Shown here: in pieces, positions 1 through 64,000 of the stretch
Layout of the letters: each line of letters starts with the position of its first letter
Position numbering within the stretch: the first letter of the stretch is position 1
Assembly (NCBI RefSeq): GCF_964019385.1
Contig: NC_088650.1
Span: forward strand, 33,541,675 to 33,605,674
DNA: 64,000 nucleotides
DNA from: Sycon ciliatum
Lineage: Eukaryota > Porifera > Calcarea > Leucosolenida > Sycettidae
Direction of reading: 5' to 3'
Made by a program: the position numbers and the translations under genes
Notes under the pieces: model-generated
The model's database searches: none
Told to the model about the DNA's origin: nothing
The model's input: the letters and a program-made list of their open reading frames with translations, nothing else

Positions 1-105
1 TCTTTCCGCACGGCATCCATTGGAGACTCCGATGGCGATTCCAAGCAACCCGCTACCTACATGTATACTACCGGTGGTGATGGCGAAGCTGATGAGGACG
101 ACGAC

Positions 106-445
106 ATGCAGGCTGCTGGTACCCAAGACAAGGAGGGTATTCCCCAAGACCAGCAGCGTTTGATTTTCGCCGGCACGCAGTCGGAAGCAGGAGCCCACTC
201 TTCATTTGGTACTTCGCCTCCGTGGTGGGATGCAGATTTTCGTCAACACTCCTCCTGGCTAGACCATCACTCTTTACGTCGCGCAAAGCGATGCTATCGA
301 CAATGTGAAGACCACGATTGAAGACGAGGAGGGAGGTTATTTGTCTGACGCCGAGCTAGCCGCTCTGAGTGACCGGCTCAACCAAGATGAAGATAAAAAC
401 TGGCTTGCCCTCGGCCGTAGCTTCAGCCGCCGCCGTGGTTACTAA
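106..445 (+). pseudogene. Polyubiquitin remnant (about 1.5 units), frameshifted
   Basis: Frame 1 (from about 124) reads [19 protein letters not shown], the middle of ubiquitin. After a deletion and a frame change, frame 2 (about 204-259) reads [10 protein letters not shown] followed at once by MQIFVN, the end of one ubiquitin and the start of the next. The second unit has TAG at 260-262 where ubiquitin has Lys11 (TPPG-stop-TITL), continues as VKTTIEDEEG, then diverges into an unrelated tail ending at TAA 443-445. Ubiquitin is almost invariant in animals, so a frameshift, a deletion and a stop together mean a dead copy. The gene is cut by the window edge, so upstream units may exist. A diverged ubiquitin-like gene with an intron is less likely. 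Confidence 0.75.
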
Positions 446-1242
446 CGCTGATTCTAGGTATGGCATTTTCTTTCCTCTCTTCCTTCAGTCTCCCTGTTCT
501 TTTCAGTCTTCCTTTATGCGAGTGTGTGAATCCAGTTTAGTTTGGTAGGCGTCTGATCATGGTGAGCCACGGCTTACCCAGCTAACGTGGGACAATGTGT
601 GTGACAACGCCCCTTATAGGTATAGTGTATTCAGTTCGGTTTTTGACCTGCGATGTTCCTGGCGGGTTGTGCCAGCGTTGTGCAGCAAGAGTGCTGTGGT
701 TTTTCAGGTCCTATTTGAAGGACAGTTCTTTCCCCTTTTGACCCCGTGAGATCGTGTGAACCTGGTGTGCTTCTACTTTATGATTTGTTATCAGTTCATT
801 TCTTCTGTCTACTCTAAACGTTATCATTTCCGATATAATTTGCCATCTTCCGGTTGACGCTGTGTTCATAACTCTTCACTAATTTTTTGAAAATCACGAG
901 GGCGTGATTATGTGTAGGAAGGGAGGGTGTAGTATCCCTGCCCGATCAATACGGAAGTAGTACGGAACTAATACGGAGCTTTGCCTGATGTATATTAATT
1001 TAGTGTATCTCCGTATGTAAGCGTACGGCGTCTGCTGCATAAAAGCGGCTGCGCATTTCTGTTTTGAAGAAAATGAGATTTTGATAATAACGAGCTATTC
1101 AACCTCCAGGTGTGCACCGGAGAGAAACTCATTTATTTTGCCGCTTCTTCTTTCACTAATAATGATATCTCAGGTGTGTACCTGAAAGTAGAATAAAAGT
1201 AATTGTTGTTGATTTCACCGCGCCTACCACTCGGCTACCCAT
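446..1242. other. No gene seen
   Basis: AT-leaning sequence without a long reading frame. Short local repeats of 'tacgga' occur near 947-1013. Nothing else recognised. Confidence 0.5.
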
Positions 1243-1381
<139 letters not shown>

Positions 1382-1732
1382 AATGTCATGTACTAGTAGG
1401 TAGTAGTTGGGGTCACTCCTCATGGCTGGATAGTGCGTGTACATGCAAACATGATTGAAGACTTGCAAAATAATTTTAATTTACTATTATTTTTGTAAAA
1501 ATGTTATTTAACAAGTCCAGGCGCTATGCGCTAGGCCTAGTACATGTATTATATCTAGGCGAGGTGTAATTGACTCTGTACTCAGTAATGCCTGATGGCA
1601 GCTGACTTTATTTTCGGAGAAAAACTACTAGAGTGTCAAATTGTAGTAAAAAGTAACAATGAGTGGCGATAGCATCTAGGAAGGATCGCTACCCTAACGT
1701 GAAGGAAAGGCCTTGCGCGGCTGCTCTACGAA

Positions 1733-2534
1733 GTGTTGAAGAAATACTCAAAGTTACAAGTAGTTGCTGGACGAACAAGTCACTGTTGCCGGAAAACTGT
1801 CACTGGGCCCCCAACGATGGTGTTTGCCGTGTTTGGTGTTTAGTGAATCATCAAGTATAGTGTCTTGTAGCCCCTGCTGTTGTCCGTTTCATCCACGTTG
1901 GGCGTTAGCTGCACCGCGACTATTGTCTTTTAGTATTCCATGGACACACATTAGCATTCTGAGCGATTGTGGTGCAACAATAATTATTTACTTCACACAG
2001 CGTTGTACTGTCCACGAGCGCAAACAGCATTATCAGCTGTAACTGTTACTCTTCATCCTACATGTAGATTTGGAGTATACACGGCCTAGTCACGACAGCG
2101 ACAGCTCTACAGAGTGTTCAAGTGAGAAACATTTTAAATTTCAATTGTTGGTGGACGAACAAATCTCTGGTTCCGAAAAACGAGGCCTGCACCGATGGTG
2201 TTTGGTGGATCATCAAACAGGGTGTCCAGCAGTGTTCACCGAGGAAGGAGAATGCACTCGCGACCACTGTCGTCCGATTCATCCAAGTGGGCGTTAGCTG
2301 CGCCACGCCACGCCTATTGTGTTTTAGTATTCCATGGACGCACACTAGCCTTCTCAGCGATTGTGGAGCCACAACTTATCTTCACGCAGCGTTGCACTGT
2401 CCAAGAGCACAAACGCCAGCAGTGACCGATCATCATACATGTAGATTTGGAGTATACACACCATGCGCCAATGGGCCTTGGCACAACAGTGGCAGCTCTA
2501 CGGGGTGTTCAAGTGAGAAACATTTGTTTCGACT
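1733..2534. repeat. Diverged tandem duplication, two units of ~380-394 bp
   Basis: Two adjacent units share blocks in the same order: the 'tggacgaacaa' block, 'tagtattccatggac' (1931 and 2325), 'catgtagatttggagtatac' (2061 and 2438) and 'gtgttcaagtgagaaacat'. Offsets are 377-394 bp, so indels have accumulated. No convincing protein in either unit. Confidence 0.75.
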
Positions 2535-2920
2535 GTTCGACTGAAAGCCATACAATCGTGACCATGGTATTTAGGCCCGCACTAGCCCTTTCGAATTTGT
2601 CGAAATTGTGCACACATCCAAATTACTTACCCAGCAGAATATTTTGTTTTCAAAGTGGGCAGGGTGTATTTTTTCTTCTGTTTGGGTGTATAACTAGTCC
2701 GCTGTGCTCCGCGTACGGTGTAAATGAGTGCATATTGCATACAATAGAATTTTGTTGTATTTTTATCGCCAGCATTTCCTAATGAGCGCAGACAGAGAAA
2801 ATATGCTTATCTAGTCATGGGAATATTGGGAGATTGAACGAAATGACATGTTGCCACTTGCTTGGTAATTGTGCTCCACCGTACATGAGTACAGCATCGC
2901 TATTCGCGGGAGTATGTTAG

Positions 2921-3214
2921 CAAGAGTAGATACACAAGAGTGTGCAACTCCAGGATGGGTTGGCCCGCGGCGGAATTTTTTTGTTGACGTAATCTTTTCG
3001 ACGACGCACGCGCTGCGAGTCGTTTGGAAAGTAAGTCCTCGTGCACTTGGCCGGGCTTTACATTACAAGGTCGGTGCCCAGCACGTGCTCTCACACTGCT
3101 CTGCGGCAAAATGCACGTTTTCCTGAAAAAAGGTGACATCAACAAAAAATTCGGGGTATCTGCAGATAGTGCAGAAGAGATCCGGAGTTGCACACTCTTG
3201 TTAATCTACTCTTG
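2921..3214. mobile_element. MITE-like inverted-repeat element
   Basis: The left end 'caagagtaga' then 'caagagtgtgcaactcc' is repeated inverted at the right end (about 3184-3214). Inner segments around 'ttttttgttga' and 'tcaacaaaaaa' also pair. No coding capacity. Target duplication not resolved. Confidence 0.6.
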
Positions 3215-3370
3215 TTATTAGTGAGCTTGAAGTATGTAGTCAAATGGTCACTGGATGTTAAGTCATGTGTGGTTTTTCATTAGTTGTTCTTTTAACCTAG
3301 ATTGTTATTTACCAGGCTGACTCTATCTTCAAGGAATTTTGTTAATTTGAAACTCAGATGTTGAGCCATA

Positions 3371-3683
3371 CCGTATTATCTCTAATATAAGCACGGTCCT
3401 TTATTTTTTCAATGTACCTCCACCCCGTGCTATTAATGGAGACGTTCCTTTATTGGAGACTGTTCCATTATTATTTCAACCTCATTTCAGAGGCATGTTG
3501 CCATGCCAAATTCATGTATGACACACACATTTCAGGGTTTTTTTCGCCAGTACAGATAATGAATTTACACAGTGTGCTTATAATGGAGACTGAGCACTTT
3601 ATTTTCTGAATGCCGCCCCAAGGTGTTCTATTATTGGAGACGTGCTATTATTGGAGACTGTGCTTATATTAGAGATAATACGG
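3371..3683. mobile_element. MITE, 24-bp perfect TIRs, TA target duplication
   Basis: Ends are perfect inverted repeats starting CCGTATTATCTCTAATATAA, flanked by TA at 3369-3370 and 3684-3685, as in Tc1/mariner-type insertions. The interior carries repeated 'attattggagac' motifs in direct and variant forms. No transposase. Confidence 0.85.
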
Positions 3684-3692
3684 TAAATAAAT

Positions 3693-3874
3693 GTAAAAGA
3701 GAAAAGGACACATGGTTACGAGTTAAGAGTAACTCTCCATCACTGTAACATGATACTATATACAGTCAGAAAGTGCAATAACTAGGCACAAAACTGTATA
3801 TAGTATCATGTTACAGTGATGGAGAGTTACTCTTAACTCGTAACCATGTGTCCTTGACTCCTTTTCTCTTTTAC
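3693..3874. repeat. Long near-perfect hairpin (~73-bp arms)
   Basis: Left arm 3693-3766 and right arm 3793-3874 are complementary along their length, apart from an 8-nt insertion (about 3855-3862) in the right arm. The loop is 26 nt. The hairpin starts 8 bp after the neighbouring MITE's TA duplication. Either a fold-back element or, if transcribed, a dsRNA source. Confidence 0.85.
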
Positions 3875-4777
<903 letters not shown>

Positions 4778-4913
4778 AGTACCAGCACTTGCTGCGTGAA
4801 GTGCTTGAAACCTCAATCTGTGACGGAGCAAACAGAGAATACCGCACGAACACGAAGACGTTCACATTATAGCATACACCGTAGCCGGAATGGATTGGAT
4901 GCATGCACATGTA

Positions 4914-4923
4914 CACACACATA

Positions 4924-4999
<76 letters not shown>

Positions 5000-5003
5000 T
5001 ACA
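4914..5003. repeat. (CA)n microsatellite
   Basis: CA tract, immediately followed by a short triple repeat of 'gttttaaggt' at about 5045-5078. Confidence 0.95.
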
Positions 5004-5318
5004 CGTAAATCCACACTGATGCACACAATTTTAAACAGTTTTCAGGTGTTTTAAGGTGTTTTAAGGTGTTTTAAGGTGCGGCTAACACTCCGCAAAATAT
5101 AGTACATATCAGTATATGTGCTCCAAATTTCCAGTCGTAAGAAAATTTGACTTTTCTCAATCTTGATTTATGAACAACGGATACCTCTTCAACATACTTT
5201 CTATCACAACTGGGACAATATCTGATGAGAAATACATCATCACAGCCAAACAACAGACGTACGTTGCAATGACTTATTCGGAATTCAGGTAGTGCAAGAA
5301 ATGAATGCAACCTACCGT

Positions 5319-5647
5319 TTACACACGGGCCCGTCGTGGCAGAAGCTGGTTCATCTTGTCGACCTTGTCGGGATATTTACCCCAGCGTTTGATGATCTTC
5401 ACCAGCTTGATGTAGCCAGCCTGTTCCTCGCTGCTTACAATGTTAACCAACTCTTCGTTGTGAGCGCGTGGTCCATCTCGTCTCTCAATCCTCTTCAAGT
5501 CGTCTATCTGCTCCAGATCGGCAAAGAACCCGGCCCCTTGCGCCATTTTACGAAATGTTCCTGCTGGTAATGTGCCCAGCCAAGGTGAGATATGGGTTAG
5601 AAAGGAACTTTGTTTGAACGGGTCGCCGTACGAATTTTCGTCCTCAT
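5319..5647 (-). CDS. Possible protein-coding exon, product unknown
   Basis: On the minus strand the open stretch starts after a plausible 3' splice site (TTGCTTAG, exon from 5647) and runs to TAA at 5321-5319. The encoded sequence is charged and looks helical. Near the end it reads ELVNIVSSEEQAGYIKLVKI and then KRWGKYPDKVDKMNQLL. This spacing of hydrophobic residues weakly recalls death-fold (CARD-like) helices, but I cannot name the family. Either a terminal exon or an internal exon using the GTGTGT at its end as donor. Upstream exons of the same gene were not found. Codon-like composition and the splice site are the only support. Confidence 0.35.
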
Positions 5648-5958
5648 CTAAGCAAGGTATACATGGCATAAAAACATGAACAAACATACAAAAAAATGAT
5701 TTATGATAAAAAGATGATTTAAGGCAAGCCGTACACGTTATTTTAACCCAGACAGCAGGTTCTAGAGTGTCGATGTGCGTCACTCCAGTCTGGACGTGTA
5801 CATCATCAGTGGTTGATCTAAGTATGCTTATACCATGGCAATGGCTAACCTGGCAAGGATTCTTGGCATCTAAATCACTGTTGTGCTACATGCATGTGGC
5901 TCCATTTCAGTTTTGCCATGTATACTTTTGTACTTGCCAACCCTCCCTCCCCCCCCAC

Positions 5959-6012
5959 ACACACACAAACGCATGCACCACACATACACACACACACACA
6001 CACAGACACACA
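5959..6012. repeat. (CA)n microsatellite
   Basis: Short CA tract preceded by a C-run. Confidence 0.9.
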
Positions 6013-6180
6013 CACCTCAGACCTCAGACATGCACATCGCGGAAGCGATGATAGCGAACAGCTATGTTAGACATAGCAACTTGTGCTGGGATTACACCAT
6101 TCAACAGCTTGCAAGGCTGATGAATTGACCGCCACTAATTTAGCCTGGTATCCACCACACAGCTGATTGAAGTGGCTTTT

Positions 6181-6244
6181 CACACACACCCACCCACACA
6201 CCCACACACACCCACCCACCCACACACACACACACCCACACACC

Positions 6245-6299
<55 letters not shown>

Positions 6300-6308
6300 C
6301 CACACACG
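6181..6308. repeat. (CA)n / CACCCA repeat
   Basis: CA tract whose first half is interrupted by CCC, giving CACCCA units. Confidence 0.95.
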
Positions 6309-6451
6309 CACAGCAACGAGTTGTCTTAATGTCTGTGGTGCCACCTTTTCACCATGGTTGGCAACTCGGCATACTTAAAGCTTGTAGATGTAGTGATGAT
6401 GGCTCTATGGCCGAAACAGCTTGCTGTCTACAGCTTTGGGTATGTATATTA

Positions 6452-6640
6452 TAGTCAACTTTGCTAATAACGACTGCGGATATAACCACAATTCGTGAAT
6501 AACAACAGAATTTCCATGACCAGAGGAAAGTGCCCATCTAACTGTAATACATATAATGCGACTTCGGGTTTAAGGACACTTCGCGAATAAGGTCACATTT
6601 CTGATGCACCGCCGAGTGTCGTTATACGCAAAGTTGACTG
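6452..6640. mobile_element. Small MITE (AGTCAACTTTGC ends)
   Basis: Left end AGTCAACTTTGCTAATAACG and the inverted right end (reading AGTCAACTTTGCGTATAACG) pair over about 24 bp with few mismatches. No coding content. The end pattern CAGTCAAC resembles pogo/Tc1-type MITEs. Confidence 0.65.
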
Positions 6641-7127
6641 TTTGTATATATATGTCAACTCGTAAGAATGGATGAATGTTCATACACACATCCAAGTTTA
6701 TGTCCTGCTTGGAAGTGTAAGGATGTTTCCAGCCGTGACGCAACCCATACGAGTAGTTAATTGTAAACAGGTGGCTTGGCTCAAGGGTAGCATGGATAAG
6801 GCAAATGAGGTTTTCAGTCTGTTTGCTAGCTCAGATCTATAGATGATATGCCAAATAAGCCCTCGAAAAGTTGAGAGGGCATGCGATTGATGCGCCCAGG
6901 CTTAGCTTGTCAAGTGCACGGGATGTGCAAAGTACACGGATTTTAGGCTTGTTGCGCGCTTACGCGATCAGGCGCTGCACGTGCATGAATGGAATGCATG
7001 CAGTTCCACCGTTACTAGTTTTAGCACTTCCTTCGGCGTTGAGATTAATGAAAAACTAAAGCTGTAGAAGAAACAGTTTTGCTTGCTTTATAGCGGCTGG
7101 AGTGATTTTTCGCTGTCTTGTTTTCGG

Positions 7128-7371
7128 ATGCCGACCAACCACGACCATTGCTGTGTTCCAGGATGTACTGGTGACCGGCGTTACTCCCCAGCCCCAGCAA
7201 ATGGTATTCGTCTTTTCCATCAATTTCCATCATCCTGAACTGTGAAGGAAACGGACTGTTGCTATTCGACGGGAGGAAAGGCTAGGAGAGCAACAGAAAG
7301 TGACACTACAGTGGTGTGCTCTGACCATTTCTTGCCAGAAGATTATGTACAAGGGAGAAAATCGCCAGAGC
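7128..7371 (+). pseudogene. THAP-domain transposase N-terminus, frameshifted
   Basis: ATG at 7128 opens MPTNHDHCCVPGC, the first zinc-ligand pair (C-x4-C) of a THAP domain, followed by GIRLFHQFPSS and a stop. Two frame changes later come RKRTVAIRREERLG and then TVVCSDHFLPEDY, the C-x2-H pair at the typical THAP position. The THAP domain binds the element's ends in P, Kolobok and ISL2EU transposases. At least two frameshifts and one stop make the copy inactive. Sequence to about 7490 looks like a degraded continuation. Confidence 0.8.
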
Positions 7372-8301
7372 AAGACTGGTAAAACATTTTGTATCTGGAG
7401 TTTTCAATCTGGTTCGCCAAGACAACAGCGGCTGATGCTAACCGGCGTCGCTCTACCTCGTGTCGTGAGCTACTGCACGGGAGCTGCCTGAAGACATACG
7501 ACTCATACCTAGTGATACCCCAGGCATACTGTCACTACGCTGGAGGAAACATTCGACAGTATTCAATGCAATCTGGGTGGCTGCAAGAATAAAGTAGCAA
7601 AATTGAGCGAAATGACTAACAGTCGCATGTTTGGAGTTCTAGTATCCAGGTTCAAACACAAGGCATCATAATCAGTAACCTTGCACAACAGTCATTCGAC
7701 GTTTCAAGTGGAGTCTCAAGATAATATTTGGCTACCCAGCAGCCACCATTTGTCACCGCCACAAAATATTCCCGTCGCCATCTGTTAAAACTTTATAAGA
7801 ATTATTTCGCCTTGTTTTGCTTTGTTTTATAAATGTGTGCATGGCTGCCATGCCATAGCGCCACAGCCCCCTCTTTGCAGAGTTTCCTTTGTTTTTAGGT
7901 CAAGTAGTCACCCAATGCTGGCTACGGAAGCCTTGACCAGGCCTGCTGAGGGGATAGTACACCCTCGCTTTAGCCCTAGCTACTGCTTTTTCACGACATA
8001 GCTTCTCTTGGCGAAACATACAGGTACCTGGTCTCTGATAGCAGTGATAGCTGGAGTTTTCTTCCATCGGGGTGCTGCTAGGCAGCCTCCTTGGTCATGC
8101 CACAGATGCTGCGTAGAAGGCTGTTATGTTATAACAACCTTCTACATAACCTCTTTTGCAATACGTAATGGCGTAGTATGCAGCCTCGGTTTTTCATTCA
8201 ACTTTTTTTACCCACTTTAACCTTGAGCACCCTGTAAAAAGGCGCATTGTCTGCAGGGATGGCCCTAGTAAAATAATAAATAGAACAAAAATAGAACAAC
8301 T

Positions 8302-9036
8302 CTATTTGTGCTGGCCCTGACTAATAGCGGAAGCACATGAGAAACTGGTTGCCTGGAGCAATGAGGGAAGAAACGCTGATGTGATCTCACTCGGGTGAGG
8401 GATGAGGTGAAACCGCGAAGCAGTCAGGGTCTTGTTTCTCAGCCTATGCCATATGCCGCTGCCAATATGCTGTTGGGTATGGGGCTCTATTGCTATTGCC
8501 TCTGTTAGGAGCACCTTCTCCGTGATGTGGGATAGGGAAGGCAGGATTTCCCAGTACAAAGGAAAATCAATGTTGCCAGTGTCAGTATGCCCAGGTGGTT
8601 GATAAGGGTTTTCGCAACTACGTTCCTTGGCCCTTGTGCCCCATTGCTGTTGTTGCTAGGTTGCATATGCCAGGTATTGACCTTTCATCTCACAATAGTT
8701 GAGAGTCAGCAGCAATGCAACATTGAACAATGTGGTGGAAGGAGCATGCAATGCTGCTGTGCAAGTGCAATATGCAGACATCACTTCGAGTACATGCTTT
8801 TCTTTTAGCACTGTAGCACACACTTAGCTCTCCTTCTTCTTTTGAGATGCCCAACACTTAGCCTTGACAAAGTATCTCTGCGGTCCAGAATTCTTTGGGT
8901 CTGGGAAGCAACACTCAACACTGTAAACGAATGGCGAGAAGAAGGACTCATCCCCGAATGGTTTCTGTGTCGTTAGGTACATTTCTCGACTCTGAAGATG
9001 CTGGAGTACAGCACTAGCAGAAACACCACTTAGCAA
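8302..9036 (-). pseudogene. SWIM zinc finger plus YqaJ-like nuclease fragments
   Basis: Three minus-strand pieces lie in order. 9036-8824 ends RYFVKAKCWASQKK, like the segment before SWIM fingers. About 8790-8660 reads SAYCTCTA with a damaged second half where a SWIM finger has CNH. 8559-8302 includes IWHRLRNKTLTASRFH, which matches the N-terminal motif of YqaJ-type exonucleases (W-x-x-x-R-x-x-x-LTAS-x-F). The metal-binding D..EIK part of the nuclease is not seen. This is the second gene of ISL2EU-like transposons, here disrupted by stops and frame changes. Confidence 0.6.
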
Positions 9037-9883
9037 ATCCTCCGAGCGATGGCTCCAGGCCTCGGTGGGAAATTCTGCGTCTGTTTGTTGAGCAGCATCT
9101 AATATTTGATGGATTCAGCGGAGAAGCAGCTTTTTCTGTTCCCGATGCAGATGGTGTCAAGGTATTCGCTGCTGTAGCGACCAGTGAAGGAGGAATGGAT
9201 TTTCATCGCCCTTTCGCTGCTCGGACCCGACTGCCATCATTGTCCCCCGTCCTAAGCTCTGTGGCGTTGGGAATAAAATAAAATCTTTCTGTCTTATCTC
9301 TGCAACAAATCATCTCGCTTTCCATCTACCGGTATCTCTCCCTCACGTACATATACGTCTTCAGCTGAGCAAAAGTCCATCTGGCAATCGTTTCGCCGAC
9401 AGGTGGGTTCGCACAGCGAAAAGCTATGGCTGGTGTGCTTTTTCTTGCTGCCATATCTGGGTATCAAAATGAAAAATTGAAAGCAAACTATGCACAAAGG
9501 TATCAGAGTTCCTTTTCTTCATCCGAAAATTGTCTCCGACGGAATGCTAAAATGCAGTAACAGTGGAACTGCATGCATTCCATTCATGCACGTGCAGCAC
9601 CTGATCGCGTAAACTCGCAACAAGCCTAAAATCCGTGTACTTTGTGCATCCCGTGCACTTGACAAGCTAAGCCTGGGCACATCAATCGCATGCCCTCTCA
9701 ACTTTTCGAGCGCTTATTTGGCATATCATCTATTCATCTTCTACCGCTTTATGAGCTGCATCTGCGCCTTAGTCCTAGCGGGTGGTGGCAATCCTGTGGT
9801 TGTGAAAAACTCAGACTAACTTAGTTTCACGCGAAATGTGACATAAGTTATAGTTCAAGATTTGCATAAACAGTAAAACCTGT

Positions 9884-10100
9884 AATGGCGACCACTCGGA
9901 TATGGCGACCACTCGACCATGGCGACCACTCGGATATGGCGACCACTCGACCATGGCGACCACTCGGATATGGCGACCACTCGACCATGGCGACCACTCG
10001 GATATGGCGACCACTCGTCCATGGCGACCACTCGGATATGGCGACCACTCGACCATGGCGACCACTCGGATATGGCGACCACTCGACCATGGCGACCACT
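9884..10100. repeat. 17-bp minisatellite, ~13 units
   Basis: Units ATGGCGACCACTCGGAT and ATGGCGACCACTCGACC alternate, giving a 34-bp higher-order period. Because 17 is not a multiple of 3 and no unit contains a stop, several frames are open on both strands. This is not a gene. Confidence 0.95.
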
Positions 10101-10298
10101 TTTCCTTGTCACGGACGCATTCACGTTCAAAACACCTCGTAAGGCGACCACTCGCTCAACGGGACCGACGACCACCCACCCGCGACAGCGTTGCACAGTG
10201 CTAGTGCATGTAAATGTACGCATTGCATGGTGCAGCAGGCTGCATGGTACATCTACACATGATCAGTATAGGAACTGTGTACATGTACAGCTACATGG

Positions 10299-10420
10299 TG
10301 CATGACAGGTCTGAGGACCCCAGGCACATGAGTCTTGCTAGAGGAGCATAAAATCATGTAGGTGTGTGCATGACAGGTCTGAGGACACCAGGCACATGAG
10401 TCATGCTAGAGTAGCATACA
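10299..10420. repeat. Two-copy tandem repeat, ~70-bp period
   Basis: 'gcatgacaggtctgaggac' with its continuation to 'gcata' occurs at 10299 and 10369 with few substitutions. Confidence 0.85.
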
Positions 10421-10525
10421 TGTAGGTGTGTGCACTGCGATGCACTGATCAAAATGATGGATCACATGTGTGGATATGGTCACGTGACCCACTGAACCTG
10501 GATAAGAAGACCACCTGGCCCTGGC

Positions 10526-11855
10526 GACCACTTTTTCTCGTCCCTTGAGGGGTGGCCTTAGACCACTTTTTCTCGTCCCTTGAGGGGTGGCCTTAGACCA
10601 CTTTTTCTCGTCCCTTGAGGGGTGGCCTTAGACCACTTTTTCTCGTCCCTTGAGGGGTCGCCTTAGACCACTTTTTCTCGTCCCTTGAGGGGTCGCCTTA
10701 GACCACTTTTTCTCGTCCCTTGAGGGGTGGCCTTAGACCACTTTTTCTCGTCCCTTGAGGGGTCGCCTTAGACCACTTTTTCTCGTCCCTTGAGGGGTGG
10801 CCTTAGACCACTTTTTCTCGTCCCTTGAGGGGTGGCCTTAGACCACTTTTTCTCGTCCCTTGAGGGGTGGCCTTAGACCACTTTTTCTCGTCCCTTGAGG
10901 GGTCGCCTTAGACCACTTTTTCTCGTCCCTTGAGGGGTCGCCTTAGACCACTTTTTCTCGTCCCTTGAGGGGTGGCCTTGGACCACTTTTTCTCGTCCCT
11001 TGAGGGGTGGCCTTAGACCACTTTTTCTCGTCCCTTGAGGGGTCGCCTTAGACCACTTTTTCTCGTCCCTTGAGGGGTCGCCTTAGACCACTTTTTCTCG
11101 TCCCTTGAGGGGTCGCCTTAGACCACTTTTTCTCGTCCCTTGAGGGGTGGCCTTAGACCACTTTTTCTCGTCCCTTGAGGGGTGGCCTTAGACCACTTTT
11201 TCTCGTCCCTTGAGGGGTGGCCTTAGACCACTTTTTCTCGTCCCTTGAGGGGTGGCCTTAGACCACTTTTTCTCGTCCCTTGAGGGGTGGCCTTAGACCA
11301 CTTTTTCTCGTCCCTTGAGGGGTGGCCTTAGACCACTTTTTCTCGTCCCTTGAGGGGTCGCCTTAGACCACTTTTTCTCGTCCCTTGAGGGGTGGCCTTA
11401 GACCACTTTTTCTCGTCCCTTGAGGGGTGGCCTTAGACCACTTTTTCTCGTCCCTTGAGGGGTGGCCTTAGACCACTTTTTCTCGTCCCTTGAGGGGTGG
11501 CCTTAGACCACTTTTTCTCGTCCCTTGAGGGGTCGCCTTAGACCACTTTTTCTCGTCCCTTGAGGGGTGGCCTTAGACCACTTTTTCTCGTCCCTTGAGG
11601 GGTGGCCTTAGACCACTTTTTCTCGTCCCTTGAGGGGTGGCCTTAGACCACTTTTTCTCGTCCCTTGAGGGGTGGCCTTAGACCACTTTTTCTCGTCCCT
11701 TGAGGGGTGGCCTTAGACCACTTTTTCTCGTCCCTTGAGGGGTGGCCTTAGACCACTTTTTCTCGTCCCTTGAGGGGTGGCCTTAGACCACTTTTTCTCG
11801 TCCCTTGAGGGGTGGCCTTAGACCACTTTTTCTCGTCCCTTGAGGGGTGGCCTTA
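10526..11855. repeat. 35-bp minisatellite, 38 complete units
   Basis: The unit GACCACTTTTTCTCG-TCCCTTGAGGGG-TSGCCTTA repeats without indels for exactly 1,330 bp. Practically the only variable site is S: C in units 4, 5, 7, 11, 12, 15, 16, 17, 24 and 29, G in the others. Unit 13 also has a final G for A. The unit contains the inverted pair CCC-TTGA-GGGG. Confidence 0.97.
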
Positions 11856-11964
11856 GACAGGTTTCACTCTACCACTATGCAGACATCTTTAGAAATCATT
11901 AAACACAGAGAGGTTCCAGGCTATCCAAGAGAGTGCTCAATACCGACAGGTAGAGCCGGTTCAA

Positions 11965-12053
11965 ACAATAGGAGGACAGAGAAAGTTTTCTGATGATCGC
12001 TTAGTGCGTAAAGCTCGGAGTAGAAACACTTTCTCTGTCCTCCTATTGTTTGT
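11965..12053. repeat. Hairpin, ~24-bp stem
   Basis: 'aacaataggaggacagagaa' near 11965 is repeated inverted ending near 12053, with a ~40-nt loop. Its size is in the range of a miRNA precursor or a tiny fold-back element. No other evidence for either. Confidence 0.6.
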
Positions 12054-12175
12054 AGAAATCAATATTATTCGGTAGTATTGAAGTGACTTACATGGTTGGT
12101 TAGTGTTCAGCTCTGGTTGGAGTACCTTTGCTAAACCATCTTCTGCTACAAGCTTCTCCCTAAATCGGACATTAC

Positions 12176-12206
12176 AGACACAGACACAGACACACACACT
12201 TACACA

Positions 12207-12253
<47 letters not shown>

Positions 12254-12272
12254 ACACGCACACATACATACA

Positions 12273-12326
<54 letters not shown>

Positions 12327-12342
12327 CACACACACACACAAG
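12176..12342. repeat. (CA)n microsatellite
   Basis: CA tract with scattered interruptions (CTTACA, CATACA). Confidence 0.95.
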
Positions 12343-12544
12343 CAAGAGAACACCTTGTTATGATGGCATTACTTCCAGTAACATTACAAAAATAGTGGTA
12401 GGGACTTTGAGTAACATTGCTATTAGCATATGAAAGGTAGAATTGAGATCAGGTGTCAAGCAATACCTGTACCATGTACACATGATTTGAATTACAGCAA
12501 GTCTATGTGCTTACGGTGATGTTGACCGTTGGCATGAAACTGCC

Positions 12545-13452
12545 TCTGCGGGTACTAATGCTGCTGCTGCCGCTGCTGCTGCCGCTGCTGCCGCTGCTGC
12601 CGCTGCTGCCGCTGCTGCTGGTGATGATGATGATGATGGTGATGGCAGAGGTAATGCAGCTGCTGCTGCTGATTGTCCTGCTGGTGGCACTGCTGCTGCT
12701 GGTGGGACTGTTGCTGGTGGCACTGTTGCTGCTGCTGGTGGAACTGCTGCTGCTGGTGGCACTGCTGCTGCTGCTGGTGGCACTGCTGCTGCTGCTGGTG
12801 GCAGTGCTGCTGCTGGTGGCACTGCTGCTGCTGGGGGCACTGCTGCTGCTGGTGGCACTGCTGCTGGTGGTGGAACTGCTGGTGGTGGTGGAACTGCTGC
12901 TGCTGCTGGTGGTGGCACTGCTGCTGTTGGTGGGACTGCTGCTGGTGGTGGCACTGCTGCTGCTGGTGGTGGCACTGCTGCTGCTAGTGGCACTGCTGCT
13001 AGTGGCAATGCTGCTGGTAGCACTGCTGCTGCTAGTGGTGCTGCTGCTGGTGGCACTGCTGCTGCTGCTAGTGGTGGAACTGCTGCTGCTTGTGGCACTG
13101 CTGCTGCTGCTGCTGGTGGCACTGGTGCTAGTGGCACTGCTGCTGGTGGTGGAACTGCTGCTGCTGGTGCCACTGCTGCTGCTGGTGCCACTGCTGCTGC
13201 TGCTGGTGGCACTGGTGCTGGAGGCGCTGCTCCTGGTGGTGGAACTGCTGCTGCTCGTGGTACTGCTGCTGCTGCTGATGGCACTGCTGCTGCTGTTGGT
13301 GGCACTGATTCTGGTGGCACTGCTGCTGCTAGTGGCACTGCTGCTGGTGGTGGCATTGGTGCTGGTGGTGGCATTGGTGCTGGTGGTGGCACTGCTGCTG
13401 CTAGTGGCACTGCTGCTGGTGGCACTGCTGCTGCTGCTGCTAGTGGCTGCTG
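12545..13452. repeat. CTG-rich minisatellite (GCTGCTGGTGGCACT-type units)
   Basis: Imperfect 12-18-bp units built of CTG triplets plus GGTGGCACT run for 900 bp. All units are multiples of 3, so every frame stays open: plus reads poly-LLLVAL, minus reads SSSATSS or PPAAAVPP. On minus the block is bounded by an AG (GGTTTCAG, about 13460) and a GT (ACCGTAAGC, about 12522), and in the frame entered from a phase-0 upstream exon it would give a Pro/Ala/Val-rich segment. The upstream Roco exon ends in phase 0. It could therefore be a low-complexity Roco exon, but the acceptor lacks a good pyrimidine tract and a non-coding satellite is as likely. Confidence 0.8.
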
Positions 13453-13715
13453 AAACCGTTTTAGAAATCCGAAGATATGCAGGCAAGAAACACAAACAAG
13501 AGAAAAGTTCAGTCAGGCCCATTCCACAGACGTATAACGTGAAATAATAATTATCCTCCATTCGTAGTGCATTGCAATTCTATGCTAGCTTTTGATCAAG
13601 TAGAATTCTATTGAGTATTGCTGAAAAGAAACTACTTCTCCTTGAAGAGATAATGAAAACTAATAAACGACACACGGTCACTTGATCAGTCAAATCCTCA
13701 CCGTCACACGATTAA

Positions 13716-13872
13716 AGTCACATGATCACAGTCACATGAACATGATCACGGTCACATGATCACTGTCACATGATCACGGTCACATGATCACAGTCAAACG
13801 ATCACTGTCACATGATCACAGTCACACGATCACTGTCATATGATCGCAGTCACATGATCGCAGTCACATGAT
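13716..13872. repeat. GTCACATGATCA minisatellite
   Basis: Around ten 12-18-bp units of GTCACATGATCAC with variable last bases. Lies in the intron or 3' flank directly downstream (minus strand) of the Roco exon. Confidence 0.9.
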
Positions 13873-13971
13873 GGTGTAGATATTGCAGCAAAGTATCTAT
13901 TCTAGCAGCTTGACATTTCAAGTGTATGCTGAAACCATACAAGACAGTGGAAGAACATCTTCTCAACTCAC

Positions 13972-16673
13972 CTCAGCTCTGACAAATGGCACATCCTTAC
14001 GCAGCCAGGGCCAGAAGGACCTCGGGATAATGACCTTCTCCTTGCAGGTAGCACACGTAGCCTTGAAGGTCAGGGCGGTGTTCCCATCCGACTCGTATGC
14101 CGTCAAGAAATGCTTCTTGTGCAAGCTGGTCAGCAACACCCATGACGAGTGTACCAGCACCTCTGCAGGACTGCTGCATTCCTTCAGGCGATCCTGGCAT
14201 GATGCGGAAGTGCAGACAAATGATTCACCAACAACTGTGAACTGCTGGTACCCTTGGCGGCTGAGAACTTGTGTGAAGTCAACAATTGCACTCTTCATAT
14301 CCCAAGCCACATCAGCAAGTATGGATGGTGTATCAGCAGCGCATTCTAAGCGAACACCTGTCGGTGTCCAGCAGAGGCATACTTGACTACAACCAACCTC
14401 CAAATTCAGTGATGCCGCACTGGATGTGAACTGAAGACTGGCTGACTCTTTCTTCATACGATGAATTATGTAGGTGACTAAGCGACCGAACAGTGGTGGA
14501 GGAAACAGCATCCCAGGGAAACTGAGGTGGTTAAACGGTAGCTTAAAGGGAACATCATCCTCCAAAACCAACCGTAATGCTTCCTGGTTGCAACAGAACG
14601 GGATGAAGAGGTCGGGTAGGCCTGGCGTGACAACCGGACATCTGTCTTGTCTGCTGCTGCTGTTGCTGCTACCGCCGACTCTACTGCCACACCCTCCAGT
14701 GCTGGTGGCTGTACTGCTGGTGGCTGTACTGCTGGTGGCTGTCCTGCTCTTGACTCTACTGCTGGTGGCTGTCCTGCTGGTGGCTGTACTGCTGGTGGCT
14801 ACACTGCTGATGGCTGCACTGCTGGAGGCTGTACTGCTGGTGGCTGCACTGCTGGTGGCTGTACTGCTGGTGGCTGTACTGCTGGTGGCTGCATTGCTGG
14901 CGGGCTGAAGTTCTGCTGCTAGGTTGAAGTAACACATGGATTTGCAGAGAGCTAGCTGGACAACACGGCTGAGAGGATACCAAACATTCTCTATCAACCT
15001 AGCGCTGGCAATTCCCGTACATCGAAAGTGTTGCACATCTCTGACTAATGTTGCTGAGGTGCTTAGAAAAGCTGTCTCCTTCAGAGGGAAGGTCATCAAG
15101 CGTACAAAGTAGAGCAATAGCTGCTGGGGTTCCAGGAAAATGACACTTGAAGTGAGTGGATGCGGGCAGTCACAGCAAAACACTGTGCCATGTTGCTGAA
15201 GGTGGTGCAGTAGATCAGACACTTGTGCAGTGGTGAGATCTTTGCCGCTAACATGCCGACAAAAGTCTACAAACTGTGGGTAGTCCATACTAACAAAACT
15301 CTGCTGCTGCCGATGCTGCTGCTGCTGCTGATCACTACTGGTAGCTTGCATTGCATCATCACTGCACCCAGCCTTTGCATAGCGAAGCATTTCCTTTTGG
15401 TGAAGAGAAATAGCTTCTTCTATCTTCACCTGCATCAAGGGAATTCCTTGGACAGGAAAGGCAGACACAATTCTAGAGAGCTCTTGCTGTGCTTCAGCAA
15501 GCTGGCTGTGGCGAGATACGCGATCTTGAAGACGGTGATTGTCAACAAAGAAGGGTCCACAGACCTTGACGTTGGGTCCGGCCCTTTCAGCCAGCTTGGA
15601 TACGGCATTGAAGAACATGTTCTTCTTCTTCTCTATTTGGTCGTCATCGACAAGATCCACATGTGTAACAACAACCATGATGGCTGTGCTACTCTCATCA
15701 TGATGGTGGCTGCTATTGCTGCTACTGGTCTTACCCGGCTCTGTGTCTGACTGATGCTGATGCTGCTGATGTTGGTGCTGCTGCTGTTGCTGCTGCGGCT
15801 GTTGCGGCTGCTGCTGTTGCTGCTGTTGCTGCTGCTGGTGGTGATGCTGGTCAGGGTGTGTGTCTGCTCTATGCTGCAAAGCAATCAGTGACAGACACAT
15901 GTGAAGGTAGTCAGCCTGCGTCATTCCTGGCAACGGTGTAGAAGTTACAATCTCCTGACCATCGAAGCGGTAGACGTCTTCCGTTACCTCCTCATCCAGG
16001 TCACACCTCATGTCAAGAGTCACAATGTACACGCTGTCACAAATTGAAAACGAGATGCTTTGTTGTACCAACATTGGCATCTGTCCACCCATGTCCCACA
16101 GCTCAACAAACGCATATGCTGCTTCCGCTTCATTTGAACTGTTATCGACATTGCTGACAGATGAGCGAACTTGAGAGATAACATCTGGTGCCACTTTGGT
16201 CAGGTCATTAGCATGGGGAACATTGGCAAACTCATTGTTGACAGCGGATGCAGCAGATGCTCTGGTGCCGGTAGCGGAGGCAGTCGATGACGAAGTGAGT
16301 CGTGAAGTGAACAGTGTCTTGGCTTTGGACAAGATTGATTCTTGCGGACGTTTCTTGATTTTCTGGACCAGATCTACAGATGATCGGATGCGAGCTGTGA
16401 GTAGATTGACAAAGAAACTATGTTGACTGTCATCCACAAGAACTTGTGCTGCCTCTTGCGTGCCTGTGGCGGTCTGAGAGGAGAGATGCATTCTGAGTCT
16501 GGATCGATGGATGGAAATGGAGTCGGTGCTGTCCGCGTTTTCAATGAACTCTTCACCGAGCAGTGCCCGGACAAAGCTGGACTTTCCCGTGGCGTACTTG
16601 CCGACAAGGTACATACGCACGCGTACCACGCTGGCCTCGTCCTTACCACCAATGATGTCCTCAGCGACAGCAG
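13972..16673 (-). CDS. Roco-family GTPase, large Roc-COR exon
   Basis: A 2.7-kb exon of about 900 codons. It starts after ATGCAG at 16673 (entering with two bases of a split codon) and ends at GAG before GTGAGT (13972, phase 0). Roc GTPase motifs are in order: P-loop VGKYATGKSSF (near 16600), G3 ELWDMGGQ (near 16090) and G4 VVTHVDLVD (near 15650). A COR-like winged-helix segment follows: MDYPQFVDFCRHVSGKDL, then GTVFCCDCPHP and FLEPQQLLLYFVRLM (15280-15090). Roco proteins are dimeric GTPases in which COR couples the nucleotide state to partner domains; the partner here (kinase, death domain or other) lies outside this exon. A polyglutamine/histidine insert (15760-15850) sits between G3 and G4. 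A degenerate S-T-A-T-S repeat (14680-14905) interrupts the COR region. N-terminal and C-terminal exons are not identified. Confidence 0.9.
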
Positions 16674-16830
16674 CTGCATTGCAATAAACAATAATAATGC
16701 AGCAGCAGCAGTAGCAGCACGAAGAGCAGCAACAGCAGTAGCAGCAACAATCATTAGTACATGTTATCATGGGAAATGGTAGAATGCCTCAAGTACAACA
16801 GAGTTTACCAGTCACAAAAGCAATTGAGAG

Positions 16831-17305
16831 CCCCCCCCCCCCTTTCCTTATTCTCTTCCTGTTCGCCCTCCCTCCAACCTCCCCCCCCCACACACCCCTT
16901 TTCTCTGTCTCTCTATCTCTCTGTTTCTCTGTTTCTCTGACTATGTATACAGCATACAGTATTGGGTATAATTATATCTATTTACCTATCTAACTAAAAA
17001 GACAGAAAGTGGTCCAGTTTGGATTTTTCATAACTCAAAGTTTCATGCTATTGCAATCAGACGACTGATACTAATACCTGAGACTAATCACTATGAATAT
17101 GATCATGTGTGATACTTGGTGCTTAAATTGATATTACTCTACACGATTCACGAATAACGCCAGTATCACACAGACGCTATAATTATGGTTGCTGGCAATT
17201 TCCAAAATTACTCCTTTGTATCTATCTATCTATCTATCTATCTAAGAGTTGGTGGACAAGCCATTGATTATCCACTCTCATTTTAATATCAAAAAAGTAT
17301 TCTTT
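16831..17305. other. Low-complexity and AT-rich spacer, no gene seen
   Basis: C-runs and CT-rich sequence (16831-16945), then AT-rich DNA with a short (CTAT)n at 17217-17243. No reading frame of interest. Confidence 0.6.
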
Positions 17306-17610
17306 CTATACCAAAGAGTGGTATATTTGATAAATAAATATACTTCAGTAGAAACATTTACGATACTTCTCCAGACGTTTCGTTGTGTGAAACACTTCTT
17401 CAGTGGATAAAGAAAGACATCCAACATCCACTGACGATGTTGTTCAGAATAACGAAACGTCTGGAGAAGTATCGTAAATATTTCTAATGAAGTACTTGTA
17501 TCTTACACAAGAGAGAGATTGAAAGCTTTGTTACAACTCTGAGTTTCACGTATTACTACGATCATCAGGCAACCAATGAAGTATCTGATCAAATATACCA
17601 CTCTTTGGTC
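17306..17610. mobile_element. Nested inverted-repeat element
   Basis: Outer arms ACCAAAGAGTGGTATATTTG (left) and its inverse (right, about 17585-17610) enclose inner arms at about 17349-17384 and 17454-17490 (GATACTTCTCCAGACGTTTCG and inverse). The whole segment can fold on itself. No coding content. Confidence 0.75.
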
Positions 17611-18011
17611 TATTTATCTAATCAATCAGCGGACAAAACTGTTAAGTCCTTTGTGGACTCATCAGCGCAGGACAGAGAAAATGAGCCCGAACCTGGTAGC
17701 AATGAAAAATATTTTTTCCAAAGCCAGATTTAAACCAGACCCAAACGTACCTTGCCAGAGTGCTCAAACTGACAAGTCAGTGAGCTCTGCATAACGCAAA
17801 CAGCAAAGGCACTACCCCACATGAGCTATCTATCTATCTCCCTCTCTCTGTCACAATCTCTGTCTTTTTTTTATCTAATATCTCATACTTGAAGACTTTG
17901 ATTACGAAAAATCATTACTACGAAGAAGTTCTCAAATCGAGCAGACAGATTGGCACCCACCAGTTCTAAGTTCCTCTTTCTTCATTTCGTTCATTGTTCC
18001 CAAGCAGAAAC

Positions 18012-18015
<4 letters not shown>
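17611..18015. other. No gene seen
   Basis: AT-rich spacer with a short CTAT/CTCT tract near 17825-17850. Confidence 0.5.
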
Positions 18016-18108
<93 letters not shown>

Positions 18109-18142
18109 AAACACACAAACACACATACACACACACACAACA
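18016..18142. repeat. (CA)n microsatellite
   Basis: CA tract ending in ACAAACAC variants. Confidence 0.96.
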
Positions 18143-18256
18143 CCAGAAATGAGTTGATCAATTTACTTTTATTCCCCAAGTTATGATAGACAGAGTAGAA
18201 GATTGGCATAGCCAGGACCCACAGACCTCAATTTCGCGCCTCCTCATGCATGCATT

Positions 18257-18311
18257 TGTGTGTGTGCGTGCGCTTGTGTGTCTGTGTGTGTGTGTGTGCT
18301 CGGGCATGTGT

Positions 18312-18385
<74 letters not shown>
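18257..18385. repeat. (GT)n microsatellite
   Basis: GT tract on plus only ~115 bp after a CA tract, so the pair forms a long potential hairpin. Confidence 0.96.
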
Positions 18386-18387
<2 letters not shown>

Positions 18388-18605
18388 CACCGTGTGTGGC
18401 CCCTTTTTTCACAGGAGAAAAGTGGCCAAGTACGAAAAAGGTTAATGTCCAGTGATATCCTACAAAGTCGGGTGGTACAACATTTAGTGCTTGATGCACA
18501 GGATCAGACACGGGTCGATTGCGACATTCGTTTTCCCCAGCCCCCAGGGTCTAAGCTACGTGCCGCTTTTCAGTCCCAAAATTCGTATTTTTGTGGCGAG
18601 GTATA

Positions 18606-19251
18606 CTGTAAAGCGTGAAATTTTCGCGGCGTTTTTAGTTCGCGTTTTCAGAATCAGGACAGGTTTGCGAGGTTTTAATTTTGCGATTGCAGAATTTGAA
18701 AATTTTAAAGCAGAGATTTTCAGCCAAAGAAGGCTAAGCAAGGACAAGCTAACTTTTGAACAGCTGATTTGTTTCCGCTTTCAGTGGCATGTCGACCGAT
18801 CTTGGCTCTCACCTCATCCGTGTATCTATGGTAGTCACCACGCTTCCTCTTCTTTTTCTGAAACGTAGCCAGCTCCTTTTCCACGGCGCAGTTTGCTGCA
18901 GCGACGGTAATGCTTGCCGCAGGAGGAAGGTATGAAGCCTGCTTCGCAGTGCTGCTGTCATCATTTTTCTGTATCCACTGAAGGAACGGCATACTACTAG
19001 TGACGAGAGAGAAGCAGTAGTGCGATCGTCGAGGGAAAACTTCAAAAGGATGTGAAAGGAATGAACTTCGGTCCGAGTTATTTGTACAGCAGTGGTGCAA
19101 GGAAACTCTTGGTGGCAATCTTCACGAATACGCTGGATTGCGCTACTATTTGTGCTACTGTGACATTCTTGCTAAACCTTTCACGGATCTCCTTTTCGCG
19201 CTAAATTTCGCGATTTCCACGCGACCATCGCAATAATTTCACGGTTTCCAG
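18606..19251. mobile_element. TIR element with transposase-HTH remnant, TA duplication
   Basis: Ends CTGTAAAGCGTGAAATTTTCG (left) and, inverted, CTGGAAACCGTGAAATTATTG (right) are flanked by TA at both sides. On minus, about 18860-18740 encodes KRKRGDYHRYTDEVRAKIGR and HATESGNKSAV. This resembles the N-terminal helix-turn-helix (KRG.Y..YT...R..IG.YA...GN..A) seen in some invertebrate DDE transposases. The rest of the transposase is missing. Confidence 0.65.
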
Positions 19252-19340
19252 TAAGTCATACGTCAGACTTTTACCTTTTTGACAATCTAACTTAATGGGT
19301 ACCGGTACATACATACGTACAAGACGTTACAAATGCTTAA

Positions 19341-19962
19341 CCCTTTGGCATCCATGGATTCCTTCAGGATTCGCGCAGAGGTGCGCGATCGATCGCGCAA
19401 CAGTCCCAGTATGCATTTCAACATTATCTAATTTCACGCACCAGATTTGGAATATCTCCATCTTGGTCTCTTTGGAAAGCTACAGATCTCCTCTCGCCAG
19501 GTATCGCCACTAAGTACTCCACAGGAGCAACAGAATCGCCGTCACGTCTTTTGAGAGCTGCCCTATTGCGCCTGAGCGAGATACTGTGCCCACATCCACA
19601 AATGTCATTGGTTCTGAAGTTTTACTCAATGTAGAACGGTGATTCACAGCCCTGCAGGTTCCTGAAGCCCAAGCGATTCATTTGGCCTCCACTATGCATG
19701 CGCTATGCAACCATGAGTCACAGGCGACGTCCCTTTCCAAGCGCATCCATGTTTCGGTCTTCAGCGCTCAGTGAATCTTCATCACGCCAGATCATACGAC
19801 ACACGGCTGGGAAGCTTATTCTCTCAACTTTCCGATAAGTCCTCATTCTTGGCGATCGAAGAAAGGACAATGGAGTTACGACAATGCACAAACTGGCACG
19901 GTTGCGCACGAGCAAACTCGTGTTCAAAAATGACCTTTAACTCGTGGTTCGAGGTCAAAGGG
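19341..19962. mobile_element. TTAA-flanked MITE, piggyBac type
   Basis: TTAA at 19337-19340 and 19963-19966. The ends begin CCCTTTGGCATC and, inverted, CCCTTTGACCTC. TTAA duplication with CCC...GGG ends is the piggyBac pattern. No coding sequence recognised inside. Confidence 0.65.
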
Positions 19963-20271
19963 TTAAAAATTTATGAAGAACAACTGAGGTTATGGTAAAA
20001 AGGGGCCTAGATTGTCCTTCACTCTGAACTGACATGTAGAAGCTTTGTGCAAGTGGAATGATGGATTACAGTACATGAAAACAGTCGAATGACATCATAC
20101 ACTCATTATATGCATGGAGCGCTGTAGAGCACAACCAGCATTCGGATTATTATTTTATAAGTCGCAGGGATGTTTTTTAGATGCATTTCAAAGTGCAGCC
20201 AACACACCGGAAAACACGGTATGTGCTGTGGTGCTAAGCCACAAGCAGTTGCAGTGGTTGCACTTCATGTA

Positions 20272-20456
20272 CAGTGAAACCTTGTTAGGAAGAACACTGA
20301 TAAAACAAATGTTTGCCTAAGAAGAACTAGTATTCGAAACTGTATTGGATAAAACCCTGTGTATTCACCGGGTAAAACATATGGAAAAGAAGAACTCCCG
20401 TTATTGCGAACGAATATAATCGGTCCCTTGATGTTCGTCCTAAAGAGGTTTGACTC
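20272..20456. mobile_element. MITE, AGTNAAACCT ends, TA duplication
   Basis: Left AGTGAAACCTTGTTAGGAAG and, inverted, right GAGTCAAACCTCTTTAGGAC pair imperfectly and are flanked by TA. The right-terminal 30 bp (cggtcccttgatgttcgtcc) recur near 51750 (cggtcccttggtgttcgtcc), so a second copy of this family end is in the window. Confidence 0.6.
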
Positions 20457-21242
20457 TATTTCAGAGCTGCCAAGTTCGTTTTCTCTTTGGTCAGGAGATC
20501 TCCCTCAAAGGGGGATAGCCAGGCCGGAGGTCGGTCGGTAGCCCCTCAAACGAGTGGTTTTCCATCTACTTCCTCAGTAAACAAAAACATCGTGATGGAT
20601 TTTTGAGGGACTGGTTTGCGCACAAACTGCCGTGAAATTAGTCACGATTACTTTCTCAGCCTTCCCTGGCATGCCGTGAAAGAGATACGATGCAAAGAAA
20701 GCGACCATTCACCGGGGTACTGAACCAGCATGCGTGATGCTGAGCGCATGTGTAAATTTGCTTATGGCAATAGTGACTTCAGTCAATTTTCAAACTCGCT
20801 CCAAATGCTCCGATTTTAGTCTTAACCCTTTCACTGCCACTGTCGACTGCGCATTCATGCACTCCGAGTGACATTGTCGACTTGCGTCGAAGAGTAAACA
20901 TGCATTCCCCAGTGCTGTTGTCGACTTCCGTCGACAGGCAGACCTCACCCAGTTTGGCCCTCTAATTTCGAATATTGGAGATGTTTAGCCGTGATAGACG
21001 GCCACGGGGCCCTGGAAGATGTCCATACCCATCGAAATACGCTGCCAGAAGTATGGGTTGCCATTTGGAAAAAATCGAACCAGCGTCGTTGAAAATGCGC
21101 ATCCGATTTTTGCCGAGCGGTGGGGAAGAAATCGGTTCTCACGCACTTCCACCTCCCAGAGTCGGTGCGAGTATTTTCCCCTTTCCCGTCAACTTTCATT
21201 GCGCGGAGCATGGAATTTGGTTCAGACTTGATGCCTAGCTAT

Positions 21243-23239
21243 TACTGTTAAACGACAAACTTTCGCGAGCGATTAACTTCCGCGACTTTCGCGAGCAGGG
21301 CCGAATCACGAAAGTTTGACACGCGAATATGAAATATGGACAATCATGTACTACGCGATGCATCAATGATCGATTGTGCACTGTCTGTACATACACTGCA
21401 CAGACTCTGGACTAGCGCTGATCATTGCTTGCATGGCTACAGTCCAAAGCGTGCAGCTGCGGAAAGTAAGGGACCTTCGTAAATACCGATACTTATTTAG
21501 AAACGAAAACTAGTCATTTGTCTTCAACCTCCCTCCCCCTACCTCAGAAACGAACACATACAAACGGTACATAGCATCGATATTTTTTTCTTTTTCTTCT
21601 GGACGTGATCACACATACAAACTGTGCATCGATATTTTTTAAGAAACGAACAGGCGCTCAACCCCTTCTCCCCTAAACGACTAGTTTTCGTTTCTATACA
21701 AATATCTAGAGACTCCCTCGATTTAGGATAAAGCCTGTGGAGAATCCATAAATACAAATCTATATTTACAGATGGCCCCTAACATACCAAAACTAGTCTT
21801 ACTAGTTGTCGTTGGAGTGCGGCGACTTGAACCAGAATTGCAGAAGAGAATAAAACAATCAACTGGAGAATGTCTCAGTGTTGTGTAGAGGGTTGTTGAA
21901 CTTGTTGGAGTGTTTGGCCAGCTTGCTGTTGCGTAGATTTTAGTTAGTGTTGTACTGCTCGAAGAAGTCTTCTGAATTTTATCGCCATTAGTGTCGCAGT
22001 GGCTCAGCCGTTCGAAGAGAAAGTCTTCCGAAGATCCCTCTTCGAAAACGCCATCCTTTCTCCCAGTACCGTAAAGTCCGCTGCAAACGCCCACCCCATT
22101 TTTCCAAGATCTGCTGGCCTGTACACACCGACCCCATGCACTGTCACCCCTACTGTACGAAAGTGCATCTCACACCGTAGTGCGAAGAGCGCTTTGCTAC
22201 GGTAAACTATGTCCTCTTTCCTGGTTTCGAAATCGCTCTGGGCACTAGCCACGAGCTAGCTCGTAGTGATATTATGATGATGGCTATTTTAATTCGCAAA
22301 TCCAAACGGGAGTTTCTTCCGAATAATAAGGTAGCGAAGAACAGAGTATTGCAGGAACCAAATACACTTCTGACGGTGTTTCAAGCCATCATTTCCAAAT
22401 CACACAACGCTCAAAGCAAGTGTTTTTTCTCGAGCACTTCAGAGTTTTCAACAAGTTAGCAACGACTTTGTAGGGGTAGCTTCGGTGACATACCCTGTTC
22501 GAATTGCAACTGCAATACTGCGAGCAATCAAGTGGTTGAATGACGCTTCGTCAGAACAATCACTGTTCCGTTCTGAAAGCGCGACATGGTGCACTTCAGA
22601 AATGTCATGAAAACTAGATGGATTCTACAGCATTACCACATGGAGAGCGAACTACCACAAAGACGACTCATTTATTGAATGAAAGGAATTCTCGACAGAA
22701 GTTTTTCTTTGCAGCAAGATAATGACAATCGCTTTGCAGAGCCTCCTGGTAAGACATGGGCAGTTTGTAGGCATTACAGCCGCTTTCGTACGCATTCGAC
22801 CTTCGTGTCAGTTTTCTACAACTATATTGACCTGAAAAAGACGAAAATAGTATGGACACCCTGGGGTGGGCGTTTGCTGCGAAGTGGGCGTTTGCAGCAA
22901 AGTGGGCGTTTGCTGCGAAGTGGGCGTTTGCTGCGAAGTGGGCGTTTGCAGCGAAGTGGGCGTTTGCTGCGAAGTGGGCGTTTGCAGCGGACTTTACGGT
23001 ACTAGTGCTCACCTTATGATTATCTTTGATTCCTTCTTTGATTTCTTCTCTTCTGACATTCTTCATGCACTCTGCACCTCAGCACTCCGAGTCTTAGTAA
23101 AATAAAATTCTTGAAGATTTTCGGTGGAAGGTAAAAATCGCTAAAATTAATCGCCGCTAACTGGTCCAGTTTGCTAAAACGCTAAAACGCTAAATTTGGC
23201 CTGAATTTGGCCGCCGCGAAAGTTTGTCGTTTTACAGTA
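21243..23239. mobile_element. TIR element with AAACGACAAACTTTCGCG ends
   Basis: Left TACTGTTAAACGACAAACTT and the inverse at the right end (about 23215-23239) match over 25 bp with one indel. A TA is present at each outer edge. A smaller element (22069-22999) is nested inside. Confidence 0.7.
22069..22999. mobile_element. MITE with TIR-derived 18-bp tandem repeats
   Basis: Ends CCGTAAAGTCCGCTGCAAAC and inverse, flanked by TA (22067-22068, 23000-23001). Next to the right end, the subterminal GTGGGCGTTTGCTGCGAA is repeated about seven times in tandem (22865-22990). Confidence 0.8.
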
Positions 23240-23924
23240 CCCAAGACTCCAGGCGGCTATCCGTTGCGATAGGCGGTTGGAGTCACGGGTAGAGACAACC
23301 AGACGCTGGATTCCTCGGGGATGCATTCACTGTAAACTTGATGGAAACAGCGCTGGCGGCGTTCACTGGGTCCAGAAGTAAAATTTTCTAAGAACTACCA
23401 CGTTACCATGGCGACCAGCACGGTGAAGAGACACTACGGGTATGTCAGCTACAACCTAATTATATTCTTTCTACAACGACACCTACCTCTGGCTCAATAC
23501 CTGACGATCTACTGCAAGCTGATGCGAAAGTGCAACACCCGCGAACGCCGCGCTTGTCAACGGAACAGGGAAGTGCTTCACTCTCCAAAGTTGAAAAGTA
23601 TTTGGACTGCTGCTAATCGGGAGAACAAACGACCGCCACGGCGGCAGAACATTCCGCAGCTGTTCACCGACACGATCCGCTTCACCAAACGACTTACGAA
23701 CGTTTCGTTCTCCGAGTTTTCTGGTGGCAGCAACAAGAATTCCGTCCGCAACGACAGGACGAAAGTCTCTCGCAACTGAAGTCCTGTTGCCACGAAGACA
23801 GAGAAGATTCCGCAAGTTATCTCTTCTGCTTCCAGTATTGTAGCTCTCCTGTCCACTGGCATATCTTTCAATCCCAGCGAACGAAAAAAGGATCTGCTTC
23901 TCTCTCCAAAACAACGAACAACTA
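23240..23924. other. Region open on both strands, no gene supported
   Basis: A plus frame (23408-23779) and a longer minus frame (23483-24010) overlap. Neither shows a domain and no splice sites decide between them. Probably the interior of the enclosing TTAA element. Confidence 0.4.
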
Positions 23925-24405
23925 ACTAAGGGACCATCGCAAAAGTTCGCAGAAGCCCCCGAAACGAAGACCGTGAGTTTCGGGCCTGACCCCCCTCCCT
24001 CCCCCCTCAAACGAAACGACAGTCACAATATGGGCTTCATTATTTCACTTGGATGCTGCACACATAATAATTATTATAATATACTACACAGCAGGGGTTC
24101 ATAAACCCTATGAACCCCTGCTAGTCCATAAACCACGCGTTTTATGGACTCTTGGTACTAGACTACACCCAGTGTACAGGCAGCCAGCTACGCGACACGC
24201 GCAGTTGCATGAATGGACTACGCGTCCTGACAAGCGATCTACGCCGGCTGTGATGGCATGCTAATCTATATCAGCTCCTACATGTCGTCAATACTTTTTT
24301 GAATTGAAGCCCGGTTTGCGATTTTCGACACGACTCCCTCCCCCCCAAACGTATGCTCTTCGTTTCAGGGGCTTCTGCGAACTTTTGCGATGGTCCCTAA
24401 CTTTA
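23925..24405. mobile_element. MITE, AGGGACCATCGC ends
   Basis: AGGGACCATCGCAAAAGTTC with its continuation (GCAGAAGCCCC.GAAACGAAG) is repeated inverted at 24357-24405. AACT at both edges is a possible duplication. The interior contains two short palindromes near 24092-24150 (AGCAGGGGTTCAT/ATGAACCCCTGCT and GTCCATAAA.../TTTATGGAC). Confidence 0.65.
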
Positions 24406-24742
24406 CTTCGCCAGTGTCCGGGCCGATCGTGTACATAGTGTATGCAGCGCATGCGGCGCACATTCGCATGACATGACACGCATTTATGTGCAGCACGTTT
24501 GTACTTCGGATTTGGCAATTTTTTTCGACGGCAATGGCTTCCTTTAGGAGTTGTCTACCTACGATGTATACTTTGGAAAGCGATAGTCGGTACAGAAAGT
24601 ACCATAAACTCCAAGAAAAGTTGGACTTTCGATTTTTTTAGCTGGAGGTAAAAAGTGCCTGGCATGGAGGGGTGTACTGCTCAGCTGACAGCCTGGCAGG
24701 GAGCGCCTTGTCACCTTCAGCGTTCAGCTGGCAGTGAAAGGG

Positions 24743-25389
24743 TTAATCAATTCTCTAGAGTACAGAATATAAGAAATCTGCAAGTAGTATTCAATTTCGC
24801 CAAACCATTACCTAGGGATAGTGATTTGAAGAGCAACAATTTCGGACTATCGCTATAAACACAAATGAATGGGTGAAATGGGAGAAGCGAGAAAATTTCA
24901 AGACGACTGCACAGTACAGTATGGTGTACAGTGCACAAGTACAAAGCCTCATCACTCGAACTGAGCGGACCGTGCGCATATGGTATTGCTTATAACTTGG
25001 TATGCTGGCGCAAAACAATTGCTCATGGAGGAAGACGAAAGGGTCTCAACGCCTGGAAATGTCAAATGGCCAGAAGTTGTTCGACGCTGATGATGATGGC
25101 ATAGTCTGCGGCACTGCGACCCGACCAGAACAAGCCAAAACTCATCACCTAAAAAAAACGCTTGTCGTATGGAAACGGGACTTTGGGTTTCAAACGCATG
25201 AACATCATTCTCTTCTCTCCGACAAAGCAATACACTTGCTGAAATATTCTAGAATTTGACGTAACCACGCCGAAAAACAATGCGAAGTCGGATTCTCCCA
25301 TCTGAAGTATTGAAACTTGTTTTTCCACAGAATCAGGGTCTGGGTTCGAGGGAGTGAAGTCACAAATGACAATGGGTCCATTTGATCCT
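24743..25389. other. No gene seen
   Basis: Open frames on both strands at 24952-25259 overlap. Neither has recognisable motifs. Confidence 0.4.
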
Positions 25390-25846
25390 ATAATAGGGGA
25401 TTCACACTCACGGGGAAACCTGAGGTCACGGGACAAGGTAAAAGTTCAGACCTTCGGTCAACGGAGTGGGGCCGTTCACACCCGTGGTCAGTTTTCCCTT
25501 GGCCGTATGTTTGGCAATGGATTTGTGGTGGGGCAATTAAAAAATGATCTGTAACTGCATTTTTGTAGTACGTTCTGTGCACGATTTTCCGAGGGCACTG
25601 TCTGAAAATGCAGGTTGCGATGCACCCGTACAACTACGGGTTCAGAGTTCTCGCCAAAGACAAGATCTACACACGCGCATCGTATGGCGACGGGATTTTT
25701 CCCTTAACAAATGCCCTGGGGCCCACGGCCACGGCTTTGCCAATTTTTTCCCGAAAGGTTCTTCCTTTCCCCCAGTACCATAGTTTCCATAACAACTTTC
25801 CCATAACCGTGGTTTTACCCGTGTGTGTGTGTGAATCCCCTATAAG
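25390..25846. mobile_element. MITE, ATAGGGGATTCACAC ends
   Basis: TATAATAGGGGATTCACACT at the left and the inverse of TATAGGGGATTCACACAC at the right, followed on both sides by G-rich CACGGG. Interior non-coding. Confidence 0.65.
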
Positions 25847-25920
25847 GTGAACTTAAGGACTACTAGTGATAACCACAAGGGCAAGCATTGTACATGAGAA
25901 AACACAACCAGCGGTATTAA

Positions 25921-26907
25921 CCCTTTACCGTTTTAGGTATTTGTACAGCATAAACCGACCATCATTGTTCATGCCGTAACTTTTTTATTTTTCACTTTTA
26001 TTATGTACAAAATGGGGTGATTCTGAAAGTAAAACCCCTCAGGAATGCGATGCAACAACTTTCAAGTCCAGAAAACGAACACAGATTTCACTATTTAGCA
26101 CTAATAATTATTTGGATTTATTCCCGATCGGGCAAACTGTTGCAATATGCAATAAATCAGATCCTTGCACTGGAGTGGCTCCCTCAGGTAAGTGGATACC
26201 AGGTTCGTTCTCTGGGTGGAATGCAGGAGTGTTACCAGTCACAGCGGTGTCAGCATTGTCCCAAGTATTGCAAATATCGACTAGTGCAGGTTGCACCGCT
26301 GGCTGTACATAGTACCTGTGCACCACGACCTCTACCGTGACGACGGCCTATTCCACGGCCGAATCCTCTCTCTCTGCCACGTCTCCTTCCACCATTAAAG
26401 GCACTCATCTCAGCGACACTGTCGTCGTCTGTGACATCCATGTCACTCTCACTGGCGCTGCTTTCACTCGCCATGTCATCGTCGCGGTCGTCGTCAGAAT
26501 AAATATTTTCAACATGATTGTCTGGCTCCACAAACTCATCTTCGCTGGATGAGGCAGCGACAGAGTCGTCAGGAAGGGTCTCCAGAAGCGAAAGAGCTTG
26601 CTCCGCGTCCATGGCTTGCACAGCATGGCAGACAGTCGTGAGGCCAGCTCAAGCAAAAGTCGAAATAATCTGCAGGCAATACCAAAAGTCGCAGGGTACG
26701 CACTTTCCCAAAGCGCATTTTTCAAGTTGCGATTTTCGCGATTTTTTATATTGCATCACACAAAAAAATTGTCGGCACCCTCTGCGCGTACATCTTGGCT
26801 ACCAGTAGGGAAAATCCCAGCTCTCTGCGGTGAACCAGTCCAGCGCTGTGCGCATAGAAGTCATCGACCGCGAGCGGTCGAAATTTGTACGTACAAACGG
26901 TAAAGGG
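25921..26907. mobile_element. piggyBac-like element, internally deleted
   Basis: TTAA at 25917-25920 and 26908-26911. The ends CCCTTTACCGTTTTAGGTA and, inverted, CCCTTTACCGTTTGTACGT match over about 13 bp plus partial extension. Only the N-terminal part of a transposase (minus strand) remains, so the element is a deletion derivative of a larger one. Confidence 0.8.
26250..26621 (-). pseudogene. piggyBac-like transposase N-terminal fragment
   Basis: Begins MQAMDAEQALSLLETLPDD, continues with a strongly acidic stretch (SSSEDEFVEPD, SDDDRDDDMAS, SDMDVTDDDS) and then a Gly/Arg-rich stretch. piggyBac transposases usually have such an acidic, disordered N-terminus before the DDD catalytic core. 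No catalytic core follows. Assignment rests mainly on the TTAA/CCC ends that enclose it. Confidence 0.55.
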
Positions 26908-26913
26908 TTAATA

Positions 26914-27162
26914 GGCCATTCACACGACATGTAAACACTTGCACGTGTGTGACCAAGATAACACTGGCAAACCGTGATCCAGTTCACACGGTGCTGGGCA
27001 AACTTTACAACCGTCAATGTATCCCTAGTGACCTCTTGAAAATACCGGGAAATGTTAAATTTAAAATTTTCCGTTGTTCAAGCAATGCAAGTTTATTGTA
27101 TCCGAGTAAATATCCTTGGAAACGGTGCGATAAAAGTGAGTTTGGACGTCGTGTGAATGGCC
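26914..27162. mobile_element. MITE, GGCCATTCACACGAC ends, TA duplication
   Basis: GGCCATTCACACGAC and its inverse, with TA at 26912-26913 and 27163-27164. It starts immediately after the TTAA of the piggyBac-like element. Confidence 0.8.
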
Positions 27163-27551
27163 TATAAACACCAGTGTGTGTAGTGCAGTATCTGGTGAAA
27201 AACATATTCACGGTCAACATGTGTCACTAGTGACACCAAAAACACATACTGGAGAGTGTAATAGTGATAGACATCTCATCAAGCGTACATAAACAAGAGT
27301 GCGCACCTCTCACATCTGCTCTGTTCCATGGGGGAGTTATTCGTCCATACAATGCATGCGCAAAACATGCGATGGGCACTGGACCTTCATTGCGAGTCTC
27401 TGTTTCGCCGTCTTGAAACCAACAATTTTTCGTACCAGACGATGGCAATTGTGACGAAACGTTGTACATAAAAGGAATCGGTTCAGTTTGCAGTGCTGTG
27501 GGAATGGGTGTGTCCACCCAACTACTCTCTTCAAATTTCTCTCCCTGTTAA

Positions 27552-27929
27552 CCCTCTCAGTGCCATGAGCGACTTTAGTTGCCCAGAATGAGTATGTGTG
27601 TACAAATATTTTCGTATCTCCACTTCTACACACAGGAGAGTAACAAACGAGCACTCAACGTCTCCAGGAAGACCTACTTAGCACATCGGTTTGTGTCCGT
27701 GAGGATAAACGTCGCCAGAATGCAGGAAATGGACATCGCTCAGGCGCCCTCTCGAGGAAGACTATTTTCGCTGCATTTTCTCTTCACAATGGTCTGCCTG
27801 ACCTTGATATCTTTCCAGAGAGCCATCGTTTGTAAAGATCTGTGGATATACAGCTGAGCTATGAAAAATTTGAGTCCAGCTCAACTCAGAAAAATTTGTA
27901 TTTTTCTGACCCCCTTGGCACTGAAATGG
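27552..27929. mobile_element. TTAA-flanked MITE, piggyBac type
   Basis: TTAA at 27548-27551 and 27930-27933. Ends CCCTCTCAGTGCCA and, inverted, CCATTTCAGTGCCA. Confidence 0.65.
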
Positions 27930-28031
27930 TTAATTAATAGCTTGTTATCAAACCCATAGCGCATTTCAATGAAACCCATCCAAACCACTCACGCGTCCAC
28001 AGACTCATAGTTTCTGCCTTGCACAGTATTA

Positions 28032-28219
28032 CAGTCAGACCTCGCATAACCGCACACATCCGTTTTCCACAAAAATATCCGGATAGGCGAGGGAACCGGA
28101 TAATCAAACACGCACACTGTATGTATGCATGGCATATGCTGTAAATCGGTAACCAACGATTTTCATCCGGATGTCGAGGGATCCAGATAAAAGAGGACCG
28201 GATAAGCAAGGTCTGCCTG
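28032..28219. mobile_element. pogo/Tigger-type MITE, TA duplication
   Basis: Ends CAGTCAGACCTCGCATAACCG and, inverted, CAGGCAGACCTTGCTTATCCG flanked by TA. This CAG(T)C-ACCTCG-ATAACCG signature is typical of pogo-like TIRs. Confidence 0.7.
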
Positions 28220-28365
28220 TACTAAACAGTACAGCATGTGCAGTGCAGAATCAGGTGGAACACATGTTCACGATCAACATGTGTAAATATTCACAATGTG
28301 AACGGCAACATGAGGGGTGTGATGGTGCCAAACATCCCATCAAGAGTACATACCCCCCCCGAGTG

Positions 28366-28754
28366 TGCAACTGGAATGGGGTTGTGGGACGGCGTAATCC
28401 ATGATGTACGTCATTTTTGGGTCAGACGTGCCTCATTCCATCGCGGCGGTGCACCGCGTCCACACTTCCTATACTTATGATGTCATTATTATGACGTGCA
28501 ACACAGATTTCGCCGTCCCAAATCTGATAAGTGAACTTGCGCACCCTGGGGGGGGGGGGGGTTATGTACTCTTGATCTCATGGATAGCTATACAAATGTA
28601 GGACATGGTGGTGGTAGGTGCACCTCACGTGACTCACGTGACACCTAATCACTGCATAGTTCAACCAATCAAATGAACGACACGCTGTAATGAATACTGT
28701 ATACACACAGTACATCTAAATTCAGTCACTCACAGTCAAGTCTATTCAACATAC
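28366..28754. other. No gene seen
   Basis: Spacer with a poly-G run at 28549-28560. Downstream intron or 3' flank of the ankyrin gene on minus. Confidence 0.5.
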
Positions 28755-28838
28755 CTTTGCACTCTCGTGCCCCAGCAGCAACTGCACACATCCCTCACGT
28801 TTCTTTTGCTTGGCTACGTCCAACGCTGTTTTCCCTTC
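28755..28838 (-). CDS. Ankyrin-repeat gene, exon 5 of those seen
   Basis: 84 bp, 28 codons, phase 0 at both ends, after TTACTCAG and before GTATGT. Encodes EGKTALDVAKQKKREGCVQL plus LLGHESAK, an ankyrin repeat (G-x-TALDVA...LLL). The good donor shows that the gene continues to lower coordinates. The next recognisable minus-strand coding exon is the Roco exon 12 kb away, which starts in phase 1, so at least one exon is missing if the two are one gene. Confidence 0.85.
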
Positions 28839-29500
28839 CTGAGTAACTCAACAACACATCACAGGGACAACAGAAAAAAATATTCGTGAAAATTCGAATT
28901 TTACAAAAACGAAAACACAACGAAGGGCAAGGACATAATCTACAACGAAACGAAATCAGTCTATCCACAAGACGACTTACATGTACAGAACAAGTCTCTC
29001 CTTCCTCAGCAACATTGCTACTCCATGCATTCACAGGAAAAACTCCAGTTCATGCCTCGACAAATTTGAATACATTTTACAGATTTCTACTGGAACGAAA
29101 ATATCCACGACGAAAGGAAGGCGTCCACAACGTCTGCTCCACGTCAGGAACAACTCCATGTCGTCGGTGTGCTCGTTACATTAACAACAACCCTTCACTC
29201 CTCACTCGTTCCAACAAACACCATCAAACAGTCTACTCCTTCACACACTGATTTCGAAATTCTTCAAAAATCGAACAACAGAGTGAATATGACCACGTGG
29301 CGATATTGTACGCATGATGTCATCGAGTACGGTATCGTACAACTGGTACACATTTCTGACAAGAGGAGAGGAGAGGAGAGTTGTGGTAGTCGTGAGAGAG
29401 AGAGAGAGCGAGGGGCAGAGAGAGAGAGAGAGAGGCAGGACAGGTGAGAAGGACGAGTAGAAACTGTTCACTTCACAACAACACACAATCAAATACTTAC

Positions 29501-29614
29501 CCTGTCACGCAGTGTGGTATCCAAGGTGACACCGTCACTGTCATGTGACAGCATCACCTTGACAACGTTGATCTTGTTATTGAAGACTGCCCTGTGAAGT
29601 GGAGTCCATCGTAG
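29501..29614 (-). CDS. Ankyrin-repeat gene, exon 4 of those seen
   Basis: 114 bp, 38 codons, phase 0, after CACTACAG and before GTAAGT. Encodes RWTPLHRAVFNNKINVVKVM, a clear ankyrin helix pair (TPLHRAV...VVK.ML), then a longer acidic loop ending TLRDR that joins to the EGKTALD of the next exon. Confidence 0.9.
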
Positions 29615-29723
29615 CTGTAGTGTAGAGAAAGAGAGAATGTGATGAGTATTGCTATACAACCATTACACTAACTACTACAACCACACACCGACACAGACCT
29701 GGACAACTTGAACAAACACATCA

Positions 29724-29756
29724 ACACACGCACACACGCTCACACACACTCGCGCG

Positions 29757-29803
<47 letters not shown>

Positions 29804-29865
29804 ACAAACACACACACACACACACACGGTGACACACACGCACACACACACACATGCACACATAC
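29724..29865. repeat. (CA)n with (CG)n core
   Basis: CA tract with a run of alternating CG near 29752-29766, a sequence prone to Z-DNA. It lies in the intron between the two ankyrin exons. Confidence 0.96.
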
Positions 29866-30027
29866 GTACAGCTGTACAGACACACGTGGACAGATATGTA
29901 CAAAGACACACATGGTTAACCAATGTACAGGATGATTGTCTCACAGACATACAGACAGACATGTAGGAACATACAAAGTGAGAATTCAGTTGAGACAACC
30001 AGACTCTAAACTATCACTAGTTCTTAC

Positions 30028-30132
30028 CGAGCTGCTGTCCTGCACATTGACATCAGCTCCTCGTGCGATGAGTATATTTGCTAGTCGATCATTTCCAAGG
30101 ATTGCACAGTAGTGCAGTAGTGTCCAGTGGTT
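30028..30132 (-). CDS. Ankyrin-repeat gene, exon 3 of those seen
   Basis: 105 bp, 35 codons, phase 0, ending before GTAAGAA. Encodes NHWTLLHYCAILGNDRLANI plus LIARGADVNVQDSSS, a canonical ankyrin repeat (TLLHYCA..G......L...GADVN..D). The 3' splice site is formed by the (TG)n side of a microsatellite ending GTGTACAG. Confidence 0.92.
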
Positions 30133-30135
30133 CTG

Positions 30136-30155
30136 TACACACACACACACGCACG

Positions 30156-30203
<48 letters not shown>

Positions 30204-30251
30204 CACGCACGGACACACACACACACACACACACATACACGTACACGCACG

Positions 30252-30330
<79 letters not shown>

Positions 30331-30360
30331 GCACACACACACAGGCACATGCGCGCACGC

Positions 30361-30396
<36 letters not shown>

Positions 30397-30435
30397 ACAC
30401 GTACACCCACACACAGGCACATGCGCGCACGCACG

Positions 30436-30482
<47 letters not shown>

Positions 30483-30651
30483 GCACAAGCGTGCACGCAC
30501 ACACACACAGGCACATGCGCGAATGCACACACACACACACATACACATACACACACATACACACGCACACACATGCACGCAGACGCACGCATGCGCACGC
30601 ACACAAACACACACACATGACAGACACACACACACACGTGACAGACACACA
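30136..30651. repeat. (CA)n / (CGCA)n satellite tract
   Basis: About 500 bp of CA with GCACG interruptions. Long cysteine/valine or threonine/histidine frames across it are artefacts. Confidence 0.97.
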
Positions 30652-30748
30652 GTCAGTTGTACATCCCAATGATGCAAAGTCTTGGGGCATGTGGACAGAC
30701 GGATACGTGGTACAGTGCAGGGATACAGAAACACAGGAGCAAAGCATC

Positions 30749-30749
<1 letters not shown>

Positions 30750-30831
<82 letters not shown>

Positions 30832-30893
30832 TAGACAGACAGACAACAGACACACATACACACACACATACACACACACACACAGACAGACAG
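30750..30893. repeat. (GACA)n then (CA)n
   Basis: Pure CAGA tetranucleotide run (about 30750-30845) followed by mixed CA and CAGA units. Confidence 0.97.
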
Positions 30894-30961
30894 ACAAAAA
30901 GAACAACCATGACACTGAACAGTGCTGAGTCTACGTAACAATCAAGAACACAACAACTTAC

Positions 30962-31084
30962 CATAATTTCGTCTTGCTCATCCACCTCTACACTATGTAC
31001 ACTAAATATGTAGTGTACAATAGTGGACAGGATGTCATCACGAAGATGCCGACCCTCGTAGCAGATCACAAAAAGGAGCATTGT
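30962..31084 (-). CDS. Ankyrin-repeat gene, exon 2 of those seen
   Basis: 123 bp, 41 codons, phase 0, after TATCACACAG and before GTAAGT. Encodes TMLLFVICYEGRHLRDDILS and then TIVHYIFSVHSVEVDEQDEIM. No named domain, but it sits in frame directly before the first ankyrin repeat. Confidence 0.75.
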
Positions 31085-31403
31085 CTGTGTGATATACAAA
31101 ACAGAAAAAACGATTTGACAATTACAAAAACGACAGCAACAATACTCTCAGTGCAATGCCATCAGGAGTTAGGAAACCTATTGATTGACCTCAGGGGTCA
31201 GTGATCCAAACCAGACAAATTGCCATAACTTGATTCCAGCTTGAGAGAAGCTTGCAGCAATTGCACATCTTGTAAAGTTATGTCACATCAACGATCCCCA
31301 CAGGTCACCAATCACTTGACAATGGTACAGACGAGAAGACAGGGTGTCACAGAAAACTCCCCCCCCCCCCCTCACACACACTGTACAGCAACACTCTACT
31401 TAC

Positions 31404-31579
31404 TCCCATTGAGTAGCAGAATGTGTATGATGAGTATGATGCTTTCCATGTCATTTTACGTGATGTGGAGGACAATTGCGGCTGCTCAGGAGGCACAGCA
31501 GCCTGAAGAGTTTCCAGTGTGGCATCTCTTCGCCACACCTCCTGAGCGAACGTGTCGAACACAACTTGACTGGACATGT
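31404..31579 (-). CDS. Ankyrin-repeat gene, exon 1 of those seen
   Basis: 176 bp, after CCCTGTACAG, entering with two bases of a split codon and leaving in phase 0 before GTAAGT, so it joins exon 2 in frame. Encodes DMSSQVVFDTFAQEVWRRDA, LETLQAAVPPEQPQLSS and a serine/threonine/tyrosine-rich end. Function unknown. The entering phase shows that further 5' exons exist; none could be recognised up to 32.4 kb (a candidate at 31975-32032 does not fit the phase). Confidence 0.65.
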
Positions 31580-31608
31580 CTGTACAGGGACAATGTGTAC
31601 GTAACACA

Positions 31609-31831
31609 GACAGACAAACAATATACACACACACATACACAGACACACAGACAGACAGACACGCACACAGACACAGAGACACACACATAATACAAGTCAT
31701 ATACACGGAGCAATGGACAAACAGACCGTCACACACGGATACAGACACAGACACAGAGACAGACAGACACATGGACGGATAGACACACAGACAGACAGAT
31801 GGACAGACACACAGACACACAGACAGACAAC
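31609..31831. repeat. (CA)n / (CAGA)n tract
   Basis: Mixed CA and CAGA units with short unique breaks. Confidence 0.93.
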
Positions 31832-32394
31832 AAGTACTCACATACTATGACATACACAATGATCCAAACAAGATTTATCTCACGTGTCAATACTTGTATC
31901 TATGCTGATGCGTACACACACACGTACACACTCATCATGACGTCATACCCAATGCCATATTTAGAGTGACACAACCTTTGACCCCACGTCCACGGACATG
32001 CAGCTACGTCAGTCAGTGACTGTGTCAGTAGCTGAAAAAGGTGAAGACGATCAATGAACGACATCACGGGGACATCTTCACACCACACTGCAACACAATG
32101 CAATTTACCTGTCTCAGCAAAACCACAGAAACCACCGACAAATGTTACACCTCATTACTACAACTGCCTACGACAACTATCGACGAAAGAATACTGCTCT
32201 CCACTTCAAACAACACCAACTCTGTACCGTTGACAACCATGCAGTGCAAGTCGAAAACGACAGTTCGAGGAAAGGTACGTCTCCACCCAAAATGAATGGA
32301 ACAATTTCAACTTCAACTTTACAAGCACGAACAGTAACAACAGCAAACACTTGATATTCGAACAATCTCCATCGTCGATCGCAACCAGAAATAC
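31832..32394. other. No gene seen
   Basis: A/C-rich sequence, probably 5' intron of the ankyrin gene. No supported exon. Confidence 0.4.
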
Positions 32395-33124
32395 TCAGTA
32401 TCCATCCTCCTGCTCGTCAGGTCTACCTTCGTTACAAAGAACTGTTAGCTCAGTAATGGGATTTCTCTCATCACACATCACCCACCTCCACACCGACTGT
32501 CGCCATGTTATCTACACATCTTACATTCTGCCTATTTTTGATTACTGCTGCATAATTTGGGCTGGCATTTCTAAAACACTGATTGCTCGACTCGAAGTTA
32601 TGCATAGGCGTCTTTTGAAAATATTATTTCGGCTTCCTCGCCTGACTCCAAGCGCAGACTTATACCGCCTTGCTTCTGCTGTGCCGCTCTCGGTCCGCGT
32701 GCGTTTTTTGGCATGCCAGACAATTCATAAAATTAAGCTGGGCATTGCTCCTCTTCATGCTCTCTCCTGCCTAAGCTGGTTTGCTCAATCTCAAGACATG
32801 CGCACCAGAAACTCTCTCCGCTTCCCTATTGCGCGGTCTGCCTCTATGATAACCTCTCCTCTCTTCCTTGCTTACCGCCATTGGTCTCTCCTCCCACAAC
32901 ATCTAAAATCCTGCCAATGTTACAATACATTCACACAGCTACTGCAGAATGCAACATACTAGTTGATATCCAGCCCTGCCCTAGCTCCTCTTGCTTTTCA
33001 GTTCCCCTTTCATTCTTTTTCTTTCTCCCCTCTAGCTATATTACCGCCATGGCTGGCTATCGCCCACATCACCATTTCATTGGCTAGTGCCACGTGATTG
33101 TGAATAAATAAATAAATAAATAAA
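32395..33124 (+). mobile_element. 5'-truncated CR1/L2-like LINE
   Basis: An open frame to 32962 encodes the thumb and C-terminal region of a non-LTR reverse transcriptase: SYILPIFDYCCIIWAG, LEVMHRRLLKILFRLPRL, then a conserved tail. It is followed by ~140 bp of 3' UTR and an (AAAT)n tail (33104-33124). The RT catalytic part and endonuclease are missing, as usual for incomplete reverse transcription. Confidence 0.85.
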
Positions 33125-34977
33125 CTGAAAAGTACTTCGTCTACAAGCCTCGGGTCAATCAGTAGGTCCCTGAATGACCCTCGCGTTGTGACACGGGACA
33201 AAGACAAAGATGGAGACCAACGACCAACGACCAACGAGACGACACTACTAACGAAAATATGGGAAGTAAACGAAAAGAAAGAGATGGAGTGCCACCATTT
33301 GTAACTTACATTCCTTGTTCGAGTAACGTTGATGACATTGAAAACGATCTGCCTTTCTCTACTTTCTCACCATATGTAGGAAACATGATGAACTTCTCTT
33401 GTCTATTGAGAGTTCTGAACATGGTCTAATCTAACTTGCTATATGGATAAAGTCACCGTTGAACTACTCATAGACGAACACGACTACAAGTGGCGAGTCT
33501 AAAGAGAAGAGATCAAGAAAGTCATCCTTGAACGTTGTCTTCAAGTAGAAGTGAAGAGTAAAGAAGAACCGTGGGTGGAAGTGCGGAGGGCTTTGACCGG
33601 ATGGTGCAGCAAAGAAGTAACTTACTGTTTGAACTTTGGACTTTGACCTGAACCGCTACCGAACGATCCACAGCTGGATAGCCAGAACGATAACTACTTG
33701 TAACAGTGCTAGAACAGGGGAGTGAATGGAATGATCCAGTCGCTAACGGGAACAAATATAAATGAACCCATTATGACAACCAGATCCGTGCAGTACCTAG
33801 CGGATTTGTACCAGGCATGTGCACACACGCTAGTTCTCAACCGTGTCACTCAGCCTGATGACCTAGCTCTGGAGTAGGCATAGTCACAGTGTGCTATATC
33901 AGTGATACTAATGCTACATTGTAGGGGATTTTAAATAGACCTACAGCACATGATGTATTTTACTTACTGAGTGAATTGTCCGTTCCGTGAAATCTTTTTC
34001 AAACGTTGGCTGAGTGGACTGACTGGAATACGTAGGTCGCTGAGAGAAGGAGAGCGTTATGCTGAACTTGGTATTCACTGGGAAAGCGTTATGCTGGACC
34101 TTTTACTCACTGAGAGAGCGTTATGCTAAACTTGCTATTCACTGGGAGAGCGTTGTGGCCACTACAGACTGGATTAGTAGTTGAGAGAATGAGTAAGAAT
34201 GACTGGAAAGGATAATGCACGACTAACAAAGGTAGGTATGAACTATTCAACAACACTACAGGACGTTTACAAGAAATGAGAAAGGGACGGAGACGAAAAC
34301 CACCAACTAACAGTGGACTGTGCCGTGCGAAATGAACGACTGAGCGGTGCAGATAAAATAACGGTGTAATCTACGGTTTGAACGAATCGTGCTTTACATG
34401 CATGTGTGGTAAATGGCAAGAGATGCAGCTCACTGTCTGGCAGACCACGGTCCGGACGGCAGTCTACTTACACATACTAATTCTGGCTTAGCTTTGTGCC
34501 TGTGTGCCTTAGCGAGACCTCCGACATCTCGTGTTTTCAGCACTACCAGAGTGCGTATGTCAGTGTGCTGTCACGTGATATGCTACACGTCTGCACGATT
34601 TCGTCCCGCTCTGCACAGACCGAGACCATAAAAGGTGTTGTTGACATTGGTGACAAGAATCACATTCACACATGTAGACTACACACATATTAATGAGGGA
34701 CCTACCTCACTACCCCATTACCTCATAACAACACTACATGGAACCAATCACCATTCAATGATACGCTCTTCTCATCAAATATGGACAAAGAGCTGATGAC
34801 ATCATGTCTTAGGGTACAGTCCCATACAGACCAGGGTGGTGTCGGTGTTGTCAATCTGATTGTCGTAAAATTCTATTAATGTTTATAACTGGTTGTTGCC
34901 AAACGTGGTCGTAGATGAACAGGTCTAATAGACTAGGACGATTGTGTAGGAGTGAAATGGTGTTTTGGAGTGCTGTT
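33125..34977. other. Long stretch without recognisable gene
   Basis: Only short frames. A local triplication of 'gagcgttatgct' with its context lies at about 34050-34155. Composition is ordinary. Nothing else seen on either strand. Confidence 0.5.
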
Positions 34978-35643
34978 GCTGCTGCTGTTGTTCTTGTTTC
35001 AAATCTTTATTCTCACGATACTACGGCCAGTTGTTGAATTATTCTCACGATGGCACCATCGCCAATAAGATCGTTGTTTGAATTCTTCATTCTCACGATG
35101 GCACCATCGCCAATAAGAGATAGATTTATGAGAAGGTGAGATTGTGGGTTAAACAGTTGGAAAGTGATTTACATCACTTTGAACTTTACAAGTATGGGAG
35201 AGGGTGAGCGCTGCAGGAGCAGATTGAGTTGATCAGCAGTGAGCAGATTTCTTATTTGAAAGCAGGTCGGGAGGAGACGTCACGAATGCTAGCAGGGAGG
35301 CATTGTAGCATTCTGGGAACTTGTACAGTGGGGAGTCTTTACAGCGATCGGTTCTGGAGGGTGGGAGGTGCCAAGGGCGTGCGTGTCGAAGGCTGTACTG
35401 GGCTCTAACTTGAGCGGGGGTGTTGAGCATGCGTATGTGTTGTGGGGCATATTGGTATTTTATGGAGTGAGCAAGAAGGGTGAGCTTCACTTTGCGGCGA
35501 GAGAACATTGTCGGCCATTTGAGCCGATGGAGCGGTGTTGAATGATTCAGAGGAGTGTAGAGGGGGAGACGGAGGCAGATTCTGGCCGCCTTGCGCTGGA
35601 TTCGCTCAAGATGGTCAAGGGCTGCGATTGAGAGCGGGGTGAC

Positions 35644-35646
<3 letters not shown>
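34978..35646 (-). mobile_element. LINE 3' fragment, copy A
   Basis: Minus-strand coding end of a non-LTR reverse transcriptase (LERIQRKAARICLRLPLY, then FSRRKVKLTLLAHSIKYQYA) down to a stop near 35233. A 3' UTR with short stem TGGC...GCCA and a degenerate (AAC)n tail follows at 34978-34996. 5'-truncated. Confidence 0.8.
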
Positions 35647-35647
<1 letters not shown>

Positions 35648-35701
<54 letters not shown>

Positions 35702-36180
35702 CAAATCTTTATTCTCACGATAGCCAGTGGCCAATAAGAGATAATAGTGTAAGAAAGGAGAAAGAGTGAGGAAGAATTGGGTGGGCAGGGCCTAGGGGTT
35801 AATGACTACTTAAGTGTACGGGCAGGGGTGGTCGCCACACGAGCATACAGAGTTGCGTACTTAACTGTACGGGCAGGGGTGGTCGCTACACGAGCATACA
35901 GAGTTGTGCAACAGCAGGGATATCTCGGATTTGAAGGGAGTACGAGAAGGGATTTCGCGAAGCTGGGTGGGCAGGCAATTAAAGTAATGAAGGGCCTTGT
36001 ACAGGGGAGAATGGAGACAGCGGTCAGTCCGCGGAGTTGGCAAGTGCCAAGTACGAGAGCGACGTAAATTATACGAAGGTTGCACGTTGCTAGCAGTATG
36101 CAGCGAGAGTATATGTGGTGGGGCATAATTGTGGCGCAGAGAATGCGCAAAGAGTATATGTTTAACTTTAAAGCGTGAAA
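35648..36180 (-). mobile_element. LINE 3' fragment, copy B, long (GTT)n
   Basis: Same family as copy A: FSRFKVKHILFAHSLRHNYA, RSRTWHLPTPRTDRC, 3' UTR with 'gagaataaagatttgaaac', and a (GTT)17-18 tract at 35648-35700, which is the (AAC)n tail of this minus-strand copy. Confidence 0.8.
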
Positions 36181-36197
36181 ATAATGTTGGCCATTTG

Positions 36198-36198
36198 A

Positions 36199-36232
<34 letters not shown>

Positions 36233-36860
36233 TTATTTTACATCGCATGGCAAACGGGCAGTTCTGCCTAATATTATGAAAGCGATGACAACCAGTAAGA
36301 AGAGTCAGAAATGAAGAGAAAAATAAATGAAAATAAAAATACGAAAATGGAAGTACAATGAGGGGAGGCAGGGTCAAGACGAGCAGAAAAATCGATCTCA
36401 AATTTACAAGTCGGGTCATCGTAGCATGATTCTATCGAGCCTCATCAGCAGGTTACGAAAACCATTACATTTAACCGAAGTAAAATACGCGTAGCATGCG
36501 TTTGAATTCACGGACAGATACTATGGACTTCATACAGCCGGGCAGGCCATTCCAATTTCGGCAGCTGGCTCGAAGCGGTCGGCATGCGCCAGAAGCACTG
36601 TGGGCCAGGGGGAGTGGAAGGTTGCGTCCCAACTGACCTCGAGTGGTCATGCCTGTCAGCGGGCCTTGCAATACAATTCGGGACGACAACAGCTCACTGA
36701 CGATTCCAGAACGGATTCTAAAATGTCAGGAGTTGGAGCTTGCATTCCCCTCGTTCCAGCACTGGGCAGACACCCAGCCAGGGTGTCTGCCCAGGGGAAG
36801 AGTGTGGGCCAATGGGTGCTCATCGGCCACGCAACGGATGCAACGTATATCCCGTTTGGC
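36198..36860 (-). mobile_element. LINE 3' fragment, copy C
   Basis: Coding end RNWNGLPGCMKSIVSVREFK to a stop at 36471, then 3' UTR with hairpin GGCAG-TT-CTGCC (36257-36268) and (GTT)n tail at 36198-36226. A different family from A and B, related to copy D. Confidence 0.8.
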
Positions 36861-36862
36861 TA

Positions 36863-37585
36863 CTGTGTTGTTGTTGTTAAAAATTTTATTTTGTATCGCA
36901 GACCAAACGGGCAATGGTGCCCAATATTATGATGGCGATAAAGTAACGGCCGAGAGCCAAGGATACAACAAGCAAGCCTCCACAAAAGAGAGAAAAACAC
37001 AGAAAACACAGACTGCAAATACTCAAAAAGAAAAAGAGAAAGGGAAAAAAGAAAAAAGAAGAAGAAGAAAGCACAGTTGAGTCACAGTTGAGTCACGACT
37101 CTAAGTCCAAGCCTAGATGCTGGCTAACCATAAAAATAAACCTTTAAAAGTCTCTTGAATGATCTATGGCAGGTGTTCCGCTGATCAGCGGACAGTGCTG
37201 GGAGAAACGCATTCGACGCATACAGAATGTCCGGTATGACAAGGGCAGAGTAATACAGCATCGCCTGCCGCACTGTTAGGCAGTACCGGATCTGGCGGAG
37301 GATCCGCAGCTTCATAGCCGTGCGTCGGACGATAGAGGTGACTTGCGGTGACCAGCGAAGATTTTCGTCCAGAGTGACTCCGAGGTAGCGAGCCGTACTG
37401 GTCTGGGCAAGAGGCGTGCCAGTGCAAGTAATGTGGAGGTCGAGGTGTGCCTGCCGTCCAGCTTTGATTGCAAGCACTTGCGTCTTTCCGGTGTTGAGGA
37501 TAAGCCCTTTGGCATCGAGTAGCCTGGCGCTGTGAATGACCGAGGGTTCTCGACGCCTGTTCTCACCGTCCAGGAGCGACACTGA
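36863..37585 (-). mobile_element. LINE 3' fragment, copy D
   Basis: Minus-strand frame 37582-37124 encodes the RT thumb region: LLDAKGLILNTGKTQVLAIK, STARYLGVTLDENLRWSPQV, then YSALVIPDILYASNAFLPAL, ending KVYFYG. The 3' UTR has hairpin GGGCA-ATGG-TGCCC (36909-36922) and a short (GTT)n tail (36865-36877). 5'-truncated. Confidence 0.85.
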
Positions 37586-37697
37586 CTCACGCTGCTATCT
37601 GGTGTTAACGAGGTGTTTGTCGCGCTGAAAACAGAGCGTCTCTGTAAGTTTGTTTGCCCTTGTTGCTCTGTACTACGCTCTACCTCGGTGGTGTTAA

Positions 37698-37891
37698 AGG
37701 GGAACTCCGGTCCAAAATCACCCCCATTTTTTATTGCGGAATTCATTAGAGTATGTCCTAAGTGGTAGAATGGCGAAAACCGGAAGCTTCTACGACAAGG
37801 ATAACATACCTAAATTACCAATTGCAATTTTCCATATTTGGCACGAGTGGGCCCCCGCCCACCCTGTGACGTAAAACGTTCTCAGTCTGGT
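37698..37891 (+). repeat. Kolobok left TIR
   Basis: 194-bp inverted repeat of 43106-43299, with substitutions such as GGAATTC/GGAATCC and GGTAG/GGAAG. Confidence 0.93.
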
Positions 37892-38000
37892 GAGCTGCAT
37901 GAACATTTTCAAATGTGAAACAAAAATGAAAAGTCCTTGGCCATTACATTTTTTGATTATTGAAGTGCTTGTTGTTCTGTGCCATGTCCGATTTATTGTC

Positions 38001-38390
38001 ATGACTCGCTGCTGCGTCCCTGGGTGTGACAGTGACACCAAGAAAGAGGCCTGTGCCAGCCTGTCGTGGCATGGCTTTCCACTGCCTGACAAGAAGCTGA
38101 CGACAGCTTGGCTGTCCAGAATACGCAGGAAGGATTTTTCTCCAACGAAGTGCAATCGTGTCTGCTCCGAGCATTTCCCTGAGACGTGCTACGAGAGAGA
38201 TCTCCAGCAAGAATTTGTTGGAAACATTGGTGGGTACAAGCAAAAGCGGCAGCGACGCCTGAAGCCAGGGTCTCTGCCATCCCTGAAACTTGGCGGTACA
38301 TGTAGTACCAGTAGTAGTAGCTCCTCTACCTCTGCTGCCAGCAAAAGCAGACCACCTTCGACTTACTTCCAGAAACGTGAGCACGATGAG
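38001..38390 (+). CDS. Kolobok transposase exon 1: THAP domain
   Basis: ATG at 38001 opens MTRCCVPGCDSDTKKEA. THAP ligands are C-x4-C near the start and C-x2-H in NRVCSEHFPETCYERD, with W (TTAWLSRIRRKDF) between, all as in the family. The N-terminal THAP binds the element's own ends. A basic stretch (KQKRQRRLKPG) and a serine-rich linker follow. The exon ends at GATGAG before GTAAGT, phase 0. An in-frame ATG at 37890 exists, but the THAP domain starts at 38001. Confidence 0.9.
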
Positions 38391-38727
38391 GTAAGTGAAA
38401 GGCAGGTTTTTGTGACGGCCAGAATTTAGCTCTAAATGACTACAGACCTACTCATAGTCCTTTACTCAAAATCCTAGTCAGTGAAGTCGAGAATTGATGT
38501 AATGTACATGGAAAGTTATCATGTGTATTATTTCGGTTCTCTTTATCTGTAAGTTTCCATCGCGTTGCTTTCCGGTTGCAGCTACATTGCCACAAATACA
38601 AGGTATAGTGATTTGCATCATTTACCATTCCTTGGCCTTGTAGTATTTTAAGATATGTATGGTATTTTCTCGGCTAACTTTGAAGCCAGACGGCGTGTAT
38701 TTGTTGTGTCTTTGTGCCACACTTCAG

Positions 38728-39724
38728 TTTATCCAGGGGGCTTTGCTTGCCACACAGACCCGGAAAGATATGGTCGCACCTCTTGCACCTGTCCCGGAGG
38801 TTGAGCACGTATGCCTCCACTGTCCACTGCATTGCCATGTCGCTCGATTGGCGCCTACCTCTGCTGATGAACTGTGTACTTCCACGATTAGTATTGCAGC
38901 GTCTACGTCAACCATTCCGGCATCTTCTCCCGCAGTTGCAGCACCGCCTCCTTCTCAGTCTGTTGCAGTGTCAGGATCCACCGTCCCCCCAGCTGTTCCC
39001 ACTGTTGCAGCATCTATTTCCTCCGGCGCAGTGCCTGTTCCCCTTATCGCAACGTCCGTCATTGCATCACCAGCAGAGAGCTGTTCCCCAGACACAGGGC
39101 CCAACCTACACATGTTGGATGATATGCTACTGCATTCGGCTTTTGATGAGCCCGAGACTCCTCTACTCAGCCAGGAGGATGACGATTTATATCAGCCAAG
39201 TCAGAGCAATTCCGAAGATGATGAAATATGCTATACAAGTACTCCTCTGGTTGCAGGAGATGAAGTTATGTCTCGCAAGTATATTGTCTGGGGAGACAAG
39301 CTTGATGAACTGTTTACCTCATGCCGGCAATGCCATGCTCCGATTGTGAGCAGGGAGCGTGCAGAGCGTGGATCACTCCTGACCATCACTACTTGCTGCA
39401 CGAATGGACATCGGCTCCAGTGGCATTCACAGCCATCCTATGGGCGGGGGAATTCCCGTACCGGTGCTGGAACCTGGCTGCTTTCTTCTGCTGTACTTCT
39501 CTCGGGCGGGCTGTTCTCCACCTTCCAGCTATTCTTTCATATCCTCAACATGTGCTTCATGTCCAGCTCCACATTCTTTCATATGCAGAAGAAGGTGATT
39601 TGCCCAGTGGTCAACAAAGCTTGGCAGGACCATGTGCAGGGTCTGCATGTCATTTTGAGAGGGAGCTCAGTTGACATATCAGGAGACGGACGGTGCGATA
39701 GTCCAGGCTATTGTGCCAAATACG
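38728..39724 (+). CDS. Kolobok transposase exon 2: linker, zinc motif, first catalytic motif
   Basis: After TGCCACACTTCAG, phase 0, in frame with exon 1. Encodes a Pro/Ser/Ala-rich linker, an acidic stretch, a probable zinc motif (SCRQCHAP...TTCCTNGH) and finally ISGDGRCDSPGYCAKY. That motif is strongly conserved in this transposase group and contains the first catalytic Asp by analogy. The last codon is split (TAC-G before GTACGT). Confidence 0.88.
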
Positions 39725-39807
39725 GTACGTATCTCTCATTCATTAATATTTTATCTGGCATGCCATGGTTGCTGTTATGTAGGGGAATTCTATTACAACA
39801 CTGCAAT

Positions 39808-40161
39808 AGGCCTTATGCACATTGTACAGATGCACGAAATCCCGTATAATCTTGTAGAATCCCGTAGACCCGGTTGGGTGTTGAATGTGCAGGACCCTAT
39901 TGTGTTTACTGCTATTTCCACTATGAAATGGGCCATGAAGGCATTTCATACGAAATCTTTTTCCGGCAGAGATCTAGCTAGTCGTTAGTTCAATCCCAAA
40001 GTGAAGAAGGCTTGAAAAGTGATCGTTTGCCATGAATTGTGAGGCTAAATGGGTCAAACGCGCATGTATAGCACACAACTTGATGAACACCCAACCGGGT
40101 ATGTACACACCAACGGCCATAGTACAGAACTTCGTACATCTGTACAATGTGCATAAGGACT
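39808..40161. mobile_element. MITE in transposase intron
   Basis: CCTTATGCACATTGTACAGATG (39811-39832) and its inverse ending at 40158 pair over 30 bp with about three mismatches. A second, inner pair GGTTGGGTGTT/AACACCCAACC also exists. The element lies wholly within intron 2 of the transposase. Confidence 0.7.
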
Positions 40162-40267
40162 ATTCGGCGGATGTTTGCTTTCTTCTTCAAGGACTCTGTA
40201 TACATGAGTTTCTTACTCCATTTGATGATAGGTCATTTGCTTTTGCTGTGTGTGCATCTATCTGAAG

Positions 40268-40396
40268 GTTTATACACTGTTATTGATCACGTGACTGGCA
40301 TGATCATTGACACAGAACTCACCCATGTAAAACAAGCTCGCAACAGTGCAGATATGGAAAGACGTGGCCTCGAAATGATCCTGAAACGCCTTGGCG
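40268..40396 (+). CDS. Kolobok transposase exon 3
   Basis: Acceptor ATCTGAAG. The first two bases complete the Gly codon, giving KYG-LYTVIDHVTGMIID, the usual continuation of GDGRCDSPG. Ends ILKRLGG before GTGAGT, phase 1. Confidence 0.88.
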
Positions 40397-40616
40397 GTGA
40401 GTGCCTATGGATTTAATATAATATTTTGCTATCGCCAAGCATGGCCTCGTTTATGCCACAGCTGTTCCAATACTACGGTTGTTACAGCTGTTCCAATACT
40501 ACGGTTGTTTCATTTTGGTGACATACTTGTTTTATACCCTGCATACTCCTCTGGAAATTCTCAATCTCTAGACAATTGATGAAATTGCTGTTTACAAAAT
40601 TTCTGTGATTTCTCAG

Positions 40617-40916
40617 ACCGAGGAGTCCAAGTTGGAGTCCTGGCCACAGACCGCAGTGCTTCAATCCGAACATTCCTGAAAATCAACTTTCCAGAGATCG
40701 AGCATCAGTTTGACGTGTGGCATTTCGTTAAGTCTGTCGGCAAAAGACTGGCCAAGAGGACCACGCGTGTGGGGATGAGTGATTTGAGGTCATGGATTGC
40801 GTCGTTCAACAATCATCTGTGGTGGTGTGCTGGTACTTGTGACGGTGACGAGTGCCTCCTGCTTGAGAAGTGGCAGTCTCTGCTCAAACACATTGTGAAT
40901 GAGCATTCATGGGTCG
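40617..40916 (+). CDS. Kolobok transposase exon 4: second catalytic motif
   Basis: Acceptor GATTTCTCAG, phase matches exon 3. Encodes VGVLATDRSASIRTFLK with TDR as the likely second catalytic Asp, then HQFDVWHFVKSVGKRL, typical for the family, and SFNNHLWWCAG. Ends before GTATGT. Confidence 0.88.
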
Positions 40917-41152
40917 GTATGTAACATTATCCTATTGATTGTGCAGATCTGCTCAAAAAATCATTGAGCCGTTTAGATCTACTCAAGATGTGATAAATAA
41001 GTGTCCGCAATATTTGTACATGTAGGTGCACTGATACAGTCAGATAACAAGGCAAATGTACAGGTAAATAACAAAACAGCACTCAGATGACAATTTCTAA
41101 GTTATTGCATGCACCCTTCCTCTGTTTCTATTGGTGTGCATGTGCTACCAAG

Positions 41153-41710
41153 TATCTGGAGTGTGCCCATCCAGCTCTGAAAGATGACGAGGAGAGAGCA
41201 TGGCTGACACGTGGCTCTGAGCAGCATAAAGTGCTGGAGAGCATCGTCCTCGACAAGACGGTGCTCAACGACATGAGGCAACTCACCAAGTTCTGCCATA
41301 CGGGCAGTCTGGAGAATTTCCATTCCGTTATGCTGAAGTGGGCATAGAAACGTGTCCATTTTTCGTATGATGGCATGAGGGCACGGGTGCAGTTGGCATG
41401 CCTGTCCCACAATGCCAACATAGGGAGAGCGCATGCCAAGACGAAGGAGGGCGTACTCAGGTACAGGCTGGAGTACACCAAGAGCACAAAACACTGGGTG
41501 GCCAAGAAGCTGCACGACCCCACATCCTACGACTTCCTGAAGGACCTATTGAAGGATGTGCATACAGCCAATCTTGACATTCGCAACGGCACAACCCCAC
41601 CTGCTCTAGCTGAGTACGAGCAACCTGATTTGCCACGGAACATCGCACCGGTTGACATCCCTGACAAGGAAGAACTGGTGTCGCAGCACATGTCTAGGAT
41701 GGCTCATTGA
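41153..41710 (+). pseudogene. Kolobok transposase last exon, one premature TAG
   Basis: Encodes YLECAHPALKDDEERAWLTR, then GSLENFHSVMLKWA with the likely catalytic Glu. After that comes TAG (41345-41347), where relatives continue with a Pro-Lys-Arg-like segment. The frame goes on unchanged as KRVHFSYDGMRARVQLACLS to TGA at 41710. This single stop is the only evident lesion of the gene. The exact start of the exon is unsure: the best AG (41151-41152) gives a phase that does not fit exon 4. Confidence 0.75.
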
Positions 41711-41986
41711 AGCAAAGGTGAGCACAACATACATACCCACATGCCTGCCCCCCCCCCCCCCCCGAGGGTTCTGATAGTTGACACGGTACCTGCACAATAC
41801 CATGCTCCCGAAAACAATCCTTGTGCCGTTGTATCTGTCAACTATACCAGATTGTTCATGCAGTTGCATCAGTGCGAAGCATGCGACCACCCGCCAACAC
41901 AAATAATGCCTGAGTCAAGAATAATATTATTATTGTGTCTGTCAACTGTTTTCTACATTCTGCATGCAGATGTACCAATATGAAAG

Positions 41987-42173
41987 TCAACCAGGCCAAG
42001 AAGCGTCATGTCCATCTGCTTCCTCAAAGCCTCGGTACGCATCCGCATCGGCTTCTGGGTACAGCTGCCTTATCCTCGATACCACACAAGATGGTATCAC
42101 ACGCCGCTGCTTGCGTCCGAGGTACCCATGGGTAAACCATGTGTATTGTCTATACGCCACAAGTCTCCAACTC
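41987..42173 (-). CDS. P2X7-C-terminal ('ballast')-like protein, exon 2
   Basis: Acceptor TTTTTTTTACAG. The phase fits exon 1 and the joined frame is 609 nt. Encodes RLVAYRQYTWFTHGYLG, RRVIPSCVVSRIRQLYP and AYRGFEEAD, then TGA at 41989-41987. The IPSC...IR..YP......Y.GF signature equals the end of the human P2X7 domain (LPSC...IR.EFP......YSGF), so the domain is complete. Role in the transposon unknown. Confidence 0.88.
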
Positions 42174-42573
42174 CTGTAAAAAAAACAGTTGGAGAGATGT
42201 ATATACACATACCACGAGTGTCTTCATGATTGTATAGATGTAAATAGTATCAGTGTAAATAGTTTCGAATTTGAATTATTATTTCTACTGGCTACTAACA
42301 AAATTTTAGCCTTCTCAAATTTACATCATTTCTAAACACAGTTGAAACACTTAGAGTGCTATTATAAATGGAAGACATCGCTGTACATAATTATAATTAT
42401 ATTGGCACGTGTGCAATACTGCCAATAGAGCTTCATGATTGTGTGATGGAAGTAAGTTGGTGAATTTGAATACTGTACACAAAATCATTGCAAAACACTT
42501 CCCATCTACTTTGTACCGGTACATGAAACATGGAAAGAAAGGAAATAATGAAACCGATTCAGTGAATCCTCAC

Positions 42574-42995
42574 CTGTTTGACCACGGTCCACACCTTGCC
42601 CGAAATTCTTCGAAGGAAAGCAATGCCACCTCGAGCACTGATTTCCGCAGGCAAACAACAGCAAACTCGGTGTGCTGCGTGACGCACTGCAGCCCTTCCT
42701 GCTCGCCGCGTTTGCTGAACGCTGCAGGGACCTCCCAGCAGCAAACCGACTCGACCTCGCTCCGCATCGGGCTGCATTGTCCGCAGCGGCACCAAGCAAT
42801 GCTTCCCACACGAGCACATGCATCCAAAGCTCTCTCCTCACTCTCCTCACGATCACGTTCATCTGTCGTCTCAGAAATGTTATTACTTGGTCTCGCAGAC
42901 GGCTCGAACCTAAAAGGCATCAGAGAACCCGAAGTGGCGCAGTCAGGGATGGCGTCCACCTCCACACCTCCCGTGATCTCCTCTTCCTCCAACAT
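42574..42995 (-). CDS. P2X7-C-terminal ('ballast')-like protein, exon 1
   Basis: Minus-strand gene of 202 aa in two exons, convergent with the transposase. Exon 1 starts at ATG 42995 (MLEEEEITGG) and has LMPFRFEPSA, an acidic linker, then the cysteine-rich core WCRCGQCSPM, ESVCCWEV, LQCVTQHTEF and AVVCLRKSVLEVAL. This order (CxCxxC, CC, C-I/V-T-x-H, VCL...VL) is that of the zinc-binding P2RX7 C-terminal domain. That domain is joined to the ion channel in vertebrate P2X7 and occurs alone in many invertebrate proteins. Ends at CAG before GTGAGG. No stop or frameshift. Confidence 0.88.
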
Positions 42996-43105
42996 GATGG
43001 TCGAATGAATACTAGACTACAGCTACATTCATGACAATTTGATTTGAAGAAGAAAAAAACAGTGAACACCTTTTCCAAAATTTAGGTACCATTTGAATTT
43101 ATTTG

Positions 43106-43299
43106 ACCAGACTGAGAACGTTTTACGTCACAGGGTGGGCGGGGGCCCACTCGTGCCAAATATGGAAAATTGCAATTGGTAATTTAGGTATGTTATCCTT
43201 GTCGTAGAAGCTTCCGGTTTTCGCCATTCTTCCACTTAGGACATACTCTAATGGATTCCGCAATAAAAAATGGGGGTGATTTTGGACCGGAGTTCCCCT
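43106..43299 (-). repeat. Kolobok right TIR
   Basis: Inverse of the left TIR, followed by TTAA. Confidence 0.93.
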
Positions 43300-43303
43300 T
43301 TAA

Positions 43304-43511
43304 GCACATGTCAGCACACTGGGTGCATACTCCCCTAGTTAGTGGGTGTGTGTGTTTTAAAGTAGTTTTTTTCTCATTAGGATCTGTGTTGAGACGATGA
43401 GTGCACAAAGTACCAAACATTTCAGTGAGTCTGTAATTGTATGCAAAGTGTCCAGAGCAACACATCTTAGAAGTTTTTTTTACTTTTCTCGCTGTACTCA
43501 CTCTTGATATT
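43304..43511. other. No gene seen
   Basis: Flank of the Kolobok insertion. Sequence 'gggtgcatactcccctagttagtgggtg' and AT-rich DNA. Confidence 0.5.
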
Positions 43512-43608
43512 GGTGGTAAATACACACCTGGCAATGTGGCGGTAAATACACACCTGGCAATGTGGCGGTAAACACGCACCTGGCAATGTGGCGGTAAATA
43601 CACGCCGG
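43512..43608. repeat. 26-bp minisatellite, ~4 units
   Basis: Unit GGTAAATACACACCTGGCAATGTGGC, with variants CACGCACC and CACGCC. Confidence 0.93.
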
Positions 43609-43712
43609 ATAGTAAAAGAGTCATAAGAAGAAGAAGAAAACCGTGCAAGCAAACAGGTTTGCAGCTTATTGCTTATTTCCGAAATTGGGTTGTCTTTTTG
43701 CTTTGACTCTTC

Positions 43713-44200
43713 CTTCATGGTGTCGTGAAAGGGGAGTCGGAGTCGTAAAATACCGGTATATTATGACTTCATGGTGTTGTGAAAAGGGAGTCGGAGTCGT
43801 AAAATACCGGTATATTACGACTTCATGGTGTTGTGAAAAGGGAGTCGGAGTCGTAAAATACCGGTATATTACGACTTCATGGTGTTTGTTTGTTTGTTTG
43901 TTTCTTTTATTTGAATTCGTTTAGAGCACAGGCAATTCTGCCTTCTCACCAGAGGAAAAACCTCCGGTTTCTGCTAAGAACGAATATAATATTATGAGAG
44001 AAGGAAATATTAAAAAGAATCATAACATGATAATTCCAAAGCACAAAGTTTTTATATAATTCAAATGGGTGTGTGTATGTGTAAGCATGCAGTGAAGAAA
44101 ACACCGAGAAAACATGCAGTAATGTGTAGGGATGCCGTGTTGTGAAAAGGGAGTCGGATTTGTAAAATACCGGTATATTATGACTTCATAGTGTTGTGAA
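43713..44200. repeat. 54-bp tandem array split by a LINE tail
   Basis: Three 54-bp units start at CTTCATGGTGT (43713, 43767, 43821). A fourth begins at 43875 and resumes at about 44137-44200 with the same AAAATACCGGTATATTA core. The intervening 250 bp is a separate insertion. Confidence 0.9.
43886..44136 (-). mobile_element. LINE 3' UTR fragment inserted in the 54-bp array
   Basis: Minus-strand 3' terminus: hairpin AGGCA-ATTC-TGCCT (43930-43943) followed by an AAATAAAAG stretch and an (AAAC)n tail (43886-43902). No coding part left. Confidence 0.7.
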
Positions 44201-44940
44201 TAAAACCGTTCTCAAGCAAACAGGATAGACTAAGCAACTGGGAAGAAAGTTATAGCGGCGGTTGACACTCAGCTGACACCCAGCAGCAGCCAACGAGGCT
44301 GAGGACGCTGCAGCATCGCTAAACTGGCTGTTAGGCTGACGGTGGCCGCGCACTGCGCGCAGGCTTGCAACGGCGGACCTGACCAAGCTGAATGCAAACA
44401 CTGATCTGACATAAGCCATTACAACGCTGTAGGGCTCATTTCTTTTTCTCAGGCAAAGTTGCAGACCAGCCGCTTCAGGAAGGTGAAGGCAGCCTTTCCG
44501 GTGTCACCTGTGGCGCTGAAAACCAGACGCACAAATGATGCTCTCTTGACTTCTCAGACGCGTTCTTCATAACAGCGACGCTTCTCGCCTTCATGTTGCG
44601 CGTATGTGGAGGGCAAGGACTGAGCCGAGTTTGAGGCAACATGGGGATTGAAAACCCGTAAATCGAAAAAGGTGCGCGTAAACTGGCTGCCCCACACTCC
44701 ACTGGCAGTAACGTAAAGCCGTGCGCCATCGTCGCGGATGGCTGTGCGGTGGCGAAGCTGTTCGCCGGTTAGGGGTTGCAGCCCTGGCTCCACGGCCACA
44801 TCCTTCGCGACTGTGCGCAGAAACGAGGCAGTGGGGTTGCGCAGCTCGTTTTGCCGCATGGCTGGTATCCTCTCGTAGTGCAGCTCAGGGCATGCCATAC
44901 CGTCCATATGTCCAATCTCTTGCAGCTCAGGGCATGTCAT
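44186..44940 (-). pseudogene. Restriction-like endonuclease domain of the non-LTR element
   Basis: Reads DDGARLYVTASGVWGSQFTR, TFFDLRVFNPHVASN, CYEERV-stop-EVKRASFVRL. Relatives have ARLD where this copy has ARLY, so a likely metal-binding Asp is lost. The Arg after EERV has become TGA. More stops follow near 44455 and below. Confidence 0.75.
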
Positions 44941-45189
44941 ACGTCCAATGTCCTATCAGGGCGCACTGAGCCACCTGCCTCTGCCTTGAACGACCCGCAA
45001 ATTGCGTGAGCTAAGGAGTGTTCAAACCGTGAGCGCAAGAAGCTGGCAGAGAGAGTTGAAGCTGCCCGCAGAGGAAGCCACTAGTGCAATGAAGGTAATT
45101 ACGGTTAATACTTACTGCACTTGCTCTTAATCCCCATGCTGATCCCATTTTCCTAGTAATGATAGATCATCAGAACACAATTTCTTTAG

Positions 45190-48100
45190 CTGTATCTTTT
45201 TTAAATGTTAATGGCGTCTCTTAATCCCTTAGCACCCAGCTTTTCCCCCTCCAAGTTAACTACTAGTGTACACAGTCAACATCTCTCCCCTGGGGCTGGC
45301 GCTGGCATCCCAGGTCCCAGTGCTCATGGCTCTTGTACCCAGAATAACCTTTCTGCCCCTGCTCACCGCCTTACCCCACTGACACAGTCCTTCATAAGAC
45401 TGGGCTTTTTGAATGTTTGTAGTCTTCGAAGCAAAGTAGCTGAGGTCGCCGATATCCTACAGCAATACAACTTCGACATATTTGGCGTCGCAGAAACCTG
45501 GCTTGACAGCACAACGTCAGACAGTGATATTGATATACCAGGTTACTGTGTGATACGGCACGATCGTCCAGTGCGCAGAGGTGGCGGTGTATGCTTTTAT
45601 TTCCGTTCCGGACTCCAGGTAAAACCGCGCCCAGAGCTTTCCGACGCTAACATTGAATCGTCCTGGATCGAAGTCAAAGGGCGACGAAGGCGACAACTAG
45701 TTGGGTGCTTTTACCGGCCACCTGACGAGCCCATCTTGTACTGGCAGAATTTTGAAGAGCAGCTGCACAGGGCTTTCGTGGACAACCCAAGCATCACAGT
45801 CATTGGCGATTTTAACGTTAATGTTTCAACCCCCTACCCACCTTGTCCTATCGCCCGGAAATTTCTCGAACTTTGCAACTGCTACGGCCTCACTAATCAC
45901 GTTCATGCTCCGACTCGTATCTCACCGGCGTGCCCATCAGGTACAACTATCGATCTCATTCTTTCAGCTAGTCAAGACATCAGTGAGTGCCACGTCCTGC
46001 CTTTGACCATTAGCGACCACTTTGGGATTGAGGCTAACCTGCACCTTCAGGTTTCTCGCAGCGTGTCACCTCAGGCAATAGAGCGGGTCCGAGCTCAGAG
46101 AAATACTCGGTCGGTGAACCTCTGCGAATTCCGTCGGGATGTCAGCTCCGCAGGGCTGGATGATTTTACTAACACGCGGGATGTGGACAGCATGTGGGCG
46201 TCGTGGCACACCAAGTTCTTGGCTGTCGTGGACAAGCATGCACCCATCCGCTATGTATCCTCCAACCGCAAATCCCATCCGCCCTGGTCCGACAGAGAGC
46301 TCCACAAGCTCAACCAACGTAAAAACCAGCTACACCGACGGTGGCTACGCGATAAGGGAAACCAGAATCTTCACGTACAGTTCAAGCAAGCACGCTCAAG
46401 CGCCAGAAATGCCTATCGCCGAAAGCGCAACGATTTCTTCCGAGCGCAATGTGCCGCGTCCAGTCAGAACCTGAGTTAGCTCTGGAACGTCATAAACTCC
46501 GTTACGAACAGGAAGAGAGCACGTGTGGAGCCTACTAGCCCCATTGAAAAAGTTTCGTCAGTCTTCCAGGCAGTAGTAACAGACAATGCCCGTCCTCACA
46601 GCATCCCGCTACCGCAAGGTCCACAGCCTCAGACTGCAATGTCAGAATTGCCGCAAGTGTCTTTTGGCGAAGTAGAACGGCTTCTCCGACAAATCAATCC
46701 TGCCAAAGCAACAGGAAGCGACGGGATACCTGGTCACCTTCTGAAGTGCTGTGCCGATATCCTAGCTGCGTCCGTGGCCAAATTGTTTAATGCCTCGCTT
46801 GTCAATGGCACTGTCCCCACAGCCTTCAAACTCGCACACGTTATCCCGCTGTTCAAAGCTGGGGACCCGTCTATTCCCACTAACTTCCGTCCAGTGTCCC
46901 TACTTCCCATATTATCAAAACTCTTGGAGAAAGTCGTACAAAAGAAGCTAGCCCAGTTTCTGGACATATCTGGTTTGCATTCCGCGCAGGCCACTCAACG
47001 GAGGATGCCCTGGTACTTATGCTAAATCGTATTCTTATTGCACGGGACAAGCGTTTGTGTACTGGCATATGCCTTCTAGTCAAAGGCATTCGACAAGGTT
47101 CGTCATGATCGGCTACTCCAGGACCTATTCGATATCGGCATAACAGGGACAGCCCTAAAGTGGTTTTCCGCCTATCTGTCGGGCCGTACTCAGCGTATCT
47201 GTATTGGACGGGATCAGAGTGCCATTTCTGCACCATCCTGTGGCGTGCCACAAGGTTCTGTTCTAGGACCGATCCTTTTCAGTATCTACACCCGCGAAGT
47301 TCCAATCATAGCTAACCAGTCTTCATCAGTTCAATTTGCCGATGACATTGCGCTGATCATCAGCAGCACATCCCTGGACACGGTATCTGCTACGCTATCG
47401 GCCTCGGTTTCTGCACTTGCTGACTGGTTGCAGACCCGTGGTCTCATTTTGAATGCAGCCAAGAGCCACGAGATCCCTGTATACCCCAACAGGCAGCCTC
47501 AGCAGCCCCAGCATACGATCAATGTAAACTGTCATGAAACGCCGATTCCTGTCGTTACTGCGGCCAGGTATCTTGGAGTGCTCCTCGACTCGGATCTGTC
47601 ATGGACGCCCCATGTTGATCGCTGCACCGCTCGACTGGCCCAGAGGATCGGAGCACTATGGAGGTTGCTTCGCTGCTTGACTCATCAGAGCCGAGTTCTC
47701 TACTTTAAAGCGATCATCATGTCTGACCTGATGTACGGATCCAATGCGTTTTCCCCGCTTCTTACTGCCAACCAATTGGATCGGCTACAAGTCATGCAGA
47801 ATCGGGCGGCAAGGGCGGTTTTCGGACTCTCGCATCACACCTCCGCGCGTACCCTCCTGCTGCAATTGGACACCTACAGAGTATCCGAGATATTCAGGCA
47901 GAAGTTCATCGTTCTGGTCTGGAGGTCTCGGAATGAGCACGCAAGTTCTGAACTGCAAGCCCTCCTAGTTCCTTCGTCAGCTGGCCCAACCAGGTTGCAC
48001 TCCACCATGGGTCTGCGCCAACCGCCAGTTTCCACCAGGTTCGGCAAGGGTTGCCTCGCGTTCCGGGGCGCCCAGCTGTGGAACACCTTACCCAGCGATA

Positions 48101-48347
48101 TACGTGCCATCTCCACGCTCCGCCAGTTCCGCGCCAGCATGATCCCGCACACCCTTAGTACCTAGGCTAGAGTACCAAACGTCCTGTTTGATGATCAGCT
48201 GGCTTAGTTTTTCTCCACCTCTATCCTAATTACATCAGTCCCCAATTTCATTTATTACTGCTTTCTATCTGCATTCGCCACCTTTTCATTGGGCAGATGT
48301 GCCCGTTTGGTTTGCGAATTAAAATAAACACAACAACAACAACAATA
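45190..48347 (+). mobile_element. CR1/L2-like LINE with endonuclease and RT, nearly complete ORF2
   Basis: Plus-strand retrotransposon with APE-type endonuclease, reverse transcriptase, 3' UTR with hairpin GGGCA-GATG-TGCCC (48291-48304), AAAATAAACA and a (CAA)n tail (48331-48345). The 5' boundary is uncertain (44.96-45.2 kb). It is inserted in the minus-strand non-LTR element between its LPSTCTVGK and its ELRNPTASFL segments. Confidence 0.9.
45205..48165 (+). pseudogene. LINE ORF2: APE endonuclease + reverse transcriptase, one stop and one frameshift
   Basis: Endonuclease motifs: FLNVCSLRSKVAEVADIL, VAETWLDS, GGGVCFYF, VIGDFNVNV, GTTIDLILSA, TISDHFGIEA. RT motifs: PAKATGSDGIPGHLLK, NFRPVSLLPILSKLLEK, GVPQGSVLGPILFSIY, VQFADDIALI (catalytic ADD), RYLGVLLDSDLSWTPHV. 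Lesions: TAG at 46477-46479 between domains (before LWNVIN) and frame changes between about 46975 and 47240. No RNase H seen. The copy is young enough that motifs are intact. Confidence 0.9.
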
Positions 48348-48509
48348 TCTTGCCGACTGTGCACGTGGACGGCAGCCTTGCGCAAATCCAGCCGTAATGC
48401 AGGGCAAGCGCATCACGGAAGGCACCCTTGTGCAGCGCTAGGCTGTGTCGCTGTAGTAGTCGGCACGTAAGCCAGCCCTTCATGACGACACGGAAGTGAG
48501 ACAATAGAT

Positions 48510-49240
48510 ATCCTTAGCTAAAAAAACGCTAACGTAAACGCAAACCTTTCCGTACTTCGGATCGTTCAAGCTGACTTTTCCCTTAGCACAAAGTACGTTA
48601 TAGTTGAGACGAAGTAGTCGTGACAACCATGGCGATATGAATTTTCGTGGAAACAGATACGGGAAATTCAAAATTTTGAACCAGGGATTAGTTTGTTGTC
48701 GTTCCGAAAGAATACCTTGGCGAGGTCTTTTACTCTGGAATGGCAAAAGCACGGCGAAAATGAGTTTTCGCTGTTCCCAGGTCCTTGGAAACCCTTTCCT
48801 AAACGCAGCACCGAAGACTGTAAGGGTTCTCCAGCTCCAGCACGTCTGGGAGAGGCCGATGAATTTCTTCAGTCCTCAGGAGTGCCGTGGAACTGGTCCT
48901 TTGTTTCCCAGATGGGATAGAGGGAGAAAGGCACGAAGCAGAAAACGCAGAAATTGTCAACTGAAAGGCAAAACTCGCCAAAAAAGCTAAATGTCACAAG
49001 AGGAAGCAATCTCGACTCTCGATCTCATCTCGATCTCATCTCGATCTGTACGACGTGCTTTTTATCTCCCGCCAGTTACAAAACAATGAGAGTTTTTGCA
49101 TTTTTTGCAGAATTTCCATAACGAACGTCGGCCCGTTATTTTGAGCTCTGTAACGTTTTTCCGTTATCCGATAACGTCTTTTGTCACGGCTGGGAGTGAG
49201 TACCGTAAAAGTTAGCGTTATCGTACTTTTGCTAAGGATG
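48510..49240. mobile_element. MITE, ATCCTTAGC ends
   Basis: ATCCTTAGCTAAAAAAACGC... at the left and, inverted, CATCCTTAGCAAAAGTACGA at the right; both continue into CGCTAAC. It splits the minus-strand non-LTR coding sequence (MAPGQQERS / VVMKGWLTCRLL). Interior non-coding, with a short CTCGATCTCAT repeat near 49015-49045. Confidence 0.75.
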
Positions 49241-49667
49241 TCTAATGGAACGCTCTTGCTGACCAGGCGCCATGCGGTCTGCGAGGGCCGGAAGTAGGTG
49301 CTCGCTGATGCATGCTTCCAGTGGGGAAAAGCTATCCGCAGTGTTGGGCACGGCTCGGTCTAGGAACGACCATTTGTGGCGCAGTCCATGCGTGAAGGCC
49401 GCATACGCTGCTTGTGGCTACGTCATGGCAAATGTGGTTAGGGTCTGGACTTCCTGGCACCACTGGGCAACTTTGTCATCTGTTTTATGCCTGGCAGAAG
49501 GCAGGAGTGCCTAATGCTGCACCAAGGTGTCGGTCGCCATCCGTCTTCACTATAATGTAGGTGTCGCCAAAGAGCTCCTGGGTCTGCGTAGCGTGATCCT
49601 GCTTCACTAGGAGAACGGTTTTCCTAGCGTTCGGGAAGTATTCATACGAAGGGTCATGGGGTGCGAG

Positions 49668-50160
49668 GGCCCCGGGACCCCCCAGAGTTTGACCTTTGAC
49701 CCCTGGCATGCCATAAATGTCATCCTTAAGGTTCTTTTCGCCATAGATGGCGAACGTGCACTTGTGCACGTTCGGTGCATTCGCACCGGGGAGTAGTAAA
49801 ATACGTACTATCCCCTGATTTGCACATCGTAGATGTACATTGCATGCAGTGACATATTGCGCATGCGTGCATACGCACGCGGAGCGTGTGACCTTCAGTG
49901 GTCCTATGCGTGTGGAAAAGACGCAGTGCAACACAAGGTGTACTAGTACACGTGTCATTATACTACTCCCTGATTCGCACTTCGTAGATTTGCAGCAAAC
50001 AAAGTTCACGTTCTGTGCATTCGTTTTATTCGCACATCGTCGATGTGCACTGATTGACAAGTTGCCCATGCAGAGCATGCCTAATCGGCTTTTCGATCGG
50101 TTAAGAGAATGTTCAAATTCGGCCATATTATGAGCCCCAAGATCAGAATTCGGCTCAACA
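49668..50160 (+). repeat. Large element, left TIR, outer part
   Basis: Identical (by eye) to the inverse of 62861-62453 and 60211-60128. Contains a 24-bp palindrome CGAACGTGCAC-TT-GTGCACGTTCG (49751-49774) and three related motifs GCACATCGTAGATGT (49822), GCACTTCGTAGATTTGC (49977) and the palindrome GCACATCGTCGATGTGC (50032). A DR1 motif GGGTCAAAGGTCA lies on minus at 49702-49690. Confidence 0.9.
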
Positions 50161-50663
50161 TTTAGAAAAGCGATCCTGTCAGCTTTTCTATTATTGTGTT
50201 CACATGGCAAGAAAAACGACACCGCTATGCTACGTAAGTTTCTACGTAAGGTGCTCGGTATTTCACTTAGGCTACGTAAGTCTCTACGTAAGGTGCTCGG
50301 TATTAGATCTACCAACGGGTGGTAGCCGCGTGCTGTGCACGTGCCCGGCAGACATTGTGTTGCAGTGCATGCAGTCCGTGTTTGGATGTGCATGCGCGAG
50401 GAACTAATAATGAATTTATATTACTTTCTCCTTTGGAACTGCTTCTTGTATGAGCTGTTTCGGATATTTCGTCTCCTGGCCTGGCTTATTTCGTTTCGGC
50501 GCTGCTGAGACCTCCTTTCGCGGAATATTACTCAATGACAGGTGAGTTGACCAGTTCCCTTTGATTCATTTGCTTGTGCTGACTCTTTCATTTACGAAAA
50601 GTGTGCTGATTTTGGGCGGAATGCAATAAATAATGGAAAAGCTGACAGGATCTCTTTTCTAAA
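50161..50663. mobile_element. MITE, TTTAGAAAAG ends
   Basis: Left TTTAGAAAAGCGATCCTGTC and, inverted, right TTTAGAAAAGAGATCCTGTC; pairing goes on through AGCTTTTC. Confidence 0.75.
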
Positions 50664-51310
50664 TTTAGCTTTTCCGCTGCCGAGGCCTCCTTTTACGGAA
50701 TACTCGATGACAGGTGATCTCTGAGTTGACCGGTTTCCTTCGATTCATTTGCTTATGCTCACCCTTTCATTTACGGAAACGTGTGCTGATTTTATTCGGA
50801 TTTAGATCCATTTTTATCTCTTTGCCCTTGTCTACAGTGTGCGAAGAACGCGAGTTCACCTTCTTGACGATAAGGCTTATGTTAAATGTGTTGTCGAAAT
50901 ACTCATATTCATTGTACATTGGTACATTACAAGTAAGGCACTGGTCAGTGGCATACTATCGTTGGCAGTTCCCAATCTGGAGGGAAAGGTTCAAGGACCC
51001 ATTGACCGAGTTTGCAAAATAAATTCGCATATCAGGGAAAATCTCCATTGTGGAGAGGTTCAGTAAACTTGTTTGCTTCATACGAAACAAGCCAATGGGT
51101 GCAGTCTCGTCTCGTGAAGATCTCGTACTTGTATGATTGGATTTGTTTCCTCGAGTCTGGGCTGTTTGATTTATTATTTGTGAGTACCACCGAGATTGCA
51201 CTGCCCCAAATAAAGTTTCGTGCCGCCAAAGCAAGAATGTGCTGTACATGTATCGTACTTTCTCTGTTGCTGTTTCAGTTGCCGTCATGTTGCTAAAGAA
51301 GCGTTCAGTA

Positions 51311-51588
51311 GAGAGGTTCTGCAAAACGAAAATTCGAACGAAGTTTCGCGACAGTCTTTGCGAAAGTGTGTACGGATTTTTGCACGAACGTTGCGTTCTG
51401 CACATTTTCGTAGTTTGCGCGGGCCAAGTGCACGTACGCCATGACCCGATCTCACGAAAGTGTGTACGACTGTTCATTTCGTGTTCCCTGCAAGTTTCGC
51501 GTCCAGAGTTGCGAAAGTTCGTGCGAAGTTTCGCACTTCATGACGTGGAACGAAAGTTTGTACGCATTTTCGTTTTGCAGAACCTCTC
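51311..51588. mobile_element. MITE, GAGAGGTTCTGCAAAACG ends, TA duplication
   Basis: GAGAGGTTCTGCAAAACGAA and its inverse at the right, TA at 51309-51310 and 51589-51590. The interior has several 'cgaaagt' and 'gttcgtgcgaa' motifs. Confidence 0.8.
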
Positions 51589-52339
51589 TAGTGACTCTTT
51601 ATTTTGTTTCATACGAGACGAGTCAATGAGTTGGTGTGGCTTAGAATCTTTCGCTGTAGAAGAAATCTATTCATATGTCTATTGGAGAAATAATTGTATT
51701 CACTGGTTATAAAATAGGTTAAGACAAACTCACAGAAGAAATACCATCGGTCCCTTGGTGTTCGTCCTAAAGAGGTTCGACTGGATATCATTCACACTCA
51801 CCAGAAGATGTGTAAGATTTTATTATTATGGAGTGCCTTGTTTATCTCTCAGTACCTCCAACCATAGCCTTGCCCCTTTTATCCTCAGGATCAGTGTAGT
51901 TGTTGGAATGAGGTGTTGGACTCAACAATGTATTTGTTTACATTTTAATACATGTTTATTGTTCCTCCTCTGCTGTGTTGTTTTAGAAAATCGTGGACTA
52001 ACAGTTTGAAGTCATTGAACTACTTCCAAAAGTTGTATCGACATCAACAGGATTACGATTTCAGTGCAATATGATGCAGGATGACCTTATCACGATAACC
52101 CATGATTATAAACCATTATAAACACAGAATCAACAAAAACATCTGCGACACGCACCTGGTTACATTTCACAAATAAATCTGATCGAGGGTGGGGAAATCT
52201 GAAATATCTGAAAGGCAAGACAATTTTATGACAGAGTCATGAAATTCTGCTACAGCAACATGCACAGAATGACCTCTGTATAAAAAAAAAAGTATCACCA
52301 CGGTCCACCACTACTCACATGTTTCCCCGCAGAAGAACA

Positions 52340-52592
52340 TTATTATTATTATTATTATTATTTTATTTATTTTACTAGGGTGTTTCCCACAGACCTATGG
52401 TCTTCTTACGGGAGCCCCTAGAAAGGTTAAGCATGAACGAACAAATGGGCGATATTCTGTACAAGAGCGAACAGTGGAAGGCAGCATATTCCACCGATCA
52501 GAACCTATGTAGCCAAGACGAGAAAAACCAGCTTTAGTGTGGGCATGCATTATGCTAGTGCCATTTTCTGCAAGAAAAGGCTTGCACATCAA
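52340..52592 (-). mobile_element. LINE 3' fragment with (AAT)n tail
   Basis: Minus-strand coding end HAHTKAGFSRLGYIGSDRWN, MLPSTVRSCTEYRPF to a stop near 52395. Then hairpin AGACC-TAT-GGTCT (52391-52403), GTGGGAAACACCC and an (AAT)n tail (52343-52371). Confidence 0.75.
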
Positions 52593-52701
52593 TGCGTATA
52601 ATACGGTATTGATACGATGTGAAGGCCATCATTTACATATTGATATACAAGTTGTAGGGCATTCCATTGATATGATTGGTGACAGAAAAAACAAAAGAAA
52701 T

Positions 52702-53107
52702 TATAGCAATAAAAACTGCTTTATGGCAGTTTTCTAAAAAACGTTATTGTGTTCTAGTCCATGGACCCCGTCTAAAAAGTAAGAAATTAACGAAATGTGA
52801 TAGCTGAAAATTAAAATTTCACACAAAACCTCACAATAATCACACACAGAATGAAAAGCTACATGAAGAAGACCTTTTAACCTCGTGATCCTCTTTCCTA
52901 TGCATGCATGTTGCCAATTGTTGTTGCACTACGAGTTTAGTGTTGAAAGCAGCATTTCAAGTGTTGTGATTATTGTGAGGTTTTGTGTGAAATTTGAATT
53001 TTCAGCTATCACATTTCGTTAATTTCTTACTTTTTAGACGGGGTCCATGGACTAGAACACAATAACGTTTTTTAGAAAACTGCCATAAAGCAGTTTTTAT
53101 TGCTATA
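52702..53107. mobile_element. MITE with ~145-bp near-perfect arms
   Basis: Left arm 52702-52848 (TATAGCAATAAAAACTGC...) and right arm 52966-53107 are inverse copies almost without mismatch. About 117 nt between them. Confidence 0.88.
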
Positions 53108-53266
53108 ATAGTACTTGAAGTCACCGTTCCCATTACGTCATGTACATTTACATACACCCTGTAGAAGCACTGAAACATCGGTTTTCGGCGAATTCAACAT
53201 GCGAATTTTTGAACATTCGGCGAAAAGATGGGTAATTTCTTCAAAACCACTGTTTTCGGTGAATTT
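53108..53266 (+). repeat. Large element, left TIR, inner part
   Basis: From 'agtacttgaagtcaccg' to 'tcggtgaattt', identical to the inverse of 60127-59970. After GAATTT the two arms diverge, which marks the inner TIR border. Confidence 0.9.
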
Positions 53267-53653
53267 TTCGCCCGGCCGATTAGGGAAATGCCTACTATCC
53301 ATGCAGGTACATTAGATGCATATTTCTATTTTGATCGGAATTCAGTTAGAATCAACCGGCTACGCCCGGAGTATCATGCATCAAAACAATTATTGAAGGG
53401 GTGTCACAGTGAAGCAGTGTTGCTACGCACCACAAATCCCCTCTGCCCTGCACCGAATTTATACTGGAGAATCCAGAGTGACCAGCAAAGAGTCACAACC
53501 CGCGGGTATCCAGTCACACTAAGGCATGTCCACCATTCCCCACATATTCACTGTAACAAAACACAATACTGTTTACTATAATACACTTTTATTTAAATGG
53601 ACTTGGATGAGTCTGTAGAAGAGAACACAATGCACGCACACGCACGCATGCGC

Positions 53654-53702
<49 letters not shown>

Positions 53703-54119
53703 TCTAGGTTATAGTGCTATACACGTATCTAGGGTTTAGGAAGCACGAGAATGTGTCGAAGCACCCGCACATACCCCTTCATGCAGTGTACTTCAGTAGC
53801 CCAACACATTACGACCGCTCAGGACCATCACAAAACACATTACGACTGCACTGTTACTACACTACACACACAGTTACTACACTACGCCTGTTACAAGTAC
53901 TTACAAATAATTTTGAAAACAAATGGCACATCCCGAAGACGGCAGCTAGCTCCAGACCTTCATACATACATCATCATCATCTGTAAAACCAAGCATGAGC
54001 GCACACAAACACTATTAGTGTCACGAATACGGAAGCAGGGTAAGACAAGAGGATACGAAACAAGTAAGTATCGCTATAACGAGGGGGATACGTATACATG
54101 TAGACAGAGCAGTGCTTAC
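53267..54119. other. Interior left part of the large element, no gene supported
   Basis: One frame (53228-53581) begins inside the TIR and has no recognisable domain. A (CA)n microsatellite lies at 53639-53702. Rest non-coding. Confidence 0.4.
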
Positions 54120-54264
54120 TTACAGGGTCCTGATACGCTCCATGGCGTCCCGGTAGTCGGACTGCAACAGCAGCCCGACCTGCCGGCCCTCCCAGTAACG
54201 GGCTCGATGGGCCGCACCCGCCAGGTGTGCGGCCACGGCTTGGCCTCCCACCAGCCTTTCTCCA
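54120..54264 (-). CDS. Double zinc-finger protein, exon 2
   Basis: Acceptor CGTTTTTACAG. The first base completes a Cys codon with exon 1. The joined sequence reads CDTCGERLVGGQAVAAHLAG then AAH, a canonical C-x2-C-x12-H-x5-H finger that exists only after splicing. Continues QVGLLLQSDYRDAMERIRTL to TAA at 54122-54120. Total protein 85 aa. Confidence 0.7.
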
Positions 54265-54349
54265 CTGTAAAAACGAAAGAAACCGCAGAAAGCACAGTGT
54301 CATAGAGCTCTTTTGTTGGGGGAGAGAGCTAGGAGCACTGCACACTTAC

Positions 54350-54462
54350 CAAGTATCACAATATATGATAAGAAAGAGGCGGCGCTTGACGCACCGCCTC
54401 AGGTGCTGAAACAGGGGTATTACCCCTGTAAGGCGAACACCGCAATGACACGTGAACGTCAT
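54350..54462 (-). CDS. Double zinc-finger protein, exon 1
   Basis: ATG at 54462, MTFTCHCGVRLTGVIPLFQH then LRRCVKRR: a C-x-C-x12-H-x3-C finger. Its CG-x-RL-x-G...HL pattern repeats in the second finger, so the gene arose from an internal duplication. Ends GATACTTG before GTAAGT (phase 2). The intron is 85 bp. Probably a small DNA- or RNA-binding protein; no family recognised. It diverges from the RING gene with a 276-bp shared upstream region. Confidence 0.7.
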
Positions 54463-54738
54463 TTCTACAGACTGTTTTTCAGGATAATGATACTGAAGTG
54501 AAGGTGTGAACCGCAAAGCAAGACCTTTACCTTCTTCCTGTCGAATCCGCTACCCAGCTGCATACCGACATCACCCGCTAAAACCCAATCATACCAAGTA
54601 ACGCAAAGGTCATCAGTTGACCTTTTGGACTTTTCAACTCTTATCCAAAACCACCAAGAGGAAAAAACCAGGATGAAGAAGACGTCAGTTGTAGAAGCGT
54701 TTGTGGAGGAGTTGTTACATTATTCTCAGTAAATAGAT
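54463..54738. promoter_or_regulatory. Divergent intergenic region with AGGTCA inverted repeat
   Basis: Separates the two divergent genes. Contains AGGTCA-TCAGT-TGACCT (54607-54623), a perfect inverted repeat of nuclear-receptor half-sites with 5-bp spacing, and a short upstream frame on plus (ATG near 54673, 19 codons) ending before the RING gene. No TATA box seen. Function is inference. Confidence 0.4.
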
Positions 54739-55791
54739 ATGGCTGATACATTCGGTGTAGACGTGGACGACCGGTCGTGGTCTCTCACCACGGGTCCTTT
54801 ACTAATAGAAAGGCGGACGCCAATAAGAACTGTTGTGGAGTTGGCAGATCAAAACGCGCAGCAAGAAATTTGGCACGTCGATGGTAGACTCCATCGGGAG
54901 GACGGACCAGCTCTTGTTGATAGTAGGGGAGTGTCCGCCTGGTGCTATGGAGGTCGCCTTCATCGCGTCAATGAACCTGCTTGGATAGGACGGGGTAGCA
55001 TAGAGTACTACCTCAACGGCGCCCGTCATAGAGCCGGCGGTCCTGCAGTCAGTTATTATGACGCCACATGCGGTATTCTACGGTGGTATCACCACGGAAG
55101 ACTCCACAGGTATGATGGCCCTGCAGTGGAAACATTTTCAGACCTTGGTGAAGACTCTGAGGGGTTCTACCGACACCGCGAAGAGTGGTATTGGAATGGC
55201 GTCAGACAAAGGATCGGCGACGGCCCTGCTCTGACGGAGAGATTTGATGGCGCCTATTTGCTGGAAGCCTGGTATGTCCAAGGGCGTCTACACAGAGTAG
55301 ACGGACCAGCCAGGATCACTCGGAGTGATGATGGTATCACCATCCAGTGGTATTATCACGACCGGCTCCACAGGGAGAATGCGCCAGCCGTGATACGCAG
55401 GGAAGGTAACAACCGTGTACGGGAGTGGTACCGATACAACCTTCGGCATAGGGAAGATGGGCCTGCTTTCATCTCTCAGGAGGAGGAGGGTATCTATCAG
55501 TGGTACCTCAACGGGGTGTATTACGGTGACCACCATCAAGACCAGGCAATACACCCCATGGAGCTGCAGTACATCAATGTAGTGCCTACTAAGGTAGACT
55601 CGTCAGCAATAAGTCATGAGTCCATTTGTGTGATTTGTCAGGATACCCTGGACCGTCCTCTATCCAAGTTGGAGTGTGGTCATGAATTTCACTTCCACTG
55701 TATCAAGGAGTGGATCAGTTCTGCCCCCAGCCCAACTTGCCCAACCTGCCGCTACTCCATGACTGCTGAGGACTTGGTTGAGTTCTTGTAG
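54739..55791 (+). CDS. RING-H2 protein with nine WYxxGxLHRxDGPA repeats
   Basis: 350 aa, intronless. From about residue 40 to 270, nine repeats of ~30 residues: EIWHVDGRLHREDGPAL, AWCYGGRLHRVNEPAWI, RWYHHGRLHRYDGPAVE, AWYVQGRLHRVDGPARI, EWYRYNLRHREDGPAFI and others. They resemble the MORN-like repeats frequent in large DNA viruses of protists and in some phages. The C-terminus (297-338) is a RING-H2 finger: CVICQDTL, LECGHEFHFHCIKEW, CPTCR, all eight ligands present. RING-H2 proteins are usually E3 ubiquitin ligases, so the repeats may choose the substrate (inference). The frame is free of lesions and lies between the TIRs. Confidence 0.85.
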   Translation: MADTFGVDVDDRSWSLTTGPLLIERRTPIRTVVELADQNAQQEIWHVDGRLHREDGPALVDSRGVSAWCYGGRLHRVNEPAWIGRGSIEYYLNGARHRAGGPAVSYYDATCGILRWYHHGRLHRYDGPAVETFSDLGEDSEGFYRHREEWYWNGVRQRIGDGPALTERFDGAYLLEAWYVQGRLHRVDGPARITRSDDGITIQWYYHDRLHRENAPAVIRREGNNRVREWYRYNLRHREDGPAFISQEEEGIYQWYLNGVYYGDHHQDQAIHPMELQYINVVPTKVDSSAISHESICVICQDTLDRPLSKLECGHEFHFHCIKEWISSAPSPTCPTCRYSMTAEDLVEFL

Positions 55792-55877
55792 TAATACATC
55801 ACACAGTTGCATGTAGGCGACTACGAATGACCAGTCATGTGCTACAGACGGACACGGACATGCCACCCTAAGTAGCC

Positions 55878-56102
55878 ATGAGCGGCTATTTGGACAAGGG
55901 CAACAAAGCACCCCGTGGGCAGCCAAGGTTGACACTAGCCACAAGTCTGGTCGCTCAGTTGAATAAGCTGGGTGTGCCCATGAAGACCATGGAAGACCTT
56001 TCCAGGTGTCGGCAACAAGCAGAGGACAAGACAGACTGGAAGAAACTGTGCAGCTCGACACTCGAGGACAAATCAGTATCGGCAGCTACTACACCTTGCT
56101 GA
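55878..56102 (+). CDS. Short ORF like the extreme C-terminus of a LINE RT
   Basis: 74 codons: APRGQPRLTLATSLVAQLNK, LGVPMKTMEDLSRCRQQAED then KTDWKKLC. The pattern RG-x-P...L...GV......A.D...W recalls the terminal segment of some non-LTR reverse transcriptases (RGRP...DL...G....A.DR..W). No RT core nearby. Either a captured fragment or an unrelated small gene. Confidence 0.4.
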   Translation: MSGYLDKGNKAPRGQPRLTLATSLVAQLNKLGVPMKTMEDLSRCRQQAEDKTDWKKLCSSTLEDKSVSAATTPC

Positions 56103-56257
56103 TGATGCTCACAAGACAGAAGTGGGAAAAACACTGAATTTCTTTATTTAATGCTCAACTACACGAAATGTGTTATTATTATTATACATATTCAACTGTA
56201 CTCAGTCTGGCTGACTGCCATTCTCTACCACACATTACCGGACACTGTTGTGGGTGT

Positions 56258-57252
56258 TGTCGTTATCGTCGTCGTTGTTGATGTTGTTGTTGTTGGTTGT
56301 TGTCGTCGTTATCGTCGTCGTTGCTGATTTTGTTGTTGGCTGTTGTTCTCGGTTGTTGTCGGTTGTTGTCGTCGTTTGTTGTTGGATGTTGCTGGTTATT
56401 GTTGGTTGTTGTTGGTTGTTGTTGGGTGTTGTTGTTGGTTGTTGTTGGCTGTTGTCGGTTGTTGTCAGGTGTTGTTGGTTGTTGTTGGTTGTTGTTGTTG
56501 TCGGTTGTTGTCGGTTGTTGGGTGTTGTTGTCGGTTGTTGGGTGTTCTCAGTTGGTTGGTGTTGGTTGTTGTTGGTTGTTGTCGGTTGTTGTCCGTTGTT
56601 GTCGGCTGTTGCTGGTTGTTGTTGGTTGTTGTTGTTGGCTGTTGTTGGTTGTTGTTGGATGTTGTTGTCGGTTGTTGTCGGTTGCTAGTTGTTGGTTGTA
56701 GTTGGTTGTTGTCGGTTGTTGTTGGTTGTTGTCGGTTGTTTTCGGCTGTTGTCGGTTGTTGTTGTTTATTGTTGGCTGTTGTTGGTTGTTGTTGGGTGTT
56801 GTTTGGTATTGTTGTCGGTTGTTGCCGGTTGTTGTTTGCTGTTGTTGGTTGTTGTTGCCGGTTGTTGTCGGTTGTTGGGTGTTGTTGTCGGTTGTTGGGT
56901 GTTGTTGTTGGTTGGTGTTGGTTGTTGTTGGTTGTTGTTGGTTGTTGTCCGTTGTTGTCGGTTGTTGTTGGTTGTTGTTGGTTGTTGTTGGCTGTTGTTG
57001 GTTGTTGTTGGTTGTTGTTGTCGGCTGTTGTCGGTTGTTGGTTGTTGTTGTTGGTTGTTGTTGGCTGTAGTTGGTTGTTATCGGTTGTTGTTGGTTGTTG
57101 GATGTTGTTGTCGGTTGTTGTCGGTTGTTGTTGGTTGTTGTTGGTTGTTGTTGGTTGTTGTTGGCTGTTGTTGGCTGTTGTTGGTTGTTGTCGGTTGTTG
57201 TCGGTTGTTGGGTGTTGTTGTTGGTTGTTGTCGGTTGTTGTCGGTTATTGTG
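56258..57252. repeat. GTTG-rich minisatellite, ~1 kb
   Basis: Units of GGTTGTTGTC/GGTTGTTGTT in irregular higher order. All plus frames stay open (poly-VVGCCWLL), an artefact of the composition. Strand asymmetry is extreme: almost no A or C on plus. Confidence 0.95.
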
Positions 57253-57409
57253 TTTTAATCATTATTTTGTTCATTATCCAGGAGGATGTTGCTATGATCC
57301 AATACTATTTTTTCGCATATATGAGACAAGTTTGTGTAGCGTTAGTGTGACGTGGGGTATGCTGATTGGATGTGAGGTGGTGAGAGTATGCTGATTGACC
57401 GATAACAAT

Positions 57410-57503
57410 TAGTGGAAGGGATAAAGTAATGCACTGCTTGTGCAGCGTAACCAAACACATGGTCTGTGGGAAACACCTTAGTAAAATAAATAAAATAATA
57501 ATA
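57410..57503 (+). mobile_element. LINE 3' tail fragment with (AAT)n
   Basis: 'catggtctgtgggaaacacctta' followed by GTAAAATAAATAAAATAATAATAA matches the 3' end of the LINE fragment at 52340-52592 (inverse). Only the last ~90 bp are present. Confidence 0.65.
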
Positions 57504-57643
57504 ACATGAATTGCCACCGGCACTTGAGAGACTCGAGCCTCGCCGCCTTGTTCAAATCGGACTTGGTAGCTTCGTACTGGAACTTAATCTTCTTCTTTTT
57601 GAGGTATGACCGTACAAAACGCGCTTGGATTTTTTCATTTATT

Positions 57644-58015
57644 TTATTTTATTTTTTTCATTGCAACATTTTTAGCAGATGTCCACTCGTGAAACAAAGG
57701 TGAATCTGGAACGAATAAATGGTCCATGTCAAAGGCATGACGAGTCTCGAAGTCTTCACATTCACGATGGAACCTTGTCATGATTGACGCATTCCTTGAT
57801 GGTGCGCACATGAAATCACCCTGGCTCATCTTTTCCAACTCCATTCTTTTCACATCCTGCAACCCATACCCTACTAGTATCAGTGGGGACGCTAGAATCA
57901 GAAGAGGCAAGGCAGCACTCTTCCGTGGATGTATTACTCGACACAACACCACCCATACTTGTTTTCTAGAAGTTTTGACTATAATGATATATTGCAGCAG
58001 GAAGTAGTATACAGT
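57644..58015 (-). CDS. Possible small membrane protein
   Basis: Open minus frame without an ATG before the hydrophobic part. Two hydrophobic stretches are visible (YYFLLQYIIIV and ALPLLILASPLILVGYG), then a charged tail (MELEKMSQGDFMCAPS... to KKIK). It follows the 58082-58852 gene on the same strand within ~65 bp. The start is unclear, so it may be a second exon or not a gene. No family recognised. Confidence 0.35.
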   Translation of the reverse strand, partial: TVYYFLLQYIIIVKTSRKQVWVVLCRVIHPRKSAALPLLILASPLILVGYGLQDVKRMELEKMSQGDFMCAPSRNASIMTRFHRECEDFETRHAFDMDHLFVPDSPLFHEWTSAKNVAMKKIK

Positions 58016-58081
58016 CAAATAGGATAGGATAAGAATGAATGATCAACTGTCTGATAAAGAATGCAGTTCATTTAAAAAGAC

Positions 58082-58852
58082 TTATTGGAAGGTCTCTACC
58101 AGCTGATCGTCATGTTGGACGGCGACACTGCATAATGATATGAAGCTCTCAGTTAGCTGTTTCAGTTCCGTGGTAGAAAGTGTCATGTGTGCGTCCAAAG
58201 AACGATGAAAACATCTGGGGTCCACGTTAATGCAGACGATTGGAGCAACAGCAAGACGTACCTTCAACGCTTGCTCGTCAATGTCGAGGGAGACTGCCCC
58301 GGGGTAGATGAAAACATCTTGTTCCACATCCAGTTCGAACCAGCTGGTCGGGACTAGCTTGCTTTCACCGTTGATGTACACCCGACATTGACCGTAGGAC
58401 GAACATGATGGGTAGAAGTTGGTCTTGATCTTCTCCACACGTCCTCTTCGGAGAGTGTCACGGAGCGATGGACAAGTCTTGATCAAGTTCGTAATGATGA
58501 ACTCAGTGGACTCATTCAGTTCGATGTAAACCTGTCCTTGAGCATCTTTGCGAGCTGTTGCCGTACTACCACAGGCTGGTAGAGCTCCTGAAGGGAAGTA
58601 CATCTTATAACCAGGCTTGTAGAAGGATCTACCTGATGACTTGTAGGACAGTTGCATGTCCTCCTGAAACCCATCTACCACAATCTCTTTGTGGAGCTTG
58701 GTAGGAGCAGGTGACACATAGCGACGCTTAGCCGGTACTGCCTTCGAAGAGAGCACAACTTGAGGAGGGTCAGCAGGAAGAGCGGAATTCTTCCTCTCCC
58801 GCCGCTCGTATAGGTTATCCATCTTCCAGGAAGCGAAGGGAGAACAACTCAT
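58082..58852 (-). CDS. Unrecognised 256-aa protein of the large element
   Basis: ATG at 58852 (MSCSPFASWKMDNLYER; a second ATG at 58822) to TAA at 58084-58082, no lesion. The frame is open up to 58912, but a TATA box at 58909-58902 would place transcription start below the upstream ATG. Visible parts: KAVPAKRRYVSPAPTKLH, QLSYKSSGRSFYKPGYKMYF, INLIKTCPSL-type helices (FIITNLIKTCPSLRDTL), a cysteine pair (YPSCSSYGQCRVYINGES) and YPGAVSLDIDEQALKVRLAV. Mixed alpha/beta, no signal peptide or membrane span. I do not recognise the family. It lies between the possible membrane ORF and the TFIIB-like gene, all on minus. Confidence 0.65.
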   Translation of the reverse strand: MSCSPFASWKMDNLYERRERKNSALPADPPQVVLSSKAVPAKRRYVSPAPTKLHKEIVVDGFQEDMQLSYKSSGRSFYKPGYKMYFPSGALPACGSTATARKDAQGQVYIELNESTEFIITNLIKTCPSLRDTLRRGRVEKIKTNFYPSCSSYGQCRVYINGESKLVPTSWFELDVEQDVFIYPGAVSLDIDEQALKVRLAVAPIVCINVDPRCFHRSLDAHMTLSTTELKQLTESFISLCSVAVQHDDQLVETFQ

Positions 58853-58901
58853 CAGCACTGTATTCGATGAACGAATGACTCGACTACAGGACAACCACCC
58901 G

Positions 58902-58909
58902 TATTTATA
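58902..58909 (-). promoter_or_regulatory. TATA box of the 256-aa gene
   Basis: TATAAATA on minus, about 50 bp before the ATG at 58852. Confidence 0.6.
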
Positions 58910-58954
58910 CAAGGCAGAGACGGAGGCGGGTTGAAGTGATAAAATATGTGTCAG

Positions 58955-59100
58955 CTAGGTCAACCAATCACCATCAAGCCCGCCAAAAACATTTGACCAC
59001 TCAGCATTGAGCCCACCAAAAACATTTGACCAACCAGCATCAAACCCGCCAAAAGCATTTTGTCCAATCAGCGGCATGCCCACCAAAATCATATCTCATC
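58955..59100. repeat. Four ~37-bp repeats with CCAAT motifs upstream of the 256-aa gene
   Basis: Variants of 'ccaatcaccatcaagcccgcc' followed by 'aaaaacatttgacc' occur four times. The CCAATCA motif keeps its place in the first and last unit, and ACCAGCATC-like forms occur in between. They lie 50-190 bp upstream of the TATA box, so a repeated activator site is plausible. Confidence 0.6.
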
Positions 59101-59195
59101 TTAAAGATTCCTTACATGATACCGCCACTTTAGTGAACTGATACAGTATGGAAATAAGATCAGAGTCAAACGTGTGCAAGTTCTGAATCACGTGA

Positions 59196-59876
59196 TCAAG
59201 TGAATAGGTTTTCCCAACAATAGGCATCAATCAATGATACCATAAGAGATGTATCAGATGGAGATAAAATCAGCAAATTCGTACGCAACGTGGACAGTTG
59301 AGAAGAAGACACCATCCTGGTCGACTCCATGAGACGCAGTACATATAGGAGTGGAAAATGCTGAGGAAGAGGTTTCATGATTCGACTGAACCTCAACCAT
59401 GATACATTGCTACGAGGTAAGTAGGAACGCAGTTTACGTAGTACATCCACATTCGTATCGTATACTATGCAGGATAATGCTATAGCATAGTTTATACTCT
59501 TGTACAAACAGGATTTTTTCATCGCAAGTATCTGCTCCCGAAGAGTGTGTACGCAAAGCTGATCGGATAAGAGTTCAGTTTTCGAAAGAAAATGCAAAAG
59601 ATGACGATCCACACCGCTTAACCGCTCATGTACCGCGTAAGGCTTCTTCATCAAACTACATCTCCTATGCACATCATCTTCAGGGAAGTAAATCACCGCC
59701 ATGACAAGTCCACACGAAGAACACACGTATCTTCCTTCATGTAAAACATGATCAAGATGTTGACACTGTTTTTCCTCCCGGTATTGCTCTTCTTCTTCTT
59801 CTTCTTCTTCTTCATCCTTCTCATGAAGTCTCCTGTCACGTACATAAGCAGGTAAGATCTTAAATTCAGAATCCAT
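59196..59876 (-). CDS. TFIIB-like zinc-ribbon protein
   Basis: 226 aa from ATG 59876 (MDSEFKILPAYVRDRRLHEK), intronless. An acidic run (EEEEEEEEE) is followed by the zinc ribbon CQHLDHVLHEGRYVCSSCG (about residues 42-60), close to the TFIIB type (C-x-H...G-x-VC-x2-CG). After it comes a helical region, NYAIALSCIVYDTN then VLRKLRSYLPRSNVSWLRFS, spaced like a cyclin repeat of TFIIB (A.ALS......R.LR......S...I.R..K). Host TFIIB is ~316 aa with two cyclin repeats; this one has room for one or one and a half. Such factors direct RNA polymerase in many large DNA viruses. A TATA box lies upstream. No lesion. Confidence 0.6.
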   Translation of the reverse strand: MDSEFKILPAYVRDRRLHEKDEEEEEEEEEQYREEKQCQHLDHVLHEGRYVCSSCGLVMAVIYFPEDDVHRRCSLMKKPYAVHERLSGVDRHLLHFLSKTELLSDQLCVHTLREQILAMKKSCLYKSINYAIALSCIVYDTNVDVLRKLRSYLPRSNVSWLRFSRIMKPLPQHFPLLYVLRLMESTRMVSSSQLSTLRTNLLILSPSDTSLMVSLIDAYCWENLFT

Positions 59877-59930
59877 CTTCACTCCTCACCAACATCCTCA
59901 TTATGACACTATATCCAGCATGATATCTAC

Positions 59931-59938
59931 TTTATATA
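59931..59938 (-). promoter_or_regulatory. TATA box of the TFIIB-like gene
   Basis: TATATAAA on minus, about 55 bp before the ATG at 59876, the same spacing as for the neighbouring gene. Confidence 0.6.
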
Positions 59939-59969
59939 ACCAATCCTATCCAGGGCAATTATCAGGTAC

Positions 59970-60211
59970 AAATTCACCGAAAACAGTGGTTTTGAAGAAA
60001 TTACCCATCTTTTCGCCGAATGTTCAAAAATTCGCATGTTGAATTCGCCGAAAACCGATGTTTCAGTGCTTCTACAGGGTGTATGTAAATGTACATGACG
60101 TAATGGGAACGGTGACTTCAAGTACTATGTTGAGCCGAATTCTGATCTTGGGGCTCATAATATGGCCGAATTTGAACATTCTCTTAACCGATCGAAAAGC
60201 CGATTAGGCAT
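59970..60211 (-). repeat. Large element, right TIR, inner part
   Basis: Inverse of 53266-53108 joined directly to the inverse of 50160 down to about 50077. It shows the uninterrupted state of the left arm. Confidence 0.9.
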
Positions 60212-62452
60212 GTTGTTGTTGTTGTTGTTGTAGAAGTTTATTTAACGTCGCACCACAAACAGGCGATTTCGCCTCCTTTGATACATGTGGACGACAGAAG
60301 GAATGAGAGAGAGGGGGGGGGGGACAGAAGTATGGAGAGAGGAGGGTAGAAATAAATAAGCAATCAACCTCAGGGCTACACCAAAGCAAAAACGGAATGG
60401 GAACATACTATATACAAAATAGCTTCATACATATATTGCAAAACACGTTTACTATTCTTCAGTCCGCTATACCACAGAAACACACTAGCCGAAAAGCATT
60501 TAAACGGAGCCATGATGCGCTTTAAGCAGGGCACAGAACTGAAGGTGGCTGGGCTCGGAACGGAGATCAGGCGGGAGCTGGTTCCACAGGACTGCGCCGA
60601 TGAACTGCATGGTCGCTCGACCCGCAGGACCGGGCCAAAATGGTACTCGAACGAGGTGATGTGCTGCTCCCCGAGTGCGGTCACCAGTAACTCTCACGAA
60701 GAAGCTGGTGAAGAGGGAGCTAGCTCGGGAGAACAGACAACGACGGACAAAGATGAGGAGCTTAATGTTAAACATGTCCTCCAGGGTGGTGAGGCGGAGC
60801 TGTTCAAAGATCGGGCTCGTGCGCGACCACGGTGGCAGACCGAAGAAGCCGCGGATAGCGCACTTCGTTAGACGTGTGAGGGGCTCCATGTTGCCAATTT
60901 GAAGTGACGGATAAAAGGCGTTGGAAGCGTACGACAACCTACCCTGGATCATCGACCTGTAAAACAGGATCTTTGACGCCAGGGTGAGGCTTCGGCGGCT
61001 CCGCCACAGCGCACCTACTGACTTCCGCACCTGCTGGATTGTGTGATTGACGTGAGGCTCCCAGGAGAGCTGCCCATCTACTATTACGCCCAGGTACCGC
61101 GCTTGTTCCACAACTGCAAGGGCTGCATTCCCACAGCGAATTCGAATGTTATCTGTGTCAGGCGCTGGGCCTCTTGGGGTAATCAACAGAGCTTGCGTTT
61201 TCTTTTGGTTCAGCATTAGCCCGCGGTCCTCCAACCACTGCGACAGGCCAGTGATGGCTGTGCTTAGAGAAGAGCACACTTGTTCGCAACTGCCCGAGGC
61301 TTCAATTGCAATGTCGTCTGCAAATTCCTGGTTTGTGACCTGCTGGGGCAAGCAGCATCGAAGGTTACGGATGTATAGTGTGAACAGGAGGGGGCCGAGG
61401 ACGGATCCTTGCGGCACCCCTCGACTGCATGCGACGTATTCCGAGCAATTTCCGCCCACGACTACGCGTTGAAGCCGCTCACTCAGGTAACTAGTGAACC
61501 ATATCTGGACAGTACCGCCGACCCCAATGTCGGATAGCTCCTGTGCCAAGATGGTGTGTTTGACACAGTCGAAAGCCTTCGACATATCCACGAATATCAC
61601 ACCTGTGAGTTTGCGCTCATACTTCGCTTTCAGCCAGCGATTGACAGCTAGCACAAGAGCGTCCTCCGTACTGTGGTTCTTCCTGTACGCGAACTGCGAG
61701 TCAGGGAGAATACTGTGATCGGTCAGAAAGGATGTAAGCTGAGCTTTGACGATCTTCTCGAGGAGGCGAGAAACGACTGGTAGTAGAGAAATAGGTCGAT
61801 ACGCAGTAGGCTGACAAGGGTCAAGGCCGCCACCTTTGAATAGCGGCGACACATTAGCAATTTTAAACTGACGGGGAACACACCCCTGACATAACGAAGT
61901 ATTGAAAATGATGCTGAGCGAGGGAGCCAGTATTGATGCCGAGTTTCTAAGGACAATACCCGGCAAGTCATCATGTCCAGTTGCTTTTGACGCGTCAACG
62001 GACTGGAGAAGGGCCGTAATGTCCTCCGTCGAAACAGGCGCAAATTCCGTGAATGCTGGTGCTTCACGTTCGGCTGGTGCGTTGGCGCACAGCGCGTCTG
62101 GTCGTCCAGGGTCATGTACAACTTCGCCAAAAGTTCGGGAGAGGATTCCAACAGGTACTTGTGGTGGGCTTGAACTTTTCGCTCGTCCAGTCACCACGTT
62201 TATCGTATTCCAGAGCTTCCGTCCATCCTTTCCGGCCGACTGTAGGCGAGCTTGAAAATACTGATCCCTTAGCCTCCGATCTAGCTTGCGCGCGGCTGCG
62301 CGGAGAGTGCGGTGTTGCTCTCGCAGGCGGACATCGTTTGGAGAGCGTGAAAGAAGTCGGTGGGCCTTGTTTCGTTGACGCACAGCAGATACAAGTTCAG
62401 GACACAACCATGGGCAAGGTCGGCGCCTCGGCTTACGAGGAGGTTGTAAGGG
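60212..62452 (-). mobile_element. LINE inserted in the right TIR, intact RT, 5'-truncated
   Basis: Minus-strand CR1/L2-like element. 5' truncation falls at about 62452, before the RT domain. The 3' UTR has hairpin AGGCG-ATTT-CGCCT (60261-60274), TTAAATAAAC and a (CAA)n tail (60212-60232). The empty site is visible in the left arm (50070-50085, cagag|catgcc). No target duplication beyond 1-2 ambiguous bases. Confidence 0.92.
60500..62452 (-). CDS. LINE reverse transcriptase, open without lesions
   Basis: About 650 codons without stop. Motifs: DASKATGHDDLPGIVLRN, AYRPISLLPVVSRLLEK, KNHSTEDALVLAVNRWL, FVDMSKAFDCVKHTILA, GVPQGSVLGPLLFTLY, NQEFADDIAI (catalytic ADD), ARYLGVIVDGQLSWEPHV. The endonuclease is lost by 5' truncation and no start codon of its own remains; the frame runs by chance into TIR sequence upstream to 62689. 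An RT of this length without a stop suggests a very recent insertion. Confidence 0.88.
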   Translation of the reverse strand, partial: PLQPPRKPRRRPCPWLCPELVSAVRQRNKAHRLLSRSPNDVRLREQHRTLRAAARKLDRRLRDQYFQARLQSAGKDGRKLWNTINVVTGRAKSSSPPQVPVGILSRTFGEVVHDPGRPDALCANAPAEREAPAFTEFAPVSTEDITALLQSVDASKATGHDDLPGIVLRNSASILAPSLSIIFNTSLCQGCVPRQFKIANVSPLFKGGGLDPCQPTAYRPISLLPVVSRLLEKIVKAQLTSFLTDHSILPDSQFAYRKNHSTEDALVLAVNRWLKAKYERKLTGVIFVDMSKAFDCVKHTILAQELSDIGVGGTVQIWFTSYLSERLQRVVVGGNCSEYVACSRGVPQGSVLGPLLFTLYIRNLRCCLPQQVTNQEFADDIAIEASGSCEQVCSSLSTAITGLSQWLEDRGLMLNQKKTQALLITPRGPAPDTDNIRIRCGNAALAVVEQARYLGVIVDGQLSWEPHVNHTIQQVRKSVGALWRSRRSLTLASKILFYRSMIQGRLSYASNAFYPSLQIGNMEPLTRLTKCAIRGFFGLPPWSRTSPIFEQLRLTTLEDMFNIKLLIFVRRCLFSRASSLFTSFFVRVTGDRTRGAAHHLVRVPFWPGPAGRATMQFIGAVLWNQLPPDLRSEPSHLQFCALLKAHHGSV

Positions 62453-62861
62453 GCTCTGCATGGGCAACTTGTCAATCAGTGCACATCGACGATGTGCGAA
62501 TAAAACGAATGCACAGAACGTGAACTTTGTTTGCTGCAAATCTACGAAGTGCGAATCAGGGAGTAGTATAATGACACGTGTACTAGTACACCTTGTGTTG
62601 CACTGCGTCTTTTCCACACGCATAGGACCACTGAAGGTCACACGCTCCGCGTGCGTATGCACGCATGCGCAATATGTCACTGCATGCAATGTACATCTAC
62701 GATGTGCAAATCAGGGGATAGTACGTATTTTACTACTCCCCGGTGCGAATGCACCGAACGTGCACAAGTGCACGTTCGCCATCTATGGCGAAAAGAACCT
62801 TAAGGATGACATTTATGGCATGCCAGGGGTCAAAGGTCAAACTCTGGGGGGTCCCGGGGCC
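62453..62861 (-). repeat. Large element, right TIR, outer part
   Basis: Inverse of 49668 to about 50076, identical by eye across ~409 bp, including the 24-bp palindrome, the three GCACATCG motifs and the DR1 (62827-62839). Confidence 0.92.
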
Positions 62862-62889
62862 AGACCAAGCACGACCGACACAGTGTGCC

Positions 62890-63264
62890 TTATTTGGCCC
62901 AAAGGTCAAAGGTCAAAAAGTGGCCCAGAACCCGCCCCGCACTAACTACTTCCTTGAACGGCTGTTGACGGATCAGGTGAGGTGCTAGTATGGCGGCTTT
63001 GCTGCATAGCCCTTCGCCTGCAGCTGAGTCTCCAAAGCTCTTGAACAAGGAGCTGATGGTAGTAACAAATGAGGAATCCAGTTTGCCAAGCGGGATGGCA
63101 AAGAGGTTTGGTTGAAAGTGTACTGCTTTCTCATAAATTATGCTGTATTGACAGCCTGGACATGATACTAATACCCTACCTGGTGACTTCGGCTTCAGCT
63201 CTTCTCGACCTTTCCGCTCATCAAACAGAAACACGTCATGAAACATGTCATGGCATTGATGCAC
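62890..63264 (-). pseudogene. Retroelement N-terminal domain fragment, minus copy
   Basis: Reads LVSCPGCQYSIIYEKAVHFQ, NLFAIPLGKLDSSFVTTISS, LFKSFGDSAAGEGLCSKAAI. This is the N-terminal domain (PLGK....F......L...F......) found before the RT in a retroelement group common in marine invertebrates. It is homologous to the plus-strand copy next to it. No RT follows on minus; the large TIR element begins after it. Confidence 0.6.
62903..62915 (+). promoter_or_regulatory. Perfect DR1 (AGGTCAAAGGTCA) just outside the right TIR
   Basis: Consensus direct repeat of two AGGTCA half-sites with one base between, 42 bp from the TIR end. Binding by RXR/HNF4-type receptors is established for the motif; use here is unproven. 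Confidence 0.4.
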
Positions 63265-63351
63265 AATAATTATGTGGCCGAGGCACTGGATGGGCAGCTA
63301 GGGGCACATTCGCCAAGTCGTGATTCTTACCTGCCTATATAGATTCCGGCT

Positions 63352-63991
63352 TTGGGTGGCCAAGTACCACCACGCAAAGATAGCAATGCCGTGGCAAGTG
63401 CGGCTGAGTCGGTGGGCTCCGTTGTATATAGCAGCCTGCCAGATGCTGAACCAATAGATAGTGTCCCTCCCTCTTTTCATCTCGGGAGGCTCACCGCAGC
63501 CGATACCTGTGCACTGATTGATGCAGCCTATGAACAATGCACTCAATACCGTCCCATTACTTTCCACGTTCCACTGGGGAAGATCGGGTGGCGATTCATT
63601 ACAACTCTTTCCTCATATTACTCCTGTTTTGGTGATTGTGGATCCTACCGGCAGAGTGCCTTCAAGATTGCTGCGGTGTTTCAAGCCCTACTGTTACAGA
63701 AACCGAAAACTGACTCCTCCGGGTTTGCGAAGCTTCGGGAGCGCCGACTTGGGCAATAGGCAAGTGGAGATCTTGCTGACTTGATGAGAGAAGCAGGCAC
63801 CATTCAGGATTGTAAGCGCCTTGAGTCTGATTCTAAAAACCGAGGTAGTGTTGACCCCGCTAGGGGCTTTGCAGACAAGGTCACGGCTGGGAAGCTTGCA
63901 GCTGCTCTCAAAGTATGATCGGACGATGAGGGTGGCCGTTTGCATGCCCTTGACGACACAGTGATGGATGTACAGTCCGAGATATCCTAAA
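63352..63991 (+). pseudogene. Retroelement N-terminal domain, plus copy running off the edge
   Basis: Reads AADTCALIDAAYEQCTQYRP, TFHVPLGKIGWRFITTLSSY, SAFKIAAVFQALLLQKPKT, LRERRLGQ-stop. The same frame goes on as DLADLMREAGTIQDCKRL, NRGSVDPARGFADKVTAGKL, AAALKV-stop-SDDEGGRLHALDD. The order PLGK...LLLQKP...ERRL...GDLDGL-REG-TIQ...FA..V..GK..AAL..L is that of the RT retroelement group whose C-terminal half lies at 44.2-49.7 kb. Two stops, so inactive. The RT part should lie beyond the window. Confidence 0.7.
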
Positions 63992-64000
63992 GGACAAACA

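Follow-up and report, generated by a model that had tools for sequence, protein, structure and literature searches.

A palindromic element family with Maverick-type ends in the sponge Sycon ciliatum, probably a satellite of Mavericks

Mavericks (Polintons) are virus-like elements for which replication by protein priming has been inferred, and to our knowledge direct genomic traces of such replication are scarce. Protein-primed strand-displacement replication also gives rise to the inverted-duplication defective genomes of adenoviruses, which are palindromic and have the same end twice. Foldback transposons typically possess long inverted arms and unstable centres. In vertebrate Mavericks, (AGT)2//(ACT)2 is the commonest end motif and insertions are flanked by 6-bp duplications, according to excerpts of PMC8097293. 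Transpovirons are linear elements of about 6–7 kb with terminal inverted repeats (TIRs) that are associated with a larger virus (excerpts of PMC8877843 and PMC7031253); the family described here would resemble them as linear TIR elements tied to a larger virus, whereas transpovirons encode a helicase, are giant-virus episomes and are not described as palindromic in those excerpts.

The locus considered here lies in a 64,000-nucleotide stretch of the Sycon ciliatum genome (NC_088650.1, 33,541,675 to 33,605,674; hereafter the window, with positions counted from its first letter), in which an earlier note had recognised a TIR-bounded, virus-like mobile element. One arm of this element was used as query against the same 538-Mb genome and the best 40 of 2,019 candidates were scored, which yielded at least 41 matches, among them 14 opposed pairs. 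Longer relatives of the TIR, for which the earlier note had recommended a search, do exist, and the 13 pairs fetched for whole-copy comparison (11 further unpaired arm matches lay outside it) are all palindromes. The whole interior is palindromic in 13/13 pairs, with a best arm-to-arm alignment of 5.5–7.6 kb in 12 copies and a split alignment in the 13th. The fetched members are inverted dimers in which both arms run from an AGTAGT terminus toward a common axis; 12 of the 13 span 11–15 kb, near the 15–20 kb given for Polintons in an excerpt of PMC4046053. Within copies the two arms are 96.0–99.95% identical, and substitutions and gaps separate them in every case; compared with the window, long internal blocks are about 87–95% identical and shorter blocks up to 100%. 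Complete arms bear the three genes described below (MORN-RING, 256-aa and TFIIB-like), some of which have been lost from the short arm of asymmetric copies. Exactly palindromic centres, of 61–76 bp per side, were observed in C2, C3, both C5 copies and C8, while C9 and C77 share identical centre breakpoints (58871/59773) and have different target duplications. Since same-centre forms sit at several sites, it is indicated that the palindromes move as palindromes.

Both ends are visible in 12 copies, and every one of these starts with AGTAGT, ends with ACTACT and has an exact 6-bp target duplication at its flanks; the right end of the window copy agrees with this pattern. By these ends and scars the family is connected to a known class, the Mavericks/Polintons, contrary to the earlier assignment to no known transposon class; the proposal of a mobile element of virus-like affinity stands, because the ends and the multiple copies tie the family to Mavericks. 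A host locus that merely underwent an inverted duplication was rejected, given the 12/12 target duplications. The family differs from Mavericks in that it is palindromic with its genes doubled, carries TFIIB-like, MORN-RING and 256-aa genes, and shows no match to PolB, integrase or protease in its copies. No palindromic Polintons were found in the literature, going by the best-matching titles and the openings of abstracts.

The inverted repeats of the window copy were confirmed, with 0 mismatches between 49668–50161 plus 53108–53266 and 59970–60212 plus 62453–62861 (pieces of 409, 86 and 159 bp), each arm being split by a later insertion. On the left, the outer arm (49668–50161, forward strand), where the element's terminal ~89 bp are absent, is divided from the inner, mirrored part (53108–53266, forward strand) by an insertion at 50162–53107 that contains smaller inverted repeats. 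On the right, the inner arm remnant (59970–60212, reverse strand) is followed by an insertion (60213–62452, reverse strand) with a reverse-transcriptase ORF (PF00078, 1.2e-35), which at 60500–62623 continues from the insertion into the arm, and then by the outer arm (62453–62950, reverse strand). Comparison of copy ends places the true terminus (...ACTACT) at 62950; the extent originally given, with arms at 49668 and 62861, thus holds for the arms, whereas the right boundary is really 62950 and the left terminus has been lost at 49668. At a deletion junction between 59969 and 59970 the full arm, which reaches its axis-proximal end, meets a 652-bp remnant of the second arm, and past this junction both arms continue to 59971 in copies C2, C12 and C11. 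On this comparison of copies the window copy is a palindrome minus most of one arm and minus its left terminus; the ~650-bp "TIR" is the remnant of this large inverted duplication, and the suggestion of a deletion form was therefore well placed.

Three of the five compact genes proposed for the interior are backed by homologues. The first (54739–55791, forward strand) encodes a 350-aa protein with MORN-like repeats and a RING-H2 domain (relatives P0015, 99%, and P0016, 63%); its RING-H2 domain scores above curated cut-offs (PF12678, 40 bits against 31; PF13639, 39.2 bits against 27.3), and the protein is probably a ubiquitin ligase. MORN-like repeats are likewise joined with a RING domain in P0103 and P0126, among the best 120 of 1,490 relatives. 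In this gene 264 nt present in the window are missing from the other 13 copies, and the alignment contains gaps not divisible by three in 9 of these 13, a statement about gap lengths and not about net frame. The 256-aa protein (58082–58852, reverse strand) has a reading frame that is open in 14/14 copies compared, and is preceded upstream by 33-bp tandem repeats (58963–59092, reverse strand; 3.9 copies, with CCAAT in some units). Its relative P0003 suggests transcription of this gene. The TFIIB-like zinc-ribbon protein (226 aa; 59196–59876, reverse strand) probably has a role in transcribing the elements; compared with P0007, its frame is broken close to the 3' end. With E <= 1 as the limit, PF08271 matches 4/9 members of its family, the best hit having E 0.0056 and scoring under the gathering cut-off; hhalign with human TFIIB aligns the ribbon only (23 columns, probability 3.6, E 0.012), and the fold model has a pLDDT of 50.

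TATAWAWR occurs at only two sites of the element interior, before the ATGs of the 256-aa gene (TATAAATA, 58902–58909, reverse strand, 57 nt before the ORF) and of the TFIIB-like gene (TATATAAA, 59931–59938, reverse strand, 62 nt before the ORF); the TATA boxes reported earlier were thus recovered for these two genes and not for the MORN-RING gene, with none in the 200 nt searched upstream of it. The two remaining genes fared less well. The double zinc finger, a candidate two-exon gene at 54119–54459 on the reverse strand (exons at about 54349–54459 and 54119–54267), gave no Pfam match for either exon; pN/pS is 0.25 (37 codons) and 1.79 for the two exons, with a stop at codon 45 in 11/14 rows of the latter, and the candidate was rejected as a firm gene. 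As for the membrane ORF, 56281–56688 overlaps a GTTGTTG-rich tandem array (56277–57251) and was discarded, and the other candidate, 57644–58042, has no Pfam match. Across the window and 13 copies, pooled pN/pS of the three homologue-backed genes is 0.55–0.75. Among comparison frames, 53751–54305 has a ratio of 0.54 although it is interrupted in most copies, 53228–53581, which has no support as a gene, is open in 14/14 copies with a ratio of 1.21, and 55878–56102 has a ratio of 0.94; the signal of selection on the three genes is accordingly weak. The MORN-like repeats, previously taken as a sign of a virus, are a weak one: the one viral contig inspected that carries them (L001) looks, on our reading of its other ORFs, like that of a tailed phage, and P0055, one of the best 120 of the 1,490 relatives, is labelled a bacterial MAG protein. 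A giant-virus fragment argued from these repeats alone was rejected.

As the earlier note had stated, the window element has no replication genes: it contains no match to PolB, integrase or protease. The relatives expected to carry polymerase or integrase were not among the 13 copies fetched, which instead bear the same genes twice. None of at least 52 genome matches to PolB (PF03175; 91 of 166 candidates scored), none of 114 to integrase (the best 114 of 1,439 candidates scored, with one Maverick query) and no match to the protease (PF00770; 20/20 candidates scored) fell inside the copies or the window. Elsewhere in the genome, a Maverick integrase is 91–100% identical at no fewer than 12 loci, at least 102 further integrase-like matches are 51–59% identical to it, and the single protease match (C5:18.93 Mb) lies beside PolB and integrase. 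PolB palindromes are also present (C1:6.02–6.04 Mb and C3:2.88–2.89 Mb); they are like the window family in being palindromic with a TFIIB-like gene close to the axis, and differ in having PolB and a truncated integrase. Where PolB loci carry the TFIIB-like gene, integrase residues 254–339 alone are retained (4/4). This gene points away from the axis in the window family and toward it in the PolB palindrome, and therefore neither palindrome is simply a version of the other; in the pieces of the PolB palindromes examined, tblastn gave no match for the 256-aa or MORN-RING protein.

The window copy is thus probably best regarded as a decayed member of a palindromic, non-autonomous Maverick satellite of snap-back origin that is moved by a helper. 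To the observed palindromy, ends, scars and shared TFIIB-like gene this reading adds helper use and a snap-back origin, which we infer. Protein-primed PolB and integrase would be provided by a helper Maverick; a displaced strand broken during strand-displacement replication would fold back and prime its own synthesis, yielding a palindrome both ends of which represent the same replication origin, and this would then replicate and integrate using helper proteins. A hairpin formed at each cycle may allow repair to keep both arms alike, although gene conversion between the arms would account for their similarity with no need of hairpins, and deletions at the axis may produce the asymmetric centres, of which the window copy would be an extreme case. 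The origin proposed is that of the adenovirus palindromes, which however are defective virus genomes, whereas the family is integrated and dispersed and has its own genes.

A foldback-type DNA transposon, in which an unknown cut-and-paste transposase happens to make 6-bp duplications while the arms grew through unequal exchange and were kept uniform by gene conversion, is an unlikely alternative: such elements typically show long arms and unstable centres, and the more distant integrase-like matches could be the mover, but the ends together with the target duplications are of Maverick type, and the TFIIB-like gene is common to PolB palindromes that retain a truncated Maverick integrase. We would give similarly little weight to a multipartite palindromic virus or satellite system of the animal, derived from Mavericks, whose separate hairpin-generated segments, one for replication (PolB and TFIIB-like) and one accessory (256-aa, MORN-RING and TFIIB-like), would spread as inverted dimers with arm pairs kept alike via a single-stranded hairpin. 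Still less probable is a distinct virus, its genome multipartite and palindromic and integrated by a Maverick integrase, with these two segments and possibly more; two palindromes with differing gene sets and a TFIIB-like gene near the axis in both would suit it, as would the homologues P0005 and P0008 on JGI contigs of 1.2 and 1.4 kb, but neither palindrome contains a capsid gene recognised outside a dedicated capsid search, and IMG/VR scans with the 256-aa and TFIIB-like proteins gave no relative. Inverted chimeras from library preparation, a known source of palindromes, are a very improbable explanation and are contradicted by the target duplications, since different flanks are joined by a 6-bp duplication at the two ends of 12/12 copies where a chimera would also mirror the flank, and the arms of every copy differ.

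If the satellite reading is correct, this dispersed family of inverted dimers with Maverick ends, together with the PolB palindromes with their truncated integrase, would document in an animal genome both snap-back replication and satellites parasitising Mavericks. The identity of the arms may date each copy and the centres may record hairpin processing. The window copy also shows how a palindrome can decay to leave a 650-bp TIR.

The inverted arms of the window copy (49668-50161 plus 53108-53266, and 59970-60212 plus 62453-62861) showed no mismatch over 409 + 86 + 159 bp and enclose approximately 6.7 kb of compact genes, as the earlier note had described. However, the element is not simply TIR-bounded, as was then claimed: its long arm extends to 59969 and is there joined directly to position 53266 of the mirrored arm, so that the window copy is a palindrome lacking the interior of one arm, and comparison with the further copies identified the 652-bp TIR as the remnant of a full inverted duplication. 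Its right end, at 62950, is a true terminus, while approximately 89 bp of its left end have been lost. Later insertions interrupt the left arm (50162-53107) and the right arm (60213-62452), the latter containing a reverse-transcriptase ORF (PF00078, 1.2e-35). The left-arm insertion itself harbours nested small elements, namely a foldback repeat (52700-53109) with a 120-bp loop between 145-bp arms that are 99% complementary, and a second, smaller inverted repeat (50160-50195/50629-50664). Minus-strand ORF pieces flanking the element (49485-49667 and 62890-63246) have no Pfam match and appear similar to a particular kind of retroelement protein; a retroelement may have been the target of insertion, with sequence deleted on the left of the element. 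Elsewhere in the window, a 941-aa open frame with homopolymeric stretches (13963-16788) looks like a host GTPase-type gene.

When the left arm was used to query the genome (538 Mb in 313 contigs), at least 41 matches were obtained; the copy number is a lower bound, as the best 40 of 2,019 first-look candidates were scored. Most of these form 14 pairs of oppositely oriented matches spaced by 11-22 kb; the rest are the arm of the window copy itself, a single short additional piece and 11 other matches without a partner. Thirteen of the pairs were compared as whole copies (the unpaired matches being left out), and in each the inverted duplication covers the interior and not the TIR alone. The best arm-to-arm alignment spans 5.5-7.6 kb in 12 copies and 3.2 kb plus further pieces in C13:3180 (copies are named by contig), some alignments crossing the axis because pieces overlap there. 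The two arms are least alike in C13:3180 (96.0% identity) and C1 (98.9%), the other 11 copies ranging from 99.2 to 99.95%. Long internal blocks of the copies are approximately 87-95% identical to the window copy, with some shorter blocks at 96-100%. The closest sibling among the loci seen (L006, C165:11837-12329) is 99.6-100% identical to it in the arm and 99.1% in the adjoining interior. Furthermore, the protein relatives P0001, P0007 and P0015 represent 32, 31 and 21 member sequences, respectively, which also suggests a repeated element.

All 12 copies in which both ends can be seen start with AGTAGT[A/T]AGTGCGG, carry the complement at the other end and lie between exact 6-bp duplications; this count omits C8:6692, the thirteenth copy, whose right end is cut off, and the window copy because of its shortened left end. 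Eleven different hexamers are duplicated, ATCGTG occurring in both C1 and C12. Such duplications, set between different flanks, argue against an assembly artefact as the source of the palindromes. The end type and duplication length are those of vertebrate Mavericks, whose commonest ends are (AGT)2//(ACT)2 with 6-bp duplications, as described in PMC8097293. The terminal approximately 110 bp occur twice in tandem at C12:17323 (L031/L032) and at the right end of C11:9556 (L034).

The axis is symmetric to within a few bases in seven of the 13 copies, the arms ending at 59971 on both sides in C2, C12 and C11, at 59813 in both C5 copies and C3, and at 59813/59821, with an insertion, in C8. The remaining six are asymmetric, with limits at 58871/59773 (C9 and C77), 57719/59651 (C13:3180), 58111/59821 (C1), 59273/59289 with a single 59861-59971 piece in between (C4) and 59971/59521 (C13:2987). 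Judged by these limits, the 256-aa gene is covered by both arms in 11 of 13 copies. Exact palindromes of 61-76 bp per side lie at the axis of C2, C3, both C5 copies and C8, while an 8-nt centre reads AACACGTC in C12 and its reverse complement in C11. At loci L023, L031 and L033, this centre occurs either way round, or both together in exact palindromes; its two orientations are reminiscent of flip/flop hairpin processing. The centre breakpoints of C9 and C77 are identical but their target duplications are not, an indication that a palindrome already damaged at its centre moved as such, and hence that family members move as palindromes.

Five genes had been claimed for the interior, of which the MORN-RING (54739..55791, plus strand), 256-aa (58082..58852, minus) and TFIIB-like (59196..59876, minus) genes were upheld and the other two found no support. 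The RING domains of the MORN-like-repeat/RING-H2 protein exceed the curated Pfam cut-off, the 256-aa protein has no Pfam match (we would guess a putative nucleic-acid-binding role), and the zinc ribbon of the TFIIB-like protein matches PF08271 weakly (best E 0.0056 among nine relatives), its frame in the window copy being broken near the 3' end in comparison with its relatives. The proposed TATA boxes hold for two genes only: TATAWAWR lies 57 nt before the ATG of the 256-aa ORF and 62 nt before that of the TFIIB-like ORF, and is found nowhere else in the interior, including the 200 nt upstream of the MORN-RING gene. Comparing one arm from each of 14 copies, and pooling non-independent pairs of low divergence, gave a pN/pS of 0.61 for the 256-aa ORF, open in all 14, 0.75 for the TFIIB-like gene and 0.55 for the MORN-RING gene, which has gaps not divisible by three in nine of the 13 other copies. 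These ratios are weakened by two comparison frames, 53751-54305 (interrupted in most copies; 0.54) and the unsupported 53228-53581 (open in 14 of 14; 1.21). The odds of a non-autonomous Maverick satellite are unaffected, since they rest on structure, ends and scars. Conservation is a better argument for the importance of the 256-aa and TFIIB-like proteins, which are 53-55% identical to P0005 and P0008 (JGI contigs). P0003 (EukProt scpid42763/scgid21042) is 98% identical to the 256-aa protein over 68% of the query; in PMC6526912, scpid numbers denote sequences of Sycon ciliatum.

The earlier failure to find replication or integration genes was borne out, and the further copies compared did not supply them: neither the window nor the 13 copies contain any of the genome's at least 52 PolB matches (PF03175; best 91 of 166 candidates scored), at least 114 integrase matches (best 114 of 1,439 scored) or its single protease match (PF00770). 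Mavericks are present in the same genome: at C5:18.93 Mb, PolB is accompanied by an rve integrase (3.2e-9) and by a protease of the adenovirus type (1.5e-6). Integrases 91-100% identical to this one occur at no fewer than 12 loci, with stops in three, and among the matches scored a further 102 places are 51-59% identical to it, mostly as open frames of 499-506 aa. One of these (C9:33509265) is upstream of the window, at a distance of approximately 31 kb.

Ten of 12 fetched PolB loci belong to one family, nine being 97.8-99.6% identical to L041 over most of the locus. L043-L046 retain integrase residues 43-339, to the limit of the locus, and L039 and L040 residues 137-339 in two pieces, with no TFIIB-like match in the fetched stretches of either group. 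In L041, L042, L047 and L048 only residues 254-339 are left, and a TFIIB-like gene (82% identical to P0011, 46-47% to P0007) comes next. L047 and L041 are halves of one palindrome (C1:6.02-6.04 Mb) in which a PolB of 1178 aa, the TFIIB-like gene and the axis are followed by the mirror image, the centre piece being 98.4% self-inverted; L048 is half of a second (C3:2.88-2.89 Mb), for which the corresponding value is 99.0% at the centre and 100%, over 601 bp, in the outer pieces. This make-up suggests that the PolB palindromes derive from a Maverick that was broken within the integrase gene. They share a TFIIB-like gene with the window family, although in opposite orientation. L039 and L040 (C2:9349260 and C2:9372360), two equal-score PolB genes inverted 23 kb apart, may together represent a larger Maverick that is palindromic.

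Palindromy, ends, scars, gene content and the common TFIIB-like gene are established features of the family, and we infer a relation to helper Mavericks. A helper PolB working by protein-primed strand displacement would release single strands; a strand broken mid-way could fold back and prime itself, giving an inverted dimer whose two ends carry the same origin and which a helper integrase would insert. The likeness of the arms may be maintained by hairpin passage and repair or by gene conversion, and a fragile axis would lead to asymmetric centres and, eventually, to the collapsed form in the window.
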